DNA of 43,567 nucleotides from Chloroflexota bacterium (GTDB taxonomy: Bacteria; Chloroflexota; Dehalococcoidia; Lucifugimonadales; Lucifugimonadaceae), in assembly GCA_022567135.1 (NCBI GenBank), contig JADFHP010000006.1:1-43567 (forward strand), in the 5' to 3' direction. Below the pieces are notes generated by a model, which was given only the letters and a program-made list of their open reading frames with translations, did no database searches and was not told where the DNA came from. The translations under genes and the position numbers were made by a program. This document shows, piece after piece, positions 1-43,567 of this stretch (within the stretch, counting starts at the first letter, position 1; every line of letters starts with the position of its first letter).

Positions 1-20
1 GGTGAAATGCCCACGTCAAC

Positions 21-920
21 TCATCCGGAGCCGATCGTCAGTCGAATTGCTTCCTCGAACGGGACTCGTTCGGAATACCCGAGCTCTTTGCGGATCAACG
101 GCGATTCACTATAGAGGTGTTGGGAGTAGTTGATCCCGCCGGTTTCATCTTCGTCAGAAGCTTCGATCGTGCCTTTCCAATCCAACGCCTTGGCGACCAT
201 GTGGAACAGCTCCAGGAGGCTTGTCCCGGTCGGGTAACCCACGTTATAGACGAAGTTGCCTGGTCTGCGGTCGGTTGCACAAAGTATCAGTGCGTCACTG
301 ACGTTGTCGACGTATCCGTAGCCCCACCTGAAGTTCGCTCGGTTCCTGGCTCGGACGATGTGCCCGTTCGATTCGTTGAGCGCGTCAACAACGTTCCCGA
401 TTCGCCGTTGCCTGTCACCCGGTCCAAAAATTCCGGGTGCGCGTACTATCGTCGACGGAATATCAGTCTGTTCAAGCGCAGCTCGTTCGGCAAAGATGTT
501 GTCTTCTGATTCGGTCTGGTCGAATGACGGCATTGTGCGTAGTTCCGACTCCTCAGTGATCGGCATTTCCTGGATTGGCCCAGGCTCTGTGCCGTGGAGA
601 ACACCGTATCCGCGATAGACGTCCTTGCTGCTGACGAGCACATAACGCTTCGAGAAATTCCTGATGGTGGCGATGACGCTCTTGGTCGTATCGGTCCGGA
701 ACTGGGTCGTGTCGATTACAGCTTCTGGTGCGAACTCTGCTAGCTCTTCCGAGTGATCCGCGATCGAGATCGTGTCGCCGTGCAGGTGTGGTACATCAGG
801 ATCCTGATCTGTGTGGCTCTCGCCCCGATGGAAAACCAGGACTTCATGATCCATGTCGAGCGCGCGCCGGACGATATTTGCACCGAGCCATCCAGTTCCC
901 CCAATAACGAGCAGGTTCAT
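21..920 (-). CDS. Atypical NAD-dependent epimerase/dehydratase (extended SDR)
   Basis: A Rossmann-fold protein of the NAD-dependent epimerase/dehydratase group. The N-terminus MNLLVIGGTGWLG carries the GxxGxxG nucleotide-binding loop. I start at this ATG, not at the 379-codon ORF start, because it opens the first beta strand and has AGAAGGG upstream. The product is 299 aa, a normal length. A YGYVDNVSDA segment near residue 220 matches the 'V.D.a.a' motif of extended SDRs. The catalytic YxxxK appears lost: the equivalent stretch reads NIFAERAALE, with Ile and Arg at the Tyr and Lys positions. It may therefore be an atypical SDR with a binding or reductase role. Substrate is unknown. Nearby surface-decoration genes would fit a nucleotide-sugar role, but they are not co-transcribed with it. 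Confidence 0.8.
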   Translation of the reverse strand: MNLLVIGGTGWLGANIVRRALDMDHEVLVFHRGESHTDQDPDVPHLHGDTISIADHSEELAEFAPEAVIDTTQFRTDTTKSVIATIRNFSKRYVLVSSKDVYRGYGVLHGTEPGPIQEMPITEESELRTMPSFDQTESEDNIFAERAALEQTDIPSTIVRAPGIFGPGDRQRRIGNVVDALNESNGHIVRARNRANFRWGYGYVDNVSDALILCATDRRPGNFVYNVGYPTGTSLLELFHMVAKALDWKGTIEASDEDETGGINYSQHLYSESPLIRKELGYSERVPFEEAIRLTIGSG

Positions 921-1094
921 GGTTTTACCCTTCTTACGACTGCACCGATCGATTGCCGTGTCAGATCGTACGGTGCTCGTGGACAGATATTCCACTTTAG
1001 TATCAAGTGTCACTTTGAGAGCCAGATTCGAGCCCATGAAGTACGGCCACCACCAGCGAACAGGCCATAGCCGTCCGCCCCACCTCGCCCTAAG

Positions 1095-1122
1095 CAGGAC
1101 GCCGTCCTGAGGTTCTCGAAGG
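1095..1122. repeat. Palindromic intergenic element
   Basis: The divergent gap between the SDR gene and the methyltransferase contains a perfect palindrome, CAGGACG-C-CGTCCTG, followed by AGGTTCTCGAAGG. From memory, similar CCTTCGAGAACCTCAGGAC strings occur as dispersed intergenic repeats in various bacteria. I see only one copy here, so the repeat status is inference. It could fold as a 7-bp hairpin in either transcript. Confidence 0.35.
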
Positions 1123-1202
1123 GTGGCCGCGAGCATCGGACCGGTGTAACTAGGCCACAACCGCCACTCGCGAAACGGCCGTCAACCCGCTAACATCTCG
1201 GC

Positions 1203-2132
1203 ATGGCAGGACGCTCAAACAAGAAAGCCGACGGGACGTGGAACCGCACCCCCACGACCACCAGCTCATTTGGCACAAACGGCCGCATCAGCCACGACTC
1301 GACGCCCTACTACCAGCGGGCCATGCAGCCCGGCGTCGCCGAGGCCGTCGAGGAGGGCGAGCAGCCGGTTCCGAAAAAGCTTCTGGACTCGTTCATCAAC
1401 CACTCCAGCGAGGATATGCACGAGTTGCCCGACCGCTCCGTGCACCTCATGGTCACTTCGCCCCCGTACAACGTGGGGAAGGAGTATGACCAGGATCTGA
1501 GCCTGGACGACTACAGGGCGCTGTTGCAGCGGGTAATGGCCGAGACGTACAGAGTGCTCGTGCCGGGCGGCAGGGCGTGCGTGAATGTGGCCAATCTGGG
1601 CCGCAAGCCTTATATACCGCTGCACGCATATGTCATCGCAGACGGCTCGGAAGTGGGGTTCCAGATGCGCGGCGAAATCATCTGGGACAAGGGCGCAGGC
1701 GCCGGGACGTCAACGGCGTGGGGGAGCTGGCTGTCGGCCTCGAACCCGACATTGCGCGACACGCACGAGTACATCATGGTCTTTCAGAAGCCGCCGTTCG
1801 GAAGGCCTCGTCACGATGGCCAGGAAAGCACGATCAAAAAAGAGCAGTTTCTCGAGTGGACACGCAGCGTCTGGAGTTTTGGCCCGCAGTCGGCGAAGCA
1901 GGCGGGCCATCCGGCGCCGTTTCCGCCCGAGTTGCCGAGTCGGCTTATACAGCTCTACACCTATAACGGCGAGGTGGTGCTCGACCCGTTCATGGGCAGC
2001 GGAGCCTCTGCCATCGCGGCCGTCCAGTCAGGCCGCCGCTACATCGGCTACGACCTTTCGGCCGAGTATCTGGCGCGGGCGGAGGAGCGGGTTGCGGCGG
2101 CGGTTAAGGCCGGGGTGACGCCGAAAAGCTAA
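1203..2132 (+). CDS. Site-specific DNA methyltransferase, N4-cytosine type
   Basis: A 309-aa SAM-dependent DNA methyltransferase. The catalytic motif IV, TSPPYN (residues 85-90), precedes the SAM-binding motif I, VLDPFMGSG (about 260-268), which is the beta-group order. SPPY rather than DPPY favours N4-cytosine methylation, although some SPPY enzymes modify adenine. No restriction endonuclease or specificity subunit lies beside it, so it looks like an orphan enzyme. There is no clear Shine-Dalgarno before the ATG, and a TAACAT box ends 6 bases upstream of it, so the transcript may be leaderless. Its last 4 bases overlap the convergent cytidylyltransferase gene. Recognition sequence cannot be read from the gene. 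Confidence 0.9.
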   Translation: MAGRSNKKADGTWNRTPTTTSSFGTNGRISHDSTPYYQRAMQPGVAEAVEEGEQPVPKKLLDSFINHSSEDMHELPDRSVHLMVTSPPYNVGKEYDQDLSLDDYRALLQRVMAETYRVLVPGGRACVNVANLGRKPYIPLHAYVIADGSEVGFQMRGEIIWDKGAGAGTSTAWGSWLSASNPTLRDTHEYIMVFQKPPFGRPRHDGQESTIKKEQFLEWTRSVWSFGPQSAKQAGHPAPFPPELPSRLIQLYTYNGEVVLDPFMGSGASAIAAVQSGRRYIGYDLSAEYLARAEERVAAAVKAGVTPKS

Positions 2133-2527
2133 TCCACCTCCGCGGCCCTGCATCTGGCGATGATCTCCGTAGTCGAGATGCCGGCGGTGTACTGCACGGT
2201 GCGGTAGATGCCGAGTTCAATGGGCGTCTTGTAGCAGAGCTCTTCAAGCTCTTTCGAGAAGTCGTCGCCGTGCAGTACCAGGTCGATGTTGTGGGTCTGG
2301 ATCCACTCCCGGTCCATGGTGAGCGGCGCGTCGGGAATTACCTCGTCAACGTAGCGGCATCCTGTGACGGAGCTTACTCGCTCGTCCATGGAGAGGATTG
2401 GACGGCGTTTGTAGCTCATTACTACTTCGTCCGCGTGAATTCCAACCAGTAAATAGTCGCCCTGTTCGCGGGCTTTCTTGAGGAAATTCATATGGCCGTA
2501 GTGAAATAAATCAGCTACCATATCCAC
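2129..2527 (-). CDS. Phosphoethanolamine/phosphocholine cytidylyltransferase-like protein
   Basis: A small nucleotidyltransferase of the HxGH family, transferring CMP to a phospho-alcohol to give a CDP-alcohol. The CTP-binding HYGH motif follows the lead-in VDMVADLF, and ISTTEII near the C-terminus matches the family's second signature. The sequence resembles PCYT2/PCYT1 (ethanolamine/choline) more than TagD (glycerol), but the substrate is not proven. The coordinates use the GTG at 2527. Homology, however, extends upstream as IVRIYVD with no ATG/GTG/TTG in frame. A strong GGAGG (2550-2554) lies exactly 7 nt before an in-frame ATC at 2540-2542, so translation may begin there. It lies 45-60 nt downstream of the LicD-like gene on the same strand, which suggests one operon: activate, then transfer. 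Confidence 0.85.
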   Translation of the reverse strand: MDMVADLFHYGHMNFLKKAREQGDYLLVGIHADEVVMSYKRRPILSMDERVSSVTGCRYVDEVIPDAPLTMDREWIQTHNIDLVLHGDDFSKELEELCYKTPIELGIYRTVQYTAGISTTEIIARCRAAEVD

Positions 2528-2587
2528 GTATATTCTTACGATTTCACGGCCTCCTGAATCAGATAAACCGGCCCGAAAAAGCAGGCT

Positions 2588-3484
2588 CTAAGACGCCTCT
2601 TTCGGCGCCAGCACGTAAGCCCGGCCCGAGCTTATCTCAGGATCCGGTCGGTAGACGTAGTCAACCCGCGCAGCCAGCTCTTCCAGGTAGAGAATCTCTT
2701 CGTGATCCTCATACCGGATGGCCAGCACGTACTTCCCGTCCGTCGGCAGGCCGAGCCCGACGTAGCCGTTTTTGTCGGTCGTCGAGCGGACCAGCCCGGC
2801 CTGCAAAGTTGTAGCGGCTACCACTACTTCAGCTCCGTGAACCGGCATGCCGCGTTGGTCGAGAACCTTGAGTCTTCCTCTGCGGCCTCCGGGCAGCCGG
2901 CTCCTCGCCCATCGGACCAGTTTTTCGACAAGCGATGGAGGAACTGCGTCCGGCATCAGGTCGAGCACGTCATTCTCATACCCCGCCCGCTTTGGGATCT
3001 TCCAGTCGGGTCCATACTTGAGCCGCAGGTACTCTTCAGGAGGGTTCGGCACCATGAACCGCTCGCCCAGGAAATCGATCTCCTTGAGATTTTCGTGGAG
3101 GCGGGCGGGTATCTGAACGGCCGGCCACTGATATATGTAGTCGTCAATGATCCGGTAGCAGGTCCAGTCCAACTGCGTGCCCGATTTGTGCATGTCGACG
3201 CTCATATGCAGTTCGCTGTCTATGACCTCGACTTCAAATCCGCGCTCCCGGAAGAGTTCGGCGGCCTGCAGTACCAGTGGCTCGGTCAGGCCGTGGAATC
3301 CGATCACTGAGCCGATGTCGAGATCGTCATCCCAACCGATGAACGCCTGGTCCCTGACGGCGCCCAGACAAGTGCCGTGCCGCAGAAAGAAGGGCAGTCC
3401 AAGTTGATCGAGGATCTCTTTTGCCTCTTTCAACACCGCTTCAGCAACGGCCATGTCCATGGGTTCAAAGACTGATGACTGCAT
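2588..3484 (-). CDS. LicD-like phosphotransferase with C-terminal Ig/carboxypeptidase-regulatory-like domain
   Basis: A LicD/fukutin-type enzyme. LicD proteins transfer phosphocholine or a related phospho-alcohol from a CDP donor to glycans. Residues 30-58 carry the signature LPFFLRHGTCLGAVRD...GWDDDLDIG, with the acidic metal-binding residues intact. LRLKYGPDWKIPK (about 153-165) is the typical C-terminal LicD block. An extra segment from about 205 to 285 follows (LKVLDQRGMPVHGAEVVV...TTDKNGYVGLGLP), which looks like a carboxypeptidase-regulatory/transthyretin-like beta-sandwich. This is an unusual addition. I chose the ATG at 3484 (298 aa) because the upstream ORF residues look non-coding and GGAG lies about 12 nt before it. 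No signal peptide is visible, so it likely acts at the cytoplasmic face. Confidence 0.82.
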   Translation of the reverse strand: MQSSVFEPMDMAVAEAVLKEAKEILDQLGLPFFLRHGTCLGAVRDQAFIGWDDDLDIGSVIGFHGLTEPLVLQAAELFRERGFEVEVIDSELHMSVDMHKSGTQLDWTCYRIIDDYIYQWPAVQIPARLHENLKEIDFLGERFMVPNPPEEYLRLKYGPDWKIPKRAGYENDVLDLMPDAVPPSLVEKLVRWARSRLPGGRRGRLKVLDQRGMPVHGAEVVVAATTLQAGLVRSTTDKNGYVGLGLPTDGKYVLAIRYEDHEEILYLEELAARVDYVYRPDPEISSGRAYVLAPKEAS

Positions 3485-3832
3485 GAGCGTTGCGCACTCC
3501 TGGGCTGGTGATCTGATCGGGCAGACTGGATAAACCGGGCTACAAGACGTATATTGCTGGCCATTCGACACTATACGGGCCGGCCAGGGAGGACGGGCTG
3601 GCTCGGTATTAGCGCCGGTTGCATATTACCCCCGGTCTGAGGCAGGCACCTGGAAGTAGCCGCCCGGACAGGCCGCGACTGCTACGCCAGGTGGCATGCG
3701 CGGCAGGGGCCGACCGGCCGATCGCATTGCGGGCTCTGATCAGGATAAGTGGTCAGTGGGACCTCTGGTGACCCGCGTGCGTCATGTGTACTTCCAACAC
3801 GAGCGCCAGCGGCGCATGTCAGGAGTTGTTGC
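3485..3832. other. Divergent intergenic region (348 nt)
   Basis: This gap separates the minus-strand licD-like operon from the plus-strand aminotransferase, so it must hold both promoters. A TATAGT hexamer on the minus strand (about 3573-3578) could be a -10 box for licD, but no convincing -35 accompanies it. Overlapping ORF-track entries here show no recognisable protein and are treated as non-coding. I see no repeat, terminator or riboswitch. Confidence 0.4.
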
Positions 3833-5014
3833 ATGCTCGATCTGCAGACACAGCGAGCCACACCGGAAGAACGAGATTTAATAGCCACCCTCGAGCAGCT
3901 CAGCTTACGATCCGGATCGCACTCGCCCAGCCTCGCAACGATGCTGGAGGCGCTTCCGGACATCGACGTCAAGATCGATGCGTGCTACCTCTCCAATCCT
4001 CTCGCCACAGACCTATTCTGGTCGTATTTCAACTCCGACGCCTCGGCTGACCCGCGATTCTTCATGCGCCTTCTCGAGGCCTACCCATCCCAGAACAGGA
4101 TCATTGCTGAGCGGCTTGCCCCCACGATCGGCGTCGACCCCGGCGGCCTGTTCATCGCCAATGGCGCAACGGAAGCCATACAGGCCATCCTGCACAACTA
4201 TTCGTCCCATGTTCACGTCAACGTGCCGACATTCTCTCCGTACTACGAGTTCGCAACCCCGAAGCACGAAGTGACGATGTTCCAGCTCGATCAGGATGAG
4301 GATTTCATACTTGATCCGGAAAGATACGTGCGATCAGTCAATAAGAGCGGCGCCGACACGGCGATACTGATCACGCCGAATAATCCGGATGGCTACCAGA
4401 TCCCGGACGATCACCTGGAATGGATTCTTTCGCAGCTCTCCGGCCTCAGGACGGTCATCGTTGATGAGAGCTTCATCCACTTCGCGCGCGCCGCGGATTC
4501 GCATCGGCTGCCGACGCTAGTTGGACTGACGGAAAAGCATCCCAACGTCACAGTCGTGAAGAGCATGTCAAAGGACTTTGGCATAGCGGGGATACGCGCA
4601 GGTTACGCGATTATGAGTCCGTCGCGAGTAAATGAGCTTCTGGATCACGGATATCTCTGGAATATAAACGGATTAGCCGAGTATTTCTTCTCGCTATTTT
4701 CCAGACAACCATTTTTGGACGAATACAGGACTGTTCTGAGAACTTATAACGGCTATATTTCCGATTTCATCTCGAGGACGGCAAGTGCCGGGTTTACTCG
4801 AGGCTTCCCGACGAGTTCCAATTTCCAGCTAATGCAGATAACCAACGGCATGACATCTGAGTTGGTCACGACGTTGCTGTTGTTGAGGCACGGGGTCTAC
4901 GTGAGGAACTGCGCAGACAAGATCGGCCTCGATGGCGAATTCATCCGGGTTGCGATCAGGACTGAATCTGAAAACGGTCACATCTTCCAGGCGCTGGAGG
5001 ATGTCCTGGCCTGA
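3833..5014 (+). CDS. Fold-type I PLP-dependent aminotransferase (class I/II, HisC/CobD-like)
   Basis: A 393-aa pyridoxal-phosphate enzyme. The visible signature includes ANGATEAI (cofactor phosphate region, about 109-116), NNPDGY (183-188, Asn stacking on PLP), VDESF (210-214, Asp pairing with the pyridine nitrogen) and SMSKDFGIAGIRAGY, where Lys247 is the expected Schiff-base lysine. FIRVAIR near the C-terminus supplies the substrate-carboxylate Arg. The ATG at 3833 has AGGAG 7 nt upstream, so the 421-codon ORF start is rejected. It resembles histidinol-phosphate or threonine-phosphate decarboxylase-type enzymes, but no his or cob genes are nearby. Divergence from the LicD/cytidylyltransferase operon suggests it may make an amino-alcohol or aminophosphonate for that pathway; this is inference. 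Confidence 0.82.
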   Translation: MLDLQTQRATPEERDLIATLEQLSLRSGSHSPSLATMLEALPDIDVKIDACYLSNPLATDLFWSYFNSDASADPRFFMRLLEAYPSQNRIIAERLAPTIGVDPGGLFIANGATEAIQAILHNYSSHVHVNVPTFSPYYEFATPKHEVTMFQLDQDEDFILDPERYVRSVNKSGADTAILITPNNPDGYQIPDDHLEWILSQLSGLRTVIVDESFIHFARAADSHRLPTLVGLTEKHPNVTVVKSMSKDFGIAGIRAGYAIMSPSRVNELLDHGYLWNINGLAEYFFSLFSRQPFLDEYRTVLRTYNGYISDFISRTASAGFTRGFPTSSNFQLMQITNGMTSELVTTLLLLRHGVYVRNCADKIGLDGEFIRVAIRTESENGHIFQALEDVLA

Positions 5015-5064
5015 GCGGGTGTAATTCACACCGGCGTTGTTTAGATTCCCGTCCTTCCGGCTAA

Positions 5065-5082
5065 GGCGGGGGCCGTCCCGCC
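5065..5082. terminator. Hairpin between convergent genes
   Basis: GGCGGG-GGCCGT-CCCGCC forms a 6-bp GC stem exactly between the convergent aminotransferase and phosphofructokinase stop codons. No T-run follows on either strand, so it would be a weak intrinsic terminator at best. It could serve both directions. Confidence 0.4.
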
Positions 5083-6360
5083 TCAGAGCGCGGCTGAGGC
5101 CCGGTAGCGCTTCCCGTACGCCTCAGGCGACATGCCGGCCGCCTGCGCCAGCTTCGCGCACATCTCCGGGTCCTCGAGATCCTCGGGCTCCAACCGGGTC
5201 ATGTACTCACGCGCAACCTGGTAAAGCTGTGAGTCGACATCGACCATTCGCACTTTTGGGCGGCCTGTTCCCGGTTCGCGGAGCTCCTCAAAGGGAAGAG
5301 CCGTGAGGCGTCGCTGCACCATACAGACCAGTCCGCCGTTTTTGAGATTGTCTTCGGTGGGTTCGTCGAGTAAAAACCGGACGGCCCAGTGTCCCAGGGT
5401 GCGGGTGTACTCGATATCGAAGGGAATCGGCGCGGCCGATCTGAACTCATAGCCCATCGTCGCCTCGACGATCGCGAATGTCTCTCCCCGCTCGGCAAAA
5501 CGCTGCTGCACCTGCCGTTTGAGTATCGTTGCGAGGGGGATCTCGCCGAGGCGTATGTGGCCGAATTCGTCGTAGTCGATCTCTACACCGGGAATCGCGG
5601 CAAGCTGCTCGGGGTTGACCAGCTCCGCAACTCCCTCCGCGATGACGGCCATGCCGTCTTTGTGGCCATGCACGCGGCGCTTCATGATGGCGCCTTCAAG
5701 GACGTCGGTTATATCGGCGAGATCGATTCGGGGCTTGCGAAACTCTTCCGGAATGATGGTCACGGTGGCGCCCGCCGAGATGCCGATGCCGAGGGCCAGG
5801 TGGCCGGCCTTCCTTCCCATCACGGTGACGAAGTACCAGCGGTCGGTTGTACGCGAATCCTCCATCAAGTTCAAGACGAGCCCGGTACCGACGTGGCGGG
5901 CCGTCTCGAACCCGAACGTTGGCATGTCGCCCGGCAGCGGCAGGTCGTTGTCGATGGTCTTGGGAATGTGCGCGACCCGGATCTCCCCATTGGCGGCCTG
6001 GGCCAGTTCGGATGCTGAGTAAGCGGTGTCGTCACCACCGATGGTCACGAGATATTCGACCCCGAGGCCCTTCAGGGTCTTGATGGAGGTCTCGACGCCG
6101 TCCGGCTCTCTGGTGGGATTGGTTCGGGACGTCCTCAGTATCGAGCCGCCCTGGCTGTGGACTCTGGCCACGTCCGGGATGTCTAGCGGGCGCGTCTGAT
6201 CGACCTCGCCCTTCACGAGATGGGCGAAGCCATCATAGATTCCGATTACCTCGAGCCCCGAGTTGACGGCCTCTATGACGCTGGCGCTGATGGCGCCGTT
6301 GATGCCCGGCGCCGGGCCGCCGCCGACCAGGACGCCCAGTCGGCCTTTCTTCACTGGCAT
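5083..6360 (-). CDS. 6-phosphofructokinase, probably pyrophosphate-dependent
   Basis: A 425-aa group A phosphofructokinase, phosphorylating fructose 6-phosphate at C1 in glycolysis. The N-terminus GVLVGGGPAPGING is the nucleotide/pyrophosphate loop. Residues 108-112 read GGDDT and 133-139 read PKTIDND, with Asp127-type catalytic acids present. In this family, the second Asp of GGDD and the Lys of PKTIDND mark pyrophosphate users; ATP enzymes carry GGDG/GGN and PGTIDND. I therefore predict PPi as phosphoryl donor, which would make the step reversible. The ATG at 6360 follows AGGGGG, and the longer 481-codon ORF has no homology upstream. It is transcribed alone. The 223-nt gap upstream contains only short GC-rich inverted repeats such as GCGGG-GCTT-CCCGC. 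Confidence 0.9.
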   Translation of the reverse strand: MPVKKGRLGVLVGGGPAPGINGAISASVIEAVNSGLEVIGIYDGFAHLVKGEVDQTRPLDIPDVARVHSQGGSILRTSRTNPTREPDGVETSIKTLKGLGVEYLVTIGGDDTAYSASELAQAANGEIRVAHIPKTIDNDLPLPGDMPTFGFETARHVGTGLVLNLMEDSRTTDRWYFVTVMGRKAGHLALGIGISAGATVTIIPEEFRKPRIDLADITDVLEGAIMKRRVHGHKDGMAVIAEGVAELVNPEQLAAIPGVEIDYDEFGHIRLGEIPLATILKRQVQQRFAERGETFAIVEATMGYEFRSAAPIPFDIEYTRTLGHWAVRFLLDEPTEDNLKNGGLVCMVQRRLTALPFEELREPGTGRPKVRMVDVDSQLYQVAREYMTRLEPEDLEDPEMCAKLAQAAGMSPEAYGKRYRASAAL

Positions 6361-6583
6361 GGGTTTTCCCCCTGATGTGGAGTCTATAGCGAGGCAGATG
6401 TCTCTGCACCACATGGGATTGGGGCGTCGTTGGCCGTGTTGGCCGCGCGCTGTCCACGGGGGTAAACCCGCTTTGGTAGCTGCGGGGCTTCCCGCCTGCG
6501 ACGCCGGCAACGGTAGATGGCGTACCAACCTCGGGAGGGGCGAGCCACTCGGCTACCGGGGGTTCTGGGGGTGCTTGGGGGCC

Positions 6584-7159
6584 TTACGGGAGGCCCGGCG
6601 GCGGCAGAGGCGCGGCCTCACCGATGAACACGTTGGCGACATCGCCTGATCGGGCATCTATTACGGCTCCAACGAATTGGGCGGGCAGGTTTACGGGGCC
6701 GACCACACGAAAGTTCACCACCCAGAATCGGTCTTCCGGGTCACCCGCCGAACTGAAAGAGAATCTGGATTCGCGTACGCCACTCAGCACGATCAGTAGT
6801 CTGCGGGTCGCGAGAAACGTCCCGGCCGGCTCGACGTCTGGGAAGCGGATCCGCAGGCCTTCTCTGGCGAACTCCTGCTTGGCAATGCGCTGGGCGAGAG
6901 CCTCGCTGACCTCCGGCCGGGGGGTAGGCGTGGTCGCCACGCGGGTAACGGCATGTTCTTGAATCGAGGGAGCGATTCCCTGGCGCGATGGCGGGAGAAG
7001 GTCCTGGTAGCTCAGATCTCCCGCGACCTGCTGGACGGGCGGGACGGCGGTCGCCGTGGGATCGACGACATCGCCGCCGGAGCAGGAGATTGCCGATAGA
7101 GCCACGGCGCCTGTTACAGCGACTACGCCGGCGGCAACTCTGCGGCTATATCGTCTCAT
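6584..7159 (-). CDS. Putative lipoprotein, paralogue of the next upstream gene
   Basis: A 191-aa protein with a lipoprotein signal: an Arg-rich start (MRRYSRR), a hydrophobic stretch and the lipobox LSAISC with Cys26. A short Pro/Thr-rich linker follows, then a globular domain of about 110 residues. The C-terminal part (FWVVNFRVVGP...GAVIDARSGDVANVFIG) matches FWIVNFLDFRG...GAVLDAETGEALLTFL in the gene just upstream, so the two arose by tandem duplication. The repeating 'VxDAxTGExL' end recalls PepSY-like domains, but I would not assign that family firmly. Function is unknown. It should be anchored on the outer face of the cytoplasmic membrane. It probably ends the operon starting with the HtrA-like protease. 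Confidence 0.72.
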   Translation of the reverse strand: MRRYSRRVAAGVVAVTGAVALSAISCSGGDVVDPTATAVPPVQQVAGDLSYQDLLPPSRQGIAPSIQEHAVTRVATTPTPRPEVSEALAQRIAKQEFAREGLRIRFPDVEPAGTFLATRRLLIVLSGVRESRFSFSSAGDPEDRFWVVNFRVVGPVNLPAQFVGAVIDARSGDVANVFIGEAAPLPPPGLP

Positions 7160-7236
7160 CCACGCACTCCACGCTGTTACGTCAGGGATGAAGTCGTGCC
7201 GTCATAGTCAGGAGTGTAATGTCCCCCGCAAGTCGC

Positions 7237-7743
7237 CTACCGGCCGCCTACCGGAACGCTCCGGTTCAGGAATGTCAGCAACGCTTCGCCGGTCTCAGCG
7301 TCGAGCACCGCCCCACTATAGCCGGCGAACTCGTTGTCTCCGCGAAAATCCAGAAAATTCACGATCCAGAATAGTTCGGACGCCGGAGGCAGGGCGCTCA
7401 TCGAAAATCCCAGTGCCCGTTCGCTGGAGAGCACGAGCATTTCATCACGGGTGGTGAAATGAATCTCCCGGGCCAGGATTCCGCCCTCAGTGAGTGGGAA
7501 CAGGCCACCTCGGAGGAGCTGCTCAGCGAGTCTCCTGGCATCGGCCTCGGAAATGCCTGTCCTGCCGGGCGCCGGAAACGTAGGGTGTAGTTGCGGGGTT
7601 TCGGCGCTCCGAACCGCCGCCAGTTCGCTTGACCGGAACTCGCCCGCGACCTGCCGCGCCGGGCCGCCTTCGCCTGAACTGAAGCACGCGACGGCGAGAA
7701 CGAAGGCAAGCGATGCCGATAACCGGACTGTCCGGGCCATCAT
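7237..7743 (-). CDS. Putative lipoprotein, tandem paralogue
   Basis: A 168-aa secreted protein: MMARTVRL, a hydrophobic segment and the lipobox LAVAC with Cys20. I start at the first of two adjacent ATGs (7743); the ORF-track start 30 codons earlier would bury the signal peptide. A QVAGEF/QVAGDL segment after the Cys and the C-terminal FWIVNF...SGAVLDAETGEAL block are shared with the downstream lipoprotein. Residues about 60-75 (ISEADARRLAEQLLRGG) look like a PepSY-type helix. Function is unknown. It begins 55 nt after the acyl-CoA ligase stop and is probably co-transcribed with it. Confidence 0.7.
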   Translation of the reverse strand: MMARTVRLSASLAFVLAVACFSSGEGGPARQVAGEFRSSELAAVRSAETPQLHPTFPAPGRTGISEADARRLAEQLLRGGLFPLTEGGILAREIHFTTRDEMLVLSSERALGFSMSALPPASELFWIVNFLDFRGDNEFAGYSGAVLDAETGEALLTFLNRSVPVGGR

Positions 7744-7798
7744 GCCGGAATGCTGCCGCAAACCGGAGACGCAAACGGAAAGTGGGCCGGCTACGCGA

Positions 7799-9382
7799 TC
7801 ACTCCGATGTTGTGGTGTCATGGAACTGCTCACGCAACTGGCTTTTCATCACTTTGCCGAGCTGGCTGCGCGGGAGTTCGTCCACGAAGTGGACCGCTTC
7901 GGGCCGCTTGAAGCTTGCCATTCGCTCCCGGCACCAGTGGATGATCGCGTCCTGGTCGCTGCTCGCGCCCGGCGCCGGCACGACGATCGCGTGAACCACC
8001 TCGCCCCATGTTTCGTCGGGAATGCCGATAACGGCGGACTCGGCTACGGCGGGGTGCTGGTCGAGTATCGATTCGACCTCTTCCGGAGAGATCATTTCGC
8101 CTGCCCGCTTTATGAATTCCCGGGCCCGGCCGGCGAGGAATATGTAGCCGTCCTCGTCTGACCATCCGAGATCGCCTGTGTGCAGCCAGCCGCTCTGCAG
8201 GGCGCCCGCGGTGGCCTCCGGCTGGTTCCAGTAGCCCTTCATTAGCCGCTCGCCGCGCGCGATGATCTCGCCGGTATCTCCCTGCGCGACCTGGTTTCCT
8301 GTTTCATCGACTATTCGAACTTCGACATCCGGCAGCGGCCGGCCAATGGACCGCAGCCGGGCTCTCTTCTCTTCGATCTGCTCAGGCGTGCCTTCGAGCC
8401 GGTGATCCGCGGGCGAGAGCTGGGTGATCGTCGAGGCAGTTTCCGTCTGGCCGAACGCGTTAATGAACTGGGCATTCGGGAACTTTTCCAGAGCGCTGAG
8501 CAGCACCGCCTCGGGCATGGCGGCAGCGCCGTAAGTGATGACGTTGAGGCTGGAGAGGTCCCAGTCGCCGAATGTCTCATGCTCCAAGAGCGATTTGAGC
8601 ATTGTGGGAACGACCATTGCCAGGCTGACCTTTTCGTCCTGTACCAGGCGGAGCCACGACTCGGGCTCAAACTGGGGCTGCAGGACGAGGGTGCGTCCAC
8701 CGTAGATGCCGGCCATCATCGCCTGTGCGCCTGCGATGTGGTAGAGCGGGACGGTGAGCAGCGTGCGTTCGGCGCTCTCGGGATCAGGGTCGGCTGGATC
8801 GACATTGGACATCACGTAGCCACAGAAGCTTGAGTGGGTGAGGACTACGCCTTTGGGCTGGGTGCTGGTGCCGGATGTGAACATGATCATCGCGGCGTCG
8901 CTGTCCGAGGCCCGGGGGGAGATATCCGCCGGAACCGAAGCATCGATAAGGGCGTCGTACGAATCCCAACCGGGGGCGGCACCGATGACGATTCGCGCGG
9001 TGGCTTGCCTGGACGATACGATTGCCTCATCGAGGAGCGATGCGTATCGCTGGCCCGAAATCACTGCCCGGGGGCTGATCTCGTGGAGCATTTCGGCGAC
9101 TTCGGACACTCGGGCGCGGTAGTTGACGGGAACGAAAACCGCATCCAACAGGACGCAGGCGAAAAACGCCTCGCCGAATTCGAAGCCGTTCACCTCCATC
9201 ATTGCTACCCGGTCGCCGCGCACGACGCCGGCGTCCTTCAAGGCGGTTGCCAGTTTCCGCGCCCGATTTTCGATCTCCGAGAACGTGGCTCTTCGCTTCG
9301 GCTCTTTGCCAGAGATGAAAGCGGTCCGGTCCGGGACGATGGCTGTAGCGATCTGGAGCAAGTCGAAGGTATTCAGAGCCAT
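7799..9382 (-). CDS. Acyl-CoA synthetase / AMP-dependent ligase
   Basis: A 527-aa member of the ANL adenylating family (FadD-like), activating a carboxylic acid to acyl-AMP and then acyl-CoA. The P-loop-like motif MFTSGTSTQPKGVVLTH is near residues 170-185. AFGQTE and GWLHTGDLGWSDEDGYIFLAGRAREFIKRAGEMISPEEVE carry the hinge Asp and the conserved Arg/Lys region. The C-terminal lysine expected for adenylation is within GKVMKSQLRE. Length is typical. The ATG overlaps the end of the upstream enoyl-CoA hydratase gene by 10 nt, so translation is likely coupled. With two crotonase-family genes upstream it forms an acid-degradation or side-chain-modifying operon; the acid itself is unknown. Confidence 0.9.
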   Translation of the reverse strand: MALNTFDLLQIATAIVPDRTAFISGKEPKRRATFSEIENRARKLATALKDAGVVRGDRVAMMEVNGFEFGEAFFACVLLDAVFVPVNYRARVSEVAEMLHEISPRAVISGQRYASLLDEAIVSSRQATARIVIGAAPGWDSYDALIDASVPADISPRASDSDAAMIMFTSGTSTQPKGVVLTHSSFCGYVMSNVDPADPDPESAERTLLTVPLYHIAGAQAMMAGIYGGRTLVLQPQFEPESWLRLVQDEKVSLAMVVPTMLKSLLEHETFGDWDLSSLNVITYGAAAMPEAVLLSALEKFPNAQFINAFGQTETASTITQLSPADHRLEGTPEQIEEKRARLRSIGRPLPDVEVRIVDETGNQVAQGDTGEIIARGERLMKGYWNQPEATAGALQSGWLHTGDLGWSDEDGYIFLAGRAREFIKRAGEMISPEEVESILDQHPAVAESAVIGIPDETWGEVVHAIVVPAPGASSDQDAIIHWCRERMASFKRPEAVHFVDELPRSQLGKVMKSQLREQFHDTTTSE

Positions 9383-10131
9383 GTCCTCGGGGTCGATTCG
9401 CCCGCTGGGTGGGCGGCTAATTGCTGCGCGATTTCGGCTTCGGTGGCGAGTCCGTCTGAGAGCGGTTGATCCAGTGCGGCATGAACGGCCCGCCTGACGC
9501 CAATGGCTGCCTCTCCGGGGAGTTGCACGAGTGAGCGCGCCAGCTCATCGGTGTCCGGTCCAAGATTTTCTCGCTCTACGAGGCGATGCACAAGCCCTAT
9601 GGCGAGCGCTTCATCGGCCTGCACGGTCCGGCCGGTGAGCAGCAGTCCGAGCGCCCTCCCCTGCCGCAGATGCCGTGGCAGGGTCTGCGTCCCTGTGGCA
9701 GCCGGTATGAGGCCCAGGCTGGTCTCCGGCATGGCGAAGCGGACGTCCCGGCTGGCGATTCTCATGTCACACAGGAGCGCGATCTCCAGCCCGGAGCCTA
9801 TGACGTGGCCGTGGAGAGCGGCGATAGTGGGGGCGGGCAGCCGCCGGAGGAGGCCGAAGACATCGCGCTCCCAACGCACTATGCGTGCGATCTCAATTGA
9901 GGGCGCGGTCCCGAATTCGGTGAGATCGGCGCCGGCGCAAAAGCCTCTTTCGCCCGCGCCCCGAATTACCACGCAGCGAATCTCGCGATCGATCTCGATC
10001 GCGGAGAAGACGGACCAGAGGTCGTCGCGCATCTGAATGTTGTAGGCGTTGATCTGGTCCGGCCTGTTCAGAGTGACGGTGCCGATTCCATCGTTCTTGG
10101 TAAACAGAACGGTTTCGAATCCGGTGGTCAT
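9373..10131 (-). CDS. Enoyl-CoA hydratase/isomerase (crotonase family), active-site intact
   Basis: A 252-aa crotonase-fold enzyme, expected to hydrate or isomerise enoyl-CoA thioesters. The oxyanion-hole segment GFCAGADLTEFG (residues about 61-72) and HGHVIGSGLEIALLCD are present. Both catalytic glutamates of the hydratase family are kept: Glu in GSGLEIA (equivalent to rat Glu144) and Glu in MPETSLG (Glu164). GTQTLPR follows as expected. It overlaps the upstream crotonase gene by 4 nt (ATGA) and the downstream ligase by 10 nt. This arrangement supports one polycistron. Confidence 0.9.
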   Translation of the reverse strand: MTTGFETVLFTKNDGIGTVTLNRPDQINAYNIQMRDDLWSVFSAIEIDREIRCVVIRGAGERGFCAGADLTEFGTAPSIEIARIVRWERDVFGLLRRLPAPTIAALHGHVIGSGLEIALLCDMRIASRDVRFAMPETSLGLIPAATGTQTLPRHLRQGRALGLLLTGRTVQADEALAIGLVHRLVERENLGPDTDELARSLVQLPGEAAIGVRRAVHAALDQPLSDGLATEAEIAQQLAAHPAGESTPRTWL

Positions 10132-10907
10132 GAGGCGTCCCGGGGCGCTCCGGGCATACGGGGCTTGCGACCCTCCCGGAATGCGGCCAGTCCCTCTTGC
10201 CGCTCATCCTTGCCATGAAGGAGGAAGCTGAGATCAGCTTCCAGTTTCGCGCCCTCATCGAACGTCATGTCGCCCGCTGCGAGCACGGCTTTTTTGGTGT
10301 ACGCGGATGCCTGGATGCCATGCCGTGCGATGTCTCGTGCAACTTGCTCAGCCCGGGAATGTGGGTCCGCTGCGATCTCCGTGATCAGGCCGCGTGAGCG
10401 CGCCTCATCGGCAGCAACTGTTTCGCCGGTGAGAAGCATCTCCGTGGCCAGTGCGGGTCCGGCGATCCTCGTCAGGCGCTGGGTCCCGCCGTCAAACGGG
10501 AACCCGCCGTTCACAACTTGACGCATCGCGAGGCACGTATCGGGGGATGCGATGCGGATATCGGCCGCGAGGGCCAGTTCCAGGCCCTGATCGGCAACGG
10601 TTCCGGTGAGCGCGGCGATGACCGGTTGCACGAGCTGTCCGAGTGGGGCGGCAACTCGGGCGTTCGCGAAATCAGGGGCCTGGTGGTCCGGGGGGGCCGG
10701 CGGGCGGCCTCCTACGCAGAAATCGGGGAGGGTCGAGCGGACTATTACTGCGCGCACTCCCTGGTCGCCGGCAATCGTCTCGCAGGCTTCTCGAAACGCT
10801 CTCGCGAGGGCGGTGTCGATCAGATTGCCGGTTTCCGGGGAGTTCAGCGTGATTACGGCGAGCGTGTCCCGAACTGAGAGCAGGACCGATCGTTCAGACG
10901 CCGGCAC
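10128..10907 (-). CDS. Crotonase-family protein with altered second catalytic residue
   Basis: A 259-aa enoyl-CoA hydratase/isomerase relative. QGLELALAAD supplies the first catalytic Glu, but the second is replaced: AMRQVVNGGFPFDGGTQRLTR aligns without gaps to AMPETSLGLIPAATGTQTLPR of the neighbouring hydratase, putting Gln where Glu164 lies. The oxyanion-hole region also deviates (DFCVGGRPPAPPDHQ, not CAGADL). It may be an isomerase, thioesterase or dehydratase-type crotonase rather than a hydratase. The start codon is GTG, overlapping the TAG stop of the protease gene by one base (TAGTG). It overlaps the next crotonase gene by 4 nt. It sits second in the protease-crotonase-crotonase-ligase operon. 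Confidence 0.85.
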   Translation of the reverse strand: MPASERSVLLSVRDTLAVITLNSPETGNLIDTALARAFREACETIAGDQGVRAVIVRSTLPDFCVGGRPPAPPDHQAPDFANARVAAPLGQLVQPVIAALTGTVADQGLELALAADIRIASPDTCLAMRQVVNGGFPFDGGTQRLTRIAGPALATEMLLTGETVAADEARSRGLITEIAADPHSRAEQVARDIARHGIQASAYTKKAVLAAGDMTFDEGAKLEADLSFLLHGKDERQEGLAAFREGRKPRMPGAPRDAS

Positions 10908-11698
10908 TATCCGGCGTTCCCGGCAGTTCCGGAATGGTCGAACGGCGAGGCGATTCCGGCTGCCGCGGGCATCAGGACCTTGACCGTCGCGCGGACCTTC
11001 TCGGCTGGCACGGCGAATGAGATAGCGCGGGTGGAGTCAGGCGCCGATGTGACGATTCCCACCAACCGGCCATGGCCGTCTACCAGCGCGCCTCCGCTGA
11101 CTCCCGGCTCTACGGCGGCGGTGGTCTGGATCAGGCCGTCGACGAGGTCACCCGAGAAGTTTCGCGTAGTACGGCCCAGGACGTTGACAATGCCGTCTGA
11201 GACGACGAACCCGATCTTTGGCGGGCGTCCGACGGCGAGAACGACGCGTCCGGGCGCCACACGGGCGTCTGTCAGGTCGATCGGCGAGAGGTCCCTCGCG
11301 TCTATCTTCAGCAGGGCGAGATCGTCTGCCTCGTTGCGTCCGACGACTACGGCGGGATACTCGACGTCGCCAGAACCTGTGACCGGAATGGTGATCGTTA
11401 TGAGTTCGGCCCTCGAGACGACGTGGGCGGCTGTGACGATGAGTCCATCACGGGATATGACGACACCGGACCCGACGCTGCCGACGTGGCTCTGGCTGGG
11501 GTAGCCGGGCGCGCCGAGCGGGCCCAGACGTTCAATGCGTATTGCAACGATTGACCGGGCTACCGATTGCGCGACCGTCTCTACCGCATCGGAGATGGTG
11601 TCCAGCAGATCAGCCGCCGTAGCGAGATCGGTTGCCGGGGCTGGGGCTGGCGGCTCTCCGGTGTGGCCGTCCGGCCTGGTGATCTCTGAGTGAGGCAC
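10907..11698 (-). CDS. Trypsin-like serine protease, HtrA/S1C-like, without PDZ or signal peptide
   Basis: A 263-aa chymotrypsin-fold protease. The catalytic triad is readable: His in VTAAHVV (about 97), Asp in EADDLALLKID and Ser in EPGVSGGALVD. GSGVVISRDGLIVTAAHV is typical of the DegP/HtrA group. HtrA proteins normally add one or two PDZ domains and a signal or membrane anchor. This one ends shortly after the protease domain and starts with a polar Pro/Ala-rich stretch (HTGEPPAPAPATDLATAADLL), so it looks cytoplasmic. It is the first gene of the operon with the crotonases and ligase. The functional link to acyl-CoA metabolism is not obvious. Confidence 0.85.
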   Translation of the reverse strand: MPHSEITRPDGHTGEPPAPAPATDLATAADLLDTISDAVETVAQSVARSIVAIRIERLGPLGAPGYPSQSHVGSVGSGVVISRDGLIVTAAHVVSRAELITITIPVTGSGDVEYPAVVVGRNEADDLALLKIDARDLSPIDLTDARVAPGRVVLAVGRPPKIGFVVSDGIVNVLGRTTRNFSGDLVDGLIQTTAAVEPGVSGGALVDGHGRLVGIVTSAPDSTRAISFAVPAEKVRATVKVLMPAAAGIASPFDHSGTAGNAG

Positions 11699-11825
11699 CG
11701 GATTCGGCTTCCTTCCATAGCCCAGTGGCCACAGCCCTCCGGCATCGACTCCAATAGCACTGGAACCGCCGGTTGATTGGGCTGAGGGTCTCAGATTCTA
11801 CACATGAAACCCGTTGGGAATGCGA

Positions 11826-12692
11826 TCACCATCGCAGGGCGACTATTTCTTCGACATCTTTTCTGGCCGGGATGCCGCTCAATCCGACGCCCGTTACGGA
11901 GAGTGAAGCAGCGGCTGAAGCGAAGCGGGCTGCGGCATCAATATCGCCTGTCTCACGCAGCCGGATCAGGTAGGCGGCGGCCCACACGTCACCCGCCCCG
12001 GTCGGGTCGATTTCGTCCACTGGCGGAGTCGCGATGTTGCCCGTATCCCGCGCGGTGTAGAGTTCGGCGCCCTCCGGTCCCCGTGTGCGGACCACGACTT
12101 CGGCAACGCTGGTCCAGGCGCGGGCTTGATGCGGGTCGATCTCGTTGTGTGATGCGATCGCGAGCGCGACTCGTGATCCCCCGGTGGTCGGAAGTTCCGG
12201 TTGCACCGTGACGATGCCATATTCGTCCCAGTGCCTGAAAAAACCTTGCAGCACCAGCCCTGTTGAGGTTGTGGACCGGGAAAACCATGATCGTGCGCCT
12301 GCAGGAAGCTCGCGGGCGAGCGGGCAGATCACCACTATGGGAACGGAGTTCCAGGAGTCCGGGACGTCCGATCGTGCGATGTCCCCGCCCCGGGCGGCCA
12401 GCCACTGTTTTCGATTTCCCGCCTGGTACAGGTTCTGGAACGTGGTGGTATTCGGGGATTCGACATTAATCGCGGTTACGCCGGGCAATATTTCGGCGAA
12501 TGGATAGTCGCTTCTTGCAGAGGTCAGGACAGCCGCGTTCAGGCCCATCGACGCGGCTGTGAGCGCTGCGTATGCCGCGGCGCCGCCGTACCGGCGCTCA
12601 CCTTCGGGATGCGCCGGTGTCGGCGTTATGTCGATGGTGACGTGGCCGATCGCAACGAAATCGGGTGACTCACGACGGGCCGAATTGCCCAT
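11826..12692 (-). CDS. PfkB-family carbohydrate/nucleoside kinase
   Basis: A 288-aa ribokinase-like kinase. The N-terminal FVAIGHVTIDI and YGGAAAYAALTAASMGL correspond to the substrate-binding GG region. DPTGAGDVWAAAYLIRL near residue 240 is the PfkB signature 2, with the catalytic Asp in GAGD. Length is typical of ribokinases, although the middle is divergent, so the sugar or nucleoside substrate cannot be named. It lies 67 nt downstream of jag on the same strand and may be read from the rpmH-jag operon. The 127 nt beyond its stop, before the protease gene, show nothing notable. Confidence 0.85.
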   Translation of the reverse strand: MGNSARRESPDFVAIGHVTIDITPTPAHPEGERRYGGAAAYAALTAASMGLNAAVLTSARSDYPFAEILPGVTAINVESPNTTTFQNLYQAGNRKQWLAARGGDIARSDVPDSWNSVPIVVICPLARELPAGARSWFSRSTTSTGLVLQGFFRHWDEYGIVTVQPELPTTGGSRVALAIASHNEIDPHQARAWTSVAEVVVRTRGPEGAELYTARDTGNIATPPVDEIDPTGAGDVWAAAYLIRLRETGDIDAAARFASAAASLSVTGVGLSGIPARKDVEEIVALRW

Positions 12693-12759
12693 CAGGCGCC
12701 TCCTCGTTGCCTGTCGGGCCTGCTGGGCCGGTTGGGCTTAAATATTCCGGCCTTAAGGC

Positions 12760-13719
12760 TCAGTTCTTCAGCAGCACTACCACGCGGCGTTGATCACCAT
12801 GGCCGCGGCTCTGGGTGTCCACGTCCGGGTGATCGACGAGTGTGATGTGGATGATGCGCCGGTCGGCCGCGTTCATGGGCTGGAGAGTCTGTGACTCGCC
12901 GCTACTGAGCGCGCTCTCGGCGGCCCGCTCGGCTGTATCTCTCAGCGCGTCCTGCCGTCTCTCGCGATAGCCCTCCACGTCGATGGTGATGTATGCCGGT
13001 CGGTCCATCTTCTTGTTAATGACCATATTGACGAGGAATTGAAGTGCCTGGAGCGTTTCGCCGCGCCTTCCGATCAGGAGCCCGGAGTCCTCGCCCTCAA
13101 TCTCAAACGCTACGTCGCAATCATCTGAAATTTCCGACACATAAGTCGTCACGGACACGTCCATGACGGAGAGGAAATAGTCGAGGACCTCGGCCGCCAC
13201 GGGCTCGACCTCCGGATCCGGGCCAGGCGTGTGTACGCGTTGTTCCCGTCGCCTTGGCCCGCTTTCCGGGGCTTCTTCGTCCCGTTCATCATCTGGTGGC
13301 CTGGCTTCGACGTCCGGTGAGGCCTCATCACGCATGGCCGGGCGCACGTCATCACGCATGGCGGGAGGCGCGTCGGCCGGATTGTCGCCGAGACGGGACC
13401 CGGAGCCGCCGCGGCCGCGGCTGCGGCCGCGTCCGCGCCTGCCCTGGCGGCCGCGCGATGATCCTGGCCGCCCTTCCTGTTCCGATTCGGATTCTTGCCC
13501 CGGCTCGGAAGACGGCTCGCCGGTCTGGAGAATATCCTCGTCTACGTCCTCAAGAGGCGTGACATTGATCTCGGCGGGCTCACCGCCGAAACCCAGAATC
13601 CCGGATCTGCCGGGATTAACGACGACGATTTCTACTTCTTCTCGATTTAGATCTAGAGTCTCTAGAGCGAGATCTGTTGCTTCGTCGACGGTTTTTCCGA
13701 TGAATTGGCGCGTCGGCAT
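12760..13719 (-). CDS. jag: RNA-binding protein Jag/KhpB (Jag-N, KH, R3H)
   Basis: A 319-aa RNA-binding protein of the SpoIIIJ-associated type. Domains in order are the Jag N-terminal domain (1-52, GKTVDEATDLALETL...GFGGEPAEI), a long charged linker (60-165) with the RG-rich stretch SRGRQGRRGRGRSRGRGG, a KH domain (about 170-250, GxxG loop IGRRGET) and an R3H domain (about 251-319, RRIIH). The linker is much longer than in Gram-positive Jag and is probably disordered. The ATG is well supported: GGGAGGGG lies about 10 nt upstream. The first 104 nt overlap the end of yidC in another frame. KhpB proteins bind RNA and influence cell-envelope processes; the YidC partnership is conserved. Confidence 0.93.
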   Translation of the reverse strand: MPTRQFIGKTVDEATDLALETLDLNREEVEIVVVNPGRSGILGFGGEPAEINVTPLEDVDEDILQTGEPSSEPGQESESEQEGRPGSSRGRQGRRGRGRSRGRGGSGSRLGDNPADAPPAMRDDVRPAMRDEASPDVEARPPDDERDEEAPESGPRRREQRVHTPGPDPEVEPVAAEVLDYFLSVMDVSVTTYVSEISDDCDVAFEIEGEDSGLLIGRRGETLQALQFLVNMVINKKMDRPAYITIDVEGYRERRQDALRDTAERAAESALSSGESQTLQPMNAADRRIIHITLVDHPDVDTQSRGHGDQRRVVVLLKN

Positions 13720-14569
13720 CGTCTGACGTCCCCTCCCTATCTGAAGTTTCGGTTTCGGCGCCCGTGGTCCCCGAGCCGACGGCAGCCAGCACTGGCTGGT
13801 CAGCCGAACCGGCTGATTTGAACGGGTTCTGCCTGCCTGTAACGAAATACTGAATCACGAATCCTGCGATGTTTGAGAACAGGATGTAGATGGCCAGGCC
13901 TGTTGGGAATTGAAACGTGAAGAACCCGAACATTATCGGCAGCATCCACAGCATGATCTGGTTCGTGGACTGTTGGCGGGGGTCCGTGGGGCGGGTCATT
14001 GTGGTCTTTTGTGTAAGCCACATCGTTCCGCCCACCAGGACCGGGAGCAAAATATTTATCGGCGGCGTCTGTGATGAGACGAGGCCCACCAGGTCCATGC
14101 CCAGAAAGTCGCTGCTCAGAGGCACGGATGAACGCGCCGGATTCCAGGAGTAGAGGAGGCCGTTGAGGTTGGCCATCCCCTCCGGCGTCGGTGGAACCGC
14201 TTTGAACAGGGCTCGGAACAGGCCGAACCAGATTGGCATCTGGATGACGAATGGTCCCAGGCAACCGATAGGCGAGACGCCGTTCTCCTTGTAGAGCCTC
14301 ATCGTCTCCCTGGAGAGGTTCGAGCGCGCGTCCTTGCTTTTGCCCTTGTACTTTTCCTGCAGCGCCTTGATCTTTGGCTGCAGCCCGCTCATGGCCTTCA
14401 TCTGCTTGGTTTGCCTGATGGTCAGAGGAATAAGAGCGAACCGAATCAGGAGGGTGAAGACGATGATGCTCAATCCGAAGTTGTCGAACAGCACGTCATA
14501 GAGGATCGCCAGGCTGTTGACCATCGGGCGCATGATGATCTCGTTCCAGAGAAGGCCGAAGATTTCCAT
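13616..14569 (-). CDS. yidC: Membrane protein insertase YidC/Oxa1
   Basis: A 317-aa insertase of the short Gram-positive/organelle type, placing proteins into the cytoplasmic membrane. The first transmembrane segment contains TLLIRFALIPLTIRQ with the conserved hydrophilic-groove Arg. A charged hairpin, QTKQMKAMSGLQPKIKALQEKYKG, follows. Later segments include GCLGPFVIQMPIWFGLFRAL and MLWMLPIMFGFFTFQFPTGLAIYILFSN. It lacks the large periplasmic domain of proteobacterial YidC and has no lipobox. The C-terminus is a strongly basic tail (RKNRRRSNRSRSRDSRSKSRRSRNRRR), like the ribosome-binding tails of Oxa1. This whole tail is encoded in the 104-nt overlap with jag. Confidence 0.95.
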   Translation of the reverse strand: MEIFGLLWNEIIMRPMVNSLAILYDVLFDNFGLSIIVFTLLIRFALIPLTIRQTKQMKAMSGLQPKIKALQEKYKGKSKDARSNLSRETMRLYKENGVSPIGCLGPFVIQMPIWFGLFRALFKAVPPTPEGMANLNGLLYSWNPARSSVPLSSDFLGMDLVGLVSSQTPPINILLPVLVGGTMWLTQKTTMTRPTDPRQQSTNQIMLWMLPIMFGFFTFQFPTGLAIYILFSNIAGFVIQYFVTGRQNPFKSAGSADQPVLAAVGSGTTGAETETSDREGTSDDADAPIHRKNRRRSNRSRSRDSRSKSRRSRNRRR

Positions 14570-14663
14570 CAGCTTGTCTCTGTGGCGCGCACTAAGGTGG
14601 AACAGATAAGGGTGCAGCGCATCGGGGTGGCCGGCATTGTGCTGCGGCGGGGCAACGTTGTCC

Positions 14664-16037
14664 TCATCCGCATCGCTCGCCTGACTGGAGCTTCAAGCAG
14701 CCCAGTTGCGACCTATCGCCGATTGAGAACCACTGAAACTCCCGATCAAGGGTGTGGACGTAGATGAGATTGTCTTTGACTACCGGCGATGCTTTCACGC
14801 CCGAGTTTGTGGCGAACTTGCCCAGTACCTGCCCGTTCGCGGTAGCGACGATCCATACTGCGTCTTCGCCGGAAGGTACGGCGAGCAGCCGGTCAGGCCG
14901 GCCGCCGCTCGGCGGCGGGGGACCATCGTAAATTGCAGGCTGCGCCACGATCTGGCCCTCGATCCCGGCCGGCGCCGCCCATACGGGCTGGCCGGAATCT
15001 CTGTTCAAAGCGAACACGTCACCGTCGAGCGTCGCGACGTAGACGATGTCACCGTCCACAACGGCTTTTGCCCATATCCAGGCCTTCGCGTCGAATTTCC
15101 ATTCGCCGGCGGGTTCGAGCGTCCTGCCGGTGGTGTCCCGAATGCGGGCTTCGAGGTCGAGCGCGTAGAAGCTGCCCTCAAAGTCGCCGACATACAACTT
15201 TCCGTCTACAAGCAGGGGGTCTGCTGTTGCCGCGCCATCCGTCTTGAAGCTCCATATGAGGCGGTCATGGAGGGTATCGATCTTTTCGGATATTCCTTCG
15301 GAAAGATCCACCGCGTAGACGTGGCTGTCCATGGATGTGAAATATGCCGTATCGTCGACGATGATGGGAGAGCCCCAGATCCGCTTTTCGACCGGGAACA
15401 TCCACTTGATACGGTCGCCGTCTACTCTGCCCGGGGTGGTGTCCAGGGCGATCAGGAAGCCGCCCGGATGTTTGTCGCCGCCGATCTCGGACGTTCCGAA
15501 AATCAGGGTGTCGCCGTAAAGAGCGATGTCGCCCACGATTTCGGTTTCGATGTTGAACCATCGGTTGAAGTCACCGCGGCTCTGCGGATCCTGGTTGGGC
15601 GGGGTATACGGTCTGAGGTCTCCCCAGAGATAGCCCGAACTGTCTCGCCGCTGCAGATTGAGGTTCTCGGCGTTTCTGTTGATCGCTATTACGTTTGCTT
15701 CGCAGTCGGCACTGCGGCAGTCATAGGTTGAGAGGAAGATGGCGTCTTCCGTGATTATCGGTTTGCCGTAAAACTTGCCGACTCCCAGGTCATCCCCCGG
15801 GAAAAATGCATCTCCGGAGTCCAGGAACCGGCCTGAATCCTGATCGAAAACGCGCAGGTCGCCATTCTTATCGGCGACGAAGATGCCGTCTTCGGTCACC
15901 ACCGGCTCGGCCCAGCCGCCACTCGGCGACAGTCCGCCGGTGCATGCGAGCGCGGCAAAAGCGAAGAGCGCGAGAAGGGCGGGAAGAAATTGCCGCACGC
16001 GGGGATTTGGACGGGATTGCCGGGGTTGCGAATTCAC
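14664..16037 (-). CDS. Beta-propeller (PQQ-like/BamB-like) lipoprotein
   Basis: A 457-aa exported protein. The signal sequence ends in a lipobox (FAALAC, Cys32). Repeated blade motifs follow: VTEDGIFVADKNGDLRVFDQDSG, VDDTAYFTSMDSHVYAVDLSEG, VDGKLYVGDFEGSFYALDLEA, VDGDIVYVATLDGDVFALNRDSG. These match PQQ-enzyme/BamB-type repeats, giving perhaps seven or eight blades. No catalytic residues of PQQ dehydrogenases are evident, so a scaffolding role is more likely. It lies between yidD and yidC, with its ATG overlapping the yidD stop by 4 nt and 94 nt before yidC. That position suggests it takes part in protein export or envelope assembly; this is inference. Confidence 0.85.
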   Translation of the reverse strand: MNSQPRQSRPNPRVRQFLPALLALFAFAALACTGGLSPSGGWAEPVVTEDGIFVADKNGDLRVFDQDSGRFLDSGDAFFPGDDLGVGKFYGKPIITEDAIFLSTYDCRSADCEANVIAINRNAENLNLQRRDSSGYLWGDLRPYTPPNQDPQSRGDFNRWFNIETEIVGDIALYGDTLIFGTSEIGGDKHPGGFLIALDTTPGRVDGDRIKWMFPVEKRIWGSPIIVDDTAYFTSMDSHVYAVDLSEGISEKIDTLHDRLIWSFKTDGAATADPLLVDGKLYVGDFEGSFYALDLEARIRDTTGRTLEPAGEWKFDAKAWIWAKAVVDGDIVYVATLDGDVFALNRDSGQPVWAAPAGIEGQIVAQPAIYDGPPPPSGGRPDRLLAVPSGEDAVWIVATANGQVLGKFATNSGVKASPVVKDNLIYVHTLDREFQWFSIGDRSQLGCLKLQSGERCG

Positions 16038-16309
16038 GTTAACGGCTGCTCGGCCGGCGAATCTCCGTCATCGAGATCAGGTGAATGCGCCGCATGCGAG
16101 TCCGGCACCGGGTCATAACCGCCACCAGATGCGGGCTGGCACCTTCCTATCCGGCCTGCGGCCAAACGGAATCCGGAAACGACGCCATGCTTCTGAATTG
16201 CTTCCGCGGCGTAGGCGGAGCAGGTTGGCTCGTACTTGCACTGGCCGGGCCAGTACGGCGAGATCACCAGTTTGTAGAACTTGATAAGGAGAAGAGGTAT
16301 GAATTTCAT
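16034..16309 (-). CDS. yidD: Membrane protein insertion efficiency factor YidD
   Basis: A 91-aa YidD homologue. The family core is clear: LIKFYKLVISPYWPGQCKYEPTCSAYAAEAIQKHG, followed by the RC region (GRIGRCQPASGGGYDPVP). An amphipathic N-terminal helix associates with the membrane, and the protein assists YidC-mediated insertion. A short acidic C-terminal extension (DLDDGDSPAEQPLT) goes beyond the usual end. It overlaps the propeller lipoprotein gene by 4 nt. It is separated from rnpA by 110 nt that contain a strong hairpin. Confidence 0.95.
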   Translation of the reverse strand: MKFIPLLLIKFYKLVISPYWPGQCKYEPTCSAYAAEAIQKHGVVSGFRLAAGRIGRCQPASGGGYDPVPDSHAAHSPDLDDGDSPAEQPLT

Positions 16310-16323
16310 TCAGATAATGGAAA

Positions 16324-16343
16324 GGAGGGGTTGGCTCCCCTCC
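16324..16343. repeat. Inverted repeat between rnpA and yidD
   Basis: GGAGGGG-TTGGCT-CCCCTCC forms a perfect 7-bp GC-rich stem with a 6-nt loop in the rnpA-yidD gap. No T-run follows on the minus strand, so it may stabilise or attenuate the transcript rather than end it. Its arms resemble those of the palindrome at 35065-35084. Confidence 0.5.
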
Positions 16344-16419
16344 GCCGGGCAGCCGGCCTCAAGCCGACGTTATGAGATAAGTTATATCAACTCCCGGCGG
16401 CGACCGCTACCGGTGCATC

Positions 16420-16794
16420 TCATGATTTGACTCCAATAAATTCGCTCCCGACCGCTGCGGGCGGCGACGTGAGGCCTGCGCGTCCGGCCAGTTGGCGCAG
16501 GGAACTCCTGACGGACTCGCTGCCAGCATCCGCTGCCGCGGGCCGGGCGGAGACGATCACGTCCTGTCCGTTAATGCAGCGAATATCTCGGATGCTCTCC
16601 CGTATTTTTCTCTTGACCCTGTTGCGTACGACGGCATTACCTACGCGGCGGCTAACGGCCAGGCCCCAGCGCGTCTGATCAGGCTCCGACGGGGCCACTA
16701 TGAGCACGAAGAGCCGGTCGCTGACCCTTTTGCCATGCGATCTGACATGGTCGAAATCGGCGCGTTTTCGCAATCGCTGATCGCGGCTAACCAT
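16420..16794 (-). CDS. rnpA: Ribonuclease P protein component
   Basis: A 124-aa protein subunit of RNase P, which assists the catalytic RNA in maturing tRNA 5' ends. LRKRADFDHVRSHGKRV and the family signature GLAVSRRVGNAVVRNRVKRKIRE (the RNR motif) are unmistakable. I start at the ATG at 16794 (MVSRDQRLRKR), since homologues begin just before this block; the ORF-track start is a TTG nine codons earlier. No strong Shine-Dalgarno is visible, consistent with reading from the rpmH transcript 51 nt upstream. The C-terminal 25 residues are unconserved. Confidence 0.95.
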   Translation of the reverse strand: MVSRDQRLRKRADFDHVRSHGKRVSDRLFVLIVAPSEPDQTRWGLAVSRRVGNAVVRNRVKRKIRESIRDIRCINGQDVIVSARPAAADAGSESVRSSLRQLAGRAGLTSPPAAVGSEFIGVKS

Positions 16795-16845
16795 GGGTCC
16801 AATCCAAGTTTGCCAATCCAAACAGGCCAGTTGCGGCCTGGCGGA

Positions 16846-16983
16846 TCAGACAGTAAGGGAGGAACGGCCGCGCTGCCGTCGTCGGCTGAGCACGCGGCGC
16901 CCTCCTCGGGTGAGCATCCTTCGGCGAAACCCGTGGACACGTGCGCGGCGGCGTTTTTTCGGTTGATAGGTACGAAAAGGCAT
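16846..16983 (-). CDS. rpmH: 50S ribosomal protein L34
   Basis: A 45-aa ribosomal protein, too short for the ORF track. Reading the minus strand from the ATG at 16983 gives [23 protein letters not shown]...[15 protein letters not shown], a complete L34 (family pattern TYQPxxRRRxRxHGFRxRM...GRxVLxxRRxKGRxxLxV). It is the first gene of the canonical rpmH-rnpA-yidD-yidC-jag cluster. A perfect TATAAT lies about 29 nt upstream of the start codon. The overlapping 103-codon ORF in the track (16698-17009) is a shadow. Confidence 0.96.
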
Positions 16984-17011
16984 ATCGTCTCGATAACTTT
17001 ATGAATCACAG

Positions 17012-17017
17012 ATTATA
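17012..17017 (-). promoter_or_regulatory. Probable -10 box for the rpmH operon
   Basis: On the minus strand the sequence reads CGTTATAATCTG, a perfect TATAAT 28 nt before the rpmH ATG, in the gap divergent from the GreA-like gene. No good -35 (TTGACA) lies at 16-18 nt spacing, so the match rests on the -10 alone. It implies a short leader of about 20 nt. Confidence 0.55.
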
Positions 17018-17196
17018 ACGAATCGACGTCGGAGTCTGTGTGCCGGGGGGACGCGGATTTGCCTGACGGCGGGCGCTTACTTACAATCAATACAGGCAAA
17101 CACAGCCGGCGGACCCGAATCTTTATCCTGCCGCATGGCCTTCTTCCCCGGCCAATCGCCTCCAAGTCACCCACAGTCACAGGGAGTGGATTACTC

Positions 17197-18030
17197 TTGG
17201 CAACCGAAACTGGCGTCGCGACTGAGACTATCTCCGATCTTCAGCTCACCTCTGCTCTCGCCGAGTATATCCAGACGGTTTCGGAGAACGATAAGAAGCA
17301 GGCCCAGACAGAGTTGGCCAAGTTCAGCCGCTGGGTAGGAATGGACAGGATGGTCTCCACGCTGGCGCCACCGGAGATAGGCGAATACAGCGACATTGTC
17401 AGCGCCAGGGGTACCGCTCCGGGCGCCACGGAGCGGCTGGCCGCGGTGAAGCTGTTCCTGGCATATCTGAAGAAGAATGGTCTGATCGAAACGGGCCTTG
17501 CGCAGCATTTACGTGTCCGGAAGGGGCGGTCAACCGGGGCGAAGAAGACCACGGCGGAAACCAGGGTTGTGCAGCTCACCAAGCAGGGACATACAGAACT
17601 GGTGAAGCGCCTTGAGGAGTACCGCGGAGGCCGGCAACATCTGGCCGAAGAGATCCATCGCGCTGCGCAGGACAAGGACGTCCGCGAAAATGCTCCACTG
17701 GAGGCGGCGAGGGAAGCGCAGGGTTTGCTGATGTCTAAGATCGCAGAGGCGGAAGCGACGCTTCGGGCCGCGGTCATCATCGACGAGTCCGGAAAGAAAT
17801 CCGCGAATCAGATCATCCGCCTGGGCAGTAATATCACGCTGCAGGATCCCGCCACCGGAAAATCGATGGCCTGTCAGATCGTTGAGGCTAACGAGGCCAA
17901 TCCGCTCAACTCGAAGATTTCGAATGTCTCGCCGGTTGGCGCGGCGGTCATCGGCAAGGCCGTTGGCGACCAGGTGACTGTCTCCACCCCCAGGGGCGAA
18001 CAGACCTACGTCATCGTGAAGACCCGGTAA
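17197..18030 (+). CDS. GreA/GreB-like transcription factor with N-terminal recombinase core-binding (SAM-like) domain
   Basis: A 277-aa two-part protein. Residues about 20-108 (LAEYIQTVSENDKKQAQTEL...AAVKLFLAYLKKNGLIETGLAQHL) have the pattern of the core-binding domain of tyrosine recombinases (helix-rich, 'F..YL...GLIE.N.A'). No catalytic recombinase domain follows. Residues about 125-277 are GreA-like: a coiled coil with DVRENAPLEAAREAQ (GreA: DLSENAEYHAAKEEQ, both acidic tip residues kept as Asp161 and Glu164), then an FKBP-like end with SPVGAAVIGKAVGDQVTV. It probably acts in the RNA polymerase secondary channel, with the extra domain perhaps binding DNA. The TTG start at 17197 follows GGGAG; the upstream 53 codons look non-coding. 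Confidence 0.87.
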   Translation: MATETGVATETISDLQLTSALAEYIQTVSENDKKQAQTELAKFSRWVGMDRMVSTLAPPEIGEYSDIVSARGTAPGATERLAAVKLFLAYLKKNGLIETGLAQHLRVRKGRSTGAKKTTAETRVVQLTKQGHTELVKRLEEYRGGRQHLAEEIHRAAQDKDVRENAPLEAAREAQGLLMSKIAEAEATLRAAVIIDESGKKSANQIIRLGSNITLQDPATGKSMACQIVEANEANPLNSKISNVSPVGAAVIGKAVGDQVTVSTPRGEQTYVIVKTR

Positions 18031-18142
18031 CACCGGGACCCGCCATTCCCCGAATCTCGTATCTGCAGGGCCCGCTCTGGCCGGTAGGCGCGATATAGAT
18101 TCGGTTCTGGGCAGCGAGAGGGCGAAAATCAGAAACTGGTTC

Positions 18143-19411
18143 TTGCTCGGAGCCGCCGCCGCGGTCATGGTTCCGGCGGTCCTGTTCCGGCTATTTTTTG
18201 ATCTCGGCGAGCCGTGGCAGGAATCCCTCATCTTCGGGATTGGGATCGTCGGCGCTGCATTGCTGCTGGCGTGGGCGGCCGAAGCGGCGCAGGTCGAGAT
18301 TTCTGCCGGCCTGGCGATTGCGCTGGTCGCCCTGCTCACCGTTCTGCCCGAATATGCGGTCGACATGACTTTCGCGTGGAAGGCCGGCACCGACCCCGCG
18401 CTACCCGCCTTTCTCGCCGACGCCACCGGAACTGTTCCCGAGCCGGGCTCCCTCGCGTTGCCGGCCGCCAACCTGACCGGGGGAAATCGGCTTTTATCGG
18501 GCTTGGGCTGGCCAATTATCATTCTTCTTTTCTGGTGGCGGCGCAGGCAGTACGTTCACCTGACGAAAGAGGTGTCCCCGGAGATCATCGTGCTCGGGCT
18601 GGCGGGCCTTTATTCGATATTGATCTTCGCCAGGGCCGAGATTGCGCTCTGGGATGCCGCCGTCCTGTTCATCCTCTTCGGCGTGTATCTGTGGCTCATC
18701 TCGAAACCCGGTGGGGAACAGGAAGGGGAGATGTTCGGTCCTCCGGGCGTGATCGTCGCGTTACCAAAGATACGACGCAGGCTGATCATCATTGCTCTGT
18801 TCGCGGGTGCGGGCGCTGTGGTCGGGATCGCCGCCGAGCCGTTTGCAGATGGGCTCGTTGAGACCGGCAAGCAGTTCGACATCAGCGAGTTTCTTCTCGT
18901 CCAGTGGGTCGCCCCCCTCGCTTCGGAATCGCCGGAGATACTCGTCGCCTCCATCTTCACCCTGCGTGGCAATCCCATGTTTGGAATGGCGGCACTGATC
19001 TCTGCTGCTGTCAACCAGTGGACTCTGCTTGTCGCTTCGCTGCCGATAGTGTTCAGTCTTGGTCTTGGTGAAGCGCACTCATTGCCACTGAACAGCCAGC
19101 AGCAGGCAGAGATATTTCTGACCCTGGCCCAGATCCTGTTCGCCGTCACGCTCGTTTCCAAGCTCCAGGTCGGTTGGGTGGGGGCGGCTTTTCTGTTCGT
19201 AATATTTGTCGGGGCAATCGTCACTCAGGTAATTTTCGAGGAGGTGGTCCCCAACCACGATGTCGGGGTGTTCTTCAGATACGCATTCGGTGTCACCTTC
19301 CTGGTGCTGGCCGCAGTAATGATGGCTTATGACCGGCGGCATCTGTGGGGGATCAGAGATCGGTCCGTAGAGTTTTACGAAGCTCTGAGGGAACGGGCAG
19401 GAGTCACTTGA
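18143..19411 (+). CDS. Sodium/calcium exchanger-like membrane antiporter (CaCA family)
   Basis: An integral membrane protein of about 420 aa with roughly ten transmembrane segments. The two inverted alpha-repeats of the Ca2+:cation antiporter family are recognisable: ALVALLTVLPEYAVDMTFAW in the first half and QWVAPLASESPEILVASIFTLRGN in the second, each with the ion-coordinating acid (PEY and SPE). ANLTGGN and NQWTLL sit where the paired Asn motifs are expected. The transported ion is unproven. Start is uncertain: the listed TTG at 18143 lacks a nearby Shine-Dalgarno. AGAGGG at 18117-18122 sits 5 nt before an in-frame ATC (18128-18130), giving (M)RNWFLLGAAAAV. It overlaps the next gene by 4 nt (TTGA). 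Confidence 0.83.
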   Translation: MLGAAAAVMVPAVLFRLFFDLGEPWQESLIFGIGIVGAALLLAWAAEAAQVEISAGLAIALVALLTVLPEYAVDMTFAWKAGTDPALPAFLADATGTVPEPGSLALPAANLTGGNRLLSGLGWPIIILLFWWRRRQYVHLTKEVSPEIIVLGLAGLYSILIFARAEIALWDAAVLFILFGVYLWLISKPGGEQEGEMFGPPGVIVALPKIRRRLIIIALFAGAGAVVGIAAEPFADGLVETGKQFDISEFLLVQWVAPLASESPEILVASIFTLRGNPMFGMAALISAAVNQWTLLVASLPIVFSLGLGEAHSLPLNSQQQAEIFLTLAQILFAVTLVSKLQVGWVGAAFLFVIFVGAIVTQVIFEEVVPNHDVGVFFRYAFGVTFLVLAAVMMAYDRRHLWGIRDRSVEFYEALRERAGVT

Positions 19412-22305
19412 GTACGGCAACCGCAGCGGAAAGGGACCAGCTCAGGGCCGAGCTTGAAAGGGTGGTCTCGGGCGAGGTGCGCTTCGACAGCTACACCCGG
19501 GCGATCTACGCGACAGATGCGTCCATCTACCAGATGGACCCGGTGGGAGTGGTGCTGCCGCGCGACGCGGCGGACGTGCAGGCGGTGATCGAGACGTGCA
19601 GCCGGCATAAGGTTGCGGTGTTGCCGCGCGGCGGCGGGACGAGTCTATCCGGACAGACGGTGAACCACGCTGTCGTGATCGACTTCTCCAAATACATGCA
19701 CGACGTTCTGGAGATCAACCCCGAAGAGCGGTGGGTACGGACACAGCCGGGGATCACGCTCGATGAGTTGAATCGCCGGGTTCAGCCTCACGGCCTCATG
19801 TTCACGCCGGATCCCAGCACCTCCAGCCGCGCGAACGTTGGCGGGGCAATGGGCAATAACTCGTGCGGCTCGCATTCGATCATCTACGGCAAGACCGTGG
19901 ACCACGTCCTGGAGATGGACGTGACGCTGTCAGACGGGGCTCAGGTTGTCTTCGGCCTGCGGGAGGGAGCGGCCCTGGAGTCCATCCTGGCCCGTGATGG
20001 GCTGGAGGGAGATATCTATCGGGGGGTCCGAGAGATCTCGGCTCGCGCCTCGGCTGCAGTTGAAGAGAGGTTCCCGAAGATATTGCGCCGCGTAGGCGGC
20101 TACAACATCGACCGCACCCAGGACCCGTCATCACTCGATCTGACTCAGGTTCTGGTCGGGTCCGAGGGTACGCTGGCCGCGTTCACAGCGGCGAGATTGA
20201 ACCTGGTGCCGATTCCGAAGCATAAGGTCCTGGGAGTGGTTCATTTCAACGGCCTGATCGAGTCGATGGAAGCGACGGTCGCGATCCTCGAAGAGTCGCC
20301 GTCGGCAGTCGAGCACGTCGGCTCAATGATCATCAGCCAGGCGCGGCAGTCGCTGGGCTTTTCGCGTTCGCTCGGGTTCTTGCAGGGCGAGCCAAGTGAC
20401 GTTCTGGTGGTGGAGTTCAGCGGCGACGATGCAGGCGAAGTGAAGGCGAAGCTCGACGGGCTCGTGGCGAGCCTTGAGCGCAAGAAGCTTGGCTACGCGA
20501 CGACAAAGCTCTATGCAACGGCCGAGCAGAATCAGGTCGCAGATTTTCGGCGCGCAGGTCTCGGCCTGCTGATGAGCGTTGAGGGCGAGGCCAAGCCGCT
20601 GCCGTTCGTGGAAGACACGGCAGTATCTCCTGAGAAGCTCCCCGAGTATGTTGCCCGGTTTGACGAAATCGTCAAAAGCCATGGGACCGAGGCGGGCTAC
20701 TACGGTCACGCCAGCGTCGGCTGCATGCATATCCGTCCGCTGGTGAACATTAAATCGATCGATGGCATCGAGAAGATGGAGGCGATTGCCGGGGACATCG
20801 CCGATCTCGTGCTTGAGTTCGGTGGAGCGTTTTCCGGCGAACACGGCGATGGCATTGTGCGCGGCTTCTGGACGGAGAAGATGTTCGGGCGTGAACTGAC
20901 GCAGGCGTTCCGGGACGTCAAGAAGGCGTTTGATCCGAAGGGCATCATGAATCCGGGCAAGATTTTCGATACCCCGGATATAAAGGACAACCTGCGATTC
21001 GGTGACGCGTATCGCACGGCCCCGGTGGCCACGCGGATGGACTTCACATCGGAGGGCGGCTTCGCGGGCGCGGTGGAGATGTGCAACGGGGTTGGCGCCT
21101 GCCGGCAGTTGGACGCGGGGGCGATGTGCCCGTCTTACATGGCGACACGCGAGGAGGAGCACTCCACGCGCGGCAGGGCCAACGCGCTGAGATTCGCGCT
21201 GTCCGGCAGGTTGCCGCTGGAAAACCTGGCATCGAAGCGGATGATGCAGGTGTTAGACCTCTGTCTCGGGTGCAAGTCTTGCAAGGCGGAGTGCCCGTCC
21301 AGCGTCGATATGGCGAAGATCAAGTACGAATACCTCTATCAGTACTACAAGACCCGGCGCGTGCCGCTGGGGTCACGAATTGTCGCCGACATCCACCGGC
21401 TGAATGCCCTGGCTGCGCCGATTGCGCCGCTTGCGAATGCGGCGAATCGGTCGCTTCCCGCCCGCATCGTGTTGGAGATAGTCGCAGGGTTCGACCGCTC
21501 CAGGCCGATGCCGAAAGTGGTTCGTCAGACCTTCCAGAAGTGGTTCGACGGACGGAAACCGGCGGGTGTTGGGACGCGCGGGCAGATCGTACTGTTCCAC
21601 GATACGTTCATGAACTTCAACCACCCGAGTATCGGGGTCTCGGCGACTCGTTTGCTGGAGGCGCTGGGGTTCGAGGTTGTGGTGCTCAAGGACCGCAAGT
21701 GCTGCGGCAGGCCGATGATCTCCAAGGGTCTTCTGGACAAGGCCGGCGATAACGCCCGGCACAACGTCGATCTGCTGGAACCGTACGTTCAGAAGGGGAT
21801 GAAAATCGTCGGCTGCGAGGCCAGCTGCGTCTCGGCGATCACGGACGACTGGCCGGACCTGCTCGGCGGCGATGAAAAAGCGAAGAAAGTCGCCGGGGCC
21901 GTTGTCACGATCGAGCAGTTGCTCGTCGAGACCGCGGGTGATGGCGGCCAGCAGATCGAGTGGTCCGACCTGCGGAAAGAGGTGCGATTCTTCGGACACT
22001 GCCACCAGCGTGCGCTGGCTGGAACTGCGGAGTCTGTGGCGGCCCTCAACATGCCGCCCGGTTACGAGGCTAGCGAGATTTCGGCAGGCTGCTGCGGCAT
22101 GGCGGGGTCGTTCGGCTACGAGAAGAGCCACATCGAGGTGGCGACGGCTGCCGGCGAGGACAGGCTGTTCCCGGCGGTGCGGGATGCTTCGCCGGATACT
22201 GAGATAGCGACTTCCGGCGTATCTTGCCGGGAGCAGATCGGCTTCAACACCGAGCGTGAGTCGCGCCATGTGGTCGAGATACTCGCCGACGCCCTGCCCG
22301 ACTAG
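19408..22305 (+). CDS. Fused FAD-linked oxidase and Fe-S/CCG oxidoreductase (GlcD-GlcF type, D-lactate dehydrogenase-like)
   Basis: A 965-aa respiratory-type dehydrogenase, oxidising a 2-hydroxyacid such as D-lactate or glycolate. The N-terminal half is an FAD-binding type 4 domain (VAVLPRGGGTSLSGQ; GNNSCGSHSIIYGKT) followed by the FAD-oxidase C domain (HASVGCMHIRPL, SGEHGDGIVRG). Two ferredoxin-like clusters follow: CNGVGACRQ...CPS near 557 and CLGCKSCKAECP near 618. Two CCG domains end the protein: KCCGRPM near 764 and GCCGMAGSFGYEKSH near 894. This fused layout is common for D-lactate dehydrogenases. I start at TTG 19408, which overlaps the exchanger stop as TTGA and has AGGAG 4 nt upstream. 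A larC fragment lies convergently just beyond, recalling lactate metabolism. Confidence 0.92.
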   Translation: MSTATAAERDQLRAELERVVSGEVRFDSYTRAIYATDASIYQMDPVGVVLPRDAADVQAVIETCSRHKVAVLPRGGGTSLSGQTVNHAVVIDFSKYMHDVLEINPEERWVRTQPGITLDELNRRVQPHGLMFTPDPSTSSRANVGGAMGNNSCGSHSIIYGKTVDHVLEMDVTLSDGAQVVFGLREGAALESILARDGLEGDIYRGVREISARASAAVEERFPKILRRVGGYNIDRTQDPSSLDLTQVLVGSEGTLAAFTAARLNLVPIPKHKVLGVVHFNGLIESMEATVAILEESPSAVEHVGSMIISQARQSLGFSRSLGFLQGEPSDVLVVEFSGDDAGEVKAKLDGLVASLERKKLGYATTKLYATAEQNQVADFRRAGLGLLMSVEGEAKPLPFVEDTAVSPEKLPEYVARFDEIVKSHGTEAGYYGHASVGCMHIRPLVNIKSIDGIEKMEAIAGDIADLVLEFGGAFSGEHGDGIVRGFWTEKMFGRELTQAFRDVKKAFDPKGIMNPGKIFDTPDIKDNLRFGDAYRTAPVATRMDFTSEGGFAGAVEMCNGVGACRQLDAGAMCPSYMATREEEHSTRGRANALRFALSGRLPLENLASKRMMQVLDLCLGCKSCKAECPSSVDMAKIKYEYLYQYYKTRRVPLGSRIVADIHRLNALAAPIAPLANAANRSLPARIVLEIVAGFDRSRPMPKVVRQTFQKWFDGRKPAGVGTRGQIVLFHDTFMNFNHPSIGVSATRLLEALGFEVVVLKDRKCCGRPMISKGLLDKAGDNARHNVDLLEPYVQKGMKIVGCEASCVSAITDDWPDLLGGDEKAKKVAGAVVTIEQLLVETAGDGGQQIEWSDLRKEVRFFGHCHQRALAGTAESVAALNMPPGYEASEISAGCCGMAGSFGYEKSHIEVATAAGEDRLFPAVRDASPDTEIATSGVSCREQIGFNTERESRHVVEILADALPD

Positions 22306-22328
22306 TCGCCGGTTGCGCTGTACTTCCC

Positions 22329-22817
22329 TCATATCGCCGTCACATTGGGGTTGCCGGGGGTGTCGCGGCCGCCGAGTCCGTAGCCGATCTGATCGACGGC
22401 GATATTGACCGGTTCGAACGAGGCGATCTGGGTTAGCAGCGCTGCACCAGTCGGAGTGACCGTCTCACCTTCCGGGAAGTCGGGTCCGACGGTGCGGAGC
22501 GGCGCACCCGCCGCGGCGAATATCTCCATGGTGGCGAGGGCGGGAACGGGCAGCACGCCATGCCGGGTTTTTACCATGCCCCTCCCGGCCGGAAAGGTGG
22601 AGCAGAAGACCTGCGCCACACCGAGTTCTTCGAGGCCGCTCAGCACGCCGAGGACGTCGACAAGCGTATCGACTGTTCCGAGCTCGTGCGGCATGTCGTG
22701 GTGATCGCCGGTTCGATGGGCCCGGGCCTCGCCTTCCATCAGCACCGGCACCGGTCTCGAAGGCTCGTTTAGCCCGTAATTCGTCCCTGCGAGTGGACAG
22801 TTTTGCAGAGCGCGCAT
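22329..22817 (-). pseudogene. Fragment of larC (nickel-pincer cofactor insertion protein, DUF111)
   Basis: The residues from about 27 onward align with the middle of LarC, which inserts nickel into the lactate racemase cofactor. MEGEARAHRTGDHHDMPHELGTVDTLVDVLG matches, without gaps, the LarC pattern L.EAEA.VHG..VE.VHFHELGAVD. Further matches are FPAGRGMVKTRHGVLPVPALATMEI, ETVTPTGAALL and IGYGLGGRDTPGNPNV. The first 100 or so residues of LarC, and its C-terminal domain after GYG..RD, are missing. Homology stops close to where an enolase-superfamily fragment begins on the other strand. I read it as a remnant, although an open 162-codon frame remains and a stand-alone small protein is possible. 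No larA, larB or larE is in the window. Confidence 0.7.
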
Positions 22818-22996
22818 CCTGTCTAACCCCTCTGGCTTTCCTGGATGTGTTCGGCGTGCGGTGCGACCCGATAGACCCAGAAGGCTTTATCTATCTGGCG
22901 CAGGGTCCGGGGCCGGGTTTCGAATTCAACTGGAACTACATCAAAAACAACCTGACTCAGGTCGTTATTTCGGCTGTTTATGGGGCCGATCTGTAA
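22793..22996 (+). pseudogene. C-terminal remnant of an enolase-superfamily (MR/MLE) gene
   Basis: The frame encodes LDVFGVRCDPIDPEGFIYLAQGPGPGFEFNWNYIKNN before its stop. The pattern 'x(L/V)P.GPG.G.(D/E)(L/F)x..(W/Y)(L/I)' is how mandelate racemase/rhamnonate dehydratase-type proteins end: compare LPTGPGIGLDMDEAAL and SDAPGFGLELKREWL in the two full-length members in this window. Only about 45 residues remain, and none of the metal-binding barrel is present upstream. It directly abuts, and slightly overlaps, the larC fragment on the opposite strand. This suggests a recombination or deletion junction near 22770-22820. Confidence 0.5.
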
Positions 22997-23072
22997 TTTC
23001 CGCGCGCGTTCTCACCGGGATTCGTTCTTATGAACGCTGTAAGATGCGTGGGAGTTCCCGGAATCTGGCAGT

Positions 23073-23450
23073 TTGGCGGATTTGATCGTGCACCAGCTAC
23101 CTCCACATATGAACAACCCGATGGCCATGGAAGCGGATTCGCGTCTCCGCCGAGAAAGGCTCCGAAAGGGCGGCCTGGGCGGAATGTCCACCAGTACGCT
23201 CATCGTCGTTCTGCCTTTCGCGCTCGTCTTCTGGGGCGCCCGCAGGATATATCGAAAAGCCACCGGCTACACAGCGCCGCCCGAGCCGGCGCCAGAGGTG
23301 CTGACCCGGTCTGATTTGAAGGCTGTGATGGACGATATATGTTCGGGGTCCGGGGCGGAGTTCGACGGTGACGGCAAGTCGGCAACCTGTGACCGCTGCG
23401 GCAAAGTGACCGGTGTGGCGTACGGCAAGCTCATGACGCACGGCTGGTAG
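23073..23450 (+). CDS. Small single-pass membrane protein with Cys3His knuckle, tandem copy 1
   Basis: A protein of up to 125 aa; the true start may be an internal ATG (23109 or later), as no Shine-Dalgarno clearly picks one. After a basic stretch (RLRRERLRKGG) comes one membrane segment, STSTLIVVLPFALVFWGARRIYRKATGY, a Pro-rich spacer, then a short cytosol-like domain ending CSGSGAEFDGDGKSATCDRCGKVTGVAYGKLMTHGW. The signature C-x15-C-x2-C-x13-H suggests one zinc site. It shares the (K/R)ATGY motif and this signature with the next two genes. I do not recognise a named family. Similar C.GSG...C..CG...G.L..H knuckles exist in small actinobacterial proteins, from memory. Confidence 0.7.
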   Translation: MADLIVHQLPPHMNNPMAMEADSRLRRERLRKGGLGGMSTSTLIVVLPFALVFWGARRIYRKATGYTAPPEPAPEVLTRSDLKAVMDDICSGSGAEFDGDGKSATCDRCGKVTGVAYGKLMTHGW

Positions 23451-23467
23451 GCACAGGCGTATCTCTG

Positions 23468-23809
23468 ATGGCACTCCTTCCCCCATTGCACGATTCGGAG
23501 AATCTGCGGGGGGAGATCGCGTACCGGCGGGAGCGGCTGACGAAAAGGGGCCCGTCGTTCTATTCGACCTCTCGGGTGATATTTATCGTCCCGCTGCTGG
23601 CCGTCTACTGGCTGATTCGAATGTTGTTCAGTCGGGCCACAGGCAGGTCTTTGCCAGGGCCAGAGGTATGGGTCACTGGAGACGGCGACCAATCGGCGAA
23701 CTGCGCCGGCTCCAAACGATCATCGAACGGCGGCCCGCTGGCGCGCTGCAGCGAGTGCGGAAAGTACGTCGGCCTGAGCAACGGCCGACTGCTGGTTCAC
23801 GGCCGATGA
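23468..23809 (+). CDS. Small single-pass membrane protein with Cys3His knuckle, tandem copy 2
   Basis: A 113-aa paralogue of its neighbours, starting 17 nt after copy 1. The N-terminus is charged (GEIAYRRERLTKRGPS) and is followed by a single membrane helix, TSRVIFIVPLLAVYWLIRMLFSRATGR. The C-terminal domain is CAGSKRSSNGGPLARCSECGKYVGLSNGRLLVHGR, i.e. C-x14-C-x2-C-x13-H with the same spacing from the last Cys to His as the other copies. The RRERL.K.G lead is shared with copy 1. Function is unknown. The tight spacing suggests co-transcription. Confidence 0.72.
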   Translation: MALLPPLHDSENLRGEIAYRRERLTKRGPSFYSTSRVIFIVPLLAVYWLIRMLFSRATGRSLPGPEVWVTGDGDQSANCAGSKRSSNGGPLARCSECGKYVGLSNGRLLVHGR

Positions 23810-23855
23810 GGCGTATTTACGGCAGTCGCCGGGTCGCTCGCCGGAGCTATTTCCG

Positions 23856-24200
23856 ATGAGGGGAATACCGCCACCAGTAGTGACGTACAGGGGTGAGGCG
23901 CGTCAGCGCATCCTTGCGCCCGAGGGGGCAAAGCCTGCGATTCCGATGATTGCGCTTCCTTTCTTACTGCCCGTATTGCTGCCGTTCTGGGCCGGGAGAT
24001 TCTTGTATCGAAAGATCACCGGCTATGAGCCGCCGCCACCGCAGGATGTGTTCGTGCCCGACCCGGAAGAGCTGGCGTCCGCGATCGACGCCATATGCGC
24101 AGGATCAGGACGCGAGGCTGATTCAGCCGGCGAGGGGTGCCCGGTGTGCGAACAGGACATCGGCGTGATGAACGGACGGCTGCTAACCCATATTCGATAG
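23856..24200 (+). CDS. Small single-pass membrane protein with Cys3His knuckle, tandem copy 3
   Basis: A 114-aa third member, with GGAG 9 nt before the ATG. Its membrane segment, MIALPFLLPVLLPFWAGRFLYRKITGYEPPPP, ends in the same YRK.TGY motif as copy 1. An acidic linker with DPEELASAIDAICAGSG follows, matching SDLKAVMDDICSGSG of copy 1. The metal-type signature is C-x13-C-x2-C-x13-H (ICAGSG...CPVCEQDIGVMNGRLLTHIR). The stop lies 13 nt before the convergent dehalogenase-like gene. Three diverged copies with preserved Cys/His spacing imply selection on a metal site, not decay. Confidence 0.74.
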   Translation: MRGIPPPVVTYRGEARQRILAPEGAKPAIPMIALPFLLPVLLPFWAGRFLYRKITGYEPPPPQDVFVPDPEELASAIDAICAGSGREADSAGEGCPVCEQDIGVMNGRLLTHIR

Positions 24201-24213
24201 TTCAGCAAAAGGT

Positions 24214-25098
24214 TCAGAGACCCTGGTACCAGGCCGCGATCTCTGAGCCGATCAGGTGCGGGTTGTCTTCCTGCAGGTAGTGGATGCCCGGCCCGATATC
24301 GACCGTTTTCAGGTTGGGAAGATTCTCTTTGCACCATTCCACCATTTGCGGCGGAAGGATGCCGCCGGGCGAGGCGTGGAACAGCAGCTTCGGGAGATCG
24401 GACTGTTGTAGCTTCGCTCCGTATGCATCGACCGCTTCCGCTACGTCTGCCGGCTCGCCCTCGATGGGCAGCTCGTTCGGCCATCGCCACACCGGTTTTC
24501 GGCTTTCGGGATCCAGAAATGGCTCCCGGTAAACGTTCATCTCCTCTTCCGTGAGGTCCCTGACCATGGCGTTCGGGAGAACGGCCTCGACGAACATGTT
24601 CTGATTGACGATCATGTCCCAGCCAACTTCAGGCGTGCGGAATCCCCTGAACATCTCCTGGAAGTCGGGCGGAAACGTGTCCCACGACGGGATGGACATG
24701 AGGAGCGCTTCCATCATCGCGATGCCCTTGATATTCGATTCGTTCCGCATCGCGTAGTGGAGGCCAAGACCCGAGCCCCAATCGTGGACAACGAGTGTGA
24801 TGTTCTTGAGGCCGAGGGCTTCTATGAAACCCTCGATGTAGTTCACGTGGTCGAAGAATCGGTACTCGATGTCCGGCTTATCGGATTTGCCGAAGCCGAT
24901 CAGGTCCGGCGCAATGCAGCGGCCGAGAGAGGTCAGGTGAGGGATGATGTTGCGCCAGAGGTACGACGAGGTCGGCTGACCGTGGAGAAACAGGATTGGA
25001 TCGCCTTCGCCTTCATCGATGTAGTGGATGTTTGAGCCCAGCACCTCGATGTACTTCGACTCGAAGGGGAAGGCGGCTGAGATTTCCTGAGTGGTCAC
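24214..25098 (-). CDS. Haloalkane dehalogenase-like alpha/beta hydrolase
   Basis: A 294-aa hydrolase closely resembling subfamily II haloalkane dehalogenases (LinB type). The nucleophile is Asp106 in HDWGSGLG, with halide-binding Trp107 beside it. The catalytic acid is Glu130 (AMMEALLM) and the base is His273 ([10 protein letters not shown]); all match LinB numbering closely. The second halide ligand, Asn38 in LinB (HGNPTSS), is Gln41 here (HGQPTSS), so halide binding may differ. I use the GTG at 25098, with GGAG 7 nt upstream, which gives the normal family length; the 409-codon ORF start adds unrelated sequence. It is a single gene, divergent from a lipoprotein, and its natural substrate is unknown. 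Confidence 0.87.
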
Positions 25099-25336
25099 GA
25101 TGAGACTCCAATCGGGGTCGTAAACAAAGTATAGGGATGGCGACCCTACCAGCGGGGTGGGGTAGGTACAACCGGCGCGTATCACCCATGCGGAACCTGG
25201 TCTGTAGGAGAACGATTGCGGCCACGGCGGCGTTACTTCACAGAGGTCCATCAGAGGGAAATCCCTAAAATAGACCGCCACTAACGCCCTCTTATCGGTT
25301 AGTCCCATGTGCCTTCGAGACTGGCGAATGCTTTCC

Positions 25337-26914
25337 ATGCGAAATCGGCGTTTGAACCTCCGGATTGTGTCGGCGCTACTGGTGCTTGCGATTGCAGCGC
25401 TGGCGTGCGGTACCGACGCGGGCGCGCCGGCTGCTGGCGGCACAGCGCTGACCGAGCAGCAGGCGCTGAAAAAAGCCTATGACCGGTCGCATAACAAGCC
25501 ATACGCAAATCTTCAGGGGACTCCCATCTCGGCCTGGGGCGACACGATGACCTACGCCGAGGCGGCCGACTTGATGGGGAACACGATCAGTCCCGATACC
25601 AGTGAGTACGAGCGCAGGAATGACCGTGTCTGGTACATCGTTCTGGAAGGCGAGCTGACCATGACGACGCCCGGCGTGCCGGGTGGATCTGGGTCCACTA
25701 ACGAAGTTGGACGCGGGTTCATGGCGATTCAGTTCAACGTCGACGGGAGTTTTGGCGGCAGTTCATCCAGTCTCGTCGAGACGGATTTCGGCCAGGACGG
25801 CCTGCCTGTTATCGAGATCCCTGATGACCTGGAGTCGATCGTCGTGCCCACTGTGCCGCCCGCTCCCGCCGTAACGGCGGCGCCACCCGCAACACCTGCG
25901 CCGCCTGCGCCCTTCTTCGGGCGGCCGGGTCCTGGCGGGCCGGCTCCATCCGCAGAGGAGCGAACCGCGACCGCGGAGGCGGAAGCGCTGCTTCCTCCAA
26001 CCCCGACCGCCACGGCATTACCGTCGCCAATCGAGGACACGATGAACCTCCTTTACGACGAAGTCGTCAGGCACGTGCTCATCGGCACGGTGGCCGAGTT
26101 TCTCGGCGAAGCAGATATTCCGATCATCGGGCGCGACTCGTCGTTCATCAACGAATGGTGGCGCATCGAGACGGAGGAGTACCTGATGGGCCGTTTTCCA
26201 GAGGCCGAATTCGTCGTCCAGGTCGAGAAGTGGCAGGTGATGGAGGATGGCACCCGAATGCCTCTCCGTTTCCCGTTTTCTATGTTTGAAGGCGAACGGG
26301 TAGTGGTATTCCTGGTGTTCGGGCAGGCATCAAGTAGGCCGCCGCTATCTAGCAGAGTGTTCACGATCCCCCAAACCGGATTCCCGGACGGTGGACCGAA
26401 CGCGGCGATCATGCCGATACGCGACGGGCGATTGACGGTGAGACAGGATGGCGAGCCGGTGGAAGTTGATCTCGCCGAATTTCTCAGGCGGTTCAGCGAG
26501 GTCGCGGTCATCGCCGACCGCTTCACCGGGCCCTATCCGCCGGAAGTGGCCACTGCGCCCACGCCGACGCCAGTCCCGACTCCGCCCGGCGGCGTGTTCA
26601 CGAAAGAGACGCTGGGCCCGGCAATCGAACGCGTGCCCGATGAGTTGAAGCTGGTGATCTCTGAGGATGTCATTGTTGTGTTCAACGATGGCGACCGCGC
26701 GCGAAACTTCTTCTTCAACTTCAACGGGCCCGCGACGGCGTTCCATCTGCCGACGGCGTCGTACTCCGACCTTCGGCCGGAGGAGCCGCCGTCGCTGCGG
26801 TTCGGGGGCACGCGCCACTACTTCACGCCGGAGGCGGCTGGAGCGATCAACCAGGCGATCTACGGGAGCGACGTCGTGATGGCGGCTGTGCGGGCGTTCG
26901 TCACAGCGCAGTAG
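25337..26914 (+). CDS. Large secreted lipoprotein of unknown function
   Basis: A protein of about 525 aa with a lipoprotein signal ([24 protein letters not shown], Cys24). A first domain of about 150 residues ([42 protein letters not shown]...) is followed by a Pro/Ala/Thr-rich linker ([21 protein letters not shown]). A second, mostly beta domain (about 225-390; [18 protein letters not shown]) and a [12 protein letters not shown] linker lead to a final domain of about 100 residues. I recognise no family. The ATGs at 25307 and 25328 are alternative starts; 25337 gives the most compact signal peptide. The C-terminus overlaps the convergent glycosidase-like gene by 14 nt. The roughly 240-nt gap upstream shows no clear promoter. 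Confidence 0.75.
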
Positions 26915-27788
26915 GCCCTGATAACGCCTCCAGCCGCGCGATTGCGATACCGCGCTCGCCTGCGACGGCGTAGAGCAGGTAGGTGGCGTCGCCGTCCTCG
27001 AAGATGCAGGGATCGCGGAGCTGGTTGACGGGCGGCTCGATGATGCCGCGCGCAGAGGGGGCCAGCGGCTGGTTGGCGCCTTCCCAGTCGAGTTCCGGCC
27101 GCAGCAGCTCGCGGCTGCGCTCCACCGACCAGTCGGTCCAGTCGAGGGAGAGGTCTATCTCGCCTGCGATTATGCTTTCCGGCGGCGTCTCGCCGACCAT
27201 CGTGTAGAAGAGGGTGAGCGAGTCGCCGTTGAGTAGGACCGCAACGTGGCGGGCCTCATCGGGCAGTATTTGCGAGGCGCGCTCGAAGCCGGACCGCCCG
27301 TCTGCGGAACGATAGAGAATCCCGGGCATGCCGATGGCGTAGTGGCGGCCGCGGTGTTGGAAGACCCTGAAGTACGGCGCGCCAAGGACCTCCGGCTGGG
27401 CCGTGAAATTGACGCCGTCAGGAGAGAGCGCGACCCGCGTCTCCTGGCCGGGCGCATCGACGCTCTGCTTGCCGTGGTAGTACATGACGATCTCGCGGCG
27501 GCCGTGATCGACGTGGACGTCCGGAGACGCGATGTGGTCGGTGGCAAACGAGTCGGCCAGCTCCAGCACGCCGGGTTCATAGGTGGTGTACGGACCCTCA
27601 GGCCCATCAGCGTACGCCAGCCTGATGTATGTGCCTTTGTGGTGGCCGAAGTAGAGGTAGTAGCGGCCAAGTGGATTTTCGAGCCACTGAGGGGCGCGGA
27701 TCAGGGACGGGCCATTGATATTGTCGCCCATCCGCTCATCCATGTTGGGCCGTACGATCGGGTTGTCGGGCAGGCGATGCAGGCTCAT
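26901..27788 (-). CDS. Five-bladed propeller glycoside hydrolase-like protein (GH43/GH32-like)
   Basis: A 295-aa protein built of short propeller repeats. PIVRPNM...NINGPSLIRAP resembles the N-terminal blade with the first acid site of GH43/32/130-type enzymes. WLENPLGRYYLYFGHHKGTYIRLAYADGPEGPYTTYEPG and the IASPDVHVDHGRREIVMYYHG and LRDPCIFEDGDATYLLYAVAGE blades follow. Catalytic acids cannot be assigned without alignment. There is no signal peptide, so it acts in the cytoplasm. The ATG at 27788 is the first good start near the homology, but a strong GGAGG sits 6 nt before an in-frame CTG at 27800. Divergent from the 2-hydroxyacid dehydrogenase; both may serve sugar-acid breakdown. Confidence 0.75.
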   Translation of the reverse strand: MSLHRLPDNPIVRPNMDERMGDNINGPSLIRAPQWLENPLGRYYLYFGHHKGTYIRLAYADGPEGPYTTYEPGVLELADSFATDHIASPDVHVDHGRREIVMYYHGKQSVDAPGQETRVALSPDGVNFTAQPEVLGAPYFRVFQHRGRHYAIGMPGILYRSADGRSGFERASQILPDEARHVAVLLNGDSLTLFYTMVGETPPESIIAGEIDLSLDWTDWSVERSRELLRPELDWEGANQPLAPSARGIIEPPVNQLRDPCIFEDGDATYLLYAVAGERGIAIARLEALSGPTAL

Positions 27789-27996
27789 CTCGCGGTCCAG
27801 GGTTTTCCTCCGTGTGAGTTCGGTGACATATCCGGTTGTTGCGGCGCGGCCCATCGTAGCCTCGGATCGTTCCGGCGGCCAGGTGTTCGACGAGGCCGTG
27901 ATCCTCCCCTGGCCATCTGGTGGGTTGCGCCGCGCGCAGCCGGGTCAACGGGCGTAGACTCTCCGCCACCAGCGGCGTTCGCATGGGGAGGTGGAC

Positions 27997-28974
27997 ATGC
28001 CGGCGATTACGGTGGCGTTTTTTTACCAGGATGAGTGGGAGGCGCAGCGCTTCAGGGACAACGTTTCTCCTGAGGTGACTGTAGTTGCGCTGCCGCGCGG
28101 CAGCGCGCCCGATGAGGTGGATGCGGCCAGCCGCGAAGCCGACATGATCGTTGGCGGCGGCCGGGTGCGTGAGCTGGACGTGGCGCGGACATACTCCAGG
28201 TTGAAGCTCGTCCAGACCCTCAGCGCCGGCACCAATTACCTCCCGACTGCCGAGCTTGCCGAGATGGGAATACGCGTGGCCAACAACTATGGGGGCAACG
28301 CCGTGGCAGTCGCCGAAGTCACGATCGTCCTGATTGTTTCCGCTTATCGGCATTTGATGGTCCAGTGGGACCAGACGAACAACAGGGGCACGTATATGGA
28401 GGGTTTCCAGGACGATTGGGAACGGTTCCATGAGTTGACCGGCAAGCGGGTCGGCATCGTGGGGCTGGGCCAGATCGGATCCCGGGTCGCCAAACGGCTC
28501 TACGGATGGGAGTGCGAGGTCGTCTACAACGACGTGGTGCAATTCGACGCGAAATACGAAGCTGCATGCCACGCGCGCCGGGTATCGCTGGACGAACTGG
28601 TCGAGACGTCGGATGTGGTGACTCTCCATGTACCGCTCGACCATACGACCGAGAAGATGATCTCAGACCGCGAGTTCGAGTTGATGAAACCGGGCGCGGT
28701 GTTGATCAACGCATGCCGCGGCCCGGTTGTTGACGAAGCGGCGTTGATTCGCGCGCTTGACGCCGGCCAGATAGCCGGAGCCGGCCTTGACGTGACTGAG
28801 ATCGAGCCGATCGAGGCGGACAACCCACTGCTTGGCCGTGACAACGTCGTGCTACTGCCACACCGCGCGGGAACGAGCATCGAGGCGCGTGAAAAGAGCA
28901 TTGATACGGCAGTTATGAATGCGACGCTGCTATCGGAGGGGAAGGACCCTGTTGGAGTAGTGCTGCCGGTCTAA
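27997..28974 (+). CDS. D-isomer-specific 2-hydroxyacid dehydrogenase
   Basis: A 325-aa NAD(P)-dependent dehydrogenase, interconverting 2-keto and D-2-hydroxy acids. The nucleotide loop is VGIVGLGQIGSRVAKRL (about 150-166). Catalytic residues are present: Arg in NACRGPVVDE, Glu in VTEIEPIEAD and His in LLPHRAG. The substrate-binding lead LSAGTNYLP fits, though the usual G-(V/A)-G is less strict. The ATG at 27997 has GGGGAGG 6 nt upstream; the GTG two codons earlier touches the Shine-Dalgarno and is rejected. It is followed 28 nt later by a VOC protein, likely in the same transcript. The keto acid is unknown; acid-sugar dehydratases nearby make candidate substrates. Confidence 0.9.
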   Translation: MPAITVAFFYQDEWEAQRFRDNVSPEVTVVALPRGSAPDEVDAASREADMIVGGGRVRELDVARTYSRLKLVQTLSAGTNYLPTAELAEMGIRVANNYGGNAVAVAEVTIVLIVSAYRHLMVQWDQTNNRGTYMEGFQDDWERFHELTGKRVGIVGLGQIGSRVAKRLYGWECEVVYNDVVQFDAKYEAACHARRVSLDELVETSDVVTLHVPLDHTTEKMISDREFELMKPGAVLINACRGPVVDEAALIRALDAGQIAGAGLDVTEIEPIEADNPLLGRDNVVLLPHRAGTSIEAREKSIDTAVMNATLLSEGKDPVGVVLPV

Positions 28975-29002
28975 GCGGGGCCGGCTAAAAGGAGATATTG
29001 AG

Positions 29003-29401
29003 ATGGGACTTGGACACGTCGATCACATCACTTTTAATGTCACGGACATCAATGCCGCGACGGAGTATTTCCAGAAATTGGGCCTTGAGATCGAGGGTTC
29101 TCTGGATGACGGCGACATCGTGATGCTTACCAATGGCGATTCCGAGCGGCCACTGCAGATACAGCTCGATACCGTCCACGGTGACATGGTACCCGGCCTC
29201 AACCACATCGCCTTCTTCACGGAGGCGGTTGAGGATGATGCGAAAGAGATTCAGGAGCTGGGTTTCGAGCACCGGCGGGACGCCTTCTATCAGTCGCGTT
29301 CCGGCCGCACGATCTTCAGCTTCAAGGGACCGGACGGCGTAGGGCTGCAACTGGCGCGCAAGGACAAGCGCGGCGAATACGAGGACTACCCGAACCCTTA
29401 G
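29003..29401 (+). CDS. VOC (glyoxalase/dioxygenase) superfamily protein
   Basis: A 132-aa single-unit VOC protein with two beta-alpha-beta-beta-beta modules. GHVDHITFNVTD starts module one (His metal ligand) and GLNHIAFFTE starts module two (second His). GVGLQLARKD ends the domain with Gln where a metal-binding Glu is often found, so the metal site may be altered or supplied by a dimer partner. GGAG precedes the ATG by about 9 nt. It is likely co-transcribed with the 2-hydroxyacid dehydrogenase. The activity could be a lyase, epimerase, isomerase or dioxygenase; the sequence does not decide. Confidence 0.85.
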   Translation: MGLGHVDHITFNVTDINAATEYFQKLGLEIEGSLDDGDIVMLTNGDSERPLQIQLDTVHGDMVPGLNHIAFFTEAVEDDAKEIQELGFEHRRDAFYQSRSGRTIFSFKGPDGVGLQLARKDKRGEYEDYPNP

Positions 29402-29538
29402 CGGCTACCCGGCGTTACTTTCGGCCATCGATTGTTCACTTTCAGGCACCCGCTGGCAGACCGGGGTCCGTGGCCGCGGCGGCAACCTGAGTATTGGACT
29501 GGTGGCCAGCACACTGGAACGAAGCATTCGGAGGCCCC

Positions 29539-29604
29539 GTGGCAAACATCCTGGTAGTGGACGACGATCACGACGGCCGTTGCGCGCTCGGGGAGACCGC
29601 ATAA
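29539..29604 (+). pseudogene. N-terminal remnant of a response regulator receiver domain
   Basis: A GTG preceded by GGAGG encodes VANILVVDDDHDGRCALGETA and then TAA. This is the first beta strand and acidic pocket (VVDDD) of a CheY-like receiver domain, with the start of helix 1. It stops after 21 residues, and no receiver sequence continues in any frame before the BrnA gene. The intact start signal suggests a gene truncated by deletion. The flanking 29402-29538 stretch shows no other recognisable coding. Confidence 0.5.
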
Positions 29605-29652
29605 CACTGCATCGGCGGCAAGGCCCGCCAGGGTGCGGTGCACGATCATTGA

Positions 29653-29955
29653 TCATCCGATCCGTGCCTTTCGGCGCTCCTGCCGCTCGCGCGCGATCCG
29701 TTCGGCCAGGAAGTTCTTCATGAGTGACTGATATGGCACGTCCCGCTCATTGGCGAGTATCCTCAAATCTTCAAGCAACGCGGCGGGAAGTCGAATTGAG
29801 ATCGTCGTCGTGGACGGTTTCAGCGCCGGGAACGAGCCCGGCACCGCCTTATCCCAATCGAAGAAATCTACTACGTCATTCTCGGCCCAGAACTCCCGTT
29901 CCTGGTCCTCGCCGTCAAACTGTGGCGGCTGCTTAATCTTTTTCCTCGTGCTCAT
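29653..29955 (-). CDS. brnA: BrnA-like antitoxin
   Basis: A 100-aa antitoxin partner for BrnT. The N-terminal half (IKQPPQFDGEDQEREFWAENDVVDFFDW) resembles the toxin-wrapping region of BrnA-type proteins. The C-terminal half (TTTISIRLPAALLEDLRILANERDVPYQSLMKNFLAERI) is a ribbon-helix-helix DNA-binding domain. In this family the antitoxin both blocks the toxin and represses the operon. Its ATG lies inside the 3' end of the toxin gene (23-nt overlap), toxin first, which is the usual BrnTA order. The basic C-terminus (ARERQERRKARIG) is extra. Confidence 0.87.
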   Translation of the reverse strand: MSTRKKIKQPPQFDGEDQEREFWAENDVVDFFDWDKAVPGSFPALKPSTTTISIRLPAALLEDLRILANERDVPYQSLMKNFLAERIARERQERRKARIG

Positions 29956-30250
29956 ACACCCTCCGCTCGCGGCGGCTCATGTCCCGTGCTGAGATGATGC
30001 GGATCAGCCCATCTCGAATCGTGAACACCACCGTAAGCAATCGTCCATCCGTCGTCTGTCCAAGAGCAGCATGGCGACGCTCCGCCCGGGAATGCTTCGC
30101 ATCCGGCGCCACCAGGATCGGACGATTGAAAAAGACCTGCTCCGCTTCGCCCTGAGTGACTGCGTGTCGCTCCCAGTTTTTGTCGGTGTTCCCGGCATCC
30201 CACTGGAAGCCCGTACACTCGGTCAGTTCATCCGGAAACCTGGACACCAT
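29933..30250 (-). CDS. brnT: BrnT-like toxin (RelE-fold ribonuclease family)
   Basis: A 105-aa toxin. The family pattern is clear: FQWDAGNTDKNWERHAVTQGEAEQVFFNRPIL (BrnT: FEWDP.K...N..KHGV.FEEA..VF.DP), then RRHAALGQTTDGRLLTVVFTIRDGLIRIISARDMSRRERRVYE. BrnT proteins are RelE-fold ribonucleases that slow growth by cleaving RNA. The last block (IRIISAR.M...ER..Y) holds the conserved Arg/Tyr residues. The first ten residues (MVSRFPDELT) are extra compared with short BrnT. A perfect inverted repeat sits just before the start codon. Confidence 0.88.
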   Translation of the reverse strand: MVSRFPDELTECTGFQWDAGNTDKNWERHAVTQGEAEQVFFNRPILVAPDAKHSRAERRHAALGQTTDGRLLTVVFTIRDGLIRIISARDMSRRERRVYEHEEKD

Positions 30251-30254
30251 AAAA

Positions 30255-30273
30255 GTATATTATCAACATATAC
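30255..30273. promoter_or_regulatory. Inverted repeat, probable BrnA operator
   Basis: GTATAT-TATCAAC-ATATAC is a perfect 6-bp inverted repeat in an AT-rich island, 4 nt upstream of the brnT ATG. On the minus strand it overlaps a likely promoter region (TTGATT ... GATAAT). Autorepression by the RHH antitoxin at such palindromes is known for BrnTA. Assigning this site to BrnA is inference from position and symmetry. Confidence 0.6.
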
Positions 30274-30331
30274 CGAAATCAACCCACCGGGCCATGAGCC
30301 TTCGTTGCGCCCGACCACCCGAAACAGCAGC

Positions 30332-31504
30332 TCAAGACCAGGTCGTCTCCTGCTTCGAGCCCCACATGCCCAGCGCCTGCTTGACGTAGCCCTCGGGCGG
30401 GGTTACCTCGACGGGCGGATTCGCACGCAGTGCCGCCTCATCCATGTCGAGACCGATTCCGGGACCGGTCGGCAGGTCGAAGTAGCCGTCACGCTGTTTC
30501 GGGAACTCACCGATTACAACCTGGTCGAACCAGGTGGCATGGCCCCCTTCCTGGATCATGAAGTTCGGCGTGCAGGCGTCAACCTGCAGAGCCGCCATCG
30601 TGTTGATCGGCCCGTACGGGTTGTGGGGCTGGATACCGACGTAATGGGCCTCCGCCATGGCCGCGATCTTCTTTAGCTCAGAGATGCCGCCGGCGTGGCA
30701 GATGTCGGGCTGAATCAGGCCGACGACCTGCTTCTGCAGCAGCTCGACGAAGCCCCACTTCGTGTAGAGCCGCTCACCGGTGGCGAGCGGGATGCTCACG
30801 GCTTGCGCCACGCGGGCCATCGCCTCTATGTTCTGGGGCGGGACCGGCTCCTCGTAGACGTATGGCCGGTACTGTTCGAGGGCATTGCCGATACGGATTG
30901 CCGCGGTGGTGCTGAGCCTGCCGTGGCACTCCACGAGCAGCTCGACATCATCGCCGACGGCCTCCCGCACGGCGGCGACCTTCGCAAGGGCATCGTGTTC
31001 CGCCTCGGCGCTGATGAAGATGCCGGTATGGCCGAACGGGTCGCCCTTCAACGCCGTAAGCCCCGTCGCCACCTCGCGCAGGGCATGCTCGACGGCCGCT
31101 TCGGGTGTCTCGCCGTCGAACCGTCCGTAGGTCCAGATGCGCTCGCGCATGGGGCCGCCGAGGAGTTCGTATACCGGCACACCAAGCGCTTTGCCCTTAA
31201 TGTCCCAGAGCGCGATCTCGATGCCGCTGATCGCGGCCATCTGGATCACTCCGCCACGGACGTTGTGCCAGAGGTGGTACAGCTGCTGCCAGTGTTCTTC
31301 TATGCGGCCGGGGTCTTTGCCGACCAGCGTTGCGCCCATCTCGTCGACCATGTTGGCGACGGTAAGCGGGCCGCATGTCGACTCGCCCCAGCCGGTGACG
31401 CCCTCGTCGGTCTCGACCTTCACGTAGACGTAGTTGCGACGGTTCCCGCGCTGATCAGCTTGCGGCGCTGAACTGGCGATGGCTTCGACGTTGGTGATCT
31501 TCAT
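30332..31504 (-). CDS. Enolase-superfamily acid-sugar dehydratase, galactonate dehydratase-like
   Basis: A 390-aa mandelate racemase/muconate lactonising-type enzyme. The capping domain (MKITNVEAIASSAP...GVTGWGESTCG) precedes the barrel. Metal and base positions follow D-galactonate dehydratase: LLVECHGR (Glu192 as first ligand where GalD has Asp, His194 as second base), YEEPVPPQN (Glu218), TGERLYTKW (Glu244) and QPHNPYGP (His294 as general base). The Asp-to-Glu change at the first ligand is a mild oddity. It would dehydrate an aldonic acid to a 2-keto-3-deoxy acid. The exact sugar acid is unproven. It is transcribed alone, and the 103-nt gap upstream holds no visible operator. Confidence 0.88.
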   Translation of the reverse strand: MKITNVEAIASSAPQADQRGNRRNYVYVKVETDEGVTGWGESTCGPLTVANMVDEMGATLVGKDPGRIEEHWQQLYHLWHNVRGGVIQMAAISGIEIALWDIKGKALGVPVYELLGGPMRERIWTYGRFDGETPEAAVEHALREVATGLTALKGDPFGHTGIFISAEAEHDALAKVAAVREAVGDDVELLVECHGRLSTTAAIRIGNALEQYRPYVYEEPVPPQNIEAMARVAQAVSIPLATGERLYTKWGFVELLQKQVVGLIQPDICHAGGISELKKIAAMAEAHYVGIQPHNPYGPINTMAALQVDACTPNFMIQEGGHATWFDQVVIGEFPKQRDGYFDLPTGPGIGLDMDEAALRANPPVEVTPPEGYVKQALGMWGSKQETTWS

Positions 31505-31607
31505 ATTTTTGTCCCCCGCGTACGGGCCGCTATAACTATTGAACGCTCATGCGGCGAGAGGATACACCGGGACTCGCAGACGAGGGAGGAGCGTTGGCAA
31601 AGCGTGG

Positions 31608-32864
31608 TTACGCCGCAGGGCTGATACGGCTTCGGCGGAGGTTCACGCTGAATACGGCGATCAAGACGGTAAGAACCAGTCCAAGCGCGGCCAGCCCGGC
31701 CACGGCTGCGGCAGGAGAGAACAGCTCGGCCAGCGCGCCGGATGCGATGCCGCCCACCGCCCCGGCACCCCAGGTCATCTGCTGCACCCCGAGAAGCCGA
31801 GCTCGGGAATGCTCCGGCACCGCCTCTATGATGACCCGGGATTGCAGCACGCCCCAGAGAGCGCCCGCCATGCCGAGCAACGCGAGTAGAACGAATGCCT
31901 GTGGCAGCAAGGTGGCGAGAGCGAGCGGAATGGCGATGGCGTGGGCGCAGATGACTCCGACGAGGAACCACCGGCCGGTGTTTACTATCCGGCTGCCTAT
32001 CCATGCGAGAGCGAGGACGCCGATCACCTCCCCGACCGACAATACGCCCTGCAGCGATCCAAGCAGCGCGGCGCCCCCGCCAAACACGTCGGTGGTGAAG
32101 ATCGGGATCAGCGTGAAGTAGTTGAAGGCGAGAAGCTCGCCGACGAAACCGACGAGCAGCAGGCTTCTCACGACCGGGTTGGTCCATGCGAAACGCAGTC
32201 CGTCCATGAAGACGTTGAAGACGCCCATTCCCGGTGCGGCCTTCGACGTAGGCCGCCCCTCCGGTTCGGGCGGCGTGGACCGGGCGACGGCCGGCACGAG
32301 TATCGACGCCAGCGCGAACAGCCCGACGACCCCGAAGAGCACTATCTCGGCGTCGAGCACAGTGAGCAGGATGCCCGTGGCGAACGGCGCGGCCATGAAG
32401 CCGGCCGTTACGCCGAACTCCTCCATGGAGATGGCGCTGGTCAGGTCTGATCGCGGAACGACGTCGGCGGTGAGCGCCCGCCTGGCGGGAACGGTGGCGC
32501 CGGAGATGACGGCGCCGAAAACGTTCAGAATCAGGATGAGCCATATCGCGCCGGGATCCCATGCGACGCCGATGGCGAGCGAGAGCGTGACGATGACGCG
32601 AACCGCCATCCCCGCGCGCAGGACGCGGGCGCGGCCGAACCGGTCTGCAGCGGCGCCGCCGAGCGGCCCGGCGAATATCTGCGGCCCGAGGAACGTGGCG
32701 ATGACGAGCGAGACCAGCACCGGCGAGCCGGTCTCTTCGACGATCACCCAGCCGAGGGTCGTGAAGATGGCGCCCTGGGCAAACGTTCCGAGACCGGTGA
32801 TGACGAACAGGCGCCTGAACTGCGGCGTGTTGAACGCCGCAGGCGGGCGAATGTGTCGAATCAC
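31608..32864 (-). CDS. MFS transporter (EntS/MFS_3-like)
   Basis: A 418-aa major facilitator protein with about 12 transmembrane helices. The loop between helices 2 and 3 reads GPLGGAAADRFGRARVLRAG, the MFS signature (G..aDr.GrR). SGATVPARRALTADVVPRSDLTSAISMEEFG is typical of the MFS_3/enterobactin-exporter branch, usually exporters. It overlaps the upstream phosphotransferase gene by 4 nt, so the two are translationally coupled. Pairing of an exporter-like MFS with an APH-fold kinase recalls resistance or self-protection modules, but the substrate is unknown. Confidence 0.88.
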   Translation of the reverse strand: MIRHIRPPAAFNTPQFRRLFVITGLGTFAQGAIFTTLGWVIVEETGSPVLVSLVIATFLGPQIFAGPLGGAAADRFGRARVLRAGMAVRVIVTLSLAIGVAWDPGAIWLILILNVFGAVISGATVPARRALTADVVPRSDLTSAISMEEFGVTAGFMAAPFATGILLTVLDAEIVLFGVVGLFALASILVPAVARSTPPEPEGRPTSKAAPGMGVFNVFMDGLRFAWTNPVVRSLLLVGFVGELLAFNYFTLIPIFTTDVFGGGAALLGSLQGVLSVGEVIGVLALAWIGSRIVNTGRWFLVGVICAHAIAIPLALATLLPQAFVLLALLGMAGALWGVLQSRVIIEAVPEHSRARLLGVQQMTWGAGAVGGIASGALAELFSPAAAVAGLAALGLVLTVLIAVFSVNLRRSRISPAA

Positions 32865-33787
32865 AGGACGCGCCGGAGCCTTTCGATTATCTCCCGGCTA
32901 CTCTGCTCAAAATGCGAGTCACCGTAAGCGCTCGCCCACGTGACGGATCCCACGGAGTTGACCAGCTTCATGAGCAGCAACTGGCGCTCTTCGAGCTCGG
33001 TGAGCTGACGCCCGTAGCCATCAAAGAAGGCATCTTTCAGATGTGGCTCCCGGTACCAGTGGTCGAACTCCATTCGGACGGCGTCCTGGAGCCAGTGCTC
33101 AATCCGCGCCCGCTCCCAGTCGATGATCCCAAACCTGATCCCCTCTTCCCGGCGATCGATGAGCCAGTTCCGCGGCGAGTAGTCCATGTGGGTGCAGACG
33201 AACCGTACGTCCGTGAACTCAGAACCGTTGTCGTAGACCTCCCTGACCCACTTGATGGTCTCTACGCCAACGATGTCGTCGGCCTCCGCAAGAGAGCGCT
33301 CGCCCCACGCCGCGTAATACTCAACCGAATCCCCGCGATCATGCGAGGGCAAATCAACGTCATGGAGCATTCGGGCAAACCTGCCTGCGAGAATGAACAT
33401 CTCACTGGACTCCGCCGGCGACACGCCCGTCTCGTCGAGCAACCCGCCCTCCACATTGGTGAGAATCATCGCCGTCAGCTCATCAGACTTCGCGACCAGC
33501 TCCGACGACCGCCACCATGTCGGCTCGCCGAGAAGGGGAATCCAGTTTTCCAGGGCGTTGAGTTCCCTCTCATACAGCAGCGGTGCAGTGTGCTTGCCCG
33601 GCAACCCCGGCAGGTCGTGGCGCTTCAGCCAGAATCGGCCGCCGTCGGGGTCGGTAATTTGCCAGATGATGGACTGCCGGCCGAATGAACGCGACCGGTT
33701 CTCGATCCGGAGGTCCGGGCCGAGGACGGACGCCGCGAACTCTCTCAGCGGTCTGTTTTCGGGCCGGTTTAGTTCACCCTGAGTCAT
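32861..33787 (-). CDS. Phosphotransferase of the aminoglycoside phosphotransferase (APH/choline kinase) fold
   Basis: A 308-aa kinase-like protein. The catalytic loop THMDYSPRNWLI (Asp202, Asn207) matches HxDxxxxN of APH and choline kinases, and IIDWERA (Asp223) matches the metal-binding DFG equivalent. The nucleotide lobe includes RFWLKRHDLP, where Lys55 is the likely ATP lysine. Trp/Tyr-rich C-terminal helices probably bind the substrate, which could be a drug, an amino sugar, choline or homoserine. It ends 4 nt inside the MFS gene and begins 7 nt after the rhamnonate dehydratase-like stop, so the three genes likely form one operon. Confidence 0.85.
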   Translation of the reverse strand: MTQGELNRPENRPLREFAASVLGPDLRIENRSRSFGRQSIIWQITDPDGGRFWLKRHDLPGLPGKHTAPLLYERELNALENWIPLLGEPTWWRSSELVAKSDELTAMILTNVEGGLLDETGVSPAESSEMFILAGRFARMLHDVDLPSHDRGDSVEYYAAWGERSLAEADDIVGVETIKWVREVYDNGSEFTDVRFVCTHMDYSPRNWLIDRREEGIRFGIIDWERARIEHWLQDAVRMEFDHWYREPHLKDAFFDGYGRQLTELEERQLLLMKLVNSVGSVTWASAYGDSHFEQSSREIIERLRRVL

Positions 33788-33794
33788 TGGAAAC

Positions 33795-34970
33795 TCAGCT
33801 AAAGAAGCCCGGTAGCCACTCCCGCTTTAGCTCAAGGCCGAAGCCGGGCGCGTCGGACGGGTGCAGGCGGCCTTCGCTCGGAACGGGTGTGCCGGGCAGT
33901 CGGTCCTTTTCCTCGAGCGGCACGCCGGGCTCGGTCATCACCGGGCCGCTGCACTCGATCATGGGCACCGCGGCGAGGCCATAGCAGGCGTGCTGGCCGA
34001 ATGCTGTGCCGCCGCTGCCGTGGGGTATGACTGAGAGGCCCGCGGCTTCGGCGATGTGGCAGATCTTTATCACGGGGCTAAGGCCGCCGCACCAGATGAT
34101 GTCGGGCTGAAAAATGTCCACAAGCCCGCTCGACGCGGCGTTGAAAAACGGGTAGACGCCGTACCAGTGCTCGCCGGTCGCGAGGCCCTGCCACGGCACC
34201 CGCTCGCGGAACTTCGGGTACTCGTCCAGCGACTCCGACAGGAACGGGTCTTCGATCCACTTCAGGTTGTATGGCCGCAGTCGCTCGGTCGTCCGGACGG
34301 CTGTCTCCACATCCATGCCCAGCCAGAAGTCGAGCATCAGTTCGGCGTCCGGGCCGACCAGCTCGCGGGCCTCGGCTATCTCCGCTTCGAGCCTGTTGAT
34401 GCCCTCGATGCCGTCGTCCGGACCGTAGTGCGAGAAGCGCTTGAAGTTCTTGAAGCCCAGCTCCTTCTGCCAGCCGGTGTCGTTGCCCGTTGAGTAGAGC
34501 GGCAGGTCCTCGCGTACCGGCCCGCCGAGCAGCGCGTATACGGGCTGCTCCAGCACCTTGCCTTTCACGTCCCATAGCGCGAGATCGACAGCGGCGATGG
34601 CGCGGGCGGTCAGCGACCCGGAACCGAAGCCGGACGTCACGCGGACCATCATGTCGTAGAGCCGCTCCGTGGCCATGGCATCCTGGCCGACCAGCGCGGG
34701 GGCGAGGAAGTCGTCGATGATGGCGGCAGTCGCCCGGCCATAGTCGGTCATGCCGAAGCCCCATGAGCCGTCTTCCAGCGTCACCACGCAGCCAACGTCG
34801 CGAGCCCCACCCGGCATCCAGCGACGGTTGCCGGGCGCGCTGGCGTAGCGGCGCATTGGCGTGGCCTGCGAGTTGAGCTGGCCGCGCGATGGGCCATCGC
34901 GGGGCGGGGTCCGTTTCGTGATCGGATCCGGATACTCGATTCGTGTGGCTTCGATGCTCTTTATCTTCAT
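33795..34970 (-). CDS. Enolase-superfamily dehydratase, L-rhamnonate dehydratase-like
   Basis: A 391-aa mandelate racemase-subgroup enzyme. The N-terminus has the long flexible insert typical of rhamnonate dehydratases (PITKRTPPRDGPSRGQLNSQATPMRRY). Metal ligands are Asp214 (LMLDFWLGMD), Glu240 (KWIEDPF) and Glu267 (TGEHWYG), with His317 (VIPHGSGG) as base; this set fits RhmD. Expected reaction: L-rhamnonate, or a similar 6-deoxy aldonate, to the 2-keto-3-deoxy acid. I use the ATG at 34970; an in-frame ATG six codons earlier is possible. It heads the operon with the APH-fold kinase and MFS transporter. The earlier C-terminal enolase remnant (22793-22996) is a third relative. Confidence 0.9.
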   Translation of the reverse strand: MKIKSIEATRIEYPDPITKRTPPRDGPSRGQLNSQATPMRRYASAPGNRRWMPGGARDVGCVVTLEDGSWGFGMTDYGRATAAIIDDFLAPALVGQDAMATERLYDMMVRVTSGFGSGSLTARAIAAVDLALWDVKGKVLEQPVYALLGGPVREDLPLYSTGNDTGWQKELGFKNFKRFSHYGPDDGIEGINRLEAEIAEARELVGPDAELMLDFWLGMDVETAVRTTERLRPYNLKWIEDPFLSESLDEYPKFRERVPWQGLATGEHWYGVYPFFNAASSGLVDIFQPDIIWCGGLSPVIKICHIAEAAGLSVIPHGSGGTAFGQHACYGLAAVPMIECSGPVMTEPGVPLEEKDRLPGTPVPSEGRLHPSDAPGFGLELKREWLPGFFS

Positions 34971-35064
34971 GGTGTGGCGGATCTCCATGTCTTGCCCGGC
35001 CTCGCAGGACGGATTGATGCACTTTACTGCGGACGGCGCATTGTAGGCGCCCGCCTGTCGTCAG

Positions 35065-35131
35065 GGGAGGGGCTTGCCCCTCCCGAGCCTGGACGGCCAG
35101 CCACGCGGGACGGGTCGGGCAAGCCCGGCCC
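35065..35131. repeat. GC-rich palindromic intergenic element
   Basis: Between rsgA and the rhamnonate dehydratase gene lies GGGAGGGGC-TT-GCCCCTCCC, a perfect 9-bp inverted repeat, followed after about 30 nt by CGGGTCGGGCAAGCCCGGCCCCTAC, which holds a second short palindrome (GGGC-AA-GCCC, read as GGGCTTGCCC on the minus strand). Both share the GGGGCTTGCCC-type core. The layout looks like a REP/MITE-type element rather than a plain terminator, since no T-run follows. It also lies upstream of the rhamnonate operon. Confidence 0.5.
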
Positions 35132-36217
35132 CTACTCCCGCAGCATCCTCAGGTAGCTGTCGAAGCGAGCCCGGGCTATGTGCCCTGCGTCAGTGGCCAC
35201 TCGGATAGCGCAGTCGGGCTCGCGGTCGTGCGTGCAGTCCCGGTAGCGGCAGCCGCTGAGGTGATCGGCGAACTCGGGGAAGTACCAGCCGAGTGTCTGG
35301 GCATCGATGTCCCAGAGGCCGAGAGATCTGATGCCGGGGGTGTCGATCAGGAGGGAGTCTGGCGACCACTCGACCATCGTTGATGAGCCGGTCGTATGCT
35401 GGCCGCGGCGATCCGTTCCTACCGCCCCGACCTGTAATGACCTTTCGCCTGTGAGGGCATTGATGATGGACGACTTCCCGACGCCGCTGTGGCCGGCCAG
35501 GACGGCGGTTTTGCTCTGTAAAAGGGCCTGAAGCCTGTCCATCCCCTCGCCGGTCTCTGCCGATACGGCTGTCCACGTGACGCCAAGGTCCGTGTAGATG
35601 GCCAGCGCGGCATCGTCCGGCTGCTGCAGGTCGATCTTGTTGACGCAGATTACCGGCTCCACGCCGCCGTACTGGCACATCACCAGGTAGCGGTCGATCA
35701 GGCGCGCCCGAAACGGTGGCGAGGTAGTGGAGGCAACGATCACGGCGACATCTATGTTGGCGGCGATTACGTGCTCTTTTGCTAGCGCCATGCGGCCGTG
35801 CTCGGCGCGCAATCGGACGAGCTTCGAGCGGCGCGGCCCGATGCTAACGATGCGGCCTGCGCCGTCGTTGATCTCGATCTCTACCCGGTCGCCGGGAACG
35901 GCCCCGTCCGGGTAATCCTCTGTCTTGAGGTTGTTTACAGCGCGTTCGCCGAAGCCGGCGTCCCGGAGCACGACGGCGGTCTGGCCGCGAATCGCGGCGA
36001 CGGTGGCAGTGCCGCCCACGGAGGTGACGTCCCATAGTCCGGCGCCTGTGACCTGCGTTTGCAGGCCAGGTCGCGCGCCGCTGTTCGAATCGTCGCCGCG
36101 CCGCGTGCTCCGCCTTGCGCGCTTGCGGGCAAGCTTCTTCGGTGTGATTTTGTTCCTGGCCAAGCTGGCTCTCCCGTATGGCCGGGCGCACTTCTCGTTT
36201 CGTCGCGCGCCCGGCAT
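35132..36217 (-). CDS. rsgA: Ribosome small-subunit-dependent GTPase RsgA
   Basis: A circularly permuted GTPase that helps 30S subunit maturation. An OB-fold region comes first (TVAAIRGQTAVVL...PGDRVEIEIND). The GTPase motifs follow in permuted order: G4 NKID (193-196), G1 GHSGVGKSS (242-250) and G3 DTPG (292-295). A zinc knuckle, C323-x4-C328-x-H330-x5-C336, closes the protein. The first 45 residues are very basic (NKITPKKLARKRARRSTRR) and may contact rRNA. The start at 36217 is the first ATG of the ORF; an internal start would still keep all domains. It is transcribed alone from a 290-nt gap that holds only a possible 17-codon leader. Confidence 0.95.
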   Translation of the reverse strand: MPGARRNEKCARPYGRASLARNKITPKKLARKRARRSTRRGDDSNSGARPGLQTQVTGAGLWDVTSVGGTATVAAIRGQTAVVLRDAGFGERAVNNLKTEDYPDGAVPGDRVEIEINDGAGRIVSIGPRRSKLVRLRAEHGRMALAKEHVIAANIDVAVIVASTTSPPFRARLIDRYLVMCQYGGVEPVICVNKIDLQQPDDAALAIYTDLGVTWTAVSAETGEGMDRLQALLQSKTAVLAGHSGVGKSSIINALTGERSLQVGAVGTDRRGQHTTGSSTMVEWSPDSLLIDTPGIRSLGLWDIDAQTLGWYFPEFADHLSGCRYRDCTHDREPDCAIRVATDAGHIARARFDSYLRMLRE

Positions 36218-36341
36218 CGTTTTATGTGCCGATTGGGGGCGCGTTCCCTCGGGAGAGCGTGGTTAGTTTTTACCGCGTGAGAACCCGGTTATGAAGGGGT
36301 CGCTCGAGTCGGTTGCGGCGGCGCGTTGATTTCAGCGCTGC

Positions 36342-36395
36342 TCAGCAGGCCCTGACGAGGGACGCGCGGACAGACACAGAGATAGTCGTTCTCAT
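36342..36395 (-). CDS. Possible 17-residue leader peptide upstream of rsgA
   Basis: In the 290-nt gap before rsgA, a minus-strand ATG preceded by GGGGG at 7-nt spacing encodes MRTTISVSVRASLVRAC and stops. No homology can be judged at this length. Its good ribosome site and position, about 125 nt ahead of rsgA, make it a candidate leader or upstream ORF. It may equally be chance. The rest of the gap shows no other feature. Confidence 0.2.
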   Translation of the reverse strand: MRTTISVSVRASLVRAC

Positions 36396-36507
36396 TTCAC
36401 GTCCCCCTTTGGAGTTGTTGCGGCGTCTGCCGCGGGTTATCGGGCCAATGGGGTCAGGATACCACGGCCCTGGGAAGCTGCAGCCGTTAGAGGCATATAC
36501 ATAGACG

Positions 36508-37071
36508 CTATTGAATCGTGACTTCCGGCCATCTCTCTGTGTACTTCTTCCTGTTGGTCCGGCGCCTGTACTCATCCTCAGTTACTCGGACCGGGTTACG
36601 CCTGACTCGCATCTCCAGCAGATCCTCAAGGCCGTACGGTGCGATTACATCTAGCTTTTTATCCTCGAGACGAACAGAAACTGCCGAGGCATATTCCGGC
36701 CAGCTCGCGACGGCCTCTCCCAGGCTTGCGAACGGGGCCACGTCGTAACCGAATACGTCTTTGAACCAGAGGTGTACGCCGGCCTGGTTCTTCACGTCCC
36801 ACTGCACGTCTGCTCGTTGCTGAGCAAGGCCCTGCTCAAGCTCAGCGTCCAGGTCGCCCCCGGTTGATCGGGCGTCGAAGTACACCACGTCTATATCCTT
36901 GATCCCATCGTGGACCTCGATGCCTGACATTCTGTCCCAGACCACATCTCGAACTGCGCCAGCGCCGATATAACAGCGCTGGGGTTCGATGTCGCTCACG
37001 AGACGCAGCAGGTCCATCAGCCACAGATCGGATTCGATGATGGTCACAAACTGTTCCATCCGTGAATCCAC
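36508..37071 (-). CDS. Nucleotidyltransferase-like protein (DUF925/NTP_transf_6)
   Basis: A 187-aa protein of the nucleotidyltransferase fold. RCYIGAGAVRDVVWDRMSG (about 33-50) carries the GxGxxRD motif, and GIKDIDVVYFD (56-66) supplies the paired acids. GVHLWFKDVFGYDVAPFASLGEAV and LDVIAPYGLEDLLEMRVRRNP are conserved family blocks. The natural substrate is unknown. I favour the GTG at 37071, because AGGAG lies 7 nt before it; the ATG two codons upstream touches the Shine-Dalgarno. It starts 35 nt after the aminopeptidase gene on the same strand. Confidence 0.85.
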   Translation of the reverse strand: MDSRMEQFVTIIESDLWLMDLLRLVSDIEPQRCYIGAGAVRDVVWDRMSGIEVHDGIKDIDVVYFDARSTGGDLDAELEQGLAQQRADVQWDVKNQAGVHLWFKDVFGYDVAPFASLGEAVASWPEYASAVSVRLEDKKLDVIAPYGLEDLLEMRVRRNPVRVTEDEYRRRTNRKKYTERWPEVTIQ

Positions 37072-37106
37072 CGGCATGCTCCTTCGTGGCGAGCGCAAAC
37101 TCCTGG

Positions 37107-39656
37107 CTATAGAGCGTCCGCCAGCCGTTTTGCCTCGCGCTCGCGGAGCGCGACGTTTACACGCAGCTTCTCCAGGTGCTGCTCGAGCATGAGTCTGCCC
37201 TGCGGCACTTCATGGTCCTTGAAGAACGCCTCGACGTCCGCGGCAAGGTCTGGTTTGGAGAGCGCTTTGACGCCGCCCAGCATCCGCACGATGGTGTTTA
37301 TCGGGTACTTCTCGTTGATGTCTTCCCAGTTGGCCTTGATATGCTCCCAGCCCGCGATGCCGTGATCGCGATTCATCATGCAGGAGGCGATCACGAACGG
37401 CGCGTTCTGGGTGCGGATATCGCCGTTGAGCGTCATTGCCAGCGTGCGGTCGATCTGGGAGCGCTCCGGAAAGGCTGCGAGCGCGTACATGTAGCGCGTC
37501 TCTTCCTGCGGCGTTATCGGAGACTTGAAACGGCCAAGATACGTCTCGTAATCGGCATCGCTGCCCTTGTTCGCCACAACCGATGCGACGGCGGCGGCGA
37601 CGTTTGGCTCTATCGAGCCGGCATTCGCGAGATAGCGGTCGTGCATCTCGCCTGCGGTCGTCCGTGTCGCGGCATCGTCGCCTGCCACCCCCATGGCGCG
37701 GATTAGCAGGCCGCGCAGCTCGAGATCGCGCTCAGACTCGCCGGGCGAGGCCTCCCATCCCAGGCGGCCGTGGGCCGGCGCTACCAGGTCGCGTATGTAG
37801 GCCCTGAAGCGCTCGAGCGGCTCATCGTCGAGCAGCCTGCTGAGCTGGGTCAGTGCGCCGGTGAGCGAGGACCATACGTCGGGGTCGGTTTCGTCCTTGA
37901 ATCCGCTCGCAAACGCGAGGAACTCGGGCGACGTGGTGCCGCCTGTCATGACCGACGACCATGTATCGTCGACGACGCCGTAGCGCTCGATTGCGGTCAG
38001 GTTTTCGGCCATGGACGATACGAGGGAATCGAGGAGGCCGGCCGAGTACTCGACGCGGTAGAAGCCGTCGCCACCGGCGTTGACCAGGACAGAGTCTGCC
38101 GCTCTGTCGAGAGCGATCTCAATGGACCTATCTTCGAGGAGCTCACGCCGAACGGTTTCGCCACCTGCGGATCGGATTTTGATGACCAGCGGGACGGACC
38201 AGAGTGTCTCGTCAGCTTCTTCGGGAGGTGTGAAGAGGAACCGGCGCTGGGAGAGCGTCAGGGTCCGGCGGTCATCGGAGAGGCTTACGTTGACGATCGG
38301 GAAGCCGCGCTGGAATATCCATGAGTCCATGATCCGCCGTGCGGGCTGGCCGGTCACTTCTTCGATGGCGTCCCACAGGTCGCCTGTCTCGGTGTTCCCG
38401 TAGCTGTGCTTCTTGAGGTAGTGGCGTATGCCGTCGCGGAATCCCTCTTCGCCAAGAAACTGCTCGAGCTGTCTGAGGACGGAGCCACCCTTCTCGTAGG
38501 TGAGGAGGTCGAACATGCCCTCCGCGTCCTGCGGTGACTCGACGGGGTACTCGATCGGCCGGGTGCTGCCAAGCGAATCGACGTCGAATGCCGCCGACCG
38601 CTCGAGGCCGAACTGAACCCAGCGCTGCCATTTCGGCTGAAACGCATCGACGGCTGAGGTAGCCATGAATGTGGCGAAGGCTTCGTTGAGCCATATGCCG
38701 TTCCACCAGCGCATGGTGACGAGATCGCCGAACCACATGTGGGCGAGTTCGTGCGAGATCACGTCGGCGACCCGGGACAGCTCGCCCTGGGTGACCTTCT
38801 CGCGATCGAGGAGCAGCAGAACTTCCCGGAATGTGATGCAGCCTACGTTCTCCATGGCGCCTGCGGCGAAGTCCGGGACGGCTACGAGATCGACCTTCTT
38901 GTCGGGGTACGGGATGTCGTAATACTTCGAAAAGTGCCGGAGGCAGAACTCGCCGACTTCCAGGGCGTATTCAGCGAGGTGGCCTTTGCCGATGGGGTGG
39001 ACGATCCTCAGAGGAACGCCGTCGACGTCGACCGGGTCGGTCGCCTCGAAGGGGCCGACGATGAATGCGACGAGGTATGTCGACATCTTCATGGTGTCCG
39101 CGAACACCACGACGCGCTTGCCGTCTTCGCGGATTTCCGATGAGGTTTCGGGGCCGTTCGAGACTGCGAATTCGCCTTCGGGGACTATCAGCGTTACGCC
39201 GAACGTGGCCTTGAAGTCGGGCTCGTCGAAGCACGGGAACGCCCGCCGTGCGTCGGTCGACTCAAACTGCGTGGTGGCGATGTTGTGCTCGACGCCATCG
39301 TCGTCGGTGAAGCGCGACCTGTAGAAGCCGCGGAGCTTGTCGTTGAGGACGCCGGTGAACTTCACGTTGAGTGTGGCGCTGCCGGCCGAGGTCTCCGATG
39401 ACATGAAGATCGTCGCCCGCTCATCCTTCTCGTGCAGCACTATACCGGTCGAGCCAACGCCATCGAGAGATGCCGACAGTAGGTCCAGGTCTGCTGCGTT
39501 CAGGGTGAACTGAGACGTCGGTTCAGATATCTCCAACTCGATATCAACCGTGCCGGTGAACGTGGCGGCATCAAGATCGGGCTCGAGGGTGAGGGCATAG
39601 TGTGTGGGAATGACGGTTCGGGACAGGCGGTACGGGTTGGAGTTTGAAGTGGTCAA
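37107..39656 (-). CDS. M1-family zinc aminopeptidase
   Basis: An 849-aa metalloprotease of the gluzincin type, removing N-terminal amino acids from peptides. The exopeptidase motif GAMEN is at 266-270. The zinc site HELAHMWFGD starts at 302 (His302, Glu303, His306), with Glu325 in NEAFATF as third ligand. An N-terminal beta-saddle domain (1-200) and a long helical ERAP1-like C-terminal half (about 520-849) give the four-domain layout of puromycin-sensitive aminopeptidases. There is no signal peptide, so it is cytoplasmic. The TTG at 39656 is chosen because AGGA lies just upstream and (M)TTSNSNPYRLSRTVIPTHY matches the usual N-terminus. Confidence 0.94.
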   Translation of the reverse strand: MTTSNSNPYRLSRTVIPTHYALTLEPDLDAATFTGTVDIELEISEPTSQFTLNAADLDLLSASLDGVGSTGIVLHEKDERATIFMSSETSAGSATLNVKFTGVLNDKLRGFYRSRFTDDDGVEHNIATTQFESTDARRAFPCFDEPDFKATFGVTLIVPEGEFAVSNGPETSSEIREDGKRVVVFADTMKMSTYLVAFIVGPFEATDPVDVDGVPLRIVHPIGKGHLAEYALEVGEFCLRHFSKYYDIPYPDKKVDLVAVPDFAAGAMENVGCITFREVLLLLDREKVTQGELSRVADVISHELAHMWFGDLVTMRWWNGIWLNEAFATFMATSAVDAFQPKWQRWVQFGLERSAAFDVDSLGSTRPIEYPVESPQDAEGMFDLLTYEKGGSVLRQLEQFLGEEGFRDGIRHYLKKHSYGNTETGDLWDAIEEVTGQPARRIMDSWIFQRGFPIVNVSLSDDRRTLTLSQRRFLFTPPEEADETLWSVPLVIKIRSAGGETVRRELLEDRSIEIALDRAADSVLVNAGGDGFYRVEYSAGLLDSLVSSMAENLTAIERYGVVDDTWSSVMTGGTTSPEFLAFASGFKDETDPDVWSSLTGALTQLSRLLDDEPLERFRAYIRDLVAPAHGRLGWEASPGESERDLELRGLLIRAMGVAGDDAATRTTAGEMHDRYLANAGSIEPNVAAAVASVVANKGSDADYETYLGRFKSPITPQEETRYMYALAAFPERSQIDRTLAMTLNGDIRTQNAPFVIASCMMNRDHGIAGWEHIKANWEDINEKYPINTIVRMLGGVKALSKPDLAADVEAFFKDHEVPQGRLMLEQHLEKLRVNVALREREAKRLADAL

Positions 39657-39750
39657 CGGTGTTCCTGTAAACCTGAGCGTGAATTGCAAAGGATGAGATT
39701 ACCACCCGTCGGAGTTCCGAACCTGCTGTGGGTCGGCTGCTACCGGCACT

Positions 39751-40575
39751 CTACTCAGCCAGTCCGGCATCGGACCAGCCGCTTGCCACGTCTATGCAGC
39801 GCATGAACTCGACTCCGTCGCGGGCTTTCATGTGGTTGATGAGGCGCTCTAGCACCTGCAGCCGGCCGTGGTGGCCTGAAAAGTACGGGTGGAGGGTCAG
39901 GATGAGCGCGCCGCCGTCCCTGTAGGCACCCTCGAACTCCCACTCCCAGGCTTCGTAGACGGCCTTTGGGCTGGCCAGAGTCGAGGTTCTGCCCTGGGCG
40001 GGCGACCACGGGTAGTACGGCGCGTCGTCTAGCGACCAGTGGACGGGAATCTCCACCATCACGCCATCACCCGCGTCCACGAAATACGGCACGTCGTTGG
40101 CCATAAGACTCGAGTCGTAGATGAAGCCGCGCTCCTTGAGAAGCCGGAGCGAGTCGGCGCTGAGTTCCCATGACGGCGAGCGGTATCCGAGTGGTTTCTG
40201 GCCGGTGACGTCTTCGAGGATTGCGCTGGCGCGGTCGAGCAGCTCGCCCTCGTCTTCGTCCGGGCCGAGCGTCGCGGGAGGCTCATGCAGGTAGCCGTGG
40301 TGGGCGATCTCATGGCCCCGATCAGCGATATCGGTGATGCGCTCCGGGTGGCGCTCGGCAATCCAGCCGGGGACGAAGAACGACGCTGGAATGGCGTGTG
40401 TGTGCAGCAGGTCGAGGATGCGTGGCAGGCCGACCGTTGGGCCGAAGTCGCCCATCGAGAGCAGACTCGGCTTATCGGCCAGCGTCGGGTCCCTGCGAAG
40501 CGCGCCGGATGGACCGTCAACGTCGAAGGTCAGCATGGCGACGAGCCGTGTGTCGCCTGGCCATAATCCGGTCAT
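39751..40575 (-). CDS. Polysaccharide deacetylase-family protein (CE4 fold)
   Basis: A 274-aa metal-dependent amidohydrolase. Motif 1 is MLTFDVDGPSG (Asp18/Asp20) and motif 2 is RGHEIAHHGYLHE (His92 or His93, and His97), which together form the Asp-His-His metal site. GYRSPSWELS provides the Arg motif and LILTLHPYFSG the final His. There is no signal peptide, so it acts in the cytoplasm. Such cytosolic members include allantoinase-like PuuE and cyclic imide hydrolases as well as N-deacetylases. It lies 20 nt downstream of an NMT1/THI5-like gene, so a small-molecule substrate is more likely than a cell-wall polymer; this is inference. Confidence 0.87.
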   Translation of the reverse strand: MTGLWPGDTRLVAMLTFDVDGPSGALRRDPTLADKPSLLSMGDFGPTVGLPRILDLLHTHAIPASFFVPGWIAERHPERITDIADRGHEIAHHGYLHEPPATLGPDEDEGELLDRASAILEDVTGQKPLGYRSPSWELSADSLRLLKERGFIYDSSLMANDVPYFVDAGDGVMVEIPVHWSLDDAPYYPWSPAQGRTSTLASPKAVYEAWEWEFEGAYRDGGALILTLHPYFSGHHGRLQVLERLINHMKARDGVEFMRCIDVASGWSDAGLAE

Positions 40576-40595
40576 GGGCGCCTTCTCCGAGGGTG

Positions 40596-41486
40596 TTAGC
40601 TATCGTCTGGCGCAGGCGCGACCACGTCTGCGTAGAGGTGGCGTTTTGTGATTATGCCGCTGTGTAGAAAAACGTCCAGCGCAACGTCGTAAGACTCCTG
40701 GCTGATGGTGGGATCCGGGTTCCAGCAGCCGAGGCCCTGGTAGAACGAGATGGTTTTTTCCAGGACGGCCTGGTCGATGTCCGGGAAGAACTCTTTCTCC
40801 GCTGCCGCGATGTCCGCTGCGGGTGTCTCATTCACGTAGACGCGCGACTTGCGATAGGCCCGCATGAACGCCGCTGCTTCGTCGGTCTGCAAAAACTCGC
40901 GAGTGGCGATGACCGAGCTGAAGGCGACGGGTCCGATGGCCTCTCCGACCGAGGCGACGACGTGGCCGATGCCTTCCGATTCGAGCTGCTGCGGATACGG
41001 GCCCTGCAGGTGCACGTAGTCGCCCTGGCCATCGCGAAATGCCTTGTCGACGGCGTCTGCCTCGCCGGCGTCGATTGTGTCTATGTCGCCGTAGTCCACG
41101 CCCATCTTGTGGACGCCGTACTTGAACATTGCGAGCGGCTGGCCACCGATGTCGGCTATCACCTTTGCCCCCACGAGCTTGTCCCACGTGAAGTCGGGGT
41201 CCGGCTCGCGTCCGGCGATGAAGAAGCCGTCGCGCTCGTTGATCTGCGCGAAGTGGGCGATGGGCGGCGTCTCGCCGCGTTCGAGGAAGGCCCACGATGC
41301 CGAGACGGCTGCCTGCCCCACATGGGCGGTGCCTGCAACGACTGCGCCGACGGACGGGTCGTCCGGGGTGGCCGGCCTGTACGACGATTCGAGTCCCTCT
41401 TCTTCCAGGAAGCCGCCCGCGATAGTCGAGATCAACGGGCTGTAGAAGGCCGAGTGGCGGGAGACGATGATGTCGATCTTGCTCAT
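40596..41486 (-). CDS. NMT1/THI5-like substrate-binding domain protein without signal peptide
   Basis: A 296-aa periplasmic-binding-protein fold of the NMT1/THI5 type. VSRHSAFYSPLISTIAGGFLEEEGLESSYRP and VGAVVAGTAHVGQAAVSASWAFLERGE match the opening of ABC substrate-binding proteins for pyrimidines, nitrate or sulfonates. No signal peptide or lipobox precedes the domain, and no permease or ATPase gene is nearby. It may be a cytosolic ligand binder or an enzyme rather than a transporter subunit. It probably forms an operon with the deacetylase-fold gene 20 nt downstream. The bound compound is unknown. Confidence 0.78.
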   Translation of the reverse strand: MSKIDIIVSRHSAFYSPLISTIAGGFLEEEGLESSYRPATPDDPSVGAVVAGTAHVGQAAVSASWAFLERGETPPIAHFAQINERDGFFIAGREPDPDFTWDKLVGAKVIADIGGQPLAMFKYGVHKMGVDYGDIDTIDAGEADAVDKAFRDGQGDYVHLQGPYPQQLESEGIGHVVASVGEAIGPVAFSSVIATREFLQTDEAAAFMRAYRKSRVYVNETPAADIAAAEKEFFPDIDQAVLEKTISFYQGLGCWNPDPTISQESYDVALDVFLHSGIITKRHLYADVVAPAPDDS

Positions 41487-41601
41487 TCAGGCGGCTCCGG
41501 GAGTTCGATCGTGCCGGTTTATGCGACGCGGCAGGATGGCGATAGCGGACCGCTATTCTAGCGCCGGGCCGTTTGGGCGGCGTATAGGAGGGCCGAGGCC
41601 A

Positions 41602-43245
41602 CTACCCGCCCCTGGTGAACTCCAGCCTGAGGATTGGCCGCTTGGCGGTATCGTTGGTCTGCGTGCTGGCGAATCGTTTGGCGGTTGCGCCCCTAGTCTC
41701 GTCGCCCAGCAGGATCCAGCCAAAGTTTTCAGACGGGTCATCGAGCCAGCGCTGAACGTCGATCACCATCTGATCGGTGGATTCCCACGTGTACGCGCCA
41801 GCGCCTCCAACGGTCGTCTCAGCACTGGATTGGGGGCTGAAGTCGCCGCCCGAGTTGGTCCAGAGTTTGGAGTCAAATTGCGAGTGGAGCCAGGTCGCGT
41901 CACCGTCCGTCGAGTCGGTGCCTGCACCCTCATTTCCGGGGGCGTCGGAGGTGCCTTCGCCCCAATCGGTTTGAACCCTGTGCAGGGAAACGGCCGTGTC
42001 GCCGGCGATCGTCCGGGTCATCATCAGATCAAGGGTGGCGCGGGTGATCCGTGATCCGGCCGGGATAGAGCCTGCCACGTCGAATGCGATGAGGGCGCGC
42101 CGGGTTGATCCGTTGTTCGTCTTGCCGGCGAATAGGCTCGTCCCGCTGCCGTTGCTGAGCGTCCCTGCGCCGCTTTCGTAGAGCGTATTGTCTTTGAACG
42201 CGGTGATCGAGAAAGATTGAGCCACCGGCGTTGCTGTCGGCTCGGGGGCGGGCGTGGCCGTTGGGGCAGGAGCAGGAGTGGGGGTTGGCGTCGTCGCCAC
42301 TGGCGAGACGGTCGCGGGCGTCTGAGTAGGAGGTATCGCCGTTGGCTCCGGAGCTGCCTGAGGTTCTCCCGCTGAAAACCCGATGACGAGCCTGGGACGC
42401 TGACCTGGATCTTCACCCTGCGCGCTCACGAATCGCTTTGCCGTCTGGCCGTGAGATTCATCGCCGATGATGATCCAACCAAAGTTGCTCGACGCATCAT
42501 CCGCCCAGCGTTGAACGTCGGATACGAGTCCTTCTGTTGTGCCGAAGGAAGCTGCGCCGAAGCCGCCCAGGATGGCCTCTGCGCTTGGCTCTGCGATAAA
42601 GTCGCCTCCCTGTGATTTCCAGGTCTCGGCATCGAAGAACCTGTGCACCCAGGTGGCATCGCCGCTGGCGGCGGGTGCGCCGCCCCCCTCCTCGGCGGGC
42701 GCATCGGACTCGCCTTCTCCCCAGTCGGCGGTAACGCGGTGAACGGTCCCATTCGATTCACCCGATGAAGTCCGGTCGAGCTGTAGTTCGATGGTGGCAG
42801 TCACGATTGTGGCGCCCGAGGGGATAGAGTCGGTTAGATCGAACTGGATCAGCGCGCGACGCGCCTCGCCTCGGCCCGTTTTCCCAACAAATAGTGCCAT
42901 TCCCGCGCCATTGCTTAGCTCCCCGGATGTGCTTTCGTACAGAGTGTTGTCCTTGGATGCAGTAACCGTTACTGACTGAACTCCGTCAGGCACGGTTGGC
43001 GTGGGCGCGACGGCAACTGCGGGCGCGGTCGTTGCAGTAGGACTGGGTTCGGCAGAATCCACGGGCACGGTCGTGGAGGTGGGCTCCGGAGCCGCCGTCG
43101 GCGCCGGGGTGGACGTGGGCGCGGGACCGACGGTGACGACTGGCGCTGTTACCTCGTCGTCGCCGCCGCCGCAGGCGATTGCGATCATGACAATCGCGAA
43201 TGATGCGAACAGTAGTTGCCGCGACCTCGACCGGATTAGTGGCAT
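41602..43245 (-). CDS. Lipoprotein with two DNRLRE-like domains
   Basis: A 547-aa secreted lipoprotein (signal peptide, lipobox IAIAC, Cys25). Thr/Pro/Ala-rich linkers flank two copies of a domain of about 200 residues: SKDNTLYESTSGELSNGAG...LFVGKTGRGEARRALIQFDL (about 96 onward) and FKDNTLYESGAGTLSNGSG...LFAGKTNNGSTRRALIAFDV (about 350 onward). Each ends with a FGWI(I/L)(I/L)GDE(S/T)(H/R)G.TAKRF.S.Q block. This matches the DNRLRE beta-sandwich family of surface proteins. The two halves are very alike, so the duplication is recent or kept homogeneous. The role may be adhesion or substrate binding at the cell surface. It is monocistronic, divergent from the amidohydrolase at the window edge. 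Confidence 0.87.
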   Translation of the reverse strand: MPLIRSRSRQLLFASFAIVMIAIACGGGDDEVTAPVVTVGPAPTSTPAPTAAPEPTSTTVPVDSAEPSPTATTAPAVAVAPTPTVPDGVQSVTVTASKDNTLYESTSGELSNGAGMALFVGKTGRGEARRALIQFDLTDSIPSGATIVTATIELQLDRTSSGESNGTVHRVTADWGEGESDAPAEEGGGAPAASGDATWVHRFFDAETWKSQGGDFIAEPSAEAILGGFGAASFGTTEGLVSDVQRWADDASSNFGWIIIGDESHGQTAKRFVSAQGEDPGQRPRLVIGFSAGEPQAAPEPTAIPPTQTPATVSPVATTPTPTPAPAPTATPAPEPTATPVAQSFSITAFKDNTLYESGAGTLSNGSGTSLFAGKTNNGSTRRALIAFDVAGSIPAGSRITRATLDLMMTRTIAGDTAVSLHRVQTDWGEGTSDAPGNEGAGTDSTDGDATWLHSQFDSKLWTNSGGDFSPQSSAETTVGGAGAYTWESTDQMVIDVQRWLDDPSENFGWILLGDETRGATAKRFASTQTNDTAKRPILRLEFTRGG

Positions 43246-43450
43246 TTCACATCCTCTGCTTCTTCAGTTGCGCGTTCTGCAACGTCGGACTCTGTTCGTA
43301 GAGAGAGACACCAAGAGGTAATTCGCTCATATCATACCGGCGGTTCACTCCGCTTAACCTGGCGGCGCTCTCTTTGACATCTGGGTGATGTAGATTTGGC
43401 CTGGTTGTTATCGATGCCAGTGCCACATCGACTTGAAGAGGTCTAAGTAT

Positions 43451-43567
43451 TTGCTCGATCTGAAAATCGCCGACGGGGAGATCATCGACGGTACCGGCAG
43501 CCCGGGCTTTTTCGGCACGGTGCTGGTCGAGGTCGACACAGTAAAGATTCACCGTGGCGCCCACTCG
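43451..43567 (+). CDS. N-acyl-D-amino-acid deacylase/D-aminoacylase-like amidohydrolase (5' end only)
   Basis: The frame running off the right edge encodes LLDLKIADGEIIDGTGSPGFFGTVLVEVDTVKIHRG. This matches the start of D-aminoacylase-type amidohydrolases (DLLIRNGRIVDGTG.P...DV.V..G.I..IG). GAAGAGG lies 9 nt before the TTG at 43451; a TTG six codons earlier is also in frame. All catalytic parts lie outside the window, so function is provisional. The minus-strand ORF 43247-43564 overlapping it is judged a shadow. The gap 43246-43450 must hold divergent promoters, but none is clear. Confidence 0.65.
   Translation, partial: MLDLKIADGEIIDGTGSPGFFGTVLVEVDTVKIHRGAHS

Follow-up and report, generated by a model that had tools for sequence, protein, structure and literature searches.

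The yidC/jag junction

The window, a 43,567-nucleotide stretch of contig JADFHP010000006.1, comes from a Dehalococcoidia (Chloroflexota) MAG. It carries yidC and jag on the same strand, with the end of yidC running into the beginning of jag. The features of this junction are as follows:

12760-13719, minus strand: jag/khpB, RNA-binding Jag protein of 319 aa (ORF and Pfam domains Jag_N, KH_KhpA-B and R3H)
13616-14569, minus strand: yidC, membrane protein insertase of the YidC/Oxa1/Alb3 family, 317 aa (ORF, Pfam and full-length homologues in the order)
13616-13618, minus strand: stop codon TAA of yidC
13616-13719, minus strand: dual-coding overlap of 104 nt, comprising the yidC C-terminus and jag codons 1-34, with jag in the +1 frame
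13619-13699, minus strand: codons of the basic YidC tail RKNRRRSNRSRSRDSRSKSRRSRNRRR (translation)
13700-13840, minus strand: YidC linker from the last membrane segment to the basic block, uncharged to acidic and not basic (translation)
13717-13719, minus strand: start codon ATG of jag
13730-13737, minus strand: Shine-Dalgarno-like GGGAGGGG of jag, located within yidC and ending 10 nt before the jag ATG

The identities of both genes are secure. Residues 31-243 of YidC match the Pfam domain 60KD_IMP (PF02096) with an E value of 4.6e-48 and 163.7 bits against a cut-off of 35; by this membrane domain the protein is assigned to the YidC/Oxa1/Alb3 insertases, and its insertase activity is predicted. 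Jag harbors Jag_N (residues 6-54), KH_KhpA-B and R3H in this order, all above the Pfam cut-offs, as a member of the Jag/KhpB family, and its Jag_N is the single match within the window genome. The Jag_N domain and the GGGAGGGG motif 10 nt upstream together fix the position of the jag start, in agreement with an earlier sequence-only reading that had credited jag with a Shine-Dalgarno sequence and a conserved N-terminal domain.

In the overlap, a yidC codon starts at the wobble position of a jag codon and takes its other two bases from positions 1 and 2 of the following jag codon, so that the YidC residues are set largely by synonymous positions of jag. The first overlapped residues, DADAPIH, precede the 27-residue basic block RKNRRRSNRSRSRDSRSKSRRSRNRRR, and the entire Arg/Ser-rich tail of YidC is encoded by the overlap. 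The same reading had proposed a 104-nt overlap encoding this basic tail, which proved correct with the exact span 13616-13719.

The surroundings of the junction display further features. The Jag linker between Jag_N and KH (13400-13500, minus strand) contains an Arg/Gly-rich stretch, SSRGRQGRRGRGRSRGRGGSGS, and Jag therewith also has a basic, probably disordered segment of its own. Between yidD and yidC lies a gene (14664-16037, minus strand) for a PQQ/BamB-like beta-propeller protein whose N-terminus has a lipoprotein-like signal; it overlaps yidD by 4 nt (16034-16037) and breaks the usual rnpA-yidD-yidC-jag order. RNA structure at the jag start was nothing out of the ordinary (z +1.36).

Conservation of the overlap

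The search of the order covered 60 genomes from 35 genera and 24 families, with yidC found in 58 and a readable junction in 57. An overlap of at least 86 nt in the same frame is present in 56 of these 57, the exception being G057 (L051). Taken together, the samples at order, class and phylum level yielded 209 distinct junctions, all from Chloroflexota. Among the 156 from the class Dehalococcoidia, 96 overlap by 86-179 nt, 42 by 20-85 nt and 18 not at all; the jag start of each relative was set to whichever start codon lay closest to where it was expected, and individual lengths may err by a few codons. Of the 53 junctions from other classes, none reaches 86 nt, a single one falls between 20 and 85 nt, and 52 have less than 20 nt or no overlap, with overlaps of 4 nt or 14-17 nt being frequent. 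All overlaps of at least 20 nt are in the +1 frame, and both frames are open and conserved in this register in 138 of the 156 class genomes. The comparison of junctions that the sequence-only reading had suggested thus finds the overlap conserved in both the order and the class, with a tail that stays basic. In family f37, represented mostly by single-contig genomes of 1.4-1.9 Mb, the overlap measures 89 or 113 nt.

Since 18 class genomes lack the overlap, it is not essential. Several of these (L051, L063, L095, L138 and L149) are surrounded in the tree by lineages with the overlap, which is consistent with secondary loss. At the other extreme, L072 (G090) has the longest overlap, 179 nt, and the end of its yidC tail is Gly/Pro-rich rather than purely basic.

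Selection on the yidC frame

The content of the yidC frame was compared with a null in which the Jag protein is held fixed and synonymous codons are redrawn with the codon usage of the locus itself, estimated in each case from a few hundred codons. Over the 96 long-overlap genomes, the yidC frame contains no stops where 220 are expected, 1186 Arg+Lys instead of 735, and 103 hydrophobic, Cys or Trp residues instead of 401. When an open frame is required, the expectation for Arg+Lys rises to 873 and is still exceeded in 88 of the 96 genomes, while the hydrophobic count lies above expectation in 0 of 96. The z-scores of this randomisation treat related genomes as independent and are hence naive. 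A stronger argument is the internal control provided by the next 18 jag codons past the yidC stop, in the same genes, genomes and frame, where Arg+Lys (389 vs 388.7 expected), stops (63 vs 65.4) and hydrophobic, Cys or Trp residues (367 vs 356) all follow the null.

The edge at the yidC stop is sharp. In the last 5 codons before it, Arg+Lys amount to 283 against 145 expected and hydrophobics to 3 against 63, whereas the first 4 codons after it give 68 against 63 and 79 against 77, respectively. An equivalent edge is present in the intermediate-overlap genomes, at the earlier yidC stops that these have. The first ~8 overlapped codons display no Arg+Lys enrichment, which fits a basic block beginning slightly inside jag.

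How much an open frame reveals depends on base composition. Among the 21 genomes with less than 40% GC, the yidC frame would be open by chance with a median probability of 0.0037; in the GC-rich window this probability is about 0.28, so that openness alone proves little there, and the evidence lies in residue choice and conservation. With an open frame required, the window overlap encodes 15 Arg+Lys against 7.4 +/- 1.8 expected, and no Gly against 5.7. The same jag codons in overlap-free genomes of other classes give 418 Arg+Lys against 409 expected; Gly falls below expectation also without an overlap (256 vs 340). At the level of codon choice, this pattern shows that selection in the yidC frame favours Arg/Lys/Ser and disfavours stops and hydrophobics precisely up to the yidC stop.

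Divergence between sister pairs offers a second view of this selection. Changes at 4-fold sites of jag affect 77 of 305 sites (25%) inside the overlap and 1028 of 1961 (52%) outside, with the lower value inside in all 22 pairs (Mantel-Haenszel p = 2.5e-19). For intermediate overlaps the values are 20% and 48%. Control pairs without the overlap display no significant difference between the corresponding regions (72/159, 45%, vs 585/1120, 52%; p = 0.21). In the closest pair, the window and L002, the reduction is small (3/18 inside vs 34/135 outside), and in the next pair it is clear. A drop in synonymous variation over the first 35 jag codons had been predicted from the sequence, and it was found as a halving inside the overlap that is absent from the controls, pointing to selection on the second frame beyond that imposed by the first. 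The excess over randomisation and the halved synonymous change together indicate that the first 30-35 codons of jag specify the tail as a second product under selection.

Position and origin of the basic tail

The YidC tail after the membrane domain is alike in genomes with the overlap and in overlap-free genomes of other classes, with a median of 66-75 aa and a net charge of +7 to +8; class genomes without the overlap have shorter tails with a net charge of +6.7. What differs is where this charge is located. Without an overlap, the 20 YidC residues directly before jag carry +6.0 to +6.3. With an intermediate overlap the mean charge is +0.6 in these residues and +7.0 inside jag, and with a long overlap it is -3.3 and +9.6, the last 25 residues of YidC holding a mean of 11.6 Arg+Lys. 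As charge is lost before jag and gained inside it, the basic block has been shifted into jag rather than created by read-through. From this comparison, the basic tail predates the overlap, and its coding position is new.

Loss of the stop into jag would by itself give about 28% Arg+Lys, close to the about 26% found in the 18 codons past the stop. A special basicity latent in the jag start was therefore rejected, as out-of-frame codons past the yidC stop are about equally basic. The sequence-only reading had suggested that the tail may stem from read-through into an alternative frame of jag. This accounts for the present coding site but not for the existence of the tail, since overlap-free classes already have one of similar charge; intermediate-overlap genomes, which carry the basic block across the junction, likewise speak against it. 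The further suggestion of that reading, that the tail was then kept because it binds ribosomes, is plausible.

Because the YidC+Jag tree was built with FastTree and has many open forks, the order of the evolutionary steps is one that we infer. The tree needs 11 changes between long and not-long overlaps, and on other class branches short overlaps of 26-53 nt are numerous. Independent tree pairs associate the overlap with charge loss before jag in a mean of 4.3 cases for and 0 against, too few for significance.

The Jag side of the overlap has a composition of its own. Codons 13-34 in long-overlap genomes are acidic, with about 30% Asp+Glu, and specify more Glu and less Arg, Gln and Pro than in other classes. 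Co-evolution of this acidity with the overlap was considered and rejected; the groups differ in composition, but independent tree pairs give no support.

Proposed role and alternative explanations

We consider it quite likely that the junction is a genuine, ancient dual-coding terminal overlap with both frames kept by selection and the tail a probable ribosome anchor. The first 30-35 codons of jag would be read again, one frame shifted, as the C-terminal tail of YidC. In the ancestor a basic YidC tail would already have ended beside jag; successive losses of the yidC stop may then have carried the frame into jag, where selection on wobble positions would have tuned the added residues as charge disappeared from the segment ahead of jag. 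Jag would be translated from its own Shine-Dalgarno sequence within yidC, with translational coupling as a possible side effect of this gene layout. The tail itself, to judge from studied basic-tailed YidC proteins, may act as a flexible anchor on the cytoplasmic side, in contact with the ribosome while membrane proteins are being inserted. The window YidC has the basic tail after the last membrane segment that is a feature of ribosome-binding YidC tails, its own binding being putative. Tails of Streptococcus mutans YidC1 and YidC2 and the long tails of Rhodopirellula baltica and Oceanicaulis alexandrii YidC contact ribosomes or ribosomal proteins (PMC8595059). In these as in the window protein, the last membrane segment is followed by a charged tail in the cytoplasm; encoding inside the next gene is not described for them there (PMC8595059), and for the window tail ribosome binding is predicted. 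By analogy, ribosome binding would be the likeliest role of the tail.

Explanations that deny the tail a function of its own have to account for the wobble pattern. An overlap serving translational coupling or gene packing, with tail residues as a by-product of out-of-frame jag, would suit the adjacent, co-directional genes, the jag Shine-Dalgarno inside yidC, the 4-nt or 14-17-nt overlaps common at this junction in other Chloroflexota, and the fairly basic default reading of out-of-frame jag. Coupling, however, predicts no preference for Arg/Lys/Ser over Gly and hydrophobics at wobble positions, let alone one that ends at the yidC stop, and termination-reinitiation is strongly distance-dependent, usually with overlaps of 1-4 nt (PMC10666635), so that 100 nt are unneeded; we regard this explanation as improbable. 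Codon bias at the 5' end of jag, through avoidance of mRNA structure, could mimic such a pattern, as unusual codon use is common in start regions, and it does account for part of the Gly deficit, which is also seen without the overlap. It was nevertheless rejected as very improbable: the same codons in overlap-free genomes of other classes show the expected Arg+Lys, codons past the yidC stop follow the null, and shorter-overlap genomes lose the effect at their own earlier stops. Least credible is a sequencing or assembly error or a misannotated start, the verdict reached for other long co-directional overlaps by Palleja et al., who dismissed all 715 above 60 bp in 338 genomes as mispredictions or unconserved (PMC2478687). 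The same frame recurs across independent assemblies and many families, single-contig genomes included, the jag start is fixed by Jag_N, and the yidC frame is under selection. Conservation excludes this explanation and, with 56 of 57 order relatives overlapping, also the loss of an earlier yidC stop through a sequencing error, which the sequence-only reading had named as fatal to its proposal.

The identity of the partner is a separate matter. Arg-rich disordered tails bind many polyanions, and a selected basic peptide directed at anionic membrane lipid, mRNA or Jag instead of the ribosome is unlikely but deserves to be kept in mind. The acidic jag codons 13-34 fit such a target; on the other side, it is the ribosome that basic YidC tails have been described to bind (PMC8595059), and the rise in Asp+Glu in Jag does not follow the overlap across independent branches. 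A narrower version, in which the Arg-rich tail binds the Glu-rich start of Jag or its own yidC-jag mRNA, is a long shot. If true, a positive peptide and its acidic partner would arise from two frames of one sequence, and binding to the mRNA would lock the overlap in place.

Relation to known overlaps and implications

The gene neighbourhood rpmH-rnpA-yidD-yidC-jag is home to both yidC/jag and the rnpA/rpmH overlap of Thermus. The latter is likewise a case of same-strand dual coding, but there the whole of rpmH lies within rnpA, and the two start codons share a single initiation site (Feltens et al. 2003, cited in PMC9841429). In contrast, yidC/jag places an upstream C-terminus over a downstream N-terminus, with separate starts. 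The longest overlap accepted as real by Palleja et al., holD/rimI of Enterobacteria with up to 56 bp, is like yidC/jag a case in which two well-characterised co-directional genes overlap at their ends and the overlap is conserved (PMC2478687). It differs in that yidC/jag spans 86-179 nt in 96 genomes class-wide, with selection on the upstream frame tested up to the stop. The topology of yidC/jag is that of phase-1 unidirectional overlaps, for which the preferred mode of origin is lengthening of the upstream gene at its 3' end (Fonseca et al., PMC3887535; Sabath et al., PMC2542354); these models account for overlap lengths without invoking selection, whereas for yidC/jag selection on the extended residues is measured. 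No description of the yidC/jag overlap was found in the open-access literature.

The junction counters the survey verdict that no co-directional bacterial overlap above 60 bp is real (PMC2478687): it joins core conserved genes, extends over 86-179 nt in most of the class, and has both frames under selection, which in the upstream frame breaks off sharply at the stop. The junction further suggests that a functional protein segment can move whole into the next gene with its overall charge kept, and genomes at several intermediate overlap lengths still exist for study. Were overlaps of this sort trimmed in annotation, or recoded, a core membrane-insertion protein would lose part of its sequence.
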